Assembly (NCBI GenBank): GCA_013152535.1
Contig: JAADGE010000028.1
Span: 1-54,858, forward strand
DNA: 54,858 bases
DNA from: Chlorobiota bacterium
GTDB taxonomy: Bacteria; Bacteroidota; Bacteroidia; Bacteroidales; JAADGE01
Reading direction: 5' to 3'
Below are positions 1-54,858 of this stretch, piece after piece. A program made the position numbers and the translations under genes. A model generated the notes under the pieces. It was not told where the DNA came from and did not search any database. It saw only the letters and a program-made list of their open reading frames with translations. Position 1 is the first letter of the stretch, and each line of letters begins with the position of its first letter.

Positions 1-4
1 TTTG

Positions 5-88
5 TACCTGAGGCCGGGGTCGAACCGGCACGACATTGCTGTCATTGGTGTTTGAGACCAACGCGTCTACCAATTCCGCCACTCAGGC
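5..88 (-). tRNA. tRNA-Leu (CAA)
   Basis: On the minus strand the sequence folds as a class II tRNA. The acceptor arm is GCCTGAG against CTCAGGT with discriminator A. There is a D-arm GGCGGAATTGGTAGAC, an anticodon stem TTGGT/ACCAA enclosing the loop CTCAAAC (anticodon CAA), a long variable arm, and a T-arm with GGTTCGACCCC. The CCA end is not encoded. The long variable arm and the anticodon both indicate leucine. Confidence 0.95.
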
Positions 89-145
89 AAATTAATGACA
101 GGGGTGCAAAATTAGAGAAATGTTTTTTACTGCAAAAATTATTTT

Positions 146-2449
146 TCAATTTATGAATAAAAGTTTTGTAACAAAGGTTTCACTTCCGTCATCATTAGAG
201 CAAAAGATGAGGTAAACTCCTGTATTTACCTTTCTTCCGTCAAAAGTTTTTCCGTTCCAAACGGCTTGTCCTCCGAGTGCCGTAGTTTCGTACACAACAT
301 TTCCGGATATATCGGTAAATTTAACGTTTACATCGGAAGCTAAGCCTGTAACGGTAATTTTTCCTTCGTAACCGGGTCGAACCGGATTCGGGAAAACATA
401 AACATTCCCGAATACATTTTCGGCATCGGTTGCATCACTTCGGTATGACATTATGCCTTTATCCGTCAGAAAAAAAACTTCTCCTGTTGTGCCGTTTATT
501 GCTATGTCGTTAATTGAATTTGAAATCAGCGGACTGTTATATTTATCAAAATGAAGAATTTCTTCTTTGCCGTTTTGTGAAACTAAAAAAGCACCTGAAT
601 TTTTTGTTGCAATCCATTTTCGGTTTGCACCGTCAGTTTCTATATCGGATATTTCGGCAGTTTGTAATAAATACTGCTCGGTTGTATCTTTGCCGTAAGA
701 TGTTAATTGTATTCTGTCGGCATAGAAATCATCTTCAAAAGCATTATCGGAATTGTAATAAATTACGACACCTTCTCCGGTTCCCATCCAAATATTGTTG
801 TCTTTATCTTCTGAAAAAGCAGTAACATCAGATGAAATTAGTTTACCTTCACTTGTTGTCGGTTTGATGATTTTATACCTGTCGTCATTTTTATTTAATG
901 GTGTGTTATTATCGTCGAAAACTAAAATTCCGTTACTTTGTCCCAATTCAACCCATTTAAAGTTATTTTCGGTAACATAAATATCTTCAACATAATAGTT
1001 TGTAATTGTACTGCCGAAATTGAAACTTTGCCATTGGTTGTCCTCTGTTTTTACGGAAACAGGATTTGCTGTTCCTTGATTTGTAACCCAAAGATTATTG
1101 TTTTTGTCAAATGCCGAACCGTAAATTCTTATATAACCGTACGGATAACCTGTTATTGGTTGCAACGTGCTGTTAAGATTATTATATGAAGCTGTCCATT
1201 TGTTACCTTCAAACTCAAAAACACCGTATCCCCACGAACCGAAAAAATAATTATTTTCATCTTTCGGGTTAACTGCTATCGAAAATAAATTTCGGGCAGT
1301 ATCAACATAAATATGGTTTGATTTCCATTCTTGATTTTTAAAAATATTGTATGTGGGACGATGCCATGCTGTTGCAGTATTATTGCCGTCTGTGGTAATT
1401 AATTTGTTGCCTGCAGAAAATGCTTTAGCTGTATAATTATTATAAGGTCCGTTAGGATATATATAAGTAATTTGCTTATTAAATACTGACACAAGACCTT
1501 TATTGCTGTCGGCTATGTATAGTTTATCGTTGTCAATAATTGTGTAGTTGATTACGGGTATTTCCGAAAAAGTTCCTAAATTATATTCATTCAGTTCTTT
1601 TATAAGATTGAGATTTACATCAAAAATTTTAAGTTTGTTTCTTTCCGATAAAATTATTTTGTTATTTGATGTACTGATTGATTGCAGGTTATTAATATTA
1701 TTGCCGAACAACTTCCAAACATTATTTTTTCTGTAATATAATGTGTCATTTTCGCCGGAAGCATCTGTTTGATTTGCAAATAAATACCCGTTAAAAGTTT
1801 CTGTGCAATTAAATTTGAAATTATTATTAGGAATATCGGGAACTAAATTCCAATTTCTGTAATCGGCAAGGTCGGTATTTGTAAAATAGGCATAAAATAA
1901 ACCTTGGTCGGTTGCGGCATAAATATTTGTTTCATCAAAAGCAATGTCGTTTACTTTTACGTAGGAAGCATTTGGTCCGATGAAATAAGTGTCTTTAAAT
2001 TCAAGTTTTTCGGTATCAATCAGAACAATTCCGAAACCGCAGGAGAGGTAAGCATCCTTGCCTGAAAAAGTTATGTTGTAAATTGTTTTATCAGTACTTA
2101 ATAGTTTTCTTTTTATTTCCGAAAGGTTGTATATTATATTGTTTTTTAAGATATCGATATTTGAATTTTTGTAGGCAATTATTAAAACGTTATTGAGTTT
2201 ATTGTATGCAATTGTCTGAATTTCAGCATCGGAATATCCGGTAATTTTTGTTAATTTTTCAATTGTACCTTCGGTTTTATCATAAGAGAAAACGGCATTT
2301 TCTGTCGCAACATAAATTTTTTCTCCGGCATCGGCAAGGCAAATTGCTTTTCTGTACGAAAAATGATCACGCCATTTACCGACCGGAATTTGAGAATAAC
2401 TGTTTGAAGTAATTGCAATTAATGAAATTATAAGAAACTTTTTCAACAT
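146..2449 (-). CDS. porZ: T9SS protein PorZ: two-propeller surface protein with Por C-terminal domain
   Basis: Likely PorZ, a surface component of the type IX secretion system attachment complex that helps load anionic LPS onto secreted cargo. The 767 residues begin with a Sec signal peptide (MLKKFLIISLIAITSNSYS, cut before Q20) followed by IPVGKWRDHFSYR, the typical start of the PorZ propeller. Propeller repeats of the two-component-regulator type fill roughly residues 30-675 (for example NNLWVTNQGT, NNIWMGTGEG, NRKWIATKN). The last 80 or so residues form a Por sorting-type domain that starts at VYVFPNPVRPGYEGKITV and ends in TGVYLIFCSNDDG...KLLFIN. Length matches known PorZ proteins (about 780). 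porX, the T9SS regulator, lies 14 kb away. An ordinary T9SS cargo protein with propellers is the alternative, but the domain order and N-terminus favour PorZ. Confidence 0.85.
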   Translation of the reverse strand: MLKKFLIISLIAITSNSYSQIPVGKWRDHFSYRKAICLADAGEKIYVATENAVFSYDKTEGTIEKLTKITGYSDAEIQTIAYNKLNNVLIIAYKNSNIDILKNNIIYNLSEIKRKLLSTDKTIYNITFSGKDAYLSCGFGIVLIDTEKLEFKDTYFIGPNASYVKVNDIAFDETNIYAATDQGLFYAYFTNTDLADYRNWNLVPDIPNNNFKFNCTETFNGYLFANQTDASGENDTLYYRKNNVWKLFGNNINNLQSISTSNNKIILSERNKLKIFDVNLNLIKELNEYNLGTFSEIPVINYTIIDNDKLYIADSNKGLVSVFNKQITYIYPNGPYNNYTAKAFSAGNKLITTDGNNTATAWHRPTYNIFKNQEWKSNHIYVDTARNLFSIAVNPKDENNYFFGSWGYGVFEFEGNKWTASYNNLNSTLQPITGYPYGYIRIYGSAFDKNNNLWVTNQGTANPVSVKTEDNQWQSFNFGSTITNYYVEDIYVTENNFKWVELGQSNGILVFDDNNTPLNKNDDRYKIIKPTTSEGKLISSDVTAFSEDKDNNIWMGTGEGVVIYYNSDNAFEDDFYADRIQLTSYGKDTTEQYLLQTAEISDIETDGANRKWIATKNSGAFLVSQNGKEEILHFDKYNSPLISNSINDIAINGTTGEVFFLTDKGIMSYRSDATDAENVFGNVYVFPNPVRPGYEGKITVTGLASDVNVKFTDISGNVVYETTALGGQAVWNGKTFDGRKVNTGVYLIFCSNDDGSETFVTKLLFIN

Positions 2450-2504
2450 AAAAAAATATGATTTTTGTTATTGAGTTTTAACGGTAAAAACGGAACAAAA
2501 TTGC

Positions 2505-3080
2505 TTACAATGTTTTTAAGAAATTAATGAGTTTTTGAGTTGCAAGTCCGCGGTGGCTTATTTTATTTTTTTCTTCCTGCGGAAGTTCGGCAAAAGTTTT
2601 ATTGTATCCGTCTGGTAAAAAAATCGGGTCGTAACCGAAACCGTCTTTTCCTCTTTTGTTTTCTGTTATTGAACCGTTTATAATTCCTTCAAACAGAGAC
2701 TCTTTACCGTTAATTATTAATGAAATTACGGTTCTGAATTTAGCGTTTCTGTTAGTTTGGTCTTTTAATTTTTGCAAAACTTTTTGAACATTATCTTCGT
2801 AGGAACAGTTTTCTCCGGCATATCGAGCAGAATAAACTCCGGGTTCACCGTTCAGAGCTTCAATTTCCAGTCCGGTATCATCGGCAAAACAATTAATCTT
2901 ATATTTATTAAAAATAAAATGTGCTTTTTCAGAGGCGTTTCCTGCTATTGTATTTTGAGTTTCGGGAATTTCTTCGAAGCAATTTATATCGTTCAAACTT
3001 AGAATTTCAAATTGATTGTCAAGAATTTCTTTAACTTCTTTAAGTTTGTGATTATTATTTGTTGCAAAAACGAGTTTCAT
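2505..3080 (-). CDS. rdgB: Non-canonical purine NTP pyrophosphatase (RdgB/HAM1 family)
   Basis: Cytosolic enzyme that hydrolyses dITP, XTP and related deaminated purine nucleotides to monophosphates plus PPi, keeping them out of DNA and RNA. The family signatures are all present in 191 residues: [11 protein letters not shown] at the N-terminus (nucleotide binding), [25 protein letters not shown] in the centre with the catalytic Asp pair (this stretch described by its key residues ADDTGLE and [10 protein letters not shown]), GFGYDPIF, and SHRG near the end. Full length for the family. It lies in the same orientation between dut and porZ with short AT-rich gaps. dut, just upstream, is also a nucleotide-pool sanitiser. 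Confidence 0.95.
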
Positions 3081-3269
3081 TATTTTTTAGTTGAAAGTTA
3101 CATATTTTTTGGATTGAAAGTACATTAATCTGTTGTTTCAGAGTTAGTATAACTTTATTCTGAATTCGTTATTCCTTGTTCAATAGTCTGTATTTGTTTG
3201 AAAATATTAAGCTGTTATGTTTCATTAAAAATTATCAGTTAAAAGCGGACAGGTTACGAATTTTAGATT

Positions 3270-3701
3270 TTATTTTCCGGTATGACCGAATCCGCCTGAG
3301 CCTCTTTCAGTTTTGTTTAAAATTTCAACTTCAATGAGTTCTGCTTTTTCGTGTTTTGCAATTATCATCTGACATATTCGTTCGCCGTCATTTATCGTAA
3401 AATCTTCATTAGATAAGTTTACAAGGATAATACCTATTTCGCCTCTGTAATCTGCATCAATTGTTCCGGGTGTGTTTAAAACGGATATTCCGTGTTTGTA
3501 TGCCAAGCCGCTCCTCGGGCGGATTTGTGCTTCGTATCCTTCGGGGAGTTCAATAAATAATCCGGTTTTTATTAATGCTCTTCCTAAGGGTTTGAGGGTA
3601 ACCGGTTTATCTGTATTTGCACGTAAATCCATTCCTGCCGATAATTCAGTTTCGTATGCCGGAAGTTTATGTTTTGATGTGTTTACGATTTTTATATTCA
3701 T
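3270..3701 (-). CDS. dut: Deoxyuridine 5'-triphosphate nucleotidohydrolase (dUTPase)
   Basis: Converts dUTP to dUMP and PPi, supplying dTMP synthesis and preventing uracil incorporation. The 143 residues carry all five motifs of the trimeric dUTPase family: AGMDLRA (motif 1), [11 protein letters not shown] (2), [15 protein letters not shown] with the catalytic Asp (3), ERICQMI (4) and the arginine/glycine-rich C-terminal [11 protein letters not shown] (5), which closes over the active site. Full length. The 188-base gap to rdgB shows no further gene. Next to rdgB, it suggests a nucleotide-hygiene pair. Confidence 0.96.
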
Positions 3702-3879
3702 ACTTAATTTCGTTAAAATTTTGAAAGTTGAAGGTATATAATAAATATGTGATACAAAGTTAAAATGTTTTTTATTTTTTATGTTCGGAAGTTTTGATTT
3801 CTAAAATAAATTTTAAAAATCGGAATGAATTTACGTTATTTGTTTTTTCTTTTTAAATAATTACTAAAATCATAAAATA

Positions 3880-5586
3880 ATGGTTGATAAAATTAAACAT
3901 TCTTTAAGAGAGTCCAAAGGTGCACGTTGGACGGCATTAATTTTGGCTTCTTTGTCAATTTTTGGTGCTTATTACTTTAACTATGCCTTGTCTTCAATTA
4001 AACCGATGCTCGAAAGTATTTTGGGATGGAACAGTGAAGATTTCGGAACTTATACTTCTGCATATGCTTGGTTTAATGTCTTTTTATTTATGCTTATTAT
4101 AAGCGGATTTATTCTTGATAAGTTAGGAGTAAGAAAAACCGGCTTAGGAGCAACCATAATTATGTTTCTCGGAACAGCATTAAATTATTGGGCAGTTAAG
4201 CATCAATTTGCTGAAGGAGCAGTAATTCACATTCCTCTGTTGGGTGCTATGAAAACGCAAGTTTTTCTTTCAGCTATAGGATTTGCAATCTTCGGAGTAG
4301 GAACAGAAGCTATCGGAATAACAATTTCGAAAGCAGTTGTGAGATGGTTTAAAGGGAAAGAAATGGCACTTGCTATGGGTATGCAAATGTCAATTGCTCG
4401 TTTGGGAACGGCTTTGGCATTAGTAATTTCAATACCTTTAGCTAAAAACTTTACAGTTACGGCACCTATTTTATTTGCTTTGATTGTAATGATTCTCGGT
4501 GTTGTTTCATTTATTCTTTTCTCAATATTGGATATGAAACTGGATAAATCGGAAGAAACTGTAACGAAAGAAAAATCAAGTGAAGATGAATTTAAAATTA
4601 AAGATATTTTATTAATTATCGGAAACAGAGGGTTTTGGTATATTGCTATTTTATGTGTTCTTTTTTATTCTGCCGTATTCCCGTTTTTATTTTATGCAAC
4701 GGATTTAATGGTTAATAAATATAATGTGAGTCCTTATTTGGCAGGAGCTATTCCGGCATTACTTCCTTTCGGAACAATTATTTTGACACCGATTTTCGGA
4801 GGTATTTATGATAAATTCGGAAAAGGTGCTACAATAATGATTATCGGTTCTGTGATACTTATTTTTGTCCATGGAATTTTGGCAATTCCCGTTCTGTCTG
4901 TATGGTGGATAGCAGCATCAATGGTAATTATTTTAGGAATTGCATTTTCTCTTGTACCGTCTGCAATGTGGCCTTCCGTTCCTAAAATTATTCCCGAAAA
5001 ACAACTTGGTACTGCATATGCTGTTATTTTTTGGATACAAAATATAGGTCTTTTGTTTATTCCTTTACTTTTAGGGGTTGTTTTAAATTCGACTAATCCG
5101 GATGTCTCGCCGAATAAAATTGTTATAAAAGATGCGGTTGAAAAAGCATTCTCAGAAGTTTTAACGGCAGAAAATTTTTCTGCAAAAGAAATTCATAAAG
5201 CAACAGAAAAAGCAACCGGAACTGCTGTTGATTCAATAGTTCAGTATGCTGAATATGAACCTGTTTCAGTAGAAAAAACTGATTCGAAAGATGTAGGGAA
5301 TGAAATTTATTTAAGTGTATCCCAAAATATTAAGAATGTAGATTTATCCGGAAATAAAGATAAAGTTTTAAAAGAAATTATTAATGCAGGGAGTAAAAAT
5401 ACATTTGATATTATAAAAAAAGAAAAACTTAATATCCGCTATAACTATTTTTATGATATGCTAATATTTTTAACCTTATCAATTTTGTCATTAATTTTTG
5501 CATTTTTACTTAAAATTGAAGATAAGAAAAAAGGTTACGGACTTGAACTTCCGAATATTGAAAAAGAAATTGTTGCAGAAGATTAG
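3880..5586 (+). CDS. MFS transporter with large hydrophilic insert before the last membrane helix
   Basis: Inner-membrane carrier of the major facilitator superfamily; substrate unknown. About twelve hydrophobic helices are visible. The MFS signature between helices 2 and 3 appears as GFILDKLGVRKTG, and a matching loop in the second half reads GGIYDKFGKGAT. Residues about 410-530 form a lysine/glutamate-rich soluble segment inserted between the penultimate helix (LLFIPLLLGVVLN) and the final helix (YDMLIFLTLSILSLIFAFLL), which makes the protein longer (568) than a standard MFS carrier (about 400-450). A stem-loop terminator follows ten bases after the stop. Family membership is secure, substrate is not. 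Confidence 0.85.
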   Translation: MVDKIKHSLRESKGARWTALILASLSIFGAYYFNYALSSIKPMLESILGWNSEDFGTYTSAYAWFNVFLFMLIISGFILDKLGVRKTGLGATIIMFLGTALNYWAVKHQFAEGAVIHIPLLGAMKTQVFLSAIGFAIFGVGTEAIGITISKAVVRWFKGKEMALAMGMQMSIARLGTALALVISIPLAKNFTVTAPILFALIVMILGVVSFILFSILDMKLDKSEETVTKEKSSEDEFKIKDILLIIGNRGFWYIAILCVLFYSAVFPFLFYATDLMVNKYNVSPYLAGAIPALLPFGTIILTPIFGGIYDKFGKGATIMIIGSVILIFVHGILAIPVLSVWWIAASMVIILGIAFSLVPSAMWPSVPKIIPEKQLGTAYAVIFWIQNIGLLFIPLLLGVVLNSTNPDVSPNKIVIKDAVEKAFSEVLTAENFSAKEIHKATEKATGTAVDSIVQYAEYEPVSVEKTDSKDVGNEIYLSVSQNIKNVDLSGNKDKVLKEIINAGSKNTFDIIKKEKLNIRYNYFYDMLIFLTLSILSLIFAFLLKIEDKKKGYGLELPNIEKEIVAED

Positions 5587-5595
5587 AATAAATTT

Positions 5596-5626
5596 AAAAC
5601 CGCTTGTATATTTGCAGGCGGTTTTA
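5596..5626 (+). terminator. Terminator of the MFS gene; loop contains a TAnnTTTG box
   Basis: AAAACCGC and GCGGTTTT form a stem around a 14-base loop, followed by TTTTATAATTTT. It lies just past the MFS stop codon. The loop holds TATATTTG at 5607-5614, a match to the Bacteroidota -7 consensus, 34 bases before tRNA-Val, so it may also contain the tRNA promoter. Confidence 0.7.
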
Positions 5627-5647
5627 TAATTTTGCAAAACTTTTTGA

Positions 5648-5722
5648 GATCCTTTAGCTCAGTTGGTTTAGAGCACTTGCTTGACAGGCAAGGGGTCGGC
5701 AGTTCAAATCTGCCAAGGATCA
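5648..5722 (+). tRNA. tRNA-Val (GAC)
   Basis: Cloverleaf with acceptor GATCCTT/AAGGATC and discriminator A, D-arm TAGCTCAGTTGGTTTAGAGC, anticodon stem CTTGC/GCAAG with loop TTGACAG (anticodon GAC), and T-arm GGCAG TTCAAAT CTGCC. The CCA end is not encoded. Confidence 0.95.
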
Positions 5723-5986
5723 CCTTTAAAATGAAAGGCTTACATTGATTTGTGGGTCTTTTTTGTTTTTCATTTGCATACAAAGATTTATTGTTATTTC
5801 TCTTTTTGTACTGATTTTCTTGTTAAATCATAAAATGCGAAAATAAAAAATATTGGAATTTTGTAGTTTGTAAAAGACAAAATGCTTCATATAAAGGAAT
5901 AAAACATTTGCCTTTGAGATTATTTTTTACTGATTTCGTATAATTTCCTGTTAGAAATTCAAATTTTCGGGTTTCATTAACAGAAA

Positions 5987-6080
5987 TTAAAAAGCCTCTG
6001 CCGAAGCAGAGGCATAGTTCTTTTGAACTTCGGCATATAGCCTTATTGTGATAAGATACAAAAGGAATTTGTGTTCTTAT
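5987..6080 (-). ncRNA. tracrRNA of the type II-C system
   Basis: Read on the minus strand, this short transcript has every part of a II-C tracrRNA. The anti-repeat (6045-6067) pairs with the first 24 nt of the array repeat. CACAAU pairs with GUUGUG, a 4x4 internal loop follows, then AUC/GAU, one bulged A, and UUCCUUUUGU with ACAAAAGGAA. Next comes the AAUAAGGC nexus with the mini-hairpin GGC-UAUAU-GCC (6032-6042), close to the ACAAUAAGGC of Neisseria tracrRNA. Then follow the stem-loop AGUUC-AAAA-GAACU (about 6016-6029) and a terminator stem GCCTCTGC-TTCG-GCAGAGGC (5994-6013) ending in TTTTT. It is divergent from cas9. The 5' end is inferred from the promoter at 6086-6116. Confidence 0.9.
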
Positions 6081-6085
6081 GTTTA

Positions 6086-6116
6086 TAAAATTACATAATT
6101 TTTTATACTTTTCAAA
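6086..6116 (-). promoter_or_regulatory. Promoter of the tracrRNA
   Basis: On the minus strand TTTG (6113-6116) is followed after exactly 19 bases by TAATTTTA (6086-6093), a 7/8 match to the Bacteroidota TAnnTTTG box at the expected -33/-7 spacing. It predicts a start near 6080, about 13 nt before the anti-repeat. The same stretch read rightward has TTTA-N20-TACTTTTC (6082-6113), a weaker candidate for the cas9 promoter, so the two promoters may overlap back to back. Confidence 0.6.
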
Positions 6117-6139
6117 ATCTTTTCATAAATACTCTTATT

Positions 6140-9100
6140 ATGGCAAAAATACTCGGTTTAGATTTAGGAACAAATTCTATCGGTTGGGCAGTTGTTGATG
6201 ATGAAAAAAAACAAATACTCGGAACAGGAATTAGAATATTTCCCGAAGGTGTAGTTGCGAAAACAATCGGAACAGGTGACAGAGAAGTTTCAAAAAATGC
6301 TGCACGAAGAGAAAGCAGACAATCTCGAAGAGGTTTTTACAGACACCGTTTAAGAAGAATTAAACTGTTAGAAACATTGATTGAATTTAAAATGTGCCCT
6401 TTGACCGGTAAAGAGTTAAAACAATGGAAACAGTACGATAAGAAAAAAGGACAAGCCGGGAAGACTTTTCCGAGTTCAGAGGAATTTAACAAATGGCTGA
6501 AATTAAATCCTTATAAATTAAGAGCAAAAGCATTAAACAACGATATAAGTCTTTTTGAATTAGGCAGAATTTTTTATCATCTTATACAAAGGCGCGGTTT
6601 TTTAAGTAACCGAAAAGGGAATGAAGAAGGTAAAATATTTTCAGGTAAAGATAATATGACCGGTATTGATGAAACCAATAAACAGATTAAAGATAAAACA
6701 CTTGGCACATATCTGAATTCTGTTATCCCGAAAGAATATGAACCATATAAAAATATAATTGACAAAAACGGAAAAGAATTACGTGCCAGAGGCAGATATA
6801 CGTTAAGAGATATGTATGTTGATGAATTTGAGAAAATTTGGCAAAGGCAATCGAAACAACTCGGGCTTAATTCTATACAAAAAGAGGTAAAAAAAGAAAG
6901 TATTATATCCGGTTCAATCTATAATAAACGAAACAAGCACAGAATTAAAAATTTACAAAAAAGCAAAGGCAAAGAAAATGTTGAAATAAAAGGCAATATA
7001 CTGACAATAAAAGAACATATTCACTTAAAAGAATATCTCGCCGGTAAAATTTATTACGATGATGAGGGGAATTTAAAACATAAAAGTCAGGACAGTGTCT
7101 TATTTTATCAACGACCGCTGCGTTCACAAAAAGGATTACTTGCAAAATGCAGTTTGGAAGGCAGAAAGTTTTATGACAAAAAAGATAAACGTTGGCGAAC
7201 AGCAGGTCCGACACCGTGTCCGTTGTCGCATCCTGAATTTGAAGAATTCAGAGCTTTACAGTTTATAAACAATATTGAATACGGAATCAAAAAGAGACTT
7301 GATGAAAATCAAAGATTGATTTTGTTGAATTTATTTAACAGAAAAGATACAAATTTTGATTTTAAGCTAATCCCGAAAGAATTAAAACTAACTTATGAAA
7401 CATTTAACTATGCAGATGATTTAAAAGCACCGGGAAATTATACAAATGCCAAACTCAGTAAACTTTTCAATCCCGATATTTGGGAAAAGCACAAAGAGAA
7501 TATCTGGCATTGTTTTTATTTTTATTCTGATAATGATAAACTTATTAATAAACTAAAAACAGATTTTGGTTTAGAAGAAAAAAACGAAGAAAAAGCAGCA
7601 AAAATTAAGTTAAAAGACGATTATGCAAATGTATCATTAAAAGCTATCAGGAATATTACACCTTTCTTGAAAAAAGGATATAAATTAAGTGATGCAGTTT
7701 TGCTTGGAGGTGTTCGTAATGCTTTTAAAACAACTGATACAGAAAACAAACCCTATGACAGGTGGGAGAATTTTAACAACGAACATGAAAAAATTGAAAA
7801 AGATATTATACGTATAAATAAAGATAAGAAAAACAAAGAGGGCGATGCAGTAAAAAAAATAAAGGAGTATTTACATAACAATTGCGGTTTTGAAAAAGAC
7901 GATAAAAACTTTAAAAAACTGTATCATCACAGCCAAGAAATTGAACAAAAAAAGATACAAGACAAACTTGATAAAATTGAAAATTTAAGAAATCCGATTG
8001 TTCAGCAAGGCTTAAATGAACTTCGCAGACTTGTAAATACCTTGATTGATGAACACGGTAAATTTGACAAAATAAAAGTTGAACTCGGAAGAAACCTGAA
8101 AATGGGTAAGAAACAACGTCAAGAAACTGAATTTAAAATAAGAGATAATAATAAGAAAAATGAAGAGGCAAGAGAGAAACTTTCCGAATACGGTTTAGCC
8201 CATTCAAGAGAAAATATTCAAAAATATTTATTGTGGAAAGAAATTGAAGATCGAAGCGGAACGGCAAAATGTCCTTATACCGGAAAAACTATAAACATCA
8301 GTGATTTACTCGGTAAAGAAAACAAATTTCAAATTGAACATATTTTTCCGAGAAGCACATCACTTGATGACAGTTTTGCAAATAAAACATTTTGCGATGC
8401 AAAATTTAACGGATTGAAAGGAAATAAAACGCCTTATAATTTTTATAAAAAAAACAACGATGCAAAACTCTGGGGCGGTGCAAAGTCATGGGATGAAATA
8501 AAACAAAGAGCATTTAAACTTTTACCGTACAAAAAAGCAAAGCGTTTTACTGCTGAAAAAGTTGATGAAAAAGCAGGAGGTTTTATTGAAAGACAATTGA
8601 ATGATACACGCTACATGAGTAAAAAGGCAAAAGAAATACTTTCACAAATTTGCCCGAAAGACAACATAAGAGTTATGCCCGGTAGTGTAACATCTGAATT
8701 AAGACATCTCTGGGGATTGAATAATATTTTACAACCTGTTGAGATATTAGACTTTAAAGAGGCAAAAATTAATATTGATAAACTCGAAAAGCATTGGGTA
8801 GTTTTTGATGAAAAAGGGGAAGTTTTAAGTTTTTATCCTATACATAATGAAAAACCGAATTTAAAACCGAATGAAATTACAATTTCAGGTTATTTGAATA
8901 ATAAAGGTGAATTTTCTTCAAAATATATTGCCTTAAAATCAGTATATGAAGAATTAAAAGGTGATAATTTTAAAGGAGAATATTGGAAAAAATTAAAATT
9001 ATCAAATAAACCGTTACAAACTGTTAAGATTTTTACGGATAAACCTGCTGTAGATGATGATGAAATTGTTTTAAGAGGAAAAGTTGCAAAAAAATATTTT

Positions 9101-10780
9101 GAAAACGATACAATCGGAAAGAAAATTAAAACAAATTTTGAAGACGGCTATTATTGGGCAAAATTTAAGGTAAATAATGTTAAATTTGAAAAACCTATAC
9201 CGAAAAAACAACCCAAAAAGAAGTCGGGGCAAATTTTATTATACGGAACTGTTGAAGATGCAATTTTTAAATCATATATTTTTGAATGTCAAACAGGAGA
9301 GGCTGACGGCAACTATTGGGCAATAATTGATTTAGATTTCGACACTGTTGATTTTTCTAATACAATGAACCCAAAGCCTGAAACTGATGATAATAAAATT
9401 CTGATACAAGGCAGCATAAACGAAACCGGTTTGTTTTCCTCTGATATTGATAATAAGCATAATTTTGAAACAACTTTACCTCAAGGAAAATATTGGACTA
9501 TTTTTGAAATTGAAGGAGAAGATGCAAAACTTTATCCTCAAATAAATCTTGAACCGAAATTGCAGGATAAACAAAAAGTTGTTGAAGGAACTGTTTGGAT
9601 AGATAAATATACGGGTGAAATAAAATTTGACCCGAAAAAGAACAGAGATGATCATCGACACCATGCAATTGATGCAATAACTATTGCACTTACGGAACAA
9701 TCTTATTTGCAAAAATTAAGCACATATAATGCACAATTAGATGAAAAAAGAAGAGGCAAAGCGAAAAAACCGACTTTTGAAATGCCTTGGGACAATTTCT
9801 ATAACGATGCAAAAAAAGCAGCTTCCGAAATGCTGATTTCGCATAAAGCAAATAATAAGGTCTTAACAAAAATTAATAAAGTAATTCATAAAAATGGAAG
9901 AACATATACAAGTAAAGGCTATGCTGCCGGAGGGCAATTACATAAAGAAAACGTTTACGGGAAACGCCAAACTCCCGGTAGTAAAAAACCGTATTATCAT
10001 ATCCGTAAATCGGTAGAAAGCTTAACTACCGATAAACAAATTGATAAAATAGTTGACGGAAAAATAAGAGCAATTATCCTACATGGAAAAGCACAAGAAA
10101 AAAGAATAAAAAAAGAAATTGATGAATTAAACAAACAGTTTAAAAAAGCAAAAACAGATTTTGAAAAAGCAGAAATTCAAAAGCAAATAAAACAAAAACA
10201 ACAAGACATAAAAATGTTATTTTCTTTGCCGAATAAAAATGGAGAACGGGTTCCGATAAAAAAAGTGAGGGTAAAAGAAAATCTCGGTAATATGATGCAA
10301 CTGAAAGATAAAAAGGTGTTTGCAGAAAAGAAAGGCAAAGAAGTTGAGCTAAACCAATATGTTAACCCGCGAAATAACCACCATGTTGCCATATATAAAA
10401 ATACGGAAGGGGAATTATTTGAAAAAGTCGTTACATTTTGGGAAGCCGTAGAGCGTAAAAAAGAAGGATTATCCGTTATTGATAAAAACCCGACAGAAGG
10501 CAGTGTATTTGTTACATCTTTAGAAATTAACGATATGTTTTTATTAGGGATAAATGAAGACAATATTAATTGGGAAAATCCGAATTATTCAGATTTAACA
10601 AAATACATTTACAGAGTACAAAAAGTATCATCAAGTTATTATACGTTCAGACATCATCTTGCGTCAAAACTTGATAATTCAAAGCAAGAAATTAGTTTGC
10701 AAAGTTTTAAAGCATGGCAGGAAGTAAACCCGATTAAAGTGAATATTGATATACTCGGCAGAATATCAAAAGTTGATTGA
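6140..10780 (+). CDS. cas9: CRISPR-associated endonuclease Cas9, type II-C, with a five-unit repeat insertion
   Basis: RNA-guided DNA endonuclease. RuvC-I is ILGLDLGTNSIGWAVV with Asp8. The arginine-rich bridge helix is NAARRESRQSRRGFYRHRLR. RuvC-II is KIKVELGRN with Glu648. The HNH motif QIEHIFPRS has His734 and is followed by NGLKGNKTPY. RuvC-III is HRHHAIDA with His1175 and Asp1178. All catalytic residues are present, so it should be active. At 1546 residues it is long even for Bacteroidota II-C Cas9. Between LRHLWGLN (around Trp858) and RuvC-III lie about 290 extra residues made of five tandem units. Their G-x-Y-W cores have Trp886, 949, 1006, 1060 and 1119, and each core is followed by an I-x-hydrophobic-x-G strand. 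The remaining C-terminal region (about 1200-1546) is the WED/PAM-interacting part. The tracrRNA gene is divergent upstream, and the array lies downstream beyond a transposase. Confidence 0.97.
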   Translation: MAKILGLDLGTNSIGWAVVDDEKKQILGTGIRIFPEGVVAKTIGTGDREVSKNAARRESRQSRRGFYRHRLRRIKLLETLIEFKMCPLTGKELKQWKQYDKKKGQAGKTFPSSEEFNKWLKLNPYKLRAKALNNDISLFELGRIFYHLIQRRGFLSNRKGNEEGKIFSGKDNMTGIDETNKQIKDKTLGTYLNSVIPKEYEPYKNIIDKNGKELRARGRYTLRDMYVDEFEKIWQRQSKQLGLNSIQKEVKKESIISGSIYNKRNKHRIKNLQKSKGKENVEIKGNILTIKEHIHLKEYLAGKIYYDDEGNLKHKSQDSVLFYQRPLRSQKGLLAKCSLEGRKFYDKKDKRWRTAGPTPCPLSHPEFEEFRALQFINNIEYGIKKRLDENQRLILLNLFNRKDTNFDFKLIPKELKLTYETFNYADDLKAPGNYTNAKLSKLFNPDIWEKHKENIWHCFYFYSDNDKLINKLKTDFGLEEKNEEKAAKIKLKDDYANVSLKAIRNITPFLKKGYKLSDAVLLGGVRNAFKTTDTENKPYDRWENFNNEHEKIEKDIIRINKDKKNKEGDAVKKIKEYLHNNCGFEKDDKNFKKLYHHSQEIEQKKIQDKLDKIENLRNPIVQQGLNELRRLVNTLIDEHGKFDKIKVELGRNLKMGKKQRQETEFKIRDNNKKNEEAREKLSEYGLAHSRENIQKYLLWKEIEDRSGTAKCPYTGKTINISDLLGKENKFQIEHIFPRSTSLDDSFANKTFCDAKFNGLKGNKTPYNFYKKNNDAKLWGGAKSWDEIKQRAFKLLPYKKAKRFTAEKVDEKAGGFIERQLNDTRYMSKKAKEILSQICPKDNIRVMPGSVTSELRHLWGLNNILQPVEILDFKEAKINIDKLEKHWVVFDEKGEVLSFYPIHNEKPNLKPNEITISGYLNNKGEFSSKYIALKSVYEELKGDNFKGEYWKKLKLSNKPLQTVKIFTDKPAVDDDEIVLRGKVAKKYFENDTIGKKIKTNFEDGYYWAKFKVNNVKFEKPIPKKQPKKKSGQILLYGTVEDAIFKSYIFECQTGEADGNYWAIIDLDFDTVDFSNTMNPKPETDDNKILIQGSINETGLFSSDIDNKHNFETTLPQGKYWTIFEIEGEDAKLYPQINLEPKLQDKQKVVEGTVWIDKYTGEIKFDPKKNRDDHRHHAIDAITIALTEQSYLQKLSTYNAQLDEKRRGKAKKPTFEMPWDNFYNDAKKAASEMLISHKANNKVLTKINKVIHKNGRTYTSKGYAAGGQLHKENVYGKRQTPGSKKPYYHIRKSVESLTTDKQIDKIVDGKIRAIILHGKAQEKRIKKEIDELNKQFKKAKTDFEKAEIQKQIKQKQQDIKMLFSLPNKNGERVPIKKVRVKENLGNMMQLKDKKVFAEKKGKEVELNQYVNPRNNHHVAIYKNTEGELFEKVVTFWEAVERKKEGLSVIDKNPTEGSVFVTSLEINDMFLLGINEDNINWENPNYSDLTKYIYRVQKVSSSYYTFRHHLASKLDNSKQEISLQSFKAWQEVNPIKVNIDILGRISKVD

Positions 10781-10795
10781 TTCCGGAATGAATCT

Positions 10796-10828
10796 ATCCC
10801 TGTCAGGGTTAACAACCATGACAGGGAT
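10796..10828. repeat. REP-like palindrome, copy 1 (between cas9 and the RAYT gene)
   Basis: A 33-nt palindrome with 15-nt arms (ATCCCTGTCAGGGTT and its complement, one mismatch) and a 3-nt loop. The pairing extends two more bases on each side. It begins 15 bases after the cas9 stop and could also act as its transcription end. It shares length and sequence with the copies at 11099 and 11526. Confidence 0.8.
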
Positions 10829-10864
10829 AGACGGTTGTTTGTAATAATGAAATAAGTAAAAAAG

Positions 10865-11503
10865 ATGTCTCAAAAGATTATACCCATAGAGTACGATAAA
10901 TTTTATCATATATATAATCAAGCCGTAAGCAGAGAAAACCTTTTTCGTGAAAAAGCAAATTATGAATATTTTTTGAAACAATATGATAAATATATAGAAC
11001 CGATTGCTGAAACTTTTGCTTGGTGTTTAATGCCGAATCATTTTCATATATTGGTGAGAATAAAAGAAGAAAATGAAATTGATAGAATGAATTTGCCTAT
11101 CACTGTCAGGGTTGTCAACCCTGACAGTGATTATTCAAATATTAAAATAAAGCAGCCGTCAAAGTATTTTTCAGATTTATTTAATTCATATACGCAGGCA
11201 TATAACAAGAAATATAATCGAAGCGGAACTTTATTTAAACGTCCTTTCAGAAGAATATGGGTTGATAATGAAAAATATTATAAGAATTTAGTAATTTATA
11301 TTCACAATAACCCCGTGCATCACGGGTTTATGGAAAGTATTATTGAGTATCCTTGGACATCTTACCTTACCGTATGTTCTGAAAGACCGACAAAATTATT
11401 AAGAAAAGAAGTTTTGAATTGGTTTGGTGATATTGATAATTTTGTATTTTTACATAAAAATGAAGATAATAATAACGGAATTGAAAAGTATCTTATTGAC
11501 TGA
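10865..11503 (+). mobile_element. REP-associated tyrosine transposase (RAYT, Y1/IS200-like family) CDS
   Basis: Single-strand DNA transposase of the HUH/Y1 family, the enzyme thought to mobilise REP palindromes. In 212 residues the N-terminal YHIYNQAVSRENLF is typical of RAYTs. The HUH metal-binding motif appears as MPNHFHILV around residue 60. The catalytic tyrosine is expected in the helix FNSYTQAYNKKY, followed by GTLFKRPFRR. It is flanked by 33-nt palindromes at 10796 and 11526 and has a third in frame inside its own coding sequence (residues 79-89). No target duplication or IS ends are evident. It is a single-copy, domesticated-type gene rather than an insertion sequence. Its position splits cas9 from the array, and no link to CRISPR function is shown by sequence. 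Confidence 0.88.
11099..11131. repeat. REP-like palindrome, copy 2, inside the RAYT coding sequence
   Basis: Perfect 15-bp arms (ATCACTGTCAGGGTT and its complement) around the loop GTC. The 33 nt are exactly 11 codons in frame and encode ITVRVVNPDSD, so the reading frame survives. It lies in the segment after the HUH motif, away from the catalytic motifs. Confidence 0.85.
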
Positions 11504-11525
11504 GATATTAAAATTCCTGAATAAA

Positions 11526-11558
11526 ATCCCTGTCAGGGTTTCAAACCCTGACAGGGAT
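11526..11558. repeat. REP-like palindrome, copy 3 (downstream of RAYT)
   Basis: Perfect palindrome of 16-nt arms (ATCCCTGTCAGGGTTT and complement) around one C, 33 nt in all. It starts 23 bases after the RAYT stop codon. With copy 1 it brackets the transposase gene, the usual REP/RAYT arrangement. It may also terminate transcription of the transposase gene. Confidence 0.85.
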
Positions 11559-11576
11559 AAAAAATAAAAGATGTTT

Positions 11577-11702
11577 TTTGTTCTTTGAAATAATGAAAAA
11601 AGGAAATATTATAAAACCGGATATATCCGACAGTTATTGAGGTTGTGGTTTGATAACGAAAGATTCCAACTCAATGTTTTAAATTATCAATTTAAAACAT
11701 TG
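11577..11702 (+). ncRNA. Candidate stand-alone crRNA-like unit at the left edge of the array
   Basis: Positions 11577-11612 align with the array repeat at about 21 of 36 bases, with the first twelve best conserved. They keep the promoter TTTG-N19-TATTAT (11584-11612). A 29-nt spacer-like stretch follows, then at 11642 a degenerate repeat. Its first 16 nt are identical to the array repeat and match 19 of the first 20. Beyond that the promoter half is lost. In its place a perfect 14-bp hairpin (CAATGTTTTAAATT-ATC-complement, 11672-11702) follows. The phase (65 bp between the two TTTG boxes) fits the array. It is either a decayed old end of the array or a dedicated guide RNA. The guide-like stretch has no clear target within the window by eye. 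Confidence 0.5.
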
Positions 11703-11721
11703 CAACAATATCTAATTCGTA

Positions 11722-13471
11722 GTTGTGGTTTGATAACAAAAGGAAAAGGGATATATTTTTGCATTCATAAAAGGATATAAACCTGCAGTTGTGGTTTGAT
11801 AACAAAAGGAAAAGGGATATATTTAAATCTTACAATAATGTATTACATTTGTTGTTGTGGTTTGATAACAAAAGGAAAAGGGATATATTAGACATGCAGT
11901 CAGACAGTTGGCTTTCAAGTTGTGGTTTGATAACAAAAGGAAAAGGGATATATTCCGTTGAAGTTTCATCTGTTCACGATACACGTTGTGGTTTGATAAC
12001 AAAAGGAAAAGGGATATATTGAATAGAAAAATTACTCAAATGGTTGTTAAGTTGTGGTTTGATAACAAAAGGAAAAGGGATATATTGTATTTTTCACGTG
12101 GTTGGGTCAATGGTCAGTTGTGGTTTGATAACAAAAGGAAAAGGGATATATTATATAGTTATAGATACTATTACATCTTTAGGTTGTGGTTTGATAACAA
12201 AAGGAAAAGGGATATATTAGTTTAATGTTTATGAATAATCTTGACATAGTTGTGGTTTGATAACAAAAGGAAAAGGGATATATTTGCCACCCATTAGTAT
12301 CTTCTTCTCTGTTTGTTGTGGTTTGATAACAAAAGGAAAAGGGATATATTAAAACGTGTTCCTGTTATCCGCCCGCAGCGTTGTGGTTTGATAACAAAAG
12401 GAAAAGGGATATATTTATATTTTGCTTGATAATGTTCAATATACAGTTGTGGTTTGATAACAAAAGGAAAAGGGATATATTAAAGAATTGATATATTTAT
12501 CAATCCTTTTAGTTGTGGTTTGATAACAAAAGGAAAAGGGATATATTTAAATCAATAAATTATCCGGCTAAAATCAAGTTGTGGTTTGATAACAAAAGGA
12601 AAAGGGATATATTGGCAGTTCAACGGTCATGCTAAAAAATGGAGTTGTGGTTTGATAACAAAAGGAAAAGGGATATATTAAACGTGCCGCCCTTCAATTT
12701 GGAGTAGGTGTTGTGGTTTGATAACAAAAGGAAAAGGGATATATTTTTGGTTCTTTAATTGTATCACAGTCTGCTGTTGTGGTTTGATAACAAAAGGAAA
12801 AGGGATATATTTGTGCCTTAGAAATATAAGAAGAAAATAAAGTTGTGGTTTGATAACAAAAGGAAAAGGGATATATTAACTGCATTAACAGTACCTGTAC
12901 TATTACTGTTGTGGTTTGATAACAAAAGGAAAAGGGATATATTAAAAAACAAGCAAACAACAACGGAACCGGAGTTGTGGTTTGATAACAAAAGGAAAAG
13001 GGATATATTTCTATTTACAAGATATTTTCCAATTTCCTTGTTGTGGTTTGATAACAAAAGGAAAAGGGATATATTTTTTTCTTTTTCTTTCCATCGCCTT
13101 TTCGTGTTGTGGTTTGATAACAAAAGGAAAAGGGATATATTTCTTCATAATTTAGAATGTCATATGTTTTAGTTGTGGTTTGATAACAAAAGGAAAAGGG
13201 ATATATTGTTTCCTGAAATAAATTACACGGAAAGATTGTTGTGGTTTGATAACAAAAGGAAAAGGGATATATTATAAATTAAATTGTCCATTCGTCATCT
13301 TCAGTTGTGGTTTGATAACAAAAGGAAAAGGGATATATTCATCTTTAACTGTGTATAAATCTCTCCTTGGTTGTGGTTTGATAACAAAAGGAAAAGGGAT
13401 ATATTAACCTGCTACAATCTTATCGGGAGTGTACGGTTGTGGTTTGATAACAAAAGGAAAAGGGATATATT
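11722..13471 (+). CRISPR. CRISPR array, type II-C: 27 identical 36-nt repeats, 26 spacers
   Basis: Repeats of 36 nt beginning GTTGTGGTTTGATAAC and ending GGGATATATT recur every 66 bp (two intervals are 65 bp, at the third and tenth spacers). The first starts at 11722 and the last at 13436, and all copies look identical. All 26 spacers (24 of 30 nt, two of 29 nt) differ. The strand is set by the GTTGTG start shared with Bacteroides II-C repeats and by pairing of the first 24 nt with the tracrRNA. Inside each repeat TTTG (positions 8-11) and TATATT (31-36) are 19 nt apart, a Bacteroidota promoter. Transcription would then start a few nt into each spacer, leaving a guide of about 22-25 nt. The degenerate repeat on the left suggests the older end is there, with new spacers possibly added at the cas2-cas1 side. 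Confidence 0.98.
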
Positions 13472-13650
13472 ATATTGTTAAATAACTTTATAATATTCAC
13501 CGAATTACAACAGAAACGCGAGAATAAAAATGATGCTTTTACAGTTTTTTTAAATATTTGTATTCGTTTTTTTATTTATAAAAAAAGATATATCCTTTAA
13601 AAATTCTCGTTCGATTAAAAAAAATCGTTCGGGGATTTTTTTTGAATAAG
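13472..13650. other. AT-rich flank between the last repeat and cas2 (possible leader)
   Basis: These 179 bases hold no gene. They are strongly AT-rich with long T and A runs and an imperfect CGATT/AATCG stem near 13607-13628. They touch the end of the array that lacks degenerate repeats and lie beside cas2-cas1, so they may include the leader used for spacer acquisition. No second copy of the repeat is seen here. Confidence 0.35.
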
Positions 13651-13989
13651 TTAAAAAATTTCCAGTTGCATCGGGGCGTTTTCGAGCGGAATCTCTTTTT
13701 TGCCCCAAAAATTTACAATATTTCCGTATTGCTTGTCGGTAACCGGTAAAATATTGATATGCCCTAATTCGGGTATGCCTTTTTCAACTCGTTTTATATG
13801 AACGTTCATACTTTCGCGACTTGCACAATGGCGTACATAAACAGAATATTGCATCATTGAAAATCCGTCGTCAAGCAGGGATTTGCGAAATTTGGAAGCT
13901 CGGCGTCTTTCTTTTTTTGTTGTAGTCGGTAAATCAAAAAATACAAATAACCACATAATTCTATAGGCATTTAGTCTGGTTTGATGCAT
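13651..13989 (-). CDS. cas2: CRISPR-associated endoribonuclease/adaptation protein Cas2
   Basis: Small dimeric ferredoxin-fold protein that bridges two Cas1 dimers in the spacer-integration complex. The 112 residues show the Cas2 start strand YRIMWLFVFFDLPTTTKKERR with the conserved Asp, then FRKSLLDDGFSMMQYSVYVRHC, and the C-terminal half INILPVTDKQYGNIVNFWG, as in type II Cas2 proteins. It follows cas1 by six bases on the same strand, so the two are cotranscribed leftward, convergent with the array. Confidence 0.96.
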   Translation of the reverse strand: MHQTRLNAYRIMWLFVFFDLPTTTKKERRRASKFRKSLLDDGFSMMQYSVYVRHCASRESMNVHIKRVEKGIPELGHINILPVTDKQYGNIVNFWGKKEIPLENAPMQLEIF

Positions 13990-13995
13990 TGTAAT

Positions 13996-14883
13996 TTATT
14001 TAAACACAGGATAAGCAATATTTTTAGTTTCTCCTTTATAACATTTTACCAAAGATGCCGTTGTCATACTTAATCCTACAGATAATGGTCGAGTAACTTT
14101 CTTAAATCGGGTATCCGTTGTAAGAACATTCATTAAATCAAATTTTATTTCTTTTGTTAAGTCTTTATAATCGGGAAATTTTGCAAAAGTTTCTTTTACA
14201 ATCCTGTCGGCAAAAGGGCGGTAAGGTTCCATAATATCATCAGCTAAACGGTAAGCATTATATTTATTTCTGTGATGAATGCCCAATGCAGGCAGCAGTC
14301 CTGAACCTACAATGGATTTTGCCGTTGCAGAACGTAATATCGTATAACAGAAATTCAGCATTGAATTCGGTTGTTTGCCGTCTTTGTGCCGGATAAAATT
14401 ATTGAACAATTGATTCCAATAAATACGTGCTGCATACGATTCTCTGTTTGTAGTATCTCCGCTTTTTACATGTTTGGATATTTCTCTTAAAGCGTTTCCG
14501 TTTTTCTTAAAATAATCTAAAGCAGCTGCTTGATTTTGTATTTTTGCCTTTATGGTTTGCTGCCACAGGTTTTTTTTCAGAGGTTCGCTTGCTTTTAATT
14601 GAGCATCTGCATGTTGTCCGTGTAAATGATGCGATTCAAAGTTAATCATCATAGAAGTCGGCATGTGCTTGTCATTGCAGAAAATAACGGCAGTATTATT
14701 TTTGGAAAATAATTGCATAACCGAATGGGTGTATGTAATTTGCTTATTATCAAAGATAATGTAACCAATGTCTTCGGCAGCTATCATTCTTTCTTTATCA
14801 ATTATTTTGTCTTTTACATATAGCTGTTTGTTTTTAACAAAAAGGTGGTAGGGGTTTACGAAAAAAAGAGTTCTTTTCAGCAT
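13996..14883 (-). CDS. cas1: CRISPR-associated integrase Cas1 (type II)
   Basis: Metal-dependent integrase that inserts new spacers. The 295 residues match subtype II Cas1: N-terminal MLKRTLFFVNPYHLFVKNKQLYVKD beta domain (key residues NPYHL), AAEDIGYIIFDNKQITYTHS, a helical domain containing YAARIYWNQLF with the metal-ligand region, GSGLLPALGIHHRNKYNAY with the catalytic His, and LADDIMEPYRPFADRIV with conserved Asp/Glu. Full length. With cas2 and cas9 but no csn2 or cas4, this assigns the locus to II-C. The 256 bases upstream show no gene. Confidence 0.97.
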   Translation of the reverse strand: MLKRTLFFVNPYHLFVKNKQLYVKDKIIDKERMIAAEDIGYIIFDNKQITYTHSVMQLFSKNNTAVIFCNDKHMPTSMMINFESHHLHGQHADAQLKASEPLKKNLWQQTIKAKIQNQAAALDYFKKNGNALREISKHVKSGDTTNRESYAARIYWNQLFNNFIRHKDGKQPNSMLNFCYTILRSATAKSIVGSGLLPALGIHHRNKYNAYRLADDIMEPYRPFADRIVKETFAKFPDYKDLTKEIKFDLMNVLTTDTRFKKVTRPLSVGLSMTTASLVKCYKGETKNIAYPVFK

Positions 14884-15139
14884 GATGTTGATTTTTAATT
14901 ATTTAAAAACTACATAAATTATGCCGACCTTTAAAAGAACGAAATTATAATCTCATTTTACTCATCTGCATATCTTGGTTGAATACTAAAACAATATTTT
15001 TTTTAACTCAAATATTTCCGAAATTTTGAATAAAGTATATTCCCGAAGTAAAACAATTAAATGTATAATTGCTTGATTTTAAAATAAGCAGAAAAATAAA
15101 TTTGGATTAGAACACAGAAGGTTAATGAAAAGTAAATTT

Positions 15140-16360
15140 TTAAAAAATAATCGAAAGCAAATCAATATCTTTGTAGTCCATATCAAATTTCTTTGCTAAG
15201 CGTTCGTTTGTTAAAATGCCCTCGTAAATATATGCACCGTATTTTAATTCCGGAATGTTATGAATAATATTCGGAATGGTTTTTTCTAAACTTATTTTTT
15301 GCAATAAAGGAAATGTTGTGTTACTGAGTGCTATCGAAGCTGTTCGTGCAGCTTTTGAGGCAATATTAGGCACACAATAATGAATGACACCGTGAGTTTC
15401 AAAAGCCGGATTTCCGAGATGCGTAACTTTAGAGGTGGCAATACAAGATGCACTGTCGGTATTCAAATCGATAATCACGGAACCTTTTTTCATTTCAGCA
15501 ATCATTTTTTCGGAAATAATAAATAGATTTTCATCATTTGTATTTTCTGCAGCAGCTATCAAAACATCCGCAGTTTTTAATGCTTTTGAAATTATTTCGT
15601 TTTGAAAAACAGAAGTGTAAAGTTGAATGCCTAATGTATTTTTCAGATTTTGTAATCGGAATAAAGAGTTATCAAAAACTTTTACCTGTGCACCGAGAGC
15701 AGCGGCAGCTCTTGCTGCATATTCTCCGGCGGTTCCTGCACCAAAAACAAGTACTTTCGCAGCAGGAATACCGGTTATTCCGCCTAATAAAATACCTTTA
15801 CCGGTAATCGGATTACTTAAATATTCACTTGCAGTGTTTATTGCCAAAATTCCGGAAATTTCACTCATAGTCTGAACATAAGGATGAAATTCATCATTAT
15901 TTTTTATCAGCTCTAATCCGATGCAGGTCATTTTCTTTGCTTTTAAAGCATTAATTTTTTGAGCTGTTTGTGTATTATAATGTAATGCGGAAATTAATAA
16001 TTGATTTCCGGTGAGAAGTTTTATTTCATTCGATTCAATTGGTGCAACTTTTAATAAAATTTCGGATGCAAAAACTTTTTTCCTGTCTTCAATAACGGCA
16101 CCGGCTTTTACGTAATCGGTATCCTGCCACCGGCTTCGTAATCCTGCACCGGCTTCTATAACAATATGATGTCCTTCTTTACAAAGCTGTTTTACAGCTT
16201 GCGGGCTTAACACAATGCGATTTTCGTATTTATCTGATTCTTTAGGAATTCCGACTGTTAAAATACGTCTGTTCTTTTTTTCTTCCAGCATTTCTGCTTG
16301 CGGCATTAATTGTTCACTATATGAGAATTGTCCTGAAGGATTTTGAGAAAAAGAGGTCAT
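15140..16360 (-). CDS. ald: Alanine dehydrogenase / NAD(P) transhydrogenase-alpha family protein
   Basis: NAD-dependent enzyme that interconverts alanine and pyruvate plus ammonia. Family features in 406 residues: the substrate-binding N-domain LTVGIPKESDKYENRIVLSP with conserved Lys and Arg, HHIVIEAGAGLRSRWQDTDY, the catalytic-His segment LLISALHYNTQ, the NAD-binding Rossmann loop VLVFGAGTAGEYAARAA, and KGSVIIDLNTD. About 30 residues precede the usual start, an extension also seen in other Bacteroidota members. It is the last gene of a porX-tsaE-ald run, an order that recurs in the phylum. Function in the alanine direction is inferred from the family. Confidence 0.85.
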   Translation of the reverse strand: MTSFSQNPSGQFSYSEQLMPQAEMLEEKKNRRILTVGIPKESDKYENRIVLSPQAVKQLCKEGHHIVIEAGAGLRSRWQDTDYVKAGAVIEDRKKVFASEILLKVAPIESNEIKLLTGNQLLISALHYNTQTAQKINALKAKKMTCIGLELIKNNDEFHPYVQTMSEISGILAINTASEYLSNPITGKGILLGGITGIPAAKVLVFGAGTAGEYAARAAAALGAQVKVFDNSLFRLQNLKNTLGIQLYTSVFQNEIISKALKTADVLIAAAENTNDENLFIISEKMIAEMKKGSVIIDLNTDSASCIATSKVTHLGNPAFETHGVIHYCVPNIASKAARTASIALSNTTFPLLQKISLEKTIPNIIHNIPELKYGAYIYEGILTNERLAKKFDMDYKDIDLLSIIF

Positions 16361-16399
16361 GTTGTATTACATTTTTAAGAATTGTTGTTTGGTAAATGG

Positions 16400-16828
16400 C
16401 TAATTTACAACTTTATTACAAGATATATACCGAACTGCATTTTCTTTTTCTTTAATTTCGATTTTAATATAATTTTCGGGCAGTAAATCTTCAATTAATT
16501 CAGGCCATTCAATAAGGCAAACAGCACCGCCGAATATATAATCTTCGTAACCGAAATCAAATACTTCTTCTTTTGTTTCAATACGATAAAAATCAAAATG
16601 ATAAATAATATCATCGTTTTCGGTAAAGTATTCATTCACAAGTGAAAAGGTCGGACTGGTAACGGAATCAATTACTTTTTTGTATTTGCATATTTCCTTT
16701 ATCAATGCGGTTTTTCCGCTGCCCATTTTTCCGAAAAAAGCAAAAATTTTCTCATTTTTATTGGTGTCAATAATTGCTTTTGCAATTTTCGGCAGATCAT
16801 CTGTGCTTTCGGCAATATATCGGTTCAT
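16400..16828 (-). CDS. tsaE: tRNA threonylcarbamoyladenosine biosynthesis ATPase TsaE
   Basis: P-loop ATPase that works with TsaB and TsaD to make the t6A modification at position 37 of ANN-decoding tRNAs. The 142 residues have the Walker A FFGKMGSGKTALIKEIC near residue 34, VTSPTFSLVNEYF typical of TsaE, YHFDFYRI, and the ending VCLIEWPELIEDLLPENYI. Full length. It starts five bases after porX ends, so the two are presumably cotranscribed. Confidence 0.95.
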   Translation of the reverse strand: MNRYIAESTDDLPKIAKAIIDTNKNEKIFAFFGKMGSGKTALIKEICKYKKVIDSVTSPTFSLVNEYFTENDDIIYHFDFYRIETKEEVFDFGYEDYIFGGAVCLIEWPELIEDLLPENYIKIEIKEKENAVRYISCNKVVN

Positions 16829-16833
16829 TTTAA

Positions 16834-18390
16834 CTATCTTTTCGGTTTTAATTTAATACAAGGTATAAGCATTTCTTCAAGGGAAATACCGCCGTGCTGA
16901 AAGGTGTTTTTATAATATTTTACATAATGATTGTAATTATTCGGGTATGCAAAAAAATCTGAATTGTATGCAAAAATATAGGATGAACTGATATTTGTAA
17001 CCGGTAAACCGACTGATTCCGGTTTTGTTATCTCAAAGATTTCTTTTTTATTATATGCCAAATTTCTTCCTTGTTTGTAGCGCAGATTAGCTGTTGTATG
17101 TCTGTCGCCCACAACTTTTATCGGGTTATCGACATTAACGGTGCCGTGGTCGGTTGTAATAAAAACGGTAACATCTTCTTGTGCCAGTAATTTTATTAAG
17201 TTTAAAAGCGGTGAGTGTTCAAACCAAGTCAAAGTCAAATCCCTGTATGCAGATTCTCCGTCAGCAAGTTCGCGTATCATTTTTGTATCTGTTCGGGCAT
17301 GCGAAAGAATATCTACAAAATTATAGATAATAACAGATAATTGGTTTTGCATCAGGTTTGCAATATTTTCATTTACTTTTTCACCAAATTTATTATTTAA
17401 GATTTTGTCGTAAGAAAACTTTACTTTACGTCGGTATCTTAGAAAAAGTTCGGCAAGTAACTCTTTTTCGTGTGCATTTTTTCCTCCTTCTTCTTCATCA
17501 TTCAGCCAATATTGCGGATAACGTCTTGAAATTTCGAGCGGTGTTAAACCGGCAAAAAAAGCATTTCGGGCATACTGTGTTGCAGTCGGCAACATAGAAA
17601 ACCAAAGTTCTTCTTTTTCTGTTTCAAGATATTGATTAATAACAGGTTGCAAAAGCTGCCATTGGTCGAAACGTAAATTGTCAATCATTAATACGCAGAC
17701 TTTCTTTTTTGCATCAAGCAAAGGAATAATTTCATGACGAAAAAAATCGAAAGGCATTTTCGGTCTGTTTTTCGTATCAGGGACAAACCAATCTTTATAA
17801 TTATTTTTAATAAACTTTGAAAATTCAATATTTGCATCTTTTTTTTGCTGAATTAAAACTTCATCCATTGTATGGTCTCCTGATTTGTCAAGTTCCAGTT
17901 CCCAATATACTAAGTCTTTGTAAAGATTATACCACTCATGGTATGTGCCGGCTTGAGATATTTCTGTATTTAATTTTAAAAATTCCGATTGATACTTTTC
18001 AGAAGTTTTTTCGCTGATTAATTGTCGGTTTTCAATATTTTTTTTAATGGCAAGAATAATTTGCTTCGGATTTACGGGTTTTATCAGGTAATCGTCAATT
18101 TTTGAACCTACGGCATCGTCCATTATATCTTCTTCTTCATTTTTCGTAACCATCACAACCGGAAGAGCAGGTTTAATACGTTTAATTTCCGATAATACAT
18201 CTAATCCGGAAATGCCCGGCATATTTTCATCTAAAAAAACAATATCATAATTATTTTCTTTCACTAATTCAACAGCATCAAAACCGTTATTAGCGGTAAA
18301 AACTGTGTGTCCTTTTTCTTCGAGATATAAAATTTGAATTCTTAAGAGGTCAATTTCGTCATCAACCCACAAAACTTTTGCTTTTGTCAT
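16834..18390 (-). CDS. porX: PorX: response regulator with PglZ-type phosphohydrolase domain
   Basis: Regulator of type IX secretion genes, paired with the histidine kinase PorY and sigma factor SigP in Porphyromonas. Residues 1-125 form a receiver (VLWVDDEID with Asp10/Asp11, phospho-acceptor Asp54 in VFLDENMPG, conserved Lys in YLIKPVNP). The rest is a PglZ/alkaline-phosphatase-fold domain with metal-binding segments VCVLMIDNLRFDQW, LPTATQYARNAFFAGLTP, FVDILSHAR, and FITTDHGTVNV. PorX has been reported to cleave oligonucleotides or cyclic nucleotides with this domain. The 518 residues match the family. porZ lies in the same window. Confidence 0.93.
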   Translation of the reverse strand: MTKAKVLWVDDEIDLLRIQILYLEEKGHTVFTANNGFDAVELVKENNYDIVFLDENMPGISGLDVLSEIKRIKPALPVVMVTKNEEEDIMDDAVGSKIDDYLIKPVNPKQIILAIKKNIENRQLISEKTSEKYQSEFLKLNTEISQAGTYHEWYNLYKDLVYWELELDKSGDHTMDEVLIQQKKDANIEFSKFIKNNYKDWFVPDTKNRPKMPFDFFRHEIIPLLDAKKKVCVLMIDNLRFDQWQLLQPVINQYLETEKEELWFSMLPTATQYARNAFFAGLTPLEISRRYPQYWLNDEEEGGKNAHEKELLAELFLRYRRKVKFSYDKILNNKFGEKVNENIANLMQNQLSVIIYNFVDILSHARTDTKMIRELADGESAYRDLTLTWFEHSPLLNLIKLLAQEDVTVFITTDHGTVNVDNPIKVVGDRHTTANLRYKQGRNLAYNKKEIFEITKPESVGLPVTNISSSYIFAYNSDFFAYPNNYNHYVKYYKNTFQHGGISLEEMLIPCIKLKPKR

Positions 18391-18484
18391 ATTTATTTCG
18401 GTTCTTTCAGTTTAATTACAAATATAAGGAAAAATATTTTATACTTGCATAACTTTTTAAGTAGTAAATTATTGTAATATAATA

Positions 18485-19243
18485 ATGGTAAAACCAAAAA
18501 AATATCTCGGGCAACATTTTTTAAAAGATAAAAATATTGCCGAAAAAATTGTAAATGCACTTTCGGCAAACGGGATTAATGATGTGTTGGAAATAGGAGC
18601 GGGGACAGGAATTTTAACGGAATTTTTGTTAAAAAAAGATATAAACTTATTTGTTATTGAAATTGATACTGAATCGATTGATTATTTGAAACAACATTTT
18701 TTCGAGTTGAAAGAGCGACTTCTGAGTGAGGATTTTTTAAAGTTTAAATTATCCGGATTTTTTAAAAATGATATAGCACTTATCGGTAATTTTCCTTATA
18801 ATATTTCAAGTCAAATTGTGTTTAAAATACTGGAAAATAAGCATATCGTAAAAGAAGCTGTCGGAATGTTTCAAAAAGAAGTTGCCGAGCGAATATGTGC
18901 TTCGCCCGGAAACAAAACATACGGAATAATAAGTGTTTTAACGCAGGCATATTACGAAGCGGAATATCTTTTTACGGTAAGCGAAAAAGTTTTTTATCCG
19001 CCGCCGAAAGTAAAATCGGGTGTTATAAGGTTATTGCGGAAAGATTCGGTAAATTTAAACTGTGATGATGTTCTTTTTAAAAAGGTTGTAAAAACCGGTT
19101 TTAATCAAAGACGAAAAACTCTTCGAAATTCTTTAAAAAGTTTAACACATAACATAGAAACAGAAAATGTAATTTTTAACAAACGACCGGAACAATTAAG
19201 TGTTGAAGAATTTGTTGAATTAACACGAATTATTTACGGGTAA
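18485..19243 (+). CDS. rsmA: 16S rRNA dimethyladenosine transferase RsmA (KsgA)
   Basis: SAM-dependent enzyme that dimethylates two adjacent adenosines in the 3' end hairpin of 16S rRNA, a late step of 30S assembly. The 252 residues begin PKKYLGQHFLKDKNIAEKIV, then the SAM-binding motif VLEIGAGTGILTEFLL, motif IV LIGNFPYNISSQIVFKIL (N-x-PY type), and the C-terminal GFNQRRKTLRNSLK. All diagnostic. Divergent from porX. TATACTTG upstream resembles the -7 box. Confidence 0.96.
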   Translation: MVKPKKYLGQHFLKDKNIAEKIVNALSANGINDVLEIGAGTGILTEFLLKKDINLFVIEIDTESIDYLKQHFFELKERLLSEDFLKFKLSGFFKNDIALIGNFPYNISSQIVFKILENKHIVKEAVGMFQKEVAERICASPGNKTYGIISVLTQAYYEAEYLFTVSEKVFYPPPKVKSGVIRLLRKDSVNLNCDDVLFKKVVKTGFNQRRKTLRNSLKSLTHNIETENVIFNKRPEQLSVEEFVELTRIIYG

Positions 19244-19302
19244 CAGCTATCTGCACATTATTTTACATCCATATTTTAAATATAAGATTTAGTTAAGAAT
19301 AA

Positions 19303-21852
19303 TTAAAACGGGTATCCTATTGCTAAATAAAAAGTCCAGTCATCATATCCAAATTTTTTGTATCGGTAAACCCATCTGTTGTTTACGGGTAAAGACGGGT
19401 CAAAAAGTTTCAATCCCATATCGGCTCTTAATAATACAAAGCCAAAATCAAAACGTAAGCCGTAGCCGGTTCCTACGGCAATTTCTTTATAGAATGTATT
19501 AAAATTAAATTTTGCACCCGGGCGAATATCTTCATCATTAATTGCCCATATGTTTCCGGCATCAACAAATAGAGCTCCTTCAAGTTTCCAAAATAATTTC
19601 ATTCTGTATTCAATATTTGCTTCTAATCGAATATCAGCTGTTTGATTGGGATAACTGTTAAGTGTATCACTCAGCGAATAGGAGCCGGGTCCCAGGGTTC
19701 TGCTTTGCCATGCTCTGACACTGCTTGCTCCGCCTGCAAAATATCGTTCGCCGAAAGGTATTACTTTTAAATTTCCGTATGGTAATGCTGCTCCGGTAAA
19801 AAGTCTGAAAGCAATTTTATCATTTTCACGCGACAGTTTTTTATGAAACCTTAATTCAATATCTTCTTTAATAAATTGGGCAAAAACGATATTATTAATT
19901 CGGTAACTTCCGTTTTCTTGCGGCTTGTCAAGTGCTTTCATAACTGCGGACAAACTGTTTCCGGCTAATTTTATATTAAAGGTAAATAAAAAAGTATTTT
20001 TTTTGCCTTTAATAAACTGATTATTAAGTGTAAATTTATAGGATGTCCCAAAAACAAAATGTGTTTCATAAGTGTCCTCAAGTTGTAAAATTTTTATTAA
20101 ATCTCTGAATTCCTGAGTTGAATTTCTTAAATCAACAACATCTGCGGTTACCGGTAAAAAAGCATGACTGATTGTTTGAGACGAATTCCAATAATAACCA
20201 ATATTTCCTCCGGCAACAGTATAGGTGTAATCCGGACGTTGTAAAAAATTATAATTTGCCGCAATAACGGTTTTAGGATTTCTTCGTTTGAAAAATTTCT
20301 TTAAAGGAACGGGTGCGAGTAACCGAGGAAAGTCCAAACTGAAATTTACACCGTATTCTTCGCTGTTAAAAAAGGCAGATGTATTACTCGGCAAATAGGA
20401 CTTATTTTTTGTCAAGCGTTTAAATGCAAGTTTTGTTCCAACATTTAAAACTCCTGCATTTCGAAAAATATTATTATGAATATAAGAAAACGTTCCGCCT
20501 ACACCAAAATTACCGGAAGTATTAGTCAGCTCAGCAGTTGTATTTGTTGATTGTAATTTTGATTGTGTTAAACGTATTTCGCAATTTAACCAAGCAACGG
20601 TATCTGAATCATTGTCATTTTCCGTTTCGGTAAATTTCACATTTGCAATTTGAATAACAGGAAGTGAAACTAAATAACGATAAGTTGCATTGACATCATT
20701 CAAATTATAATAATCTCCGGCTTTGATAAAAATACCTCTTATAATTGCCTTGGGATTAATTCGCGGCATTTGATTGTATAAAAAGAAATATTTTTTATCG
20801 TTTTTATCATAATATATTAAAGTGTCGTGCGATAAAAAATAAGCATTTTTATCTGTTAATGCTTTACGAGCTTTAAAATACGGATAGATATATACGTTTT
20901 TTATTTTATATCTTTTATAGATATTATTACTTATTTGAGAAGTATCTTTTTTAATAATTAACCAAAGATCGTCTTGTTTATTTTTTGATACAGTATCAGC
21001 AGAAAATGTAATAAAGTCCTTTGAAAAATTATAATATCCTTTATCTCTTATCAGGGATGCCAAACGTTCTCGTTCATTTTCCATGTTATTAATGTCAAGA
21101 TTTTCTCCGATTTTTATTGCCGAATGAGCGGTATCATTAAGAACGACAGATTTAATTCTTTGATCATTAATGTTGTAGTATATATTTTTTATTTTATGGG
21201 AATTCTCTATTTTTACAATATATTCAACCGTTATTTTTTTAGGATTATTTTTTTCACTTTTAATTTTAGAATTAATATTAAAATCATAAAATCCTTTTTC
21301 TTTTAAAAAGATTTGAATTTTATTTTTATTTCTGTATTCGTTATTTAAATTATAAAGTACGGGTGCTTCACCTAAGCGTCTTGTCCAATGTTTTTCTTTA
21401 CAAGTTTTTTGAGTTATTTTATCATAACGGTTTTGTAATTTTGAAATTTTATTTGTTAAATGTTTATATTTTGAAGTTTCGGAAGACAGATTATCGGTTT
21501 CTTTATCAAAATGCCGAAGTTTTTTATTGATGTATTTTAATTTTTTATTTTTTTCAGCCTCACATTTTTTTGTTTTTTTCAGTTCAATATTTTTAATTTT
21601 CTCAGGATTAACAGAATTATAAATAATTAATTTTAGAGGTATTCCGAAAATTTTGGTGTTTAAACGCGGTTTTAAAATTTGTTCAATATCTTTTTCCGAA
21701 AAATCGGGTTTTTGAGAATTTATGTTATTATATTGAATTATAACCTTATTCTTAATTAATAAATCCTTATTTTCAGGAATATTTTTTGTTAAATTACACG
21801 AAACATTTACAATTGAAAGCGAAATAAACAAAAGTAATATTTTTGTATACAT
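19303..21852 (-). CDS. tamL: TamL-type outer-membrane assembly lipoprotein (BamA/TamA superfamily)
   Basis: Omp85-family beta-barrel that, with TamB, helps insert outer-membrane proteins or lipids; in Bacteroidota the TamA counterpart is a lipoprotein. I chose the ATG at 21852 because it gives a clean lipoprotein signal (MYTKILLLFISLSIVNVSC, lipobox Cys19); an ATG at 21927 would put 25 unlikely residues in front. Residues about 25-400 hold POTRA-like domains, with a lysine-rich coiled coil of about 60 residues near the start before RRLGEAPVLYN. The second half is a 16-strand-type barrel ending GYGLRFDFGFVLLRADMGL...AIGYPF, with the conserved ERYFAGGASSVRAWQ (the RxW-type lid-lock region). It is divergent from a TrmH methyltransferase gene. 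Confidence 0.88.
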   Translation of the reverse strand: MYTKILLLFISLSIVNVSCNLTKNIPENKDLLIKNKVIIQYNNINSQKPDFSEKDIEQILKPRLNTKIFGIPLKLIIYNSVNPEKIKNIELKKTKKCEAEKNKKLKYINKKLRHFDKETDNLSSETSKYKHLTNKISKLQNRYDKITQKTCKEKHWTRRLGEAPVLYNLNNEYRNKNKIQIFLKEKGFYDFNINSKIKSEKNNPKKITVEYIVKIENSHKIKNIYYNINDQRIKSVVLNDTAHSAIKIGENLDINNMENERERLASLIRDKGYYNFSKDFITFSADTVSKNKQDDLWLIIKKDTSQISNNIYKRYKIKNVYIYPYFKARKALTDKNAYFLSHDTLIYYDKNDKKYFFLYNQMPRINPKAIIRGIFIKAGDYYNLNDVNATYRYLVSLPVIQIANVKFTETENDNDSDTVAWLNCEIRLTQSKLQSTNTTAELTNTSGNFGVGGTFSYIHNNIFRNAGVLNVGTKLAFKRLTKNKSYLPSNTSAFFNSEEYGVNFSLDFPRLLAPVPLKKFFKRRNPKTVIAANYNFLQRPDYTYTVAGGNIGYYWNSSQTISHAFLPVTADVVDLRNSTQEFRDLIKILQLEDTYETHFVFGTSYKFTLNNQFIKGKKNTFLFTFNIKLAGNSLSAVMKALDKPQENGSYRINNIVFAQFIKEDIELRFHKKLSRENDKIAFRLFTGAALPYGNLKVIPFGERYFAGGASSVRAWQSRTLGPGSYSLSDTLNSYPNQTADIRLEANIEYRMKLFWKLEGALFVDAGNIWAINDEDIRPGAKFNFNTFYKEIAVGTGYGLRFDFGFVLLRADMGLKLFDPSLPVNNRWVYRYKKFGYDDWTFYLAIGYPF

Positions 21853-22010
21853 AAAGTTTGCAGTAAACCTGCAAATCAGCATACGAATATTCCTGACTAA
21901 CTTTTGAAAAATATTAATTATAAACATAAAAAAATAATACTGCTAATAAAGTTAATATTATTGAAATCCGATTAAAATGATTTATTTTGTAAACAATTTA
22001 ATAAGAGTTC

Positions 22011-22763
22011 ATGTTATCAAAAAACGAAATTAAATTTTTTAATTCTTTAAAATTAAGAAAATTCAGAATAAAACATAATTTATTTATTGCCGAAGGCGAA
22101 AAATTAGTTTTTGAATTACTGCAATCACAAATCAAGCCGAAAATTATTTTTACTTCAAAAATTCAAGAATTCAGAAATTTAACCGATTTAAATGCCGAAA
22201 TTATTGAAGTCGGTATTCCTGAAATCAAAAAAATCAGTCAGTTAGTTACACCGCCTACCACAATCGGAATTTTTAATATCCCTGACTATATTCTTGATAT
22301 TAAGGAAATTGAGAGTTCGTTAACAATTTTTTGTGATGACATTCAGAATCCCGGAAATTTGGGAACAATTATTCGAACGGCAGATTGGTTCGGAATAAAA
22401 AATGTTCTTTGTTCGGAACATTCAGCAGATATCTATAATCCGAAGACAGTTCAAGCAACAATGGGAGCAATTGCTTCGGTTAGGGTTCATTACGTTAATA
22501 AAATAATTTTTTTCTCATCATTAAATAAAGTATTACCGATTTACGGAACATTTTTAAAAGGGAAAAATATATATGAAACGGACTTAAGTGATAAAGGAAT
22601 TATTATTATAGGCAATGAAGGTAAAGGAATTTCCTGTGAAACGGAACAATTTGTAACGGAACGATTATTTATTCCGTCTTTTAATACAGATAATAAATCA
22701 GCAGAATCGTTGAATGCTGCTGTTGCAACTGCTGTTATTTGTTCTGAATTCAGAAGACGATAA
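22011..22763 (+). CDS. TrmH/SpoU-family RNA 2'-O-methyltransferase
   Basis: SAM-dependent ribose methyltransferase of the SPOUT knot fold, acting on 23S rRNA or tRNA; the exact target is not readable from sequence. The N-terminal RNA-binding domain (residues about 1-90: KLRKFRIKHNLFIAEGEKLVFELL) precedes the catalytic domain with motif 1 NPGNLGTIIRTADWFGI, motif 2 IIIGNEGKGIS and motif 3 SAESLNAAVATAVICSEF. 250 residues is full length. A shared stem-loop separates it from the convergent recA. Confidence 0.9.
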   Translation: MLSKNEIKFFNSLKLRKFRIKHNLFIAEGEKLVFELLQSQIKPKIIFTSKIQEFRNLTDLNAEIIEVGIPEIKKISQLVTPPTTIGIFNIPDYILDIKEIESSLTIFCDDIQNPGNLGTIIRTADWFGIKNVLCSEHSADIYNPKTVQATMGAIASVRVHYVNKIIFFSSLNKVLPIYGTFLKGKNIYETDLSDKGIIIIGNEGKGISCETEQFVTERLFIPSFNTDNKSAESLNAAVATAVICSEFRRR

Positions 22764-22799
22764 AAAAGACCGTTTCATGCAGAAAACGGCCTCTTTGTA
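22763..22799. terminator. Bidirectional terminator between the methyltransferase and recA
   Basis: AAAAGACCGTTT and AAACGGCCTCTTT pair around CATGCAG with A and T runs on both sides, between two convergent genes. Confidence 0.7.
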
Positions 22800-22812
22800 A
22801 TTTCTTGTAATA

Positions 22813-23835
22813 TTATTCTTTCGGAGCACCGTTTTTTAAGTGTTCTCTGATTTTGGCTTCTAATTCATCAGCTAATTCCACATTATCTGTTAATAATTTT
22901 TTTACGGCTTCTCTTCCTTGCCCTAATTTGGTATCTCCATAGCTGTACCAAGAACCGCTTTTTTGAATAATTTCGTATTCGGTTCCTAAATCCACAATTT
23001 CTCCGATTTTAGAAATGCCTTCACCGTACATAATATCAAATTCGGCTTTTTTAAAAGGCGGAGCCACTTTATTCTTAACAACTTTCACACGAGTTTTATT
23101 TCCCTTAACATCCGTATCGTCTTTTATTTGTCCGATTCTTCTGACATCTAATCTGACGGAAGCATAGAATTTTAAAGCATTACCGCCGGTAGTTGTTTCC
23201 GGATTTCCGAACATAACACCGATTTTTTCACGTAATTGATTAATGAAAATAACACAAGTATTAGTTTTTCCGATATTGGATGTTAATTTTCTTAAGGCTT
23301 GAGACATTAATCGAGCTTGCAGTCCCATTCTGGAATCGCCCATATCGCCTTCAATTTCTGCTCTGGGTGTAAGAGCAGCAACAGAATCAATGACAATAAT
23401 ATCAACAGCACCGGAACGGATAAGATGGTCAGTAATTTCCAAAGCTTGTTCGCCGTTATCCGGTTGTGAAACTAAAAGATTATCAATATCAACACCAAGT
23501 TTTCTTGCATAATAACTGTCAAAAGCATGTTCAGCGTCAATAAAAGCAGCAATACCTTCTTTCTTTTGAGCTTCAGCAATTACATGGAGTGCCAGTGTTG
23601 TTTTTCCGGAAGATTCGGGACCGTATATTTCGGTTACTCTGCCTCTCGGAATTCCTCCTATTCCCAAAGCATTATCTAATCCGATGGAGCCGGTTGAAAT
23701 AGAAGGAATATTAAGAACGGCACCTGAATCAAGTTTCATAATTGTTCCTTTTCCGAATTCTTTATCTATCTTGTTAAGAGTCGATTGTAATGCTTGTAGT
23801 TTTGCTTCTTTGGTATCTTGTTCTTTTTTTGCCAT
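22813..23835 (-). CDS. recA: Recombinase RecA
   Basis: ATP-dependent DNA strand-exchange protein and SOS coprotease. The 340 residues contain [11 protein letters not shown], Walker [35 protein letters not shown] (key residues DAEHA), Walker [15 protein letters not shown], the L1 loop region [20 protein letters not shown]2 [22 protein letters not shown] (key NQ and GNPETTTGG), and a short acidic C-terminus. Full length. It is 13 bases downstream of bcp on the same strand, a pairing common in Bacteroidota. Confidence 0.98.
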
Positions 23836-23848
23836 AATGTTAAAATTT

Positions 23849-24295
23849 TTATTCAGCTAATGCTTTCATAATTTGTTCGTAATGTTCTTTTGTTTTTACT
23901 TTCGGAAATATTTTTATGATTGTACCGGCTTCATCAATAATAAATGTGGTTCTGTGTACACCCTGATATGTTTTTCCGTACATTTTTTTTTCTCCCCAAA
24001 CACCGAATAAATTTAAGAGTGTTTTTTCAGTATCCGAAATTAATTGAAACGGCAAGTCCAATTTATCAGTAAATTTTTTATGAGATTGTTCCGAGTCCGG
24101 ACTGACACCGATTACTTCAAATCCGTTTTTTTTCAATTCTTCATAATGATTTTTTAAATTTAATGCTTCATTCGTACATCCGGGTGTATTATCTTTAGGA
24201 TAAAAATAAAGAATTAATTTTTTTCCTTTCAGATTTTTTAAATTAACTATATTTTCTGTTTCCGGAATTTTATCTCCTTCTTTTAATGTTATCAT
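23849..24295 (-). CDS. bcp: Thioredoxin-dependent peroxiredoxin, BCP/PrxQ type
   Basis: Reduces hydrogen peroxide and organic hydroperoxides. The peroxidatic cysteine is Cys40 in [16 protein letters not shown]. The second cysteine found five residues later in E. coli BCP (GCTVQAC) is absent, so this is a one-Cys-type member or uses another thiol as resolving partner. Other family marks are [24 protein letters not shown] and [13 protein letters not shown]. The 148 residues are full length. It probably forms an operon with recA. Confidence 0.94.
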
Positions 24296-24450
24296 AGTAT
24301 TAATATTTTATTACAAAAATAAGGTAAAATTTGTGTTTTGAAACTTTCTTTTTATAAAATTAAAAAAAGATTAAAATAATTGAAACCTTTACAGTAAATC
24401 TGCGTATATTAAAATAGAAAAAGACCTATACTTAATAAAATTAAACAGCT

Positions 24451-24564
24451 ATGAATGATCAAGATAATAATAGTCAAGTAAGCAGCGAAACTGAAGTTAT
24501 TGTTGATGAATTATTAGAAAAGTTTATTCAATTATCGTCAAAAGTTGAAAAGAATAACTTGTAA
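24451..24564 (+). CDS. Small acidic protein of 37 residues (hypothetical)
   Basis: An ATG-to-TAA reading frame (MNDQDNNSQVSSETEVIVD, then ELLEKFIQLSSKVEKNNL). It stands alone in the 346-base gap between bcp and map, on the opposite strand from both. It has a disordered, Asn/Gln/Ser-rich start and a predicted amphipathic helix from about residue 14 (VIVDELLEKFIQLSSKVEK). A clear stem-loop with T-run lies 50 bases after the stop. Upstream, TTG-N22-TATATTAA resembles a promoter with wide spacing. I do not recognise a family. It could be a true small gene or a chance frame inside a small RNA. Confidence 0.45.
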   Translation: MNDQDNNSQVSSETEVIVDELLEKFIQLSSKVEKNNL

Positions 24565-24612
24565 CTCTCATAATACACAGTTAGTATCTTATGTCATTTG
24601 ATGTAAGAATTT

Positions 24613-24640
24613 AAGGCACAATAAATTGTGTCTTTTTTAT
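24613..24640 (+). terminator. Terminator of the 37-codon gene
   Basis: GGCACAAT-AA-ATTGTGTC followed by TTTTTTATTTT on the plus strand. The minus-strand side lacks a T-run, so it serves the rightward small gene rather than the leftward map. Confidence 0.75.
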
Positions 24641-24641
24641 T

Positions 24642-25433
24642 TTAACTGATTTCCATATCCCTTTTTTTCAAAATATCTTCTAATAAATCAAAGGTTGATA
24701 AAATTTCAGCTTTTCCGTTAACAATTGCAATGTCGTGTTCAAAATGTGCCGAAGGCATACCGTCTGTAGTAACAATTGTCCATCCGTCGGATAATTGGCG
24801 TACTGCTTTTTTCCCGAGATTAATCATAGGTTCAATTGCAATTACCATACCTTCAATAATTTTTGCTCCGCGTCCTCTTTTTCCGTAATTCGGTACTGAA
24901 GGGTCTTCATGAAGACTCCTGCCTAAGCCGTGTCCTGTAAGCTCTCTGACTACAGAATACCCTTCTTCCTGAACATAGTTTTGAATGGTGAAACCGATAT
25001 CTCCGATTCTGTTTCCTGTTTTTGCTGCTTCTATTCCTTTATATAAAGATTCTTTTGTAATCCTCAAAAGTTTTGAAATTTCGGGTTTTACATCTCCGAT
25101 TTTAAAAGAATAGGCATGGTCTCCGTGAAATCCGTTTTTTAATACACCGCAATCAACTGATATTACATCTCCGTTTTTCAATACATATTTTCCGGGAATA
25201 CCGTGAACAACTTCTTCATTAACAGACATACATAAAGTCGCCGGGAATCCGTTATAATTTTTAAACGATGGAATACCGCCGTTATCTCTGATAAATTCTT
25301 CTGCTAACATATCTAACTTACCGGTTGTTACCCCTTCTCCTATATGCTCGGCAATTAATGCTAATGTTTTTGAAACAGCTAAAGCACTTTCTCGCATTAA
25401 TTCTATTTCTTCGCTTGTTTTTGTGTAAATCAT
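24642..25433 (-). CDS. map: Methionine aminopeptidase, type I
   Basis: Removes the initiator methionine from nascent proteins. The 263 residues contain the five metal ligands of the pita-bread fold: Asp pair in VISVDCGVLKNGFHGDHAYSF, His in ELTGHGLGRSLHEDPSVPN, Glu in GMVIAIEPMIN and Glu in HFEHDIAIV. No N-terminal zinc-finger extension, so it is type Ia-like. The substrate His is in EEVVHGIPG. It stands alone on the minus strand. Confidence 0.96.
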   Translation of the reverse strand: MIYTKTSEEIELMRESALAVSKTLALIAEHIGEGVTTGKLDMLAEEFIRDNGGIPSFKNYNGFPATLCMSVNEEVVHGIPGKYVLKNGDVISVDCGVLKNGFHGDHAYSFKIGDVKPEISKLLRITKESLYKGIEAAKTGNRIGDIGFTIQNYVQEEGYSVVRELTGHGLGRSLHEDPSVPNYGKRGRGAKIIEGMVIAIEPMINLGKKAVRQLSDGWTIVTTDGMPSAHFEHDIAIVNGKAEILSTFDLLEDILKKRDMEIS

Positions 25434-25472
25434 TATTGTTGAAAATTTAGATGCAAAGTTAAGATATTAAAT

Positions 25473-25506
25473 AAAAAAAAGCGAGTATTATTTATTAATA
25501 CCCGCT
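25473..25506 (-). terminator. Terminator of nhaD
   Basis: On the minus strand AAGCGGGTATTA pairs with TAATACTCGCTT around a short A/T loop, followed by TTTTTTT. It lies just after the nhaD stop. Confidence 0.75.
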
Positions 25507-25530
25507 TAAAATTTTTATAACAATAAAAAA

Positions 25531-27159
25531 TTATTTCAGATCATTAGGAGACGGAACATCATCAACTATTTCCATAAAAGTTCCGTCTTTTTTAAATCGA
25601 ATATCATAATCTTTTCCGTCTTTTTTAGCTTCAACAACATACCCGACAAGTTCATTTTTCCTTCCTTTAAAATATTTTTCAACATCTTTTACCGTATAGT
25701 CGGAAAAGTCAGCAGTAACTTTGTCTTTTGCAGTTTTCGGAATTGTATCGAACGGAATTATTTTGGCATGCAGACTTTCCTGCATAAACATTTCCTGAAC
25801 ATAATAAGTCCCCGCACCGGCGAAAAACCCGAGTGCTGCAAGCAATGAAATTCGTTTCATATACCAAATAAAATCTATTTTCTCCATTCCCATAGCAGCA
25901 ACACCGGCGGCTGAACCTATGATTAAGATACTTCCTCCTGTTCCTGCCGTGTATGCAATTAGTTCCCAAAAAATACCGTCTTGCATAAATTGGACATGGA
26001 AAGGATCAATCGGATACATACCCATTGATGCTGCAACAAGAGGGACATTATCGACAACAGATGATAACAAACCGATAATGATAGCAACAGGATATACACC
26101 TAAGCCCCAATTTTTAAGTGAGTTTGCCATTAAATCCAAATGTCCTGCAGATTCTAATGCGGCAACAGCTGTTAAAATTCCTAAAAAGAAAAATATTGTC
26201 GGAACATCAACACGTGTTAAAATTGTATTTACAGATAATTTAAAATTTCCTTCAAATTGAGTTTTAGTTTTTCTGTGCATTATTTCAGTTGTAATCCAAA
26301 TAACACTTAATCCGAATAACATTCCGAGATACGGCGGTAAATGAGTTACGGTTTTGAATACGGGAACAAATAACAGTGCGGAAACACCCATTATTAACAT
26401 TACTATTTGTTCTTTATGAGTTGTTTGATATTCATTTTCTCCGTTGGGAATAACCTTAGGTCTTGTAACTTTTCCTTTTAAGGTTAAAGATAAAACGAGT
26501 AAAGGAATAATCATTGTAAATAAACTGGGAAGAAACAATTTCATAATAATATTAGCGGTCGTAATTTGTCCGCCGATCCATAACATAATTGTTGTAACAT
26601 CACCGATAGGAGAAAATGCACCGCCGGCATTAGCTGCAACAACAACCATTGCCGCAAAAAACCAACGAGTTTGTTTATCATCAATTAGTTTTCTTAATAA
26701 AGCAATAATAACAATTGTAGTTGTTAAGTTATCTAAAACTGCTGACATGAAAAATGTTAAAAAACTGACAATCCACATCAATTTAGTTTTATTTGTGGTT
26801 GTAATTTTGTCAGTAATAATTTTAAAACCGTCATGTTGGTCAACAATCTCTACAATCGTCATTGCTCCTAACAAAAAGAATAAAATTGTAGAAATATTAG
26901 CTAAATGATCCATCACATCGTGATGAACAATAAATTCGCGAACACCTTCTGCCGTTTTTGATAACGGGTTTAATTCGCTGAAATGAAGCCAGGCTCTGCT
27001 GTATCCTAAATTAAGAATTTCTTGTCCGTTTAAAGCATATAAAGCCCATAATACAGTTCCCATAAGTAAAGCAGAAGCTGCTTTATCAATCTTTAACGGA
27101 TGTTCCAATGCTATCATTGTATAACCCACTATAAAGATTACAACCATCAATATAAACAT
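25531..27159 (-). CDS. nhaD: NhaD-type Na+/H+ antiporter with a C-terminal soluble domain
   Basis: Inner-membrane sodium/proton exchanger of the ion-transporter superfamily. The first 460 residues form about 12-13 membrane helices with the NhaD hallmarks FLTFFMSAVLDNLTTTIVII, NAGGAFSPIGDVTTIMLW (the conserved GGAxSPxGDVTT) and SSVVDNVPLVAASMGMYP. Residues about 480-542 are soluble (FSDYTVKDVEKYFKGRK, then VEAKKDGKDYDIRFKKDGTF), a short domain that resembles the PepSY-like/beta-lactamase-inhibitor-like folds common in Bacteroidota periplasmic proteins. That tail is not part of the usual NhaD. Sodium export fits a marine or haloalkaline habitat. Confidence 0.9.
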   Translation of the reverse strand: MFILMVVIFIVGYTMIALEHPLKIDKAASALLMGTVLWALYALNGQEILNLGYSRAWLHFSELNPLSKTAEGVREFIVHHDVMDHLANISTILFFLLGAMTIVEIVDQHDGFKIITDKITTTNKTKLMWIVSFLTFFMSAVLDNLTTTIVIIALLRKLIDDKQTRWFFAAMVVVAANAGGAFSPIGDVTTIMLWIGGQITTANIIMKLFLPSLFTMIIPLLVLSLTLKGKVTRPKVIPNGENEYQTTHKEQIVMLIMGVSALLFVPVFKTVTHLPPYLGMLFGLSVIWITTEIMHRKTKTQFEGNFKLSVNTILTRVDVPTIFFFLGILTAVAALESAGHLDLMANSLKNWGLGVYPVAIIIGLLSSVVDNVPLVAASMGMYPIDPFHVQFMQDGIFWELIAYTAGTGGSILIIGSAAGVAAMGMEKIDFIWYMKRISLLAALGFFAGAGTYYVQEMFMQESLHAKIIPFDTIPKTAKDKVTADFSDYTVKDVEKYFKGRKNELVGYVVEAKKDGKDYDIRFKKDGTFMEIVDDVPSPNDLK

Positions 27160-27267
27160 AACTTACTGATTTTTAGTTAATTAATAATTTTTTTAAATAT
27201 GTGCAAATATAGATATTGAAATGTGATTATAAAAATAATTTAAACCCTTTTATAACATATTTTACGG

Positions 27268-27732
27268 TTAAATTTTATTTGTTTGAAAGATGGGTTTAAT
27301 CGGTTCGTATTTTAAAATAGAATCAATCATTTTAGGATTATTTAATTTTGTTTTTCCTGTTTTTAAATCAACGGATACTAATGTAACTGAAGCAAAAGCA
27401 CAAGTTTGAATTTTATTGTTCTTATTTTTCACTACATAACATTCAAAATCGTAACTTCTTTCTCCTATTCTTGATATTCGGGTATAAACATCAACATCAT
27501 CATTTAAAAATATAGGGAACAGATATTTAATGTCAATTCTGCCTACAACAACATCAAAATCTAAGGAATTCTTTTTTAAGTTTAAAACTTCGGAGAGATA
27601 ATTAATTCTGCTTTCTTCAAGATAACTTAAATACGTTTTATTATTTACATGCCCTAAAGTATCAAGGTCATCATATCTTACAAGTATTTGTACTTTGTTT
27701 TTGAAATTTTCTTTCTTAAATTCCGTATTCAT
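27268..27732 (-). CDS. Acyl-CoA thioesterase of the 4HBT hotdog family
   Basis: Probably hydrolyses acyl-CoA or acyl-ACP thioesters. The 154 residues show the hotdog signature LVRYDDLDTLGHVNNKTYLSYLEESR with catalytic Asp (YDDLDTLGHVNN), a helix, and strands IDIKYLFPIFLNDDVDVYTRI and YDFECYVVKNKNNKIQTCAFASVTLVSVD (key residue pattern strand-turn-strand). Same family as YbgC/FadM. Natural substrate unknown. It stands alone on the minus strand, divergent from rsmI. Confidence 0.85.
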   Translation of the reverse strand: MNTEFKKENFKNKVQILVRYDDLDTLGHVNNKTYLSYLEESRINYLSEVLNLKKNSLDFDVVVGRIDIKYLFPIFLNDDVDVYTRISRIGERSYDFECYVVKNKNNKIQTCAFASVTLVSVDLKTGKTKLNNPKMIDSILKYEPIKPIFQTNKI

Positions 27733-27833
27733 ATTTTTTTCTGCAAAGATGTATGTTTTCAGTTATTAGTCAAATAATTTTTTATTTATGTTATTTTTAT
27801 AAAAGCTTGATAAAATCATTCCGTTAAACATTT

Positions 27834-27841
27834 TATCTTTG
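27834..27841 (+). promoter_or_regulatory. Promoter -7 box of rsmI
   Basis: TATCTTTG, an exact TAnnTTTG match, 16 bases before the ATG at 27857. It covers a TTG at 27839 that would otherwise extend the gene, so translation must start downstream of it. Confidence 0.6.
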
Positions 27842-27856
27842 CAGAAATTTACAGAA

Positions 27857-28546
27857 ATGTCAAAATTAATTCTTGTTCCCACACCTGTCGGTAATTTGAA
27901 AGACATCACTTTCAGGGCAATTGAGGTTTTAAAAGAAGCTGACTTAATTTTAGCCGAAGATACCCGAACTACTGCTGTTTTACTGAAACATTATGAAATC
28001 CGTAATACGCTTTCGGCATTTCATAAGTTCAACGAACACAGTCAGATACAAACTATTATTGGTAAATTACAAAGTGGTTTAACAATTGCGTTAGTCTCTG
28101 ATGCCGGCACTCCCGGAATTTCAGATCCGGGTTTTTTAATTGTGAGAGAATGTATAAAAAATAAAATACCCGTTGAAACATTGCCCGGTGCAACGGCATT
28201 TGTACCGGCTTTGGTAAATTCAGGTTTACCTTGTGAGCGATTTTGTTTTGAAGGATTTCTTCCGCCGAAAAAAGGGAGACAAAAACGATTAAAAGAATTA
28301 TCCGAAGAAAGAAGAACAATGATTTTTTATGAATCGCCTTATCGCCTTGTGAGAACTTTAATACAGTTTTCTGAATTATTCGGAGAAGAAAGACAAGTAT
28401 CGGTTTCAAGAGAACTGACCAAAATTTATGAAGAAAATATCAGAGGCAGTTTAAGAGAAGTAATTTCTTATTTTGAGAATAAAACAATCAAAGGTGAAAT
28501 AGTAATTATTACGGAAGGATGCAATACAAAAAAAACGAAGTCTTAA
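27857..28546 (+). CDS. rsmI: 16S rRNA (cytidine-1402 2'-O) methyltransferase RsmI
   Basis: Tetrapyrrole-methylase-fold enzyme that methylates the ribose of C1402 in the 16S decoding centre. The 229 residues from the chosen ATG read MSKLILVPTPVGNLKDITFR, then LILAEDTRTTAVLLKH, ALVSDAGTPGISDPGF, ETLPGATAFVPALVNSGL and EGFLPPKKGRQKRL, then FYESPYRL. The longer frame starting at a TTG (27839) is rejected because that codon lies inside the promoter box. Full length. Confidence 0.93.
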   Translation: MSKLILVPTPVGNLKDITFRAIEVLKEADLILAEDTRTTAVLLKHYEIRNTLSAFHKFNEHSQIQTIIGKLQSGLTIALVSDAGTPGISDPGFLIVRECIKNKIPVETLPGATAFVPALVNSGLPCERFCFEGFLPPKKGRQKRLKELSEERRTMIFYESPYRLVRTLIQFSELFGEERQVSVSRELTKIYEENIRGSLREVISYFENKTIKGEIVIITEGCNTKKTKS

Positions 28547-28575
28547 AACTTTCAGAAAAAATGATAAAAAAACCT

Positions 28576-28583
28576 TATATTTG
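28576..28583 (+). promoter_or_regulatory. Promoter -7 box of the GAF/PAS sensor gene
   Basis: TATATTTG is an exact TAnnTTTG match 22 bases before the GTG start at 28606. It suggests that the sensor gene is transcribed separately from rsmI. Confidence 0.55.
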
Positions 28584-28605
28584 CTTAACTGAAAAATAAT
28601 GTATT

Positions 28606-30054
28606 GTGAAAATTAATTTTAAAGTACTTCTGTTTTATTTTATTTTTTTAGTTCTCACAACAGGAACAATATTCGTATTATATTATTTTGAAATTTTGAA
28701 ATTTGATTTTTCAAAATATTCTTCTCTTTTGATTTTTGCCTGTTTAATTATTTTTATACTTCCGTTAATTTTAAGTGTTATTTTAAGTACGGGGATTTCC
28801 AAAAAACTAAAATTTCTTTATTCAGTTCTTCATAATTTTTTTAATGAGAAAAACTTTACTGAAAAGGTTTCTTCATTGTCTGAAAGAACTGACGAATTCG
28901 GAGTAATTTTCAATGAACTTTTTAATTTGCAGACAACTTATACATCTTATAAAAAATTTACTGAAGAATTAATAAACAGGAATTTCAATGCTGAATTAGA
29001 AAATACCGACAAAGAATCTTTCGGAGCAGTATTAACTGAACTTAAAGAAAATTTGCTGACTTATGAAAAAGAAAAAAAGTATAATCTGAAAGAACTTGAA
29101 AGAAATAATTGGTATCAGTCGGGAGTTACGGATTTTACACTGTTATTACAGCAGGATTTTAAAAGCACAGAAGAAATGGCTTACCCTGTCATAAGAAATT
29201 TAGCAGAACATCTCGGCATTGATCAAATAGGAATTTTTATTTTGCAAAAAAAAGGAGATAAAGAATTATTAATTTTAGAAGCTGCTTATGCTTATGATAA
29301 GAAAAAACTTTTAGATACGGAAATTGAAATAGGAGAAAGTTTAGTCGGAAAATGTGCAAAAGAACAAAAACTTATTCGTATTGATGATTTGCCTGAAGGG
29401 TACACGTACATTAGTTCGGGATTAGGTGAAGATACTCCTGAGTCTTTAATTTTAAGTCCTTTAATGTATGAAAAGAGACTGTTCGGTGTTCTTGAAATTG
29501 CATCTCTTAAAAAACTTCCTGATTACAAAATTAATTTTCTGAATATTATAGCGGAACGAATTGCTGCCGAAATTTCAAATATAAATTCTAAAAAACTCAG
29601 AGCAAAGCTTGCCGAAGATTATAAAAAACAATCGGAAGAACTTTCTTTAGAAGAGAAAAAAGCAGAAGACAAAATTTCTGAACTTCTAAAAGAAAAAGAA
29701 CTTATTACCAACAAATACAAAATAATATCTGAAGATATTGAGTTAATAAATATGGTTATTCCGACGATTATTTTTGATTCGAAAGGTATTATAAAAGTTG
29801 TTAATAAAGCAGCCGAAAAATTATACAATATTCAAAAAGAAGATATTTTGAATAAAAACGGAAAAGATGTTTTTACGGAAAATCATAAATTTTCAGATTT
29901 ATTTAACGGAGTTCTTAACGGGGAAATACAATACAACAGATTTTTTAATAAAAAAAGGACAGAAGAAACCGCAGAACAATATATTCCTGTTAAAGATAAA
30001 AATGCTGAAATTCAAAAAGTTATTCTTACAGCAATGAAAATTAAAAGAACCTAA
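28606..30054 (+). CDS. Membrane-anchored GAF/PAS sensor protein without an output domain
   Basis: The GTG-started 482-residue protein has two membrane helices (about residues 4-28 and 37-62), a HAMP-like and coiled-coil linker, a GAF domain at about 170-315 (NLAEHLGIDQIGIFILQ, LSPLMYEKRLFGVLEIASL), a coiled coil at about 325-375 (LRAKLAEDYKKQSEELSLEE) and a PAS domain at about 375-480 (VIPTIIFDSKGIIKVVNKAAEKLYN, key FDSKGII). There is no kinase, cyclase or phosphatase domain, so it must pass its signal to a partner. The downstream thioredoxin-like gene begins 13 bases after it. The sensed ligand is unknown. Confidence 0.75.
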   Translation: MKINFKVLLFYFIFLVLTTGTIFVLYYFEILKFDFSKYSSLLIFACLIIFILPLILSVILSTGISKKLKFLYSVLHNFFNEKNFTEKVSSLSERTDEFGVIFNELFNLQTTYTSYKKFTEELINRNFNAELENTDKESFGAVLTELKENLLTYEKEKKYNLKELERNNWYQSGVTDFTLLLQQDFKSTEEMAYPVIRNLAEHLGIDQIGIFILQKKGDKELLILEAAYAYDKKKLLDTEIEIGESLVGKCAKEQKLIRIDDLPEGYTYISSGLGEDTPESLILSPLMYEKRLFGVLEIASLKKLPDYKINFLNIIAERIAAEISNINSKKLRAKLAEDYKKQSEELSLEEKKAEDKISELLKEKELITNKYKIISEDIELINMVIPTIIFDSKGIIKVVNKAAEKLYNIQKEDILNKNGKDVFTENHKFSDLFNGVLNGEIQYNRFFNKKRTEETAEQYIPVKDKNAEIQKVILTAMKIKRT

Positions 30055-30067
30055 AAAAGTTTTTTTT

Positions 30068-31477
30068 ATGAAAACAATTTTGAGTATTGTATTATTTTTT
30101 TCTCTTTCTTTTGTAACAGAAGCAAATACTTGCAAAATTTTTGGTAATGCCGGAACCTATGCAGGTGAAACAATTCGACTTTACACCTATTCAGACTATA
30201 TAACATTAACAAAAAAAGTGATTGCCGAAAGTTTGGTTGACGATGAAGGATATTTTACTTTTATGGTCGAATGTAACAAAAGTTTTGAAGCATTTATTGA
30301 TTTAGACGTTTTTGTCGGATACATCATTGTTGAACCCGGTAAGGAATTTAACATTGTTCTTCCGAAAAAGACCATTCGAAGGCATGAAGATATAATGAAT
30401 CCTTTTTTTAAACCTTTTGAATTTTATATTCGAATAATGAATGATGATAATACGGCAACTCAAGCTATGAAAAAATTTGATATTTTGTTTGAAAATGCTT
30501 CAAAAATAATATTCAAAACCCCTAATCATATTAATCCCGGTTTAACCGAAAAAGAAATTCAAAAAATTGAAGACAGCACTTCATATTGTAATAATCAATT
30601 TTTTAAAGATTATAAAAAATACAGATTTCTTAAATTACGATGTGATGCTGTTTATAAAAATAAAAAAGCCGTTATCAGAAAAAATTATTCAAATTCAGAT
30701 ATTTTATTCGATAATCCGGCATATAACAAACTTCTGAAAGAGGATTTCGGAAATGTTTTGTTTGAAACAAACGGTGATACAATTTTCAAACTTCTGGCAG
30801 CTGATGTCGGGTGGAATATGATTTCAAGAACTTTGGCAAATACAGATTTATGCCGGAACAGAGATTTTCGAGAATATTTTTTATTTATAAATTTGTATAA
30901 CGAATTTTATAAAAATACAATATTTAAAAATAAAATTATTGATGTATTATATTCTGCAAAAAAATACATTAAAAATCCGCATACTTTAAATGCCGTAAAT
31001 AATTTTTTAGAAAACTCTTCGAATTTAATTATCGGTAATAAAAGTCTGGATTTTCGATTATCGGACTTGAAAACATATATGCACAGTTTGTCTGATTACA
31101 GAGGGAAGTTTGTTTATTTAAGTTTTTTTTCAACAGAAAGTTATACTTGCAAAAAAGATATTTTGCTTTTAAAATCATTGGCTGAGAAGAAATTGAAAAT
31201 GCTCAAAATAATAATTGTTTTTAAAGAAAATAATATTCAGGCAATAAAAACTTTTCTTAAGGATGTTAAAACTAATGATATTATCTTTTTACACAGCGAC
31301 GACAGCAACAAAATAATTAAAGAATATGATGTACGAGCTTTTCCAACTTATTTTTTAATCAATCCTGCAGGCAGGTTGTCTTTAATTTCCGCACCCGGGC
31401 CTGCAGAAGACTTTGAATCTCTTTATTTTAAGGCAAAACAAGATTGGAAAATTAAAAAAATCAGAGAGAAAAATTAA
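30068..31477 (+). CDS. Periplasmic thioredoxin-fold (TlpA-like) protein lacking the CXXC pair
   Basis: A Sec signal (MKTILSIVLFFSLSFVTEA) leads into an N-terminal beta domain of the DUF4369 kind (KIFGNAGTYAGETIRLYTYSD), a helical middle, and a thioredoxin-like domain from about residue 330 (LSDYRGKFVYLSFFSTES, then KEYDVRAFPTYFLINPAGRL with the cis-Pro). TlpA-like reductases have W-C-x-x-C after the first strand; here the equivalent segment is ESYTCKKD with one cysteine, so classic dithiol chemistry is not possible. The 469 residues fit the large Bacteroidota TlpA family. It sits in tandem with the sensor upstream. Confidence 0.72.
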   Translation: MKTILSIVLFFSLSFVTEANTCKIFGNAGTYAGETIRLYTYSDYITLTKKVIAESLVDDEGYFTFMVECNKSFEAFIDLDVFVGYIIVEPGKEFNIVLPKKTIRRHEDIMNPFFKPFEFYIRIMNDDNTATQAMKKFDILFENASKIIFKTPNHINPGLTEKEIQKIEDSTSYCNNQFFKDYKKYRFLKLRCDAVYKNKKAVIRKNYSNSDILFDNPAYNKLLKEDFGNVLFETNGDTIFKLLAADVGWNMISRTLANTDLCRNRDFREYFLFINLYNEFYKNTIFKNKIIDVLYSAKKYIKNPHTLNAVNNFLENSSNLIIGNKSLDFRLSDLKTYMHSLSDYRGKFVYLSFFSTESYTCKKDILLLKSLAEKKLKMLKIIIVFKENNIQAIKTFLKDVKTNDIIFLHSDDSNKIIKEYDVRAFPTYFLINPAGRLSLISAPGPAEDFESLYFKAKQDWKIKKIREKN

Positions 31478-31482
31478 TTTTA

Positions 31483-32445
31483 TCAGTATAATTGCCAAAT
31501 TAAAGCACTTGCTCCCAAAATAGCGACATCACCGGATTTTAATCCTGATTTTTCAATACTTACGGTGTTTTTACAGATACTCAATAAATTATCATTCATA
31601 TATTTTTCCGTTGGTTTTATCAGCAAATCACCGGCTTCGGCAAGTCCTCCGAATAAGAATATTTTTTCGGGACTTAATAAAGCCGTAAAGTTTGCTAATG
31701 CTTTTCCGAGAATTTCAGCAGTAAAATTAAATGCTTTCAGTGCAATAAAATCGCCGTTTTTTGCATAGTCATAAATATTTTTTGATGTTAATGTATTAAA
31801 TTGAATATTACGTATCATACTTTCTTCATCGGTTGCCGATAAGAGTTCTTTAACTGTTTTTAATAATCCGTTTGCTGAAACATAAGTTTCCAAACACCCT
31901 TTTCTTCCGCAACCGCAAAGTCTTCCGTTTTCTTTTACAATAACATGACCGGCTTCTCCGGCAAAACCGCTGTGCCCGTACAACAAATTGTCTCCGGCAA
32001 TAATTCCGCTGCCTAACCCGGTTCCTAAAGTTATCGTCATAAAATTTGAAATATTTTTCCCCTTACCGAATAGTTTTTCTCCTAATGCTGCTGCATTTGC
32101 ATCATTAGTAACTTTTACCCGGACATTAAATTTTTCCTGCATCAATGAACCAATCGGTATAAAACCTTTCCAATCCAAATTTGCAGCATATTCAATTGTT
32201 CCTCTGAAAATATTTCCGTTAGGTGCACCTATTCCGATACCTTTTATTGCTGTTTTTTCAGGTAAGTTTTTAATAAGCTTATTTATTTCATTATGTAAAG
32301 TGTCAATAAACTTATTTATATTTTCATATCCTTTTGTAGAAACAGTTGATTTTGCAAGTATCTTTCCTTCCCGGGAAACTAATCCGAATTTGGTATTGGT
32401 TCCGCCTATGTCTATACCTATAACAATATTTTGAATATTTTTCAT
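31483..32445 (-). CDS. ROK-family sugar kinase (glucokinase-like)
   Basis: ATP-dependent hexose kinase of the ROK family. The 320 residues have the phosphate-1 motif IGIDIGGTNTKFGLV, the catalytic Asp region VKVTNDANAAALGEKLFG, TLGTGLGSGIIAG, GEAGHVIV, and the ROK zinc-binding motif CGCGRKGCLETYVS; the adenosine segment is IFLFGGLAEAGDL. Glucose or N-acetyl sugar specificity cannot be told from sequence; glucokinase is the best guess. Convergent with the preceding gene with only five bases between the stops. Confidence 0.9.
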   Translation of the reverse strand: MKNIQNIVIGIDIGGTNTKFGLVSREGKILAKSTVSTKGYENINKFIDTLHNEINKLIKNLPEKTAIKGIGIGAPNGNIFRGTIEYAANLDWKGFIPIGSLMQEKFNVRVKVTNDANAAALGEKLFGKGKNISNFMTITLGTGLGSGIIAGDNLLYGHSGFAGEAGHVIVKENGRLCGCGRKGCLETYVSANGLLKTVKELLSATDEESMIRNIQFNTLTSKNIYDYAKNGDFIALKAFNFTAEILGKALANFTALLSPEKIFLFGGLAEAGDLLIKPTEKYMNDNLLSICKNTVSIEKSGLKSGDVAILGASALIWQLY

Positions 32446-32560
32446 ATTATCAGCAAATATTATCGTAAAGATAAGGGTTATAAAACATCATTCAAAATAC
32501 AAAGGCTGTTAATATTATAAAAAGTTGCAGAAATAGTTTGACTTTCAAATTTTTTATACA

Positions 32561-32587
32561 AAAAAAGCCTGAAAAATCAGGCTTTTA
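32561..32587 (-). terminator. Terminator of tRNA-Phe
   Basis: On the minus strand AAAAGCCTGA-TTTT-TCAGGC is followed by TTTTTTT, directly after the tRNA 3' end. Confidence 0.85.
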
Positions 32588-32590
32588 GAG

Positions 32591-32663
<73 letters not shown>

Positions 32664-32755
32664 TTTTTGTTTTGCGGATGCAAATATAAATATTTTTTTT
32701 ATTCTGCAAAAAATAGATATTTTTTAAATGGAAAATAGTTGATAAAAACTATCTT

Positions 32756-32947
32756 CTATTGTTCTTTTTTTCTTAAATTATTATGTATCTTGTATAAGAT
32801 TAATGAAATAAGAAAAAATAAATAAAAATACCAACTTTCTTTGAATGAAAAGAATACTGTTTTATGTATTCCTGCACTCAAACTTAGTATTGCTACTGCA
32901 AGCCACAGCAATTCTCTTGCTTTTGAAGGTTTAGGATTTGTATCCAT
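32756..32947 (-). CDS. Small two-helix membrane protein (hypothetical)
   Basis: 63 residues with a polar start (MDTNPKPSKARELLWLAVAI), two membrane helices (about 13-32 and 38-56) and a basic tail KIHNNLRKKEQ. It starts eight bases after the propeller-SpoIIE gene on the same strand, so it is likely cotranscribed. Coding appearance is good (charge distribution, positive-inside ends). I do not recognise a named family. It may be a partner of the phosphatase, but that is only inferred from position. Confidence 0.6.
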   Translation of the reverse strand: MDTNPKPSKARELLWLAVAILSLSAGIHKTVFFSFKESWYFYLFFLISLILYKIHNNLRKKEQ

Positions 32948-32955
32948 TTTATTAT

Positions 32956-35900
32956 CTATAACTTTATTCCGATTAATAAAATATCATCAATTTGCTCAGT
33001 TTTACCCATCCATTTATGAAGGATTTTTTCTGATACTTCTTTTTGTTCACTCATAGGTAAATGATGAATATGTATAAGCATTTCTCTGAAACGTCTTGTA
33101 TTAAATTTTTTTTGTTTTATACCGCCGAATTGGTCCGCATAGCCATCTGAAAACAAATACAAGCAATCGTTTGGTTTTAAACTGACATATTTATTTTTAA
33201 ACGGAATGTGATTTAATTTTTTATTACTGCCGACGGGCATTCTGTCAGCTTCTAATTTTGCTAATTTTTCATTTCTGATAATATATGCAGGGTTATTAGC
33301 ACCGGCAAAGTTTAATTGCATATTTTTTTTGTCTATAACAGCCAAAGACATATCCATTCCGTCTTTTCGCTCTTCTTCACCATGTGCACTAAGTGCCGTT
33401 ATTATCTTTTTTCTGAGTAAAGTTAATACATCGGCAGCTTTTATTTCTTTCTCGGTTTTACCGGATTCTTTTACAATTTCATTTAAAAAAGAAATCCCCA
33501 GCATACTTAAAAAACCTCCCGGAACTCCATGTCCGGTGCAATCAACTGCTGCAATAAAGAGTTTATTTTTAGATTCGCTTATCCAATAAAAGTCGCCGCT
33601 GACAATATCTCGGGGTTTAAAAAGTATGAACAACTCTGCTAAATATTTTGAATAAATACCGATATCTGAAAGTGCGGCTTTTTGAATTTTTCCTGCATAT
33701 CTTATACTTCCGGTTATTTCTTTATTTTGATAATCTATTTTTTGATATTGTTCGTAAATTTCTATGTTTTGGTTTTGAATTAATTTGCTTTGTTTTTCAA
33801 TTTCAGCAGTTCTTTCTTTTACTTTAAGTTCTAATATTTCGTTATACTCTTTAATCTTCCTTTGTTTTTTTCTGTAAAATGCAGATATTATTAATGAAAC
33901 AAGAATTAAAAAAGTTGTAAAAACACTGATAATAAACCATGTTCTTTTCCAAATAGGAGGTTTTATTTCAATAATAATTTTAATGGTTTGACTTTTCTCA
34001 TTCAGGGAATTGAGAGCATACATTGACAAAATATGTTTGCCGGGAGTAAGTTCCGGTATTGTAAGAAACTGTTTACCGGTTTCGGAATATTCATTATTAT
34101 TCGAAATATCAATTCCGTAAAAGTAGCTTGCAAAATCTTTTTTCAAATAGCCGGGTGCCGAGAGAAAAATATTAATATTTTTATAGTTACTATTTAGCTT
34201 TAAATAGTATGTTACGGGAAAAGAATTTCCGCTAAAGTCCTTAATAGATGTTATATATAATTTAAAACGGGTTCTTTCTGAAGTAATTTTATTCCCGATT
34301 TTATAGATTTCATTATTACCTGAAATCAGCCAAATATCATTTTTATCATCAATTGTAATATTTTTTACATTATCAAAAATCCAAGCATATTTAAGTTGAT
34401 TTAAAGAATCTCTGATATTTCCTTTATAAAGAATATGACTTCCCGAATTAATAGTAAAGCTGCTGTCGCTCAGCATATATATTTGGTTATTGTCATTTAA
34501 AATATTTGTTAATTTTTTGTTTTCAAGTATGTTATTGTATTTATTATCATAATAATATGCTCCGGATTTTGTTAAAAAGAAAAATTTGTTTTTTTCTTTT
34601 GTGATAATTATTTTTTCATCATCATCTGCGTTAATATTAAATTGTTCAGTTGATAAAATATCGGTTTCGGGTATTCGGAATAAATATATTTTATTGTTTC
34701 CGGTTGCCCATACAGTTGAATCATTTACTGTAAGAAGAGATTTGATTTTAATTTTAGAAATGCTTTTTGAGCTTACTGTTTTCGGATGAAATTGATTGTG
34801 TGAAAATTTTATTTTATAGAGACCCTTTGATGTGCTGACAAAAAAAGTATTAATGTCGTTATTACAACTTAAAGTATAAATGTAAACTTCCGGTATGACA
34901 ACTGTTAATTTATTATTTTTAATGTAATATAAGCCGGAGTTTGCACCGATTAAAATTCCGTTGTTATATTCCGTAATTGTTTTGCACTTACTGTTTATTC
35001 CGTCAATTTTTTTATAAAAATATTTTACGGAATGTAATTCATATATTTTTTTGTATTCCGTTATTGTTTTATAGCCTTTTTTATAAAAATATTTGTTTTT
35101 ATTTTTTATTTTATCAGAAACAGTATTTTTTTCGGAATCGTCAGAAATATTTTTTGTTTCTGTTCTTTTTTTCTCCCGTCTTTTTTTCCAGCGTTTAAAA
35201 AAACTTGAATTATAATCGGATTCTTTATCGCCTTCTTTTATTTGTGTTTCTGAATTATTATCCGAAATATTCTCAGAATGTGAATTATTTTGTGATACGT
35301 TTATTTTTTTTAAATATTTAACACGCTTATTTTCTGCAATTTCTACTTCTTCATAACTTTTAAGTTCTGATAATTTAAATAAGCCTTCTCCGGTAGCAAC
35401 ATATAAAGTACTGTCATAAAATTTTACGGCATTAATATTTCCTTGCAAGCCGGGGAAACGACTGAAATTTTTAACAGGAATATCAAATGCAACTCTGCTT
35501 ATGCCGTATTCATGAGCCAACCAAAGTCCTCCGGTTTGATCGGCTGCAAAAGCATAAATTTCGTCATCAGGAAGACCTGTTATATAATTTAAAGTATTTA
35601 ATGTTGTTCCTGTTTTTTTATCCAAAATAACAGCACCGCCGTTTATACTCGTAACAACAAGTTGATTTTTATTAAAATTTCCGCCTCCGTTTATTATACT
35701 TTCTTCAAGATATTCTGAAGAATTATTTTCAAAAGAACTGTAATTTGTTCCGTCAAAAATATATAAACGGCTGTTTGATAATCCGATAATTAAATTTTTT
35801 TCATACGGTACATTAAAAATAATTTTAGAAAATGAAAAAAGAGAGTCTGTTATAATACTTGTTAATTTATTATTTGTAAGAGTTTGTAAACCTTCATTCA

Positions 35901-36513
35901 AAAAATTTATATAAAGTTTATTGTTAAAAACAAAAATCCCTGTTATTGATTTATTCTTGTTATTAAAAATTTTTTCAAGTTGTTTAGTTTTTAAATCATA
36001 TTTATATATAATATCATATCCCGAAAAAATAACTTCATTATTTGTAACAATTATATTATTATAGGATTGTAATTCGCGACTTTTTTTTGTAAGTGAATGA
36101 TAGATGTAATTTCCTGTATTATTTTTTGAAATAATTCCGAAACCTTTTTTACAGGCAACATAAAAACGATTATATTTTTTGTCTTTTTTTATTTCAACGG
36201 GTAAATCAGGAATTTTTAAATACTTTTCTGTTGCACCGTCAAAAAAAGTAACGCCCGAATTATCTGCAAATACCATTACTCCGATACTGTCGGAACAAAT
36301 TGATTTAATCCTTTTTTGTTTTGCTAAGGTAAAATTGGTAATATAAGGGTAACCTTCCGGAAGTTTATTTAAAGATGTGTCCTTTTTAATTTTTTCATCT
36401 GTATTTGAAACTCTGATTTTTTGATTAACGGTATTGATGCTTTTATACAACAATCCCGAAAAAATAAAAAAACTTGATAAAATTAAAAGGGTATAGAAAA
36501 TGAAATGTTTCAT
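32956..36513 (-). CDS. Propeller sensor with SpoIIE/PP2C serine phosphatase output
   Basis: A large signalling protein of 1185 residues. An N-terminal anchor (FIFYTLLILSSFFIFSGLL) precedes an extracytoplasmic beta-propeller (residues about 50-730, with repeats such as GGLWLAHEYGISRV and NDIWLISGNN), a Y_Y_Y-type domain (about 750-840), a second membrane helix (TWFIISVFTTFLILVSLII, about 850-872), a coiled coil, and a cytoplasmic SpoIIE phosphatase with GDFYWISE, AAVDCTGHGVPGGFLSMLG, LYLFSDGYADQFGG and DDILLIGIKL holding the metal-binding Asp residues. An unusual Lys/Asp/Ser-rich stretch (about 405-510) interrupts the propeller. A role in partner-switching control of an anti-sigma system is inferred. 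Confidence 0.85.
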   Translation of the reverse strand: MKHFIFYTLLILSSFFIFSGLLYKSINTVNQKIRVSNTDEKIKKDTSLNKLPEGYPYITNFTLAKQKRIKSICSDSIGVMVFADNSGVTFFDGATEKYLKIPDLPVEIKKDKKYNRFYVACKKGFGIISKNNTGNYIYHSLTKKSRELQSYNNIIVTNNEVIFSGYDIIYKYDLKTKQLEKIFNNKNKSITGIFVFNNKLYINFLNEGLQTLTNNKLTSIITDSLFSFSKIIFNVPYEKNLIIGLSNSRLYIFDGTNYSSFENNSSEYLEESIINGGGNFNKNQLVVTSINGGAVILDKKTGTTLNTLNYITGLPDDEIYAFAADQTGGLWLAHEYGISRVAFDIPVKNFSRFPGLQGNINAVKFYDSTLYVATGEGLFKLSELKSYEEVEIAENKRVKYLKKINVSQNNSHSENISDNNSETQIKEGDKESDYNSSFFKRWKKRREKKRTETKNISDDSEKNTVSDKIKNKNKYFYKKGYKTITEYKKIYELHSVKYFYKKIDGINSKCKTITEYNNGILIGANSGLYYIKNNKLTVVIPEVYIYTLSCNNDINTFFVSTSKGLYKIKFSHNQFHPKTVSSKSISKIKIKSLLTVNDSTVWATGNNKIYLFRIPETDILSTEQFNINADDDEKIIITKEKNKFFFLTKSGAYYYDNKYNNILENKKLTNILNDNNQIYMLSDSSFTINSGSHILYKGNIRDSLNQLKYAWIFDNVKNITIDDKNDIWLISGNNEIYKIGNKITSERTRFKLYITSIKDFSGNSFPVTYYLKLNSNYKNINIFLSAPGYLKKDFASYFYGIDISNNNEYSETGKQFLTIPELTPGKHILSMYALNSLNEKSQTIKIIIEIKPPIWKRTWFIISVFTTFLILVSLIISAFYRKKQRKIKEYNEILELKVKERTAEIEKQSKLIQNQNIEIYEQYQKIDYQNKEITGSIRYAGKIQKAALSDIGIYSKYLAELFILFKPRDIVSGDFYWISESKNKLFIAAVDCTGHGVPGGFLSMLGISFLNEIVKESGKTEKEIKAADVLTLLRKKIITALSAHGEEERKDGMDMSLAVIDKKNMQLNFAGANNPAYIIRNEKLAKLEADRMPVGSNKKLNHIPFKNKYVSLKPNDCLYLFSDGYADQFGGIKQKKFNTRRFREMLIHIHHLPMSEQKEVSEKILHKWMGKTEQIDDILLIGIKL

Positions 36514-36629
36514 ATTTTAATTATAAATCGAATAATTAAAAATTACTTCAAAAATCCGAAAAAGCGTAAATATATTTTAAATAATACAAAAAATCAAAAT
36601 GTTTTTATAAAAAGGATTAAATTAAAGTA

Positions 36630-36637
36630 TAACTTTG
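36630..36637 (+). promoter_or_regulatory. Promoter -7 box upstream of yidD
   Basis: TAACTTTG, an exact TAnnTTTG match, 62 bases before the yidD start and probably driving the yidD-metal exporter cluster. No good -33 TTTG at the usual distance. Confidence 0.4.
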
Positions 36638-36698
36638 CAAATTAAATAAAATATTTGGGTTTTATTAATCGGTTAAAGACAATAATTAAAATAGATTC

Positions 36699-37001
36699 AT
36701 GAATATTTTAAGGAAAATACTTTTTCAGATAGCTGTTGCACCGATTAAATTTTATCGTTTTGCAATTTCACCATATACACCTTCTTCTTGTCGCCATATA
36801 CCGACATGTTCGGAGTATGCTGTTGAGGCAATTCGTATTCACGGGCTAAAAGGTTTTTGGATGGCTGCAGTAAGGATTTCACATTGTCATCCTTGGGGAA
36901 CATCGGGATATGACCCGGTTTTACCGAAAGGAATGCATAAAATTAAAGTACACAAAATTGATTTGGGAAAATATAATAATGAGATTGAAACAAAAAATTA
37001 A
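36699..37001 (+). CDS. yidD: Membrane protein insertion efficiency factor YidD
   Basis: Small inner-membrane-associated protein that aids YidC-dependent insertion. The 100 residues carry the family core [20 protein letters not shown], then [36 protein letters not shown], with the three conserved cysteines. An amphipathic N-terminal helix precedes it. Its end overlaps the next gene by 23 bases, so the three genes to 38558 are probably one transcript. Confidence 0.95.
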
Positions 37002-37485
37002 GATTAACCGTTTGCTGTTATTATTTGCTGCAGTATTTTTTTTGTTTATTTTTCCCTGGACAAAAAATATTGCAATTTTTCGTGCCGAAAATATTACTTG
37101 GAATATTTTAAAGTCAGCAGTTAAAACAAATGAATTTGATTCTCATTCCTTCTCTTTTGTACCCAATTATCAACTGAATGATAAAATTAAGAACTTAAAC
37201 AATAAAGAAATTATTATTGAAGGCTTTTTTAAGAAAGAAGAACATAAAATCGGAACTGAATATATTTTGACAGAAACAGTTACAGAAGTTTGTTTTGCTT
37301 GTGATCATGATATGCATTATAATATGATACAATTAATTCCTGATGCAGGACAGAAATTTTTTTTCGATATTCTGCCGAATGATACTTTAATAAAAGTCAA
37401 AGGGATTTTTCAAATTAATAACAAAAAAAATGCACAATCTGTTTTTTTATTAAAAAATGCACATTTAGAAAAGTTTAAAAAATAA
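36979..37485 (+). CDS. Periplasmic/membrane-anchored protein with a CxxC motif, partner of metal exporter
   Basis: I chose the ATG at 36979, which gives [20 protein letters not shown] with a membrane anchor; an earlier ATG at 36910 would start deep inside yidD. About 168 residues. After the anchor there is a soluble domain (residues about 70-168) with [40 protein letters not shown] and [14 protein letters not shown], an OB-like pattern reminiscent of the DUF3299-type periplasmic proteins. The C-F-A-C-D-H-D-M-H cluster could bind a metal. It ends two bases before the start of the exporter gene, so it is likely its periplasmic partner. Function otherwise unknown. Confidence 0.65.
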
Positions 37486-37487
37486 AT

Positions 37488-38558
37488 ATGTTTTTATTAA
37501 CCATTCTGCAACAAGCTCTTACTATTACAATTTTTGTGTTAGTGATGATGATTGTTATTGAATATATTACAATTCAACATCAAGGAAAAACTGAAAAAAA
37601 AATACCGTCAAATCCGTTTATGCAAATTTTATTTGCTGTTTTTATGGGATTAATTCCCGGTTGTTTGGGAACTTATGCCGTTGTATCTCTATACATTCAC
37701 GGCTCGATTAGTTTGGCGGCACTTACGTCGGCCTTTATTGCAACATCCGGTGATGAAGCATTTATTATGTTTTCGATGATACCCGAAACAGCCGTTAAAT
37801 TAATGATTGTAATTTTTATTGTTGCATTAATTGTAGGCATCATTACTCATTTTCTTTTCAAAGGAAAAATGTTTGAAGGAAAATCAGCAAAACATAAATT
37901 TATTCATACACAAGAACCGAGCTGTCGTTCACATAATTTTAAAATTTTACCCGGACAATTAAGACATATTATATGGCAAAGAGCGGTAATTTTATTATTC
38001 GGGCTGGTTTTTTTAACTATTTTAATTTTTTTCGGAGATGCTCCTGAACATGGAATTCATATTATTGAAAATTCAGGGCAACATTCTGAAACCGGCGGAT
38101 GGGGTTGGGAGCAAATTATCTTTTTTATTGTTACTTGTATCGGGCTTTTTATTGCTCTTACTGTTACTGATCATTTTTTGAAAAAACATTTGTGGGCTCA
38201 CGTAATAAAAAAGCACTTTTTGAAGTTATTACTGTGGACTTTTGCAACATTTTTTGTTCTTTGGTTTTTAAATGAATATGTTAACGTTAAAGAACTGATA
38301 GCAGGGAATGTGTATATTGTTTTATTTATTGCAGCTTTAATAGGAATAATTCCCGAAAGCGGACCGCATATTATTTTTATAAGTATGTTTGCCGTCGGGC
38401 TAATTCCGTTTCCTGTATTATTAACAAATTCAATTGTTCAGGACGGGCACGGTTCTATACCCTTATTAGCGGAATCAGGAAAAAGCTTTATTGTTGTGAA
38501 ATTAATTAATTTTATTGCAGGTTTAATCTTCGGATATACCTTATTATTTTTAACATAA
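37488..38558 (+). CDS. Putative 10-TM heavy-metal exporter (ArsP_2-type; annotated as putative manganese transporter)
   Basis: 356 residues with about ten membrane helices in two halves separated by a His-rich cytosolic loop (KHKFIHTQEPSCRSHNFKILPGQLRH). Paired intramembrane motifs are visible: GLIPGCLGTYAVVSLYIHGS with TSGDEAFIMF in the first half, and GIIPESGPHIIFISMFAVG with SIVQDGHGSIPLLAESG in the second. These belong to the family described as putative heavy-metal exporters. The acidic and His residues in helices fit divalent-metal transport. The upstream CxxC protein is its probable partner. Confidence 0.75.
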   Translation: MFLLTILQQALTITIFVLVMMIVIEYITIQHQGKTEKKIPSNPFMQILFAVFMGLIPGCLGTYAVVSLYIHGSISLAALTSAFIATSGDEAFIMFSMIPETAVKLMIVIFIVALIVGIITHFLFKGKMFEGKSAKHKFIHTQEPSCRSHNFKILPGQLRHIIWQRAVILLFGLVFLTILIFFGDAPEHGIHIIENSGQHSETGGWGWEQIIFFIVTCIGLFIALTVTDHFLKKHLWAHVIKKHFLKLLLWTFATFFVLWFLNEYVNVKELIAGNVYIVLFIAALIGIIPESGPHIIFISMFAVGLIPFPVLLTNSIVQDGHGSIPLLAESGKSFIVVKLINFIAGLIFGYTLLFLT

Positions 38559-38575
38559 ATTTAAAAAACTAAATC

Positions 38576-39451
38576 ATGAAAAAGTACCTTATTTTATTGT
38601 TAATTCCTCTGTTTTTCGCTTGCGGAAAGAGTAAAGAAGAAATCAGACTCGAAAAGAAAGTTGACAGTTTGCAGACAATTACTTCCGGTGACAAAGAATC
38701 AATTAATGAGTATTTGAAAACATTTAACGAAATTCAGGAAAATATTAATACAATTAAAGAAAAAGAAAATATTATTACAACTAAAACAGTCGGTGATAAT
38801 GAATTGGAAGATACTGATGTAGAGTCAATTAATAATGATGTTTTGGCAATTTACGAAATGATGCAAGATAATAAAAAGAAATTAAGTTATCTGCGGAAGA
38901 AATTGAATAAATCAAATTCAAAAAATTCGGAACTGGACAGAACCATTAAACTGTTAAATCAAAATGTTGCTCAAAAGGATATTGAATTGGTCGATTTAAG
39001 AACACAATTAAAAAATAAAAATATCGACATTACCAAGTTAAATGCACAAATAGATTCAATTAATAAAAGTTTTAATGAATTAACTTTGGATAACGAAAGC
39101 AAAAATGTTATAATTGATTCTCAGGAAACACAATTAAATACGGCATTTTATATTGTTGACAGCAAAAAGAATTTAAAAGAAAAAGGAATATTAGAATCTG
39201 ACGGAGGGTTTATCGGAATAGGGGCAAATACAAAAGTTAAACTTAAAGAAGCAGAATTTAAGCAGATTGATATCAGAGAAGTAACAGAATTTCCTTTAAA
39301 TGATGCCAAAAAAGTCCAATTAATAACCGATCATCCGGATGGTTCTTACAGATTTGATAAAACTTCTAAAGGACGATATGATAAATTGGTTGTAACTAAT
39401 CCCGAAGAATTTTGGAAAATGTCAAAATATTTGGTTGTTTCGATAAAATAG
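38576..39451 (+). CDS. Coiled-coil lipoprotein (hypothetical)
   Basis: A 291-residue lipoprotein: MKKYLILLLIPLFFACGKSK places the lipid on Cys16. Residues about 25-180 are a long coiled coil (IRLEKKVDSLQTI, NKKLSYLRKKLNKSNSKNSE, DIELVDLRTQLKNKN). The C-terminal 100 residues form a globular domain (GFIGIGANTKVKLKEAEFKQ, ITDHPDGSYRFDKTSKGRYD) seen in other Bacteroidota lipoproteins of unknown role. It lies 17 bases after the metal exporter gene and could be cotranscribed. A terminator follows. Confidence 0.75.
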   Translation: MKKYLILLLIPLFFACGKSKEEIRLEKKVDSLQTITSGDKESINEYLKTFNEIQENINTIKEKENIITTKTVGDNELEDTDVESINNDVLAIYEMMQDNKKKLSYLRKKLNKSNSKNSELDRTIKLLNQNVAQKDIELVDLRTQLKNKNIDITKLNAQIDSINKSFNELTLDNESKNVIIDSQETQLNTAFYIVDSKKNLKEKGILESDGGFIGIGANTKVKLKEAEFKQIDIREVTEFPLNDAKKVQLITDHPDGSYRFDKTSKGRYDKLVVTNPEEFWKMSKYLVVSIK

Positions 39452-39475
39452 CACCTTATGAACTTTTAATAACTG

Positions 39476-39500
39476 AGCCGGCAAAATGTCGGCTTTTTTT
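39476..39500 (+). terminator. Terminator of the lipoprotein gene
   Basis: AGCCG and CGGCT form a stem around GCAAAATGT, followed by TTTTTTT. It ends the rightward cluster. Confidence 0.7.
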
Positions 39501-40548
39501 AATTTAAAACAGCCCAAACAAGATAAGTAACATATAAAAAAATTAAAAAATAGCCGAATCTTTTTCCGACTTTCCATTTGTTAATCAGAAAAAAGAAAAG
39601 AACAATGAGAATTGAAGCAAAAAGAAAATAAACCGACTTTTCAAGATGTTCGGAATAAATGCTTATTGGTCCGCCGGATGCAAGAATAAAAAGCAAAAAC
39701 GGCAAACCCAAACCTATCAAAATATCGAAAATATTTGAACCTACGGCATTGCTTACAGCCATTCCGCCTCTGCCTTGTTTCGATACAATAAGGGAAGAAA
39801 CTAAATCGGGAACAGACGTTCCGGCAGCCAGAACGGTTAAGGCAATTACAGTTTCTGAAATTTCAGCAATACGAGCAATTTGAACAGCACTTTCAACCAA
39901 CACCCAGCTGATTCCTGCAATAATCAGTATTGAAAGAACAAAAACGGCAAAATTATATTTCAAAGGAGGGAAAAGAAGATTTATTAAATAATCAACGGGA
40001 GCCGTAATTTTTTTAAACAGTGTTTTTTTTTCGGAAGCAGGTTTATTATTGCTGAATTTTGCTTCATCGTCAGGGTCTTTGTATTTGAAAATTTTTCGCC
40101 ACTTTACGACTGTTAAAACATAAATGAAATAAACACTGATCATTAAACCGGCTTCTGTATAAGTAACTTTCCCGTCAATCAAGGTAACAAGTAACAGAAC
40201 AACGGCAACAGCATAAAAAAACAAATCACGTAATACTGCTTGTTTTGCAATTACAGCTTTTCTGACAATTGCAGATGCCCCGATAATTGCCAAAAGGTTA
40301 AATAATGCCGAGCCTACAATATTTCCTATTCCTATTCCCTCGTGGTCGCCGGGACGAAAGACCGCAAACAGAGCTACGAATAATTCGGGTGCACTTGAAC
40401 CGATTGCCATAAGTGTTGCTCCGGCTGCATCGTTCGACATTTTCAGTTTCTCTGCAATTCGGTCTAATGATTCTACAAAATAATCGTCAACTACTTTTGC
40501 AAGAACGTAAAACGATAATAATAATATCAACAAGTAGAGTACGAGCAT
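39499..40548 (-). CDS. Sodium/calcium exchanger (CaCA family)
   Basis: Inner-membrane Na+/Ca2+ antiporter with the two inverted alpha-repeats: GATLMAIGSSAPELFVALFA with GIGNIVGSALFNLLAIIGAS in the first half and LTVLAAGTSVPDLVSSLIVS with GMAVSNAVGSNIFDILIGLG in the second. About ten helices with a charged central loop (residues about 155-195). I chose ATG 40548 (MLVLYLLILLLSFYVLAKVV), which starts right at the first helix; the frame extends upstream to 40614 only by reading through a palindromic repeat. Final length about 349 residues, usual for the YrbG-like group. Confidence 0.88.
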   Translation of the reverse strand: MLVLYLLILLLSFYVLAKVVDDYFVESLDRIAEKLKMSNDAAGATLMAIGSSAPELFVALFAVFRPGDHEGIGIGNIVGSALFNLLAIIGASAIVRKAVIAKQAVLRDLFFYAVAVVLLLVTLIDGKVTYTEAGLMISVYFIYVLTVVKWRKIFKYKDPDDEAKFSNNKPASEKKTLFKKITAPVDYLINLLFPPLKYNFAVFVLSILIIAGISWVLVESAVQIARIAEISETVIALTVLAAGTSVPDLVSSLIVSKQGRGGMAVSNAVGSNIFDILIGLGLPFLLFILASGGPISIYSEHLEKSVYFLFASILIVLFFFLINKWKVGKRFGYFLIFLYVTYLVWAVLN

Positions 40549-40571
40549 ATGAATTTTCGTGTTATTTTTAA

Positions 40572-40604
40572 AGATTCGGCAGGTTTTTAAAACCTGCCGA
40601 GTCT
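40572..40604. repeat. REP-like palindrome, second sequence type
   Basis: A 33-nt palindrome with 15-nt arms (AGATTCGGCAGGTTT and complement, one wobble) and a TTA loop. It lies in the 68-base gap between the phosphomutase stop and the exchanger start. Length and the CAGG(G)TTT...AAA(C)CCTG core resemble the three copies around the RAYT gene, but the outer arms differ. Confidence 0.7.
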
Positions 40605-40616
40605 GTGTCTGCAATT

Positions 40617-41948
40617 TTAATCAAATTGTTTTATAATGTTTGTGATTTCCGAAACTTTTGCGTTTAATAAATCTTCAGATTTTGCTTCAACCAACATTCT
40701 TAAATAAGGTTCTGTATTTGAGGGTCTTATATTAAACCACCAATCGGAATATTCCACTCTGTATCCGTCAAAATCATAAAAAGCAGTAGGTTTTTCTTCA
40801 TTTAAATAAAATTTTTTTACGGCTTCCATTGCTTCTTTTTTCTTTTCGAGTTTGAAATTTATTTCGCCCGAATTTTCGTAAGCTGCAATTTTTGAAATCA
40901 TTCCTGAAACGCTGATACCTTGTTTTTTCTTTTCCGCAATAACATCTAAAAATATTAAACTTGCCAAAAGTCCGGAATCGGAATAATAAAAATCTCGGAA
41001 ATAATAGTGCCCTGCAAGTTCGCCGCCGAACACACCGTCAATTTCGCGAAGTTTCAGAGCTGCATAAGCTCTGCCGACTCGCCACATATTCATTTCAAAC
41101 CGGTTTCCGATGTATTCCGCAACAGCTTTTGAAGTTCTTATGTCCTGCAAAAATTTTCCTGTTTCGTTTTTGTAATAATCGGCAAGAACTGCAATCATTA
41201 AATCCGGTGAAATAAATTTTGCATTTTCGTCTGTAAACATAACACGGTCTGCATCGCCGTCAAATATAATTCCGATATCGGCTGATTCTTTTTTTACGAG
41301 CTTTTGTAAATCGACAATATTTTCGGGAACGAGCGGATTTGCTTCATGGTTCGGAAATGTACCGTCAAGATTATCAAATAAATAAATTGGTGCATTCCCC
41401 AGTAAATTTTTAATCAGTAATGCCGCCATCCCGTTCGAGCAGTCTATTGCAACTTTTAGATTTGAAATATCCGGAACATATTTTTTCAGAAAATTGATAT
41501 ATTCATCTTTTTGGTTGTATTCAATAATTTTTCCTCTTTTTTCGGAAACAATTACTTTTTCAGTTTTCATCATTTCTTCCAAATCTTTTAATCCGCTGTC
41601 GTAACCTACGGGTAAAGCATTTGTGCGGGAAATTTTCATTCCGTTATATTGTTTTGCATTATGCGAAGCCGTTATCATCACGGAAGCGTTAAAACCGTGT
41701 TTTGCCGTAAGAAAATATACCATCGGAGTTGTTGAAAGTCCTAAATTATAAACATCGGCACCTGCATCGTTAATACCTTTGCTCAGATATTCAAAAATTT
41801 CCGGTGAAGAAATTCTGACATCTCTTCCTACAAGTATCTTTTTTGTATTTAACAGTTTCGGCACAAAATAACCGACTTTATAAGCATCTTCTTTATTAAA
41901 ATCTTTATTGTAAATTCCTCTGATATCGTATGCGTGAAATGCTTTCAT
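40617..41948 (-). CDS. Phosphomannomutase/phosphoglucomutase (alpha-D-phosphohexomutase)
   Basis: Interconverts hexose 1- and 6-phosphates for cell-surface polysaccharide precursors. All four active-site elements are present in 443 residues: phosphoserine loop MITASHNAKQYNGMKI, metal-binding DGDADRVMF, sugar-binding GGELAGHYYFRDF, and phosphate-binding IRPSNTEPYLRM. The GELAGHYYF form suggests the bifunctional PMM/PGM subgroup of Pseudomonas AlgC type. Full length. A REP-like palindrome sits 13 bases beyond the stop. Confidence 0.93.
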   Translation of the reverse strand: MKAFHAYDIRGIYNKDFNKEDAYKVGYFVPKLLNTKKILVGRDVRISSPEIFEYLSKGINDAGADVYNLGLSTTPMVYFLTAKHGFNASVMITASHNAKQYNGMKISRTNALPVGYDSGLKDLEEMMKTEKVIVSEKRGKIIEYNQKDEYINFLKKYVPDISNLKVAIDCSNGMAALLIKNLLGNAPIYLFDNLDGTFPNHEANPLVPENIVDLQKLVKKESADIGIIFDGDADRVMFTDENAKFISPDLMIAVLADYYKNETGKFLQDIRTSKAVAEYIGNRFEMNMWRVGRAYAALKLREIDGVFGGELAGHYYFRDFYYSDSGLLASLIFLDVIAEKKKQGISVSGMISKIAAYENSGEINFKLEKKKEAMEAVKKFYLNEEKPTAFYDFDGYRVEYSDWWFNIRPSNTEPYLRMLVEAKSEDLLNAKVSEITNIIKQFD

Positions 41949-42046
41949 TGTATTGACAGTTTAAATTTATCCGACAAAGTTATTATTTTTTTATCGGCTT
42001 TCAAATTCGTTTTTTATTGTCGGGTAATTATTTTTTTAAGTTTTAT

Positions 42047-42079
42047 CTTGTAAAATTAAAATCAAATTACGTACATTTG
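42047..42079 (+). promoter_or_regulatory. Promoter of the outer-membrane barrel gene at 42118
   Basis: CTTG, 21 bases, then TACATTTG (exact TAnnTTTG), 39 bases before the ATG. Both boxes and spacing fit the Bacteroidota consensus. Confidence 0.65.
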
Positions 42080-42117
42080 TGTTTTAAAATTTATTAACTG
42101 TAAAAAACAAAAAAATT

Positions 42118-42657
42118 ATGATTAAGAAACTATTTTTAGCTGTTGCAATTATATTTTTTGCTTCAAGCATTTTCGCGCAAAATTTTGAAAAAAGTGATAA
42201 AGCACTTAATGTAGGAATTGGTTTAGGTTGGGCTTCATCTTATACTCTAAGTCCGATTCCTTCTTTTAATGCCAGTTTTGAAGCAGGGATTGTTAAAATT
42301 CCTAACGTGGGCGTAATCGGAGTCGGAGGTTTTGGTTCTTTCAGAACATCTTGGTATAATCACGGAACATACAGAGATACATACACAAACGGAATAATTG
42401 CTGCTCGCGGTGTTTTTCATTTTCAATTTTTTGATACCGGAAATTTTGATTTATATGCAGGAGTTCATGCCGGCATAGGATTTAGTAAATATTCTTATAC
42501 GGGATATTATTATACTGACTATTATTCTACAAATTCATATCTTGTAGATGATGTATTTGCCGGTGCACGTTGGATGAAAAGTAATAAATTCGGATTTTTT
42601 GCCGAACTCGGATACGGAGTATCCTATTTTAAAGCAGGTGTAACTTTAAAATTTTAA
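42118..42657 (+). CDS. Outer-membrane beta-barrel protein (small, hypothetical)
   Basis: 179 residues with a Sec signal (MIKKLFLAVAIIFFASSIFA, cut before QNF) and alternating aromatic beta strands, for example GIGLGWASSYTLSP, GVIGVGGFGSFRT and LYAGVHAGIGFSKYSYTGYY, ending in the strand FFAELGYGVSYFKAGVTLKF with terminal Phe, the usual BAM recognition end. An eight-stranded OmpA/OmpW-like barrel is likely. Function unknown. Confidence 0.78.
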   Translation: MIKKLFLAVAIIFFASSIFAQNFEKSDKALNVGIGLGWASSYTLSPIPSFNASFEAGIVKIPNVGVIGVGGFGSFRTSWYNHGTYRDTYTNGIIAARGVFHFQFFDTGNFDLYAGVHAGIGFSKYSYTGYYYTDYYSTNSYLVDDVFAGARWMKSNKFGFFAELGYGVSYFKAGVTLKF

Positions 42658-42673
42658 TTAGTAATCGATTAAT

Positions 42674-42710
42674 AAAAAAAATGCACTCTGTTTTTGAGTG
42701 CATTTTTTTT
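42674..42710. terminator. Bidirectional terminator
   Basis: AATGCACTC-TGTTTTT-GAGTGCATT flanked by A-run and T-run, between convergent genes at 42657 and 42724. Confidence 0.85.
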
Positions 42711-42723
42711 ATTACGGCAGAAA

Positions 42724-43188
42724 TTATTTTAAATCAAATTTTTGCCATCCGGAATCCGGATCATTACCTTTAACATCCAAACCGGCATAAAATAACCATT
42801 CATGATTGGCAAAATGCCCGTTATACGAAGGTGTTTTGTCTTCAAGTTTTATGTCAACAGACCAAGTATAAGATTGTTTTGCTTCCAAAGTTTGAACTTC
42901 CGAAACAATAAATTCTTTTCTCGGAAAACGATCGGTTGAAAGCTTGAGTCCTAAATTTGCCTCTTCTTTGAGATATTGAGGTAATGAATTTTTAGGAATG
43001 TCAATTTTTTCAACACTTTTTACCCAAAGATATACTTTTTGAACTTTCAGAGGACTTTCTTTAACTTCAACATTAACCGTAATATTAAGAGTTTCTCTGA
43101 TATCATTTCCGTTCACGAAAACAGTTACCTTTGCTCCTCCGCCGGTAATTTTACTCACGGCTCCTTTCAGTTTCTTTAAAAACCCCAT
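42724..43188 (-). CDS. Spo0M/arrestin-like beta-sandwich protein (tentative)
   Basis: 154 residues: a short basic start (MGFLKKLKGAVSKITGGGAK), then an all-beta domain VTVFVNGNDIRETLNITVNV, KVQKVYLWVKSVEKIDI, FIVSEVQTLEAKQSYTWSVD and ANHEWLFYAGLDVKGNDPDS. The layout resembles the N-terminal half of Spo0M-type arrestin-fold proteins, but similarity is only by pattern. Cytosolic, no signal. It stands alone, with a terminator in common with the convergent barrel gene. Confidence 0.5.
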   Translation of the reverse strand: MGFLKKLKGAVSKITGGGAKVTVFVNGNDIRETLNITVNVEVKESPLKVQKVYLWVKSVEKIDIPKNSLPQYLKEEANLGLKLSTDRFPRKEFIVSEVQTLEAKQSYTWSVDIKLEDKTPSYNGHFANHEWLFYAGLDVKGNDPDSGWQKFDLK

Positions 43189-43311
43189 TTTTGCTTGTTT
43201 TAATAATTTGTAAAAGTAAGTTTATTTATATTATTATACTAAAGCTTTTACAAAATTTGTAAATATAATAAATCTGTTTTTCTCATAATATACCTTTTCA
43301 ATAAAAAACTT

Positions 43312-43319
43312 TATCTTTG
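43312..43319 (+). promoter_or_regulatory. Promoter -7 box of ftsK
   Basis: TATCTTTG, exact TAnnTTTG match, 35 bases before the ftsK ATG. No clear TTTG at 19-21 bases upstream. Confidence 0.5.
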
Positions 43320-43354
43320 TATGTTTTATAAAACGATAAGTGAAATTATAATTA

Positions 43355-45916
43355 ATGGCAAAAACAAAAAGAAAATCAACGAAGTCGAAAAAAACGTCTG
43401 TTAATAAAAAAATTCAAACGAAATTGAATGATCGAAAGTTCAGAACTTGGTGGGGAATGTTTTTTATTCTTTTATCCGTTTTGTTTTTAGTCTCGTTTTC
43501 TTCATTTTTAAAAACATGGGAACAGGATCAGGATATTCTTGACTTAGGTTGGTTTGATTATATTTTCAATACTTCCGTTAATACTGAAAATACCGTAGGA
43601 AAAGTAGGTTTGTTTTTTTCAGATATATTTGTGTACCGATGGTTTGGGCTTGCATCTTATATTTTTGTCATCGTTTTTTTTGTTTTTGGTTTGAAATTAT
43701 TGCATTATTATAAAAGAAGTTTTCTGAATCTGCTTAAAAATTCTTTATTTTTAATATTGTGGTTGTCTGTAAGTATTTCTTTAATTTTCGGAAATCAAAA
43801 TCCTATTCTCGGAGGTAAGTTTGGTTACGGTATTCATATTTGGCTGAAATCATTTCTCGGAATTGTAGGCGAATCGAGTTTGATGATTGTTACGGGAATC
43901 GGTTTCTTAATGTTGACGGTTGAAGGATTTAATAGTAAATTAAAATTAATAGTTGATAAGATTATTGAAAGGGTTAATATTAAAGATTTCAGATTTACGA
44001 AATTCAATACTGAAAATGCACGTGTGAATAAAGAACAAGATACTATTTTTGAAGATGACAATAATTTTAAATCAGAAAAAAGAGAGAAAGCAGATAAAAA
44101 AAATATACACAATAGAGATGATAAATCAATAATTTTTGATTTGAATGAGGATGACGGAAAAGGGAAAATTAAAGTTACCGAAAAACGAAATTATAAACTT
44201 ACTGATGACGGAAGAGAAATTGAAAATGATTACGGATTTGAGGTTGAACATACTAAATCTGTTGATAATGAAAATATTACAGGCGATAAACCCGAAAATA
44301 TAAAAGAATATATCGAAAAAGAATTTGATAAAATTGAAGTAGGAGAGTTAGCTCTGGATGTTACTGCAAACAAGGATATTATTTCTCAAAAGATATCGGA
44401 TAAACCAAACGTTAATTATGACCCGACTTTAGATTTAGAAAATTTCACACTTCCGCCGATTGATTTATTAGAAGATCACAAAGCCGGAAATCCGGAAGTT
44501 ACAAAAGAAGAATTACTGAATAATAAAAACCGAATTGTTGAAACTCTCAAACAATATAAAATTGAGATTGTTAAAATAAAAGCAACAATCGGTCCTACAT
44601 TAACATTATATGAAATTGTTCCGGCACCCGGAGTTAGAATTTCGAAAATAAAAAATCTTGAAGATGATATAGCTTTAAGCTTGGCAGCTCACGGTATTCG
44701 TATTATTGCACCTATGCCCGGAAGAGGAACTGTCGGTATTGAAGTGCCTAATGAGAAACCGGATATTGTTTCATTTAAATCTGTAATTAAGTCAGCGGCT
44801 TTTCAAGAATCAAAAATGGAATTACCAATTGCTCTGGGCAAAACAATTTCGAATGAGTCTTTTGTTTTTGATTTGGCAAAAATGCCGCATATTCTTGTTG
44901 CCGGTGCTACCGGACAAGGTAAATCCGTGGGGCTTAATGCAATGATTGCATCATTACTTTATAAAAAACATCCCGCTCAACTTAAACTTGTTATGGTCGA
45001 TCCCAAAAAGGTTGAACTTACTATGTATGAACGTTTGGAAAATCATTATCTTGCAACCTTGCCCGATGCTGAAGAACCTATTATTACCGATAATCAAAAA
45101 GTGATACATACGGTTAACTCTTTAAACATTGAAATGGATAACCGATATCAATTGTTGAAAAAAGCCAAATGTAAAAATATAAAAGAATACAATAAGAAGT
45201 TTGTTTCAAGACAGTTAAATCCTGAAAAAGGTCATAAATATATGCCTTACATTGTGTTAGTTATTGATGAATTTGCTGATTTGATTATGACTGCAGGCAA
45301 AGAAATTGAATTACCTATTGCTCGATTGGCTCAATTAGCTCGTGCTGTAGGCATTCATTTAATTGTTGCTACGCAAAGACCTTCTACAAATATTATTACA
45401 GGTACAATTAAAGCAAATTTCCCGGCAAGAGTTGCATTCAGAGTGGCTTCAATGATTGATTCCCGAACAATTTTAGACAGTCCGGGAGCAAATCGACTTA
45501 TCGGACGAGGTGATATGCTGATAACTCAAGGCAGTGATTTAATTCGTTTGCAGTGTGCGTTTATTGATACTCCTGAATTAGAAAAAATAACCGAATACAT
45601 TGAACATCAACAATCTTACGGAATGCCTTTTCTTTTACCTGAACCGGAAACGGATGACGAAGATATTCCGGGAGCTGTGGATTTGGGACACAGAGATGAG
45701 CTGTTTGAAGATGCCGCAAGAATAATTGTGATGAATCAACAAGGATCAACTTCTTTGGTTCAAAGAAAATTATCTATCGGATATAATCGTGCAGGAAGAA
45801 TTATTGATCAATTGGAAGCTGCAGGAATTGTGGGACCTTCAAAAGGAAGCAAAGTACGTGATGTATTTATTACTGATGAATATTCTCTTAAGGATTTGTT
45901 AAACTCATTGCCTTAA
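43355..45916 (+). CDS. ftsK: DNA translocase FtsK/SpoIIIE
   Basis: Septal motor that pumps chromosome ends and activates XerCD at dif. 853 residues: four N-terminal membrane helices (about 30-195), a charged linker (about 200-360), the alpha/beta motor with Walker A HILVAGATGQGKSVGLN near residue 515, VMVDPKKVELTMYE, Walker B YIVLVIDEFADLIM, RLAQLARAVGIHLIVATQRP and FRVASMIDSRTILD, and the C-terminal winged-helix gamma domain (about 785-853; LVQRKLSIGYNRAGRIIDQL) that reads KOPS sites. Full length. lolA follows, a common order in Bacteroidota. Confidence 0.97.
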   Translation: MAKTKRKSTKSKKTSVNKKIQTKLNDRKFRTWWGMFFILLSVLFLVSFSSFLKTWEQDQDILDLGWFDYIFNTSVNTENTVGKVGLFFSDIFVYRWFGLASYIFVIVFFVFGLKLLHYYKRSFLNLLKNSLFLILWLSVSISLIFGNQNPILGGKFGYGIHIWLKSFLGIVGESSLMIVTGIGFLMLTVEGFNSKLKLIVDKIIERVNIKDFRFTKFNTENARVNKEQDTIFEDDNNFKSEKREKADKKNIHNRDDKSIIFDLNEDDGKGKIKVTEKRNYKLTDDGREIENDYGFEVEHTKSVDNENITGDKPENIKEYIEKEFDKIEVGELALDVTANKDIISQKISDKPNVNYDPTLDLENFTLPPIDLLEDHKAGNPEVTKEELLNNKNRIVETLKQYKIEIVKIKATIGPTLTLYEIVPAPGVRISKIKNLEDDIALSLAAHGIRIIAPMPGRGTVGIEVPNEKPDIVSFKSVIKSAAFQESKMELPIALGKTISNESFVFDLAKMPHILVAGATGQGKSVGLNAMIASLLYKKHPAQLKLVMVDPKKVELTMYERLENHYLATLPDAEEPIITDNQKVIHTVNSLNIEMDNRYQLLKKAKCKNIKEYNKKFVSRQLNPEKGHKYMPYIVLVIDEFADLIMTAGKEIELPIARLAQLARAVGIHLIVATQRPSTNIITGTIKANFPARVAFRVASMIDSRTILDSPGANRLIGRGDMLITQGSDLIRLQCAFIDTPELEKITEYIEHQQSYGMPFLLPEPETDDEDIPGAVDLGHRDELFEDAARIIVMNQQGSTSLVQRKLSIGYNRAGRIIDQLEAAGIVGPSKGSKVRDVFITDEYSLKDLLNSLP

Positions 45917-45990
45917 AAGTACCGGATTATAATTTTTCCCGTTTTAAATGTCGGTATGCTTTTTGTTCTGTTTTATTAAAGCTCTGAACT

Positions 45991-46656
45991 ATGAAAAAAC
46001 TACATTTATTAATACTTATCTTTCTCTTATCTTTTGCTTTTGTTTCGGCACAAGTTGAACTGACGAAAGATCCGGCAGCTAAAAAAATATTGGATGCTGT
46101 TTCAAAAAAAGTTTCTCACAATAATGGGATTCGAATTAAATTTACATATACTACCGATAACCGACAAACTGATTTCCACGACACTCAAAAAGCTTATGTT
46201 TTTTTGAAAGGTCAAAAATTTAAAGTGATAATTCCAAAAATTGAAATTATATCAAACGGTTTAACCGTATGGACATATATGAAAGAAGATAATGAGGTAA
46301 CAATTTCTGATACAGATACTTCTGATGTTTCAATTTTTAATCCCGCAAAACTGTTTACGGCATATAAGCAAGGATTTAAATATTTATTAATCGGGGAAGA
46401 AACAATTGAAAATGTAAAATATTATGTAATTGATTTATATCCCGAAGATAGTGAAAACAGTCCGTATTCAATTATCAGAATTAAAATTAATAAGAACACA
46501 AAAGAGATATATTCAATAAAAACATCGGGCAAATCCGGGGTTGATTACACTTTTAAAGTATTAGAATATAAAGCGGACATAAAAATGCCGCAAAATTTGT
46601 TTGTTTTTGATAAATCAAAATACCCGTCAGATATTGAAGTTACGGATATGAGATAA
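45991..46656 (+). CDS. lolA: Outer-membrane lipoprotein carrier LolA-like protein
   Basis: Periplasmic chaperone that shuttles lipoproteins to the outer membrane. The signal peptide MKKLHLLILIFLLSFAFVSA is followed by the LolA half-barrel: KKILDAVSKKVSHNNGIRIK, DTQKAYVFLKGQKFKVIIPK, EIISNGLTVWTYMKEDNEVT and a C-terminal YTFKVLEYKADIKMPQNLFVFD. 221 residues, normal size. It lies 74 bases after ftsK in the same direction. Confidence 0.88.
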   Translation: MKKLHLLILIFLLSFAFVSAQVELTKDPAAKKILDAVSKKVSHNNGIRIKFTYTTDNRQTDFHDTQKAYVFLKGQKFKVIIPKIEIISNGLTVWTYMKEDNEVTISDTDTSDVSIFNPAKLFTAYKQGFKYLLIGEETIENVKYYVIDLYPEDSENSPYSIIRIKINKNTKEIYSIKTSGKSGVDYTFKVLEYKADIKMPQNLFVFDKSKYPSDIEVTDMR

Positions 46657-46719
46657 AAAGATTTTGGAATTTTAATATTTAATTTTATATTTACATGTTA
46701 AAATAAGTTTTATAATCAA

Positions 46720-47106
46720 ATGAGCAGAGGTAAAATTCTTATAGTAGAGGACGACAGTATGTTATGTACTGTTTTTGAAATGTTTCTTGAAGAATTAGGT
46801 TATGAACATTGCGGTACGGTAGCATCAGGTGAAGATGCTTTAATTTATCTTGAAAATAAAATGCCGGATTTAATTTTGATGGATATTCATTTAAAGGGTT
46901 CTGTTGACGGTATTGAAACAGCAAAACAAGTTCTGGAAAAATATAACATTCCTATTATTTATATTTCAGGTGACAATGATGTTACGACAGTTAAAGGATC
47001 GGTATTAAGAAATACATACGGTTATATGACAAAACCGGTATATAAAAACAGTTTAGAATTAAATATTGAATTTGCCCTTCAAAAACACAAACTTCTTAAC
47101 AGCTAA
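46720..47106 (+). CDS. Single-domain response regulator (CheY-like)
   Basis: Receiver domain only (128 residues): acidic pair in ILIVEDDSM (Asp11/Asp12), phospho-acceptor Asp55 in DLILMDIHLKG, the Ser/Thr in IIYISGDND, and Lys in YGYMTKPVYK. No DNA-binding or enzymatic output. The GSVDGIETA form is common in receivers that pair with hybrid kinases. Its cognate kinase is not in the window. A terminator follows. Confidence 0.93.
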   Translation: MSRGKILIVEDDSMLCTVFEMFLEELGYEHCGTVASGEDALIYLENKMPDLILMDIHLKGSVDGIETAKQVLEKYNIPIIYISGDNDVTTVKGSVLRNTYGYMTKPVYKNSLELNIEFALQKHKLLNS

Positions 47107-47140
47107 ATGTTTAATTTGAGTATATGTAAATGAATTTTTG

Positions 47141-47166
47141 CCCCTTAATTATTAAGGGGTATTTTT
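47141..47166 (+). terminator. Terminator of the response regulator gene
   Basis: CCCCTTAATTATTAAGGGG followed by TATTTTTAT. Confidence 0.8.
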
Positions 47167-47188
47167 ATAAAAAATAAATAATTTCGTT

Positions 47189-48373
47189 ATGAGACGTATA
47201 TCTGCCGAATATATTTTTACCGGAAAAGAAATTCTGAAAAGAGGGATTATAGACCTTAATGAAAAGGGAGAAATTACAAAAGTAACAGATACCGGAGGTA
47301 AAATTTCGGAACGGCAATCTTTAGAATTTTATAACGGTGTAATTGTTCCCGGTTTTATCAATACACATTGTCATCTTGAGCTGTCGCATATGAAAGGGAT
47401 GATTGATAATAAAACAGTAAAAGGTTTACCCGGTTTTATTGATGAAATAATCTCAAAACGAAATTTCCCCGAAAACTTGCAAGAGCAAATACAAAAAGCC
47501 GACAAAGAAATGCAAATGAAAGGAATTGTTGCTGTCGGGGATATCTCTAATACCGGTGACAGCTTTACTATTAAGAAAAACAGTTCAATTTATTACCAAA
47601 CATTTATTGAAGCATTTACTGTAAACACCGAAAAGGTTAATGAAACATTTGAACAATCCGAAAGAAATTTTCATAAGTTAAAGCAAATGAATTTATCGTG
47701 CAGCATTGTTCCTCATGCGGCTTATACTGTTCCGGATAAATTATATAAAATGATTTCCGGTTTTAAAAATGAGAAATATAAAATTATTTCAGTCCATAAT
47801 CAGGAAACACCGAGTGAAGATGATTTAGTAAAGAATAAAACCGGAGCTTTGGCTGAAGTTCTGAAAAAAAAAGGATTTAATTTAAAAGATTTTTCATATC
47901 CGGGTAATTCTGCATTAGAAACTAATTTATATTATCTGAATCAAAAAGATAATATTTTGTTAATACATAATACGTTCAGCAAAAAAACGGATATTGAGTT
48001 TGCCGAGCAATTTTCCGAAAATATTTATTGGGTATTTTGTCCGCTTTCAAATTTATATATTGAACAAACATTACCTAATATACCTTTGTTTTTCAAAAAA
48101 GGAGTTAAAACTTGCATCGGTACAGACAGTTATGCTTCAAATACGGAGCTTTCAATTTTGAGTGAATTAAAAGCAATTGTAAAAAACTATCCTGAAATAC
48201 CGTTTGAACAATTAGTGAAATCTGCAACTGTAAACGGTGCAAAAGCACTGAAAATCGATAATAAATTCGGAAGTATTGAACCGGGAAAAATACCGGGGAT
48301 TAATCTTATCTCTAAATTTGATTATAATAAAATGACATTAAGCCCCGACAGTTCGATAAAAGTTTTGGCATAA
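47189..48373 (+). CDS. Amidohydrolase-superfamily metal-dependent hydrolase
   Basis: Deaminase/hydrolase of the chlorohydrolase-SsnA type, 394 residues. Metal and catalytic motifs: VIVPGFINTHCHLELSHMKG (HxH), CSIVPHAAYTVPD (His), IISVHNQETPSEDD (His/Glu), ILLIHNTFSKK, and CIGTDSYASNTELSILSELK with the catalytic Asp. The HCHLELSHMKG form and small size are similar to aminofutalosine/menaquinone-pathway and 5'-adenosine deaminases, but the substrate is not readable. Flanking genes give no pathway clue. Confidence 0.85.
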   Translation: MRRISAEYIFTGKEILKRGIIDLNEKGEITKVTDTGGKISERQSLEFYNGVIVPGFINTHCHLELSHMKGMIDNKTVKGLPGFIDEIISKRNFPENLQEQIQKADKEMQMKGIVAVGDISNTGDSFTIKKNSSIYYQTFIEAFTVNTEKVNETFEQSERNFHKLKQMNLSCSIVPHAAYTVPDKLYKMISGFKNEKYKIISVHNQETPSEDDLVKNKTGALAEVLKKKGFNLKDFSYPGNSALETNLYYLNQKDNILLIHNTFSKKTDIEFAEQFSENIYWVFCPLSNLYIEQTLPNIPLFFKKGVKTCIGTDSYASNTELSILSELKAIVKNYPEIPFEQLVKSATVNGAKALKIDNKFGSIEPGKIPGINLISKFDYNKMTLSPDSSIKVLA

Positions 48374-48408
48374 AAAAAACCTTCAGGATTGCCTGAAGGT
48401 TTTTTTAT
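48372..48408. terminator. Bidirectional terminator after the amidohydrolase
   Basis: AAACCTTCAGG-ATTG-CCTGAAGGTTT with A-run before and TTTTTT after, between convergent genes. Confidence 0.85.
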
Positions 48409-48422
48409 AAATTTATCTGAGA

Positions 48423-49202
48423 TTATTTTCCTCCCAATAAATATCCTACGGATAATCCGAAATAAATATTTTTTTGAGAAGCATCACCTGTAATTGCAAC
48501 AGTATTATCATCTTTAGTTGCATAATTAGTTGCACTGTAATATGTGCTGCCTGTATTGATGAAATTTAATAAACCCATTCCGGCATTTAATTCAACAAAT
48601 ACACCTGAGAAATTTGCTCCGAAACCTAAGTTAAGACCAACATCCATTTTATTAATAAGGTCACCTGTTCCGCCTGCATTATTAGTGTCAGAATATGCTT
48701 CTGCGGGGTTGTATGTTTTCGGGTCGCTGAAAAGATCAACCGTTCCGGTACCTGCAACCGGATAACCTACAGAAGAAGTCCCTTCCCATGTTCCTTTTTG
48801 AGAAGCACTGAGAGCATAAGCAAAATAAGGACCAACAAAGGCATAAACCGGACCGAAACTAAATTTCGGAGATATTCCGATTTGTAAATAATTAATGTTT
48901 TGATTGTAGCTGTATTCCATACCTAAAGCTCTGTACGGCCAGTTAGCATCTGTTTCGTCTTTTGAGTCATAATCAGAACCTAATTGGTTAAAAGTAACAT
49001 CTGCTCTTAAACTCATCATGTCGTTTACGGGATATTCACCAAGTAAGCCGAAATTAAATCCGGTACTCATTTTTGATCCGTCGGGACTGTAAAAATTAAT
49101 TAAATAACCGGACATATTATATCCTGCTTTAACACCGAATTTTTGTGCATTCATAGTAAATGCAAACAAAATTGCTGCTGATAATACCAATAATTTTTTC
49201 AT
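48423..49202 (-). CDS. PorT-like outer-membrane beta-barrel protein 1
   Basis: 259 residues with a signal peptide (MKKLLVLSAAILFAFTMNAQ) then KFGVKAGYNMSGYLINFYSP, the start pattern of the PorT/outer-membrane beta-barrel family. Strands such as NINYLQIGISPKFSFG, VYAFVGPYFAYALSA, and MDVGLNLGFGANFSGVFVEL follow and it ends IYFGLSVGYLLGGK. The loop of residues about 130-180 is Gly/Thr-rich. First of three tandem barrels on the minus strand sharing the QKFGxKxGxNxSG start, probably paralogues. Confidence 0.82.
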   Translation of the reverse strand: MKKLLVLSAAILFAFTMNAQKFGVKAGYNMSGYLINFYSPDGSKMSTGFNFGLLGEYPVNDMMSLRADVTFNQLGSDYDSKDETDANWPYRALGMEYSYNQNINYLQIGISPKFSFGPVYAFVGPYFAYALSASQKGTWEGTSSVGYPVAGTGTVDLFSDPKTYNPAEAYSDTNNAGGTGDLINKMDVGLNLGFGANFSGVFVELNAGMGLLNFINTGSTYYSATNYATKDDNTVAITGDASQKNIYFGLSVGYLLGGK

Positions 49203-49300
49203 AATTGTATATTTTAATTAAACATTAATAAATTCAAAGTTAAAAATAAAAAGTTAATATCAAAAAATTTCAATACTTTATGAATATAAAAAAACAAAGA

Positions 49301-49990
49301 TTATTTTCCGAATAACATACCTACCGAAAGACTTATGTTGTAGTTTTTTGTAAATTCATCAGCCGGAATACCGTTGTAATTTTCGATATTTGTCAGCCCG
49401 ACACCATATCTTGCTTCTGCAAAAAACATTAATAATTTTACTCCCAAGCCAAGGTTTAAACCCATATCCGTATGACTGAACGTAATGTTATCGCCGTTAA
49501 ACTCTCCGTCTTTAAAAACATCATTTGACGGAACTTGTCCGTAATTTGCATATTGATCTTCTGCAAGTTTTTGTCCGTCAACAGTTATGCTTGCAATATC
49601 TTTTCCGCTGACGGCATAGGCAAAATACGGACCTGCGGTAATGTAAGCCGGACCGAGTTTTAATTTGAGTAATAAGGGAATTTCAATATAGTTCATTGTT
49701 AGTGAGGTGTTTATAACGGCATCTGTCCCGTTCACATTCACATCACTTTCAACAGTATATCCTTTTTGTGAAAATAAGGCTTCTGCTCTTATGCCGATAC
49801 GTTTGACAGGGTTAAATTCAAAAACAAGTCCTCCGTTTAATCCTTTTGCTAAAGCAGCTGTTTGATAATCTGCAAGCACGGTGCTTGAATTAACACCGGA
49901 TAAGTTTAATCCTATTTTAAAACCGAATTTTTGTGCTTGCATTGATAAAACAAAGAAAATGCTTACTGATAATAATATGAATTTTTTCAT
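49301..49990 (-). CDS. PorT-like outer-membrane beta-barrel protein 2
   Basis: 229 residues. Signal MKKFILLSVSIFFVLSMQAQ, then KFGFKIGLNLSGVNSSTVLA, IEIPLLLKLKLGPAYITAGP, YFAYAVSGKD, and SHTDMGLNLGLGVKLLMFFA, ending NISLSVGMLFGK. The alignable motifs with the neighbouring barrel (AGPYFAYA, DMGLNLGLG) show recent duplication. Function is unknown; related to T9SS PorT only by fold. Confidence 0.82.
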   Translation of the reverse strand: MKKFILLSVSIFFVLSMQAQKFGFKIGLNLSGVNSSTVLADYQTAALAKGLNGGLVFEFNPVKRIGIRAEALFSQKGYTVESDVNVNGTDAVINTSLTMNYIEIPLLLKLKLGPAYITAGPYFAYAVSGKDIASITVDGQKLAEDQYANYGQVPSNDVFKDGEFNGDNITFSHTDMGLNLGLGVKLLMFFAEARYGVGLTNIENYNGIPADEFTKNYNISLSVGMLFGK

Positions 49991-50043
49991 GTTTTTTGTA
50001 TTTAGGAATTAATAGTTATCAAATATACGAAAATTCAGAAGAT

Positions 50044-50682
50044 TTATTTTAAAATTATATAATTAATTCCGAAAGAAAATATTCTGTTTGTTAAAGCATC
50101 GGCATTTAATTCGGAACTGCCGGTCATACTGCGGGTGTATCTGAGAAAAAAATCAAGATTATTGATGTTGTATATAATTCCGGTAAAAATTCCTGCATCA
50201 ATTCGGCTGTAGGTATAATCCGGATTATGAAAATCCACTTTTACGGAAGTAATTTCACCGGTATAATAATCTTTGCGTTTATATTTTCCGTCAGTCCAAA
50301 AAGCACTGTAAGCTCCGATATATATATTAAAATATGAATGTTTGGTTTTCATTATTGAATATTGTCCCGAAATCGGTATTTCGATATAATTCATGGTGTT
50401 GTATGTTGTTGCAAAAGGAATTTGTTCAGTTTTTAACCCTTTTTGAGAATATAAGATTTCTGCCTGAACAGAAAGAATTTTATTAAAAAATTGCTGAAAT
50501 ACAAAACCTGTTATAATTCCCGGTTTCAGCTTTCGTATCGGTTTTACCAAATTATCATTCGTTTTATTTAAGTAAACGGATTTTGATAAGTTCATTCCGG
50601 CTTTTATTTTAAAGAATGTTTGTGAGAAACTGAAACAAGATACAAAAAGCATACTTATTGTAAAAGTTAAATATTTTGTCAT
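50044..50682 (-). CDS. PorT-like outer-membrane beta-barrel protein 3
   Basis: 212 residues. Signal MTKYLTFTISMLFVSCFSFS, then QTFFKIKAGMNLSKSVYLNK, VQAEILYSQKGLKTEQIPF, MNYIEIPISGQYSIMKTKHS, and DFFLRYTRSMTGSS, ending FSFGINYIILK. It is the most diverged of the three tandem barrels. The Cys in the signal (FVSCFSFSQ) could be read as a lipobox, but Sec cleavage before Gln fits the paralogues better. Confidence 0.78.
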   Translation of the reverse strand: MTKYLTFTISMLFVSCFSFSQTFFKIKAGMNLSKSVYLNKTNDNLVKPIRKLKPGIITGFVFQQFFNKILSVQAEILYSQKGLKTEQIPFATTYNTMNYIEIPISGQYSIMKTKHSYFNIYIGAYSAFWTDGKYKRKDYYTGEITSVKVDFHNPDYTYSRIDAGIFTGIIYNINNLDFFLRYTRSMTGSSELNADALTNRIFSFGINYIILK

Positions 50683-50750
50683 ATTATTTAATTACTATTG
50701 GTTTTTATTAAACAGTATTCAAAAATAATGATATTTTACTAACCGGAATA

Positions 50751-50785
50751 AAAAAATCCCGACAATTAATGCCGAGATTTTTTAT
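50751..50785 (-). terminator. Terminator of nifJ
   Basis: On the minus strand AAATCTCGGC and GTCGGGATTTTTTT form a stem with one mismatch around ATTAAT. It starts 20 bases after the nifJ stop. Confidence 0.7.
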
Positions 50786-50805
50786 AATAAATTAAAATAT
50801 TAATA

Positions 50806-53800
50806 TTAGTATTCCATTTCAGCCAAACGTTTGTAATAATTGAAACGCCATTTTGCATTTTTCTCCGCAGCATCAAATAATTCATCGGCATGGTCGGGGA
50901 ATAATTTATACAATGAATTAAATCTGACTTCTCCGAGTAAAAATTCTTTAAATAATTCATATTTCGGAGATTTAGAATCTAATGTAAACGGATTTTTACC
51001 TTCTGCTTCCAATTGCGGATTAAAACGGTATAAATTCCAATATCCCGATTCTACAGCCAGTTTTTCTTCTTCTTGAACTTTATCCATCCCGGCTCTTAAA
51101 CCGTGAGCGATACAAGGAGAATAAGCAATGATTAATGAAGGTCCGGGATATGCTTCAGCTTCTTTAATTGCCTTAAAAGTTTGAGATTGGCTTGCACCCA
51201 TCGAAATTTGAGCAACATAGATATAACCGTAAGTCATTGAAATGGCTCCGAGGTCTTTTTTGCGAATTTTTTTACCCGAAGCAGCAAATTTTGCAATCGC
51301 TGCAGTAGGTGTTGCTTTCGATGATTGACCTCCCGTGTTTGAATAAACTTCTGTATCTAAAACTAAAACATTTACGTTCTCACCGGATGCTAATACGTGA
51401 TCAAGACCTCCGTAACCAATGTCGTATGCCCATCCGTCACCGCCGATAATCCACATGGATTGATTGACGAGGTATTTTTTTAAACCGAGAATGTCTTTTA
51501 CACAATCACATTTTTCTTTTTCTAAAGCTTCAATAACTTTCGGAGCAACGGTTTTAGATTCCTGTGATTTGTCTTTTACCGAAATCCATTCTTCAAATGC
51601 AGCTTTCGTTTCGGGTGCAATACCTTTTTCAATAGCGGCATTCATCATATTGGTAATAATTTCTCTTTGTTTTTTATTGGCAAGAGCTATTCCAAAACCG
51701 AACTCGGCATTGTCTTCAAACAATGAATTTGCCCATGCAGGACCTTCTCCTATGTTATTCGTAGTATAAGGTGTTGCAGGTGCAGAAGCTCCGTAAATTG
51801 ATGAGCATCCCGTGGCATTTGCAATAGTCATAGAATCACCGTAAAGTTGAGTTACTAACTTTATATAAGGAGTTTCTCCGCAACCGGCACAAGCTCCTGA
51901 GAATTCAAACAGGGGTTGAGCAAATTGTGAATTTTTTATTGTTTTTTCTTTTTCAACAATCGTGTCTTTGTATCCTACTTTATGATGCAGATAATTCCAT
52001 TTAATATCTTCTGCACGTTGTTCATCGTCAAGAGCAACCATAACCAAAGATTTTTCTTTTGAAGGACAAACATCAACGCAAGAACCGCAACCGGTACAAT
52101 CAAGTGTACTTACTTGAATTCTGTAATTATATTCTTTTGTTTTTCCGATACCTTTAATAAAGTTTGTTCCTTCCGGAGCATTTTTTACTTCTTCGTCATC
52201 AGCGAGGAACGGACGGATACAAGCATGCGGACAAACATAAGCACATTGGTTACATTGGATACAGTTTTCTGCAATCCATTTCGGAACTTCTGTTGCAACA
52301 CCTCGTTTTTCATATTGTGCTGTTCCTGCGGGCATTGTTCCGTCTTCAATACCTTTAAAAACACTTACGGGAAGTTCATCGCCTTTCAGTGCATTTATCG
52401 GATCCATAATATTTTTAATGTAATCAGGAACATCGTCGCCTCTTTCAATTCCGTATTTTGCTTCTCCTTTCAAAGATTTCCATTCCGAAGGAACTTCAAT
52501 TTTTGTAATTGCATTGCCGCCTTGGTCAACAGCTTCGTAATTCATATTTACGATTTTATCGCCTTTTTTGCCGTATGTTTTTTTAATGGCAGTTTTCATT
52601 TGTTCAACGGCGAAATCGAAAGGTATTACTTCCGAAACTTTAAAGAATGCTGATTGCATAATCGTATTTGTTCTGTTTCCCAATCCGATTTCGTGTGCAA
52701 TTTTTGTAGCATTAATAATATAAAAATTAATATTCTTTTCTGCTAATACCTTTTTATAACTATCAGGTAGTCTGTCTTTTGTGTCTTCAACACTCCAAGT
52801 ACTGTTTAATAAGAACGAACCGCCTTCTTTTATACCTTCAAGCATATCATATTTATGCAAATAAGCCGGATTTGAGCAAGCTACAAAATCAGGTTGTTTT
52901 ACAAGATAAGTTGAACGAATAATATTGTCTCCGAAACGCAGATGCGAAATTGTGATACCGCCTGATTTTTTTGAATCATAGGCAAAATATCCCTGTACAT
53001 ATTTATCGGTAGAATCTCCTATAATTTTAATAGAATTTTTATTTGCACCGACAGTTCCGTCAGCACCTAATCCGTAGAATTTTCCTTCAAATGTTCCTTT
53101 ATGTACTGTACTGATTTCAGGTAAAATAGGAAGGTTTGAGAATTTAATATCATCAACAATCCCCACTGTAAATTGATTTTTAGGCTCATTTCTTTCCATA
53201 TTTTCATAAACGGAAATCATCATTGCCGGAGTTGTATCTTTGGAACTTAAACCGTAACGTCCGCCTACAATTTCAGGGGCATTTTTATCATCTTTAAATA
53301 ATTCAACAACATCAAGATAAAGAGGCTCTCCGTTTGCACCGGGTTCTTTTGTTCTGTCGAGAACAGTAATTTTTTTAACTGATTCAGGTAATGCATTCAT
53401 AAAGTATTTAGCTGAGAATGGTCTGTATAAATGAACAACCATAATTCCGACTTTTTTACCTTGTGCATTCAAATGCTCAACAACTTCTTTTATTGTTTGA
53501 GTTACCGAACCCATTGCAATAATAATATGTTCTGCATCCTCAGCTCCGAAATAATTAAAAGGAGCATAAGGTCTTCCTGTAATACGTGTAATTTCTTTCA
53601 TATAATCGGCTACGACATCGGCAATCGGGTCGTAAAAAATACTTGATGCTTCACGTGCCTGGAAGAAAATGTCAGGATTTTGAGCAGATCCTCTTGTTAC
53701 GGGGGCAGTTGAGGTTAAAGCATTATCCCTGAATTTTTGCAGAGCTTCCGTATCTATTAATTTTCTTAATTCATCTTCATTAGGAAGTTCAACTTTTGAA

Positions 53801-54342
53801 ATTTCGTGAGATGTTCTGAAACCGTCAAAAAAATGAACAAAAGGAATTCGGGTTTTTATAGCAGCAAGATGTGCAATAGGAGCAATATCCATAATTTGTT
53901 GTGCACTTCCTGTTGCAAGTAATGCAAAACCGGTTTGTCTTACAGCCATAACATCACTGTGGTCTCCGAAAATTGACAGTGCTTGAGCTGCAATACTTCT
54001 CGCAGCTACATGAAAAACAGCAGGTAATAATTCACCGGCAATTTTATACATGTTAGGAATCATTAAAAGTAAACCTTGAGATGCCGTAAAGGTAGAAGTT
54101 AAAGCACCGCCTTGTAAAGCTCCGTGAACTGCTCCTGATGCACCGCCTTCCGATTGCATTTCGGTTACGGAAACTGTTTGTCCGAATAAATTTTTTCTGC
54201 CGTGAGCTGACCATGTATCTACATATTCCGCCATATCAGATGACGGAGTAATAGGGTATATAGCAGCTACTTCGCTGAATAAATATGCAACATGAGCTGC
54301 TGCGTGATTACCTTCACAGGTAATGAATTTTTTTTCTGCCAT
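50806..54342 (-). CDS. nifJ: Pyruvate:ferredoxin (flavodoxin) oxidoreductase
   Basis: Single-chain PFOR that converts pyruvate and CoA to acetyl-CoA and CO2, passing electrons to ferredoxin; central in anaerobic metabolism. 1178 residues with the standard domain order: pyrimidine-binding domain I ([20 protein letters not shown] and [14 protein letters not shown]), domain II, the CoA-binding region, gamma domain ([20 protein letters not shown] near 415), a ferredoxin-like domain with two [4Fe-4S] motifs ([15 protein letters not shown] near 692 and [13 protein letters not shown] near 750), and the TPP domain with [13 protein letters not shown] (Cys cluster ligands) and [20 protein letters not shown] near 968. 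Full length. A -7 box TAAATTTG lies upstream. Confidence 0.98.
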   Translation of the reverse strand: [1178 protein letters not shown]

Positions 54343-54383
54343 AATATTTAAGTTTTAATAAAAATCAAGATTATTTTAATCTG

Positions 54384-54391
54384 CAAATTTA
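54384..54391 (-). promoter_or_regulatory. Promoter -7 box of nifJ
   Basis: On the minus strand TAAATTTG matches TAnnTTTG, 42 bases before the ATG. No TTTG at 19-21 bases upstream. Confidence 0.45.
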
Positions 54392-54589
54392 GAATAAGTT
54401 TAGTTAAATAGCTATATGTTTTATTAAAAAATGGAGTCCTTTTGTTTTTTCTTCTGTAAGGCAAAGATAATCAGGGGTATAATTTAGTATGGCAATTTAA
54501 TGTTTTTCAACAGGATAAATTATTCCTAAAGAATTGAGGAATTTATAATAAAAAAATGCGGAAAATTGCAATTGAAAAAATCCAAAAAT

Positions 54590-54650
54590 AATAATACCGT
54601 ATTATCTGCTGATTATACGGTATTATTAGATGTGATCCCGGCAGGAACAC
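54590..54650. other. Hairpin and possible tRNA 3'-end remnant in the gene-free right flank
   Basis: The stretch from 54392 to 54739 holds no gene. AATAATACCGTA and its complement (54590-54628) form a long stem around ATTATCTGCTGATTA... Just after it, at 54633-54647, TGATCCCGGCAGGAA looks like the complement of a tRNA 3' end (T-stem CCTGC, acceptor CGGGATC, discriminator A), without the rest of a tRNA. GATGTG/CACATC flank it as an inverted repeat. It may be an attachment-site remnant beside the putative integrase start. Confidence 0.3.
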
Positions 54651-54758
54651 ATCATCTGCCTTTATTTTCTCCCAATTTCGCTTAAATATCTATATAACAA
54701 GAGTATATGATTTTATAAAGAGCAAAATAAAGAGATAAAATGCAAGAAAAAGCAACAT

Positions 54759-54804
54759 TTGTTGTACCAATTGTTGTACCATTGGATTATTTTTACTATC
54801 TTTA
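54759..54804 (+). promoter_or_regulatory. Direct repeats and promoter before the right-edge gene
   Basis: Two copies of TTGTTGTACCA 12 bases apart (54759-54769, 54771-54781) overlap the -33 region. The second copy supplies TTG followed after 20 bases by TATCTTTA (54797-54804), a near TAnnTTTG box. The repeats may be an operator or recombinase-binding site. Confidence 0.45.
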
Positions 54805-54832
54805 TACCAGTAAATTACAAACCCCAAGCATT

Positions 54833-54858
54833 ATGTCATCAGTAAAAATAATTCCTCA
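54833..54858 (+). CDS. Start of a gene cut by the window edge, possibly a tyrosine recombinase
   Basis: Only MSSVKIIP is visible. Bacteroidota phage/ICE integrases often begin in this way (M-S/T-x-VKI-I/L). The in-frame ATG at 54740 would add 31 residues but lies upstream of the promoter-like TATCTTTA, so the ATG at 54833 is preferred. With the possible tRNA remnant upstream it could mark the edge of an integrative element. Identity is uncertain. Confidence 0.25.

Follow-up and report, generated by a model that had tools for sequence, protein, structure and literature searches.

Why should an otherwise complete Cas9 carry some 300 additional residues inside its RuvC nuclease? The question is raised by a locus on contig JAADGE010000028.1 of the Chlorobiota bacterium assembly GCA_013152535.1. 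The stretch analysed, positions 1 to 54,858 of that contig, is referred to as the window.

A tandem-repeat domain in a type II-C Cas9

The cas9 gene (6140..10780, + strand) is an open reading frame of 1546 codons for amino acids, and its product matches the Cas9 profile TIGR01865 with 522 bits (cut-off 100). D8, E648, H734, N757, H1174/H1175, and D1178 of the RuvC and HNH nucleases are all kept, as a first-pass annotation of the window had stated; we presume their catalytic roles by homology. The RuvC-III motif HHAIDA is situated at 9659..9676 (+ strand). A CRISPR array (11722..13471, + strand) with a 36-nt repeat and a period of 65-66 nt contains 27 exact repeats, or 28 copies if counted by a shorter word. 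It is followed by cas2 (13651..13989, - strand; TIGR01573, 71 bits, cut-off 24.5) and a type II cas1 (13996..14883, - strand; TIGR03639, 272 bits, cut-off 120). A candidate tracrRNA with approximate ends (5985..6090, - strand) is recognised by its anti-repeat and a terminator-like hairpin, and its duplex with the CRISPR repeat amounts to -22.5 kcal/mol; it ranks about fourth in a scan by segments, the better-ranked sites being inside cas9 and beside the array. By the tests made, the enzyme belongs to type II-C, an assignment that rests on the Cas9 profile, the catalytic residues, the type II cas1, and cas2. Two large open reading frames are also present on the - strand of the window, at 32956-36513 (1185 aa) and 50806-54342 (1178 aa).

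The first-pass annotation had described an extra segment of five tandem units of about 58 residues between W858 and H1174. The translation places LRHLWGLN, which includes W858, at residue 854 and HHAIDA at 1174, and the W858-to-H1174 link spans 315 residues. The insert proper comprises residues 866-1165 (8735..9634, + strand), about 300 residues, where the sister enzymes L115-L117 read “..ILN”, about four residues, and then “K-x-R-x-DHRHHA”. Unit profiles and a unit HMM delimit unit 1 (8780..8968), unit 2 (8969..9139), unit 3 (9140..9301), unit 4 (9302..9478), and unit 5 (9479..9634), all on the + strand; the units are homologous and about 52-63 aa long each, and unit 5 runs directly into the RuvC-III motif. 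The core tryptophans are W886, W949, W1006, W1060, and W1119, at the intervals of 63, 57, 54, and 59 given earlier. The G-x-Y-W pattern proposed for the cores needs a small correction at unit 1, which reads K-H-W in the window; the relative L082 has GKYW at this position.

Aligned locally with itself, the segment 865-1167 reaches a best score of 160, compared with a maximum of 69 in 60 shuffles, and the internal similarity is therefore not a matter of chance. Comparison of unit profiles by hhalign (34 sequences, alignment A2) gave probabilities of 94.0-98.3% for 10 of 10 unit pairs, against a maximum of 1.93% over 40 control comparisons of units with other Cas9 segments. The unit HMM finds five domains in the window insert and in each of the 32 members of the tree set; it was trained on the same family, and this figure is thus a count rather than an independent test. 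These comparisons confirm that the insert is an added tandem-repeat domain in an otherwise complete Cas9. We also note a second extra segment of 48 residues in the REC lobe (residues 240-287, window 6857-7000), which is missing in the zero-unit sisters and in L082.

The insert unit is predicted to be all-beta, about 58 residues long, and matches no known family. AlphaFold2 models the insert with its flanks as an all-beta repeat array (mean pLDDT 84.9, pTM 0.65), and a 946-residue C-terminal model has the same strand pattern (mean pLDDT 77.8, pTM 0.53), in line with the beta-rich accessory module that had been proposed. The best PDB matches of the C-terminal model are Cas9s, with isolated HNH domains superposed at 2.7-5.0 Å; superposition of the whole chain is poor (TMq at most 0.30). 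Members of alignment A2 have a good family match to RuvC_III only, and no family in Pfam or NCBIfam matches the insert above cut-off. Among sequences of solved structures, no chain carrying the insert was found, nor any convincing relative of it beyond its RuvC-III end. Foldseek returned 333 PDB matches for the insert, none at E ≤ 0.001, in a search that may overlook one small unit within a long chain; 407 matches in BFVD likewise included none at E ≤ 0.001.

Two arrangements suggested by five beta units of about 58 residues are not supported by the fold searches: an OB array, with no significant match, and a beta-propeller, with no match at E ≤ 0.001 among the best 50 of the 333 (PDB) and 407 (BFVD). 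Weak family matches of the insert (TT1_Tal, selB, Por_Secre_tail, and others, at E 0.0025 or worse) and weak PDB sequence matches (superoxide dismutase, E 0.0042; phage tail-associated lysin gp59, E 0.039) are taken as chance. Tail proteins do recur among these, as TT1_Tal, gp59, and low-probability tail proteins in the PDB and BFVD searches, and offer a possible lead.

Distribution and number of units among relatives

Scanning of a named genome collection with the insert alignment recovered 35 loci, of which 33 cover nearly the full span of the query and two are cut by contig ends; a first scan of genome contigs with the whole protein as query gave no match. Judged by the labels of their records, the insert-bearing taxa are mostly Bacteroidota (many MAGs, three Flavobacterium, Bizionia, Gelidibacter, Halpernia, and Odoribacter); also among them are Pontiella and two MAGs, one labelled Caldisericaceae and the other Chlorobiota. 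The insert is present in 5 of 21 genomes of a family-level sample. At order level (295 genomes, 79 with any match) eight whole inserts were found, together with a divergent insert in G1014 and a truncated one in G812, at class level (395 genomes, 52 matched) one, and at phylum level (395 genomes) two whole inserts. These sampled frequencies indicate that the insert does not occur in most Bacteroidota Cas9s. A partial match in G053 (E 8e-4, first phylum search) was rejected because the protein is devoid of Cas9 motifs. Searches of phage and plasmid collections by tblastn, and a pattern scan of viral contigs, gave no instance of the insert.

Links between the tryptophan and the HH motif measure 18-75 residues in 62 ordinary Cas9s. 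The short links expected of other Bacteroidota were seen throughout: 18-56 residues in 34 of 34, 44-75 in a further 16 of 16, and 18-50 in another 12 of 12. The insert-bearing link is 306-321 residues long in all 32 members of the tree set. L166 has a link of 335 residues with very divergent units, recognised as four weak HMM domains (best E 0.0034). The five-unit array thus marks a minority lineage of Cas9, mainly in Bacteroidota. Two genomes related to these loci deserve mention. G004 encodes two Cas9s (L046 and L047), a five-unit form and an ordinary enzyme whose link measures 44 residues; in the close relative G009 (L003/L048), an in-frame TGA interrupts the insert-bearing cas9, which lies on a short contig, through decay or assembly error.

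The main tree contains 57 rows with the link columns removed and with L050, L056, L064, L083, and L084 left out as incomplete; L166 is classed in the trees with the insert-bearing forms because of its link length and is excluded from the unit profiles, and L183, identical to L078, is not independent. The 32 insert Cas9s and the zero-unit L115-L117 form one group in this tree (SH-aLRT 100). The sisters are 1122-1154 aa long and share 45-50% identity with the window protein over aligned residues. The insert label requires one change on the tree, and the branch separating five-unit from zero-unit forms has an SH-aLRT of only 27. Two further trees are chosen subsets of 53 and 40 rows, with L126 in neither and L222 absent from the smaller.

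Three relatives, L165 (link 77), L164 (link 109), and L216 (link 78), have an apparent single unit joined directly to RuvC-III, at the site that unit 5 occupies in the window Cas9. A profile of the three sequences matches the all-unit profile at 90.3%, compared with 0.11% for a profile of 48 ordinary links; against single unit profiles it reaches 26-77%, with unit 5 not favoured. The ordinary links were cut from the alignment with those below 30 or above 74 residues excluded, and at least one genome is included twice. With the all-unit HMM, L164 (13.0 bits) and L216 (8.1) score above 500 of 500 shuffles and above all 48 ordinary links (best 3.1); L165 is weak at 3.9 bits, a score reached by 8 of 500 shuffles. 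With a unit-4 HMM, none of the three candidates scores as high as the ordinary link L105 (7.0 bits).

Unit states of zero, one, and five appear to exist, the one-unit state by modest evidence, and no form with 2-4 units was seen among the relatives examined. In the 40-row tree, the one-unit forms occur in two places, L164 with L216 and L165 elsewhere; the three states need three changes, and the five-unit branch has a support of 8. Multiplication of a one-unit ancestor to five units, with losses, fits this pattern; separate gains of units are also possible. The first-pass annotation had suggested that the first copy grew from a native loop at RuvC-III. The three relatives with an apparent unit joined to that motif speak for this origin; one of them is weak alone, their units show no particular resemblance to unit 5, and the change may have run in either direction.

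The apparent one-unit L216 (G039) and the ordinary L224 (G381) have near-identical Cas1s (tree branches of 0.04-0.05) and share an almost unchanged CRISPR repeat, but their Cas9 types differ. This looks like an exchange of cas9 in place.

What the arm may do

The zero-unit system L226 has 40 exact copies of a 36-nt CRISPR repeat that is also found in the five-unit systems L059 (87 copies), L060 (45), and L061 (21). Over the stretches that align, its Cas9 shares 36-50% identity with the L059 and L061 enzymes, and the phylum search gave no match to the insert in its genome, G222. Reading of that repeat therefore does not seem to need the insert, and a role of the insert in CRISPR-repeat recognition is unlikely.

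The insert might instead serve as a docking platform for the Cas1-Cas2 acquisition machinery, and the loci are often complete: of 34 insert loci surveyed, 23 have cas1 and 21 have cas2, several of the others being cut by contig ends. For a Cas1 tree, the protein was recovered from 25 of 35 insert loci and 45 of 57 others. The Cas1 of zero-unit L115 groups with those of six insert loci (L059-L062, L065, L075; SH-aLRT 100), and those of zero-unit L116/L117 group with that of L051 (SH-aLRT 96); the tree shows six changes between zero- and five-unit labels, compared with a shuffled mean of 21. Since the Cas1s of zero- and five-unit systems intermix, a Cas1-specific docking role is unlikely, and we give the acquisition platform as a whole only a slim chance.

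A separate partner protein is not apparent in the surroundings. Gene clusters found in at least three insert loci comprise cas1, cas2, a Y1 transposase, two sets of array-derived ORFs, a 218-aa family (four loci), and an ATPase-like family (three). No partner gene is common to most of the 34 loci, many of which are cut by contig ends, and inspection of the neighbour clusters recognised no PIN-domain partner. The family of about 218 aa, of unassigned kind, is located 0.3-0.6 kb downstream of cas9 at L054, L068, L069, and L074 (4 of 34 insert loci). Directly downstream of cas9 in the window is a gene resembling a REP-associated Y1 transposase (10865-11503; NCBIfam score below cut-off), with palindromes on each side of it (10796-10829 and 11526-11559) and one within (11099-11132). 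Of the 34 insert loci, 11 have a homologue about 1.3 kb or less downstream of cas9, and one is also present in 5 of 25 non-insert stretches, though the window genome has only five matches to the gene. A literature search returned no paper with both “REP-associated tyrosine transposase” and “Cas9”.

The charge of the insert bears on whether it touches nucleic acid. The net charge is negative in 28 of 32 members, zero in two, and positive in two; per 100 residues, the mean is -2.2 for the insert and +4.0 for the rest of Cas9. Unit 4 carries a net negative charge in every one of the 32 members; the means for units 2 and 3 are +2.6 and +2.5. The net acidity argues against simple gripping of nucleic acid, and a local basic face on units 2 and 3 could still exist. 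An extension of small barrel-like beta domains that takes hold of flanking DNA or of the displaced non-target strand, and so stabilises the R-loop, would be consistent with those two basic units, with the position of the insert next to RuvC-III, and with faint OB-type signals (CcmE at E ≤ 0.1 for 5 of 34 members, with a best value of 0.046; GlcV by Foldseek at probability 0.30, E 0.34). We nevertheless hold it to be unlikely in view of the overall acidity, the lack of a significant fold match in PDB and BFVD, and the zero-unit relative on the same CRISPR repeat. Nucleic-acid contact, one of the roles that the first-pass annotation held possible, thus finds no support as the default reading.

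Mean pairwise identity is 0.33-0.47 for the units, 0.57-0.69 for RuvC-I, RuvC-II, HNH, and RuvC-III, and 0.48 for WED/PI; units 1, 2, and 4 (0.33-0.40) are the least conserved of twelve segments measured. For the one close pair compared, namely the window gene and a G004 copy of 85% identity, dN/dS amounts to 0.13 over the insert and 0.10 elsewhere. The faster change of the units relative to the nuclease core would be expected if the arm were a shield that covers HNH/RuvC surfaces used by phage inhibitors, or that stabilises the enzyme, but the low insert dN/dS of that pair speaks against it, and we regard such a shield as quite improbable. The poor conservation of units 1, 2, and 4, together with sisters that have no insert, could also reflect passive, near-neutral repeat expansion with no role; with five units in every countable member and a dN/dS of 0.13, this reading is very unlikely.

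We tentatively prefer a regulatory or protein-docking arm on the RuvC/non-target-strand side. The array occupies the loop just before the catalytic HHAIDA motif of RuvC-III. Counting back from the shared HH motif, a mapping of our own, the end of the insert corresponds to what we take to be K974/R976 of SpCas9. Mutation of K974/R976 affected non-target-strand cleavage only, according to PMC5680257. This placement and this effect together favour an arm on the RuvC/non-target-strand side. The sequence of events probably began with one unit joined to RuvC-III, as the three relatives seem to show, and continued with duplication to a fixed number of five. The folded acidic arm would project from the RuvC side, along the path of the non-target strand, where it may dock a protein or act as a regulator, tuning the handling of the non-target strand or the activation of Cas9; it would take no part in CRISPR-repeat recognition. 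Several points count against the docking or regulatory arm: units 2 and 3 are mildly basic and may touch nucleic acid locally, no partner gene recurs at most of the insert loci, many of them cut by contig ends, the branch between five- and zero-unit forms is weak (27, 8), the evidence for one-unit forms is modest, and forms with 2-4 units are unseen.

Comparison with known Cas9 systems

Few enzymes have been studied as much as Cas9. This repeat domain is present in named species of Flavobacterium, Bizionia, and other genera. The F. branchiophilum Cas9 may, we presume, already figure in older ortholog lists. The enzyme itself belongs to a known kind, the type II-C Cas9s, by the tests made; a repeat domain of about 300 residues inside RuvC was not found described in the literature searched, subscription papers and preprints being outside its scope. 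There is no mention of such an insert in the consulted parts of a paper on the F. psychrophilum Cas9 (PMC10309648), a Cas9 catalogue (PMC7606464), and a CRISPR classification paper (PMC12669027). The insert could, with some reserve, represent a previously undescribed class of Cas9 domain, in which one beta unit at the junction with RuvC-III gave rise to an acidic arm of five units, fixed in number, that recruits a partner or governs how the non-target strand is cleaved, an accessory module within Cas9 itself instead of a separate protein. The existence of zero-, apparently one-, and five-unit relatives, with a zero-unit enzyme on the same repeat, allows the role of the arm to be tested directly. 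Should the arm gate cleavage, it would be a natural control module for Cas9.

Small beta domains of the OB-fold/TOBE-like kind resemble the insert in their short beta units and in the weak hints described above, and differ in that there is no significant match. The type II-C systems of NmeCas9 and CbCas9 are like that of the window in Cas9 profile, HNH and split RuvC, cas1/cas2, and a tracrRNA-like RNA. The PcrIIC1-associated CbCas9 is the best PDB sequence match to the whole window protein. Its partner PcrIIC1 binds a C-terminal helix of Cas9 (PMC13153721). The systems differ in the link between the same two motifs: the Neisseria link is short, as had been expected, at about 12 residues in NmeCas9 (6kc8, from alignments) rather than the ten first quoted, and that of CbCas9 is about 57, in contrast to 315 residues in the window Cas9.
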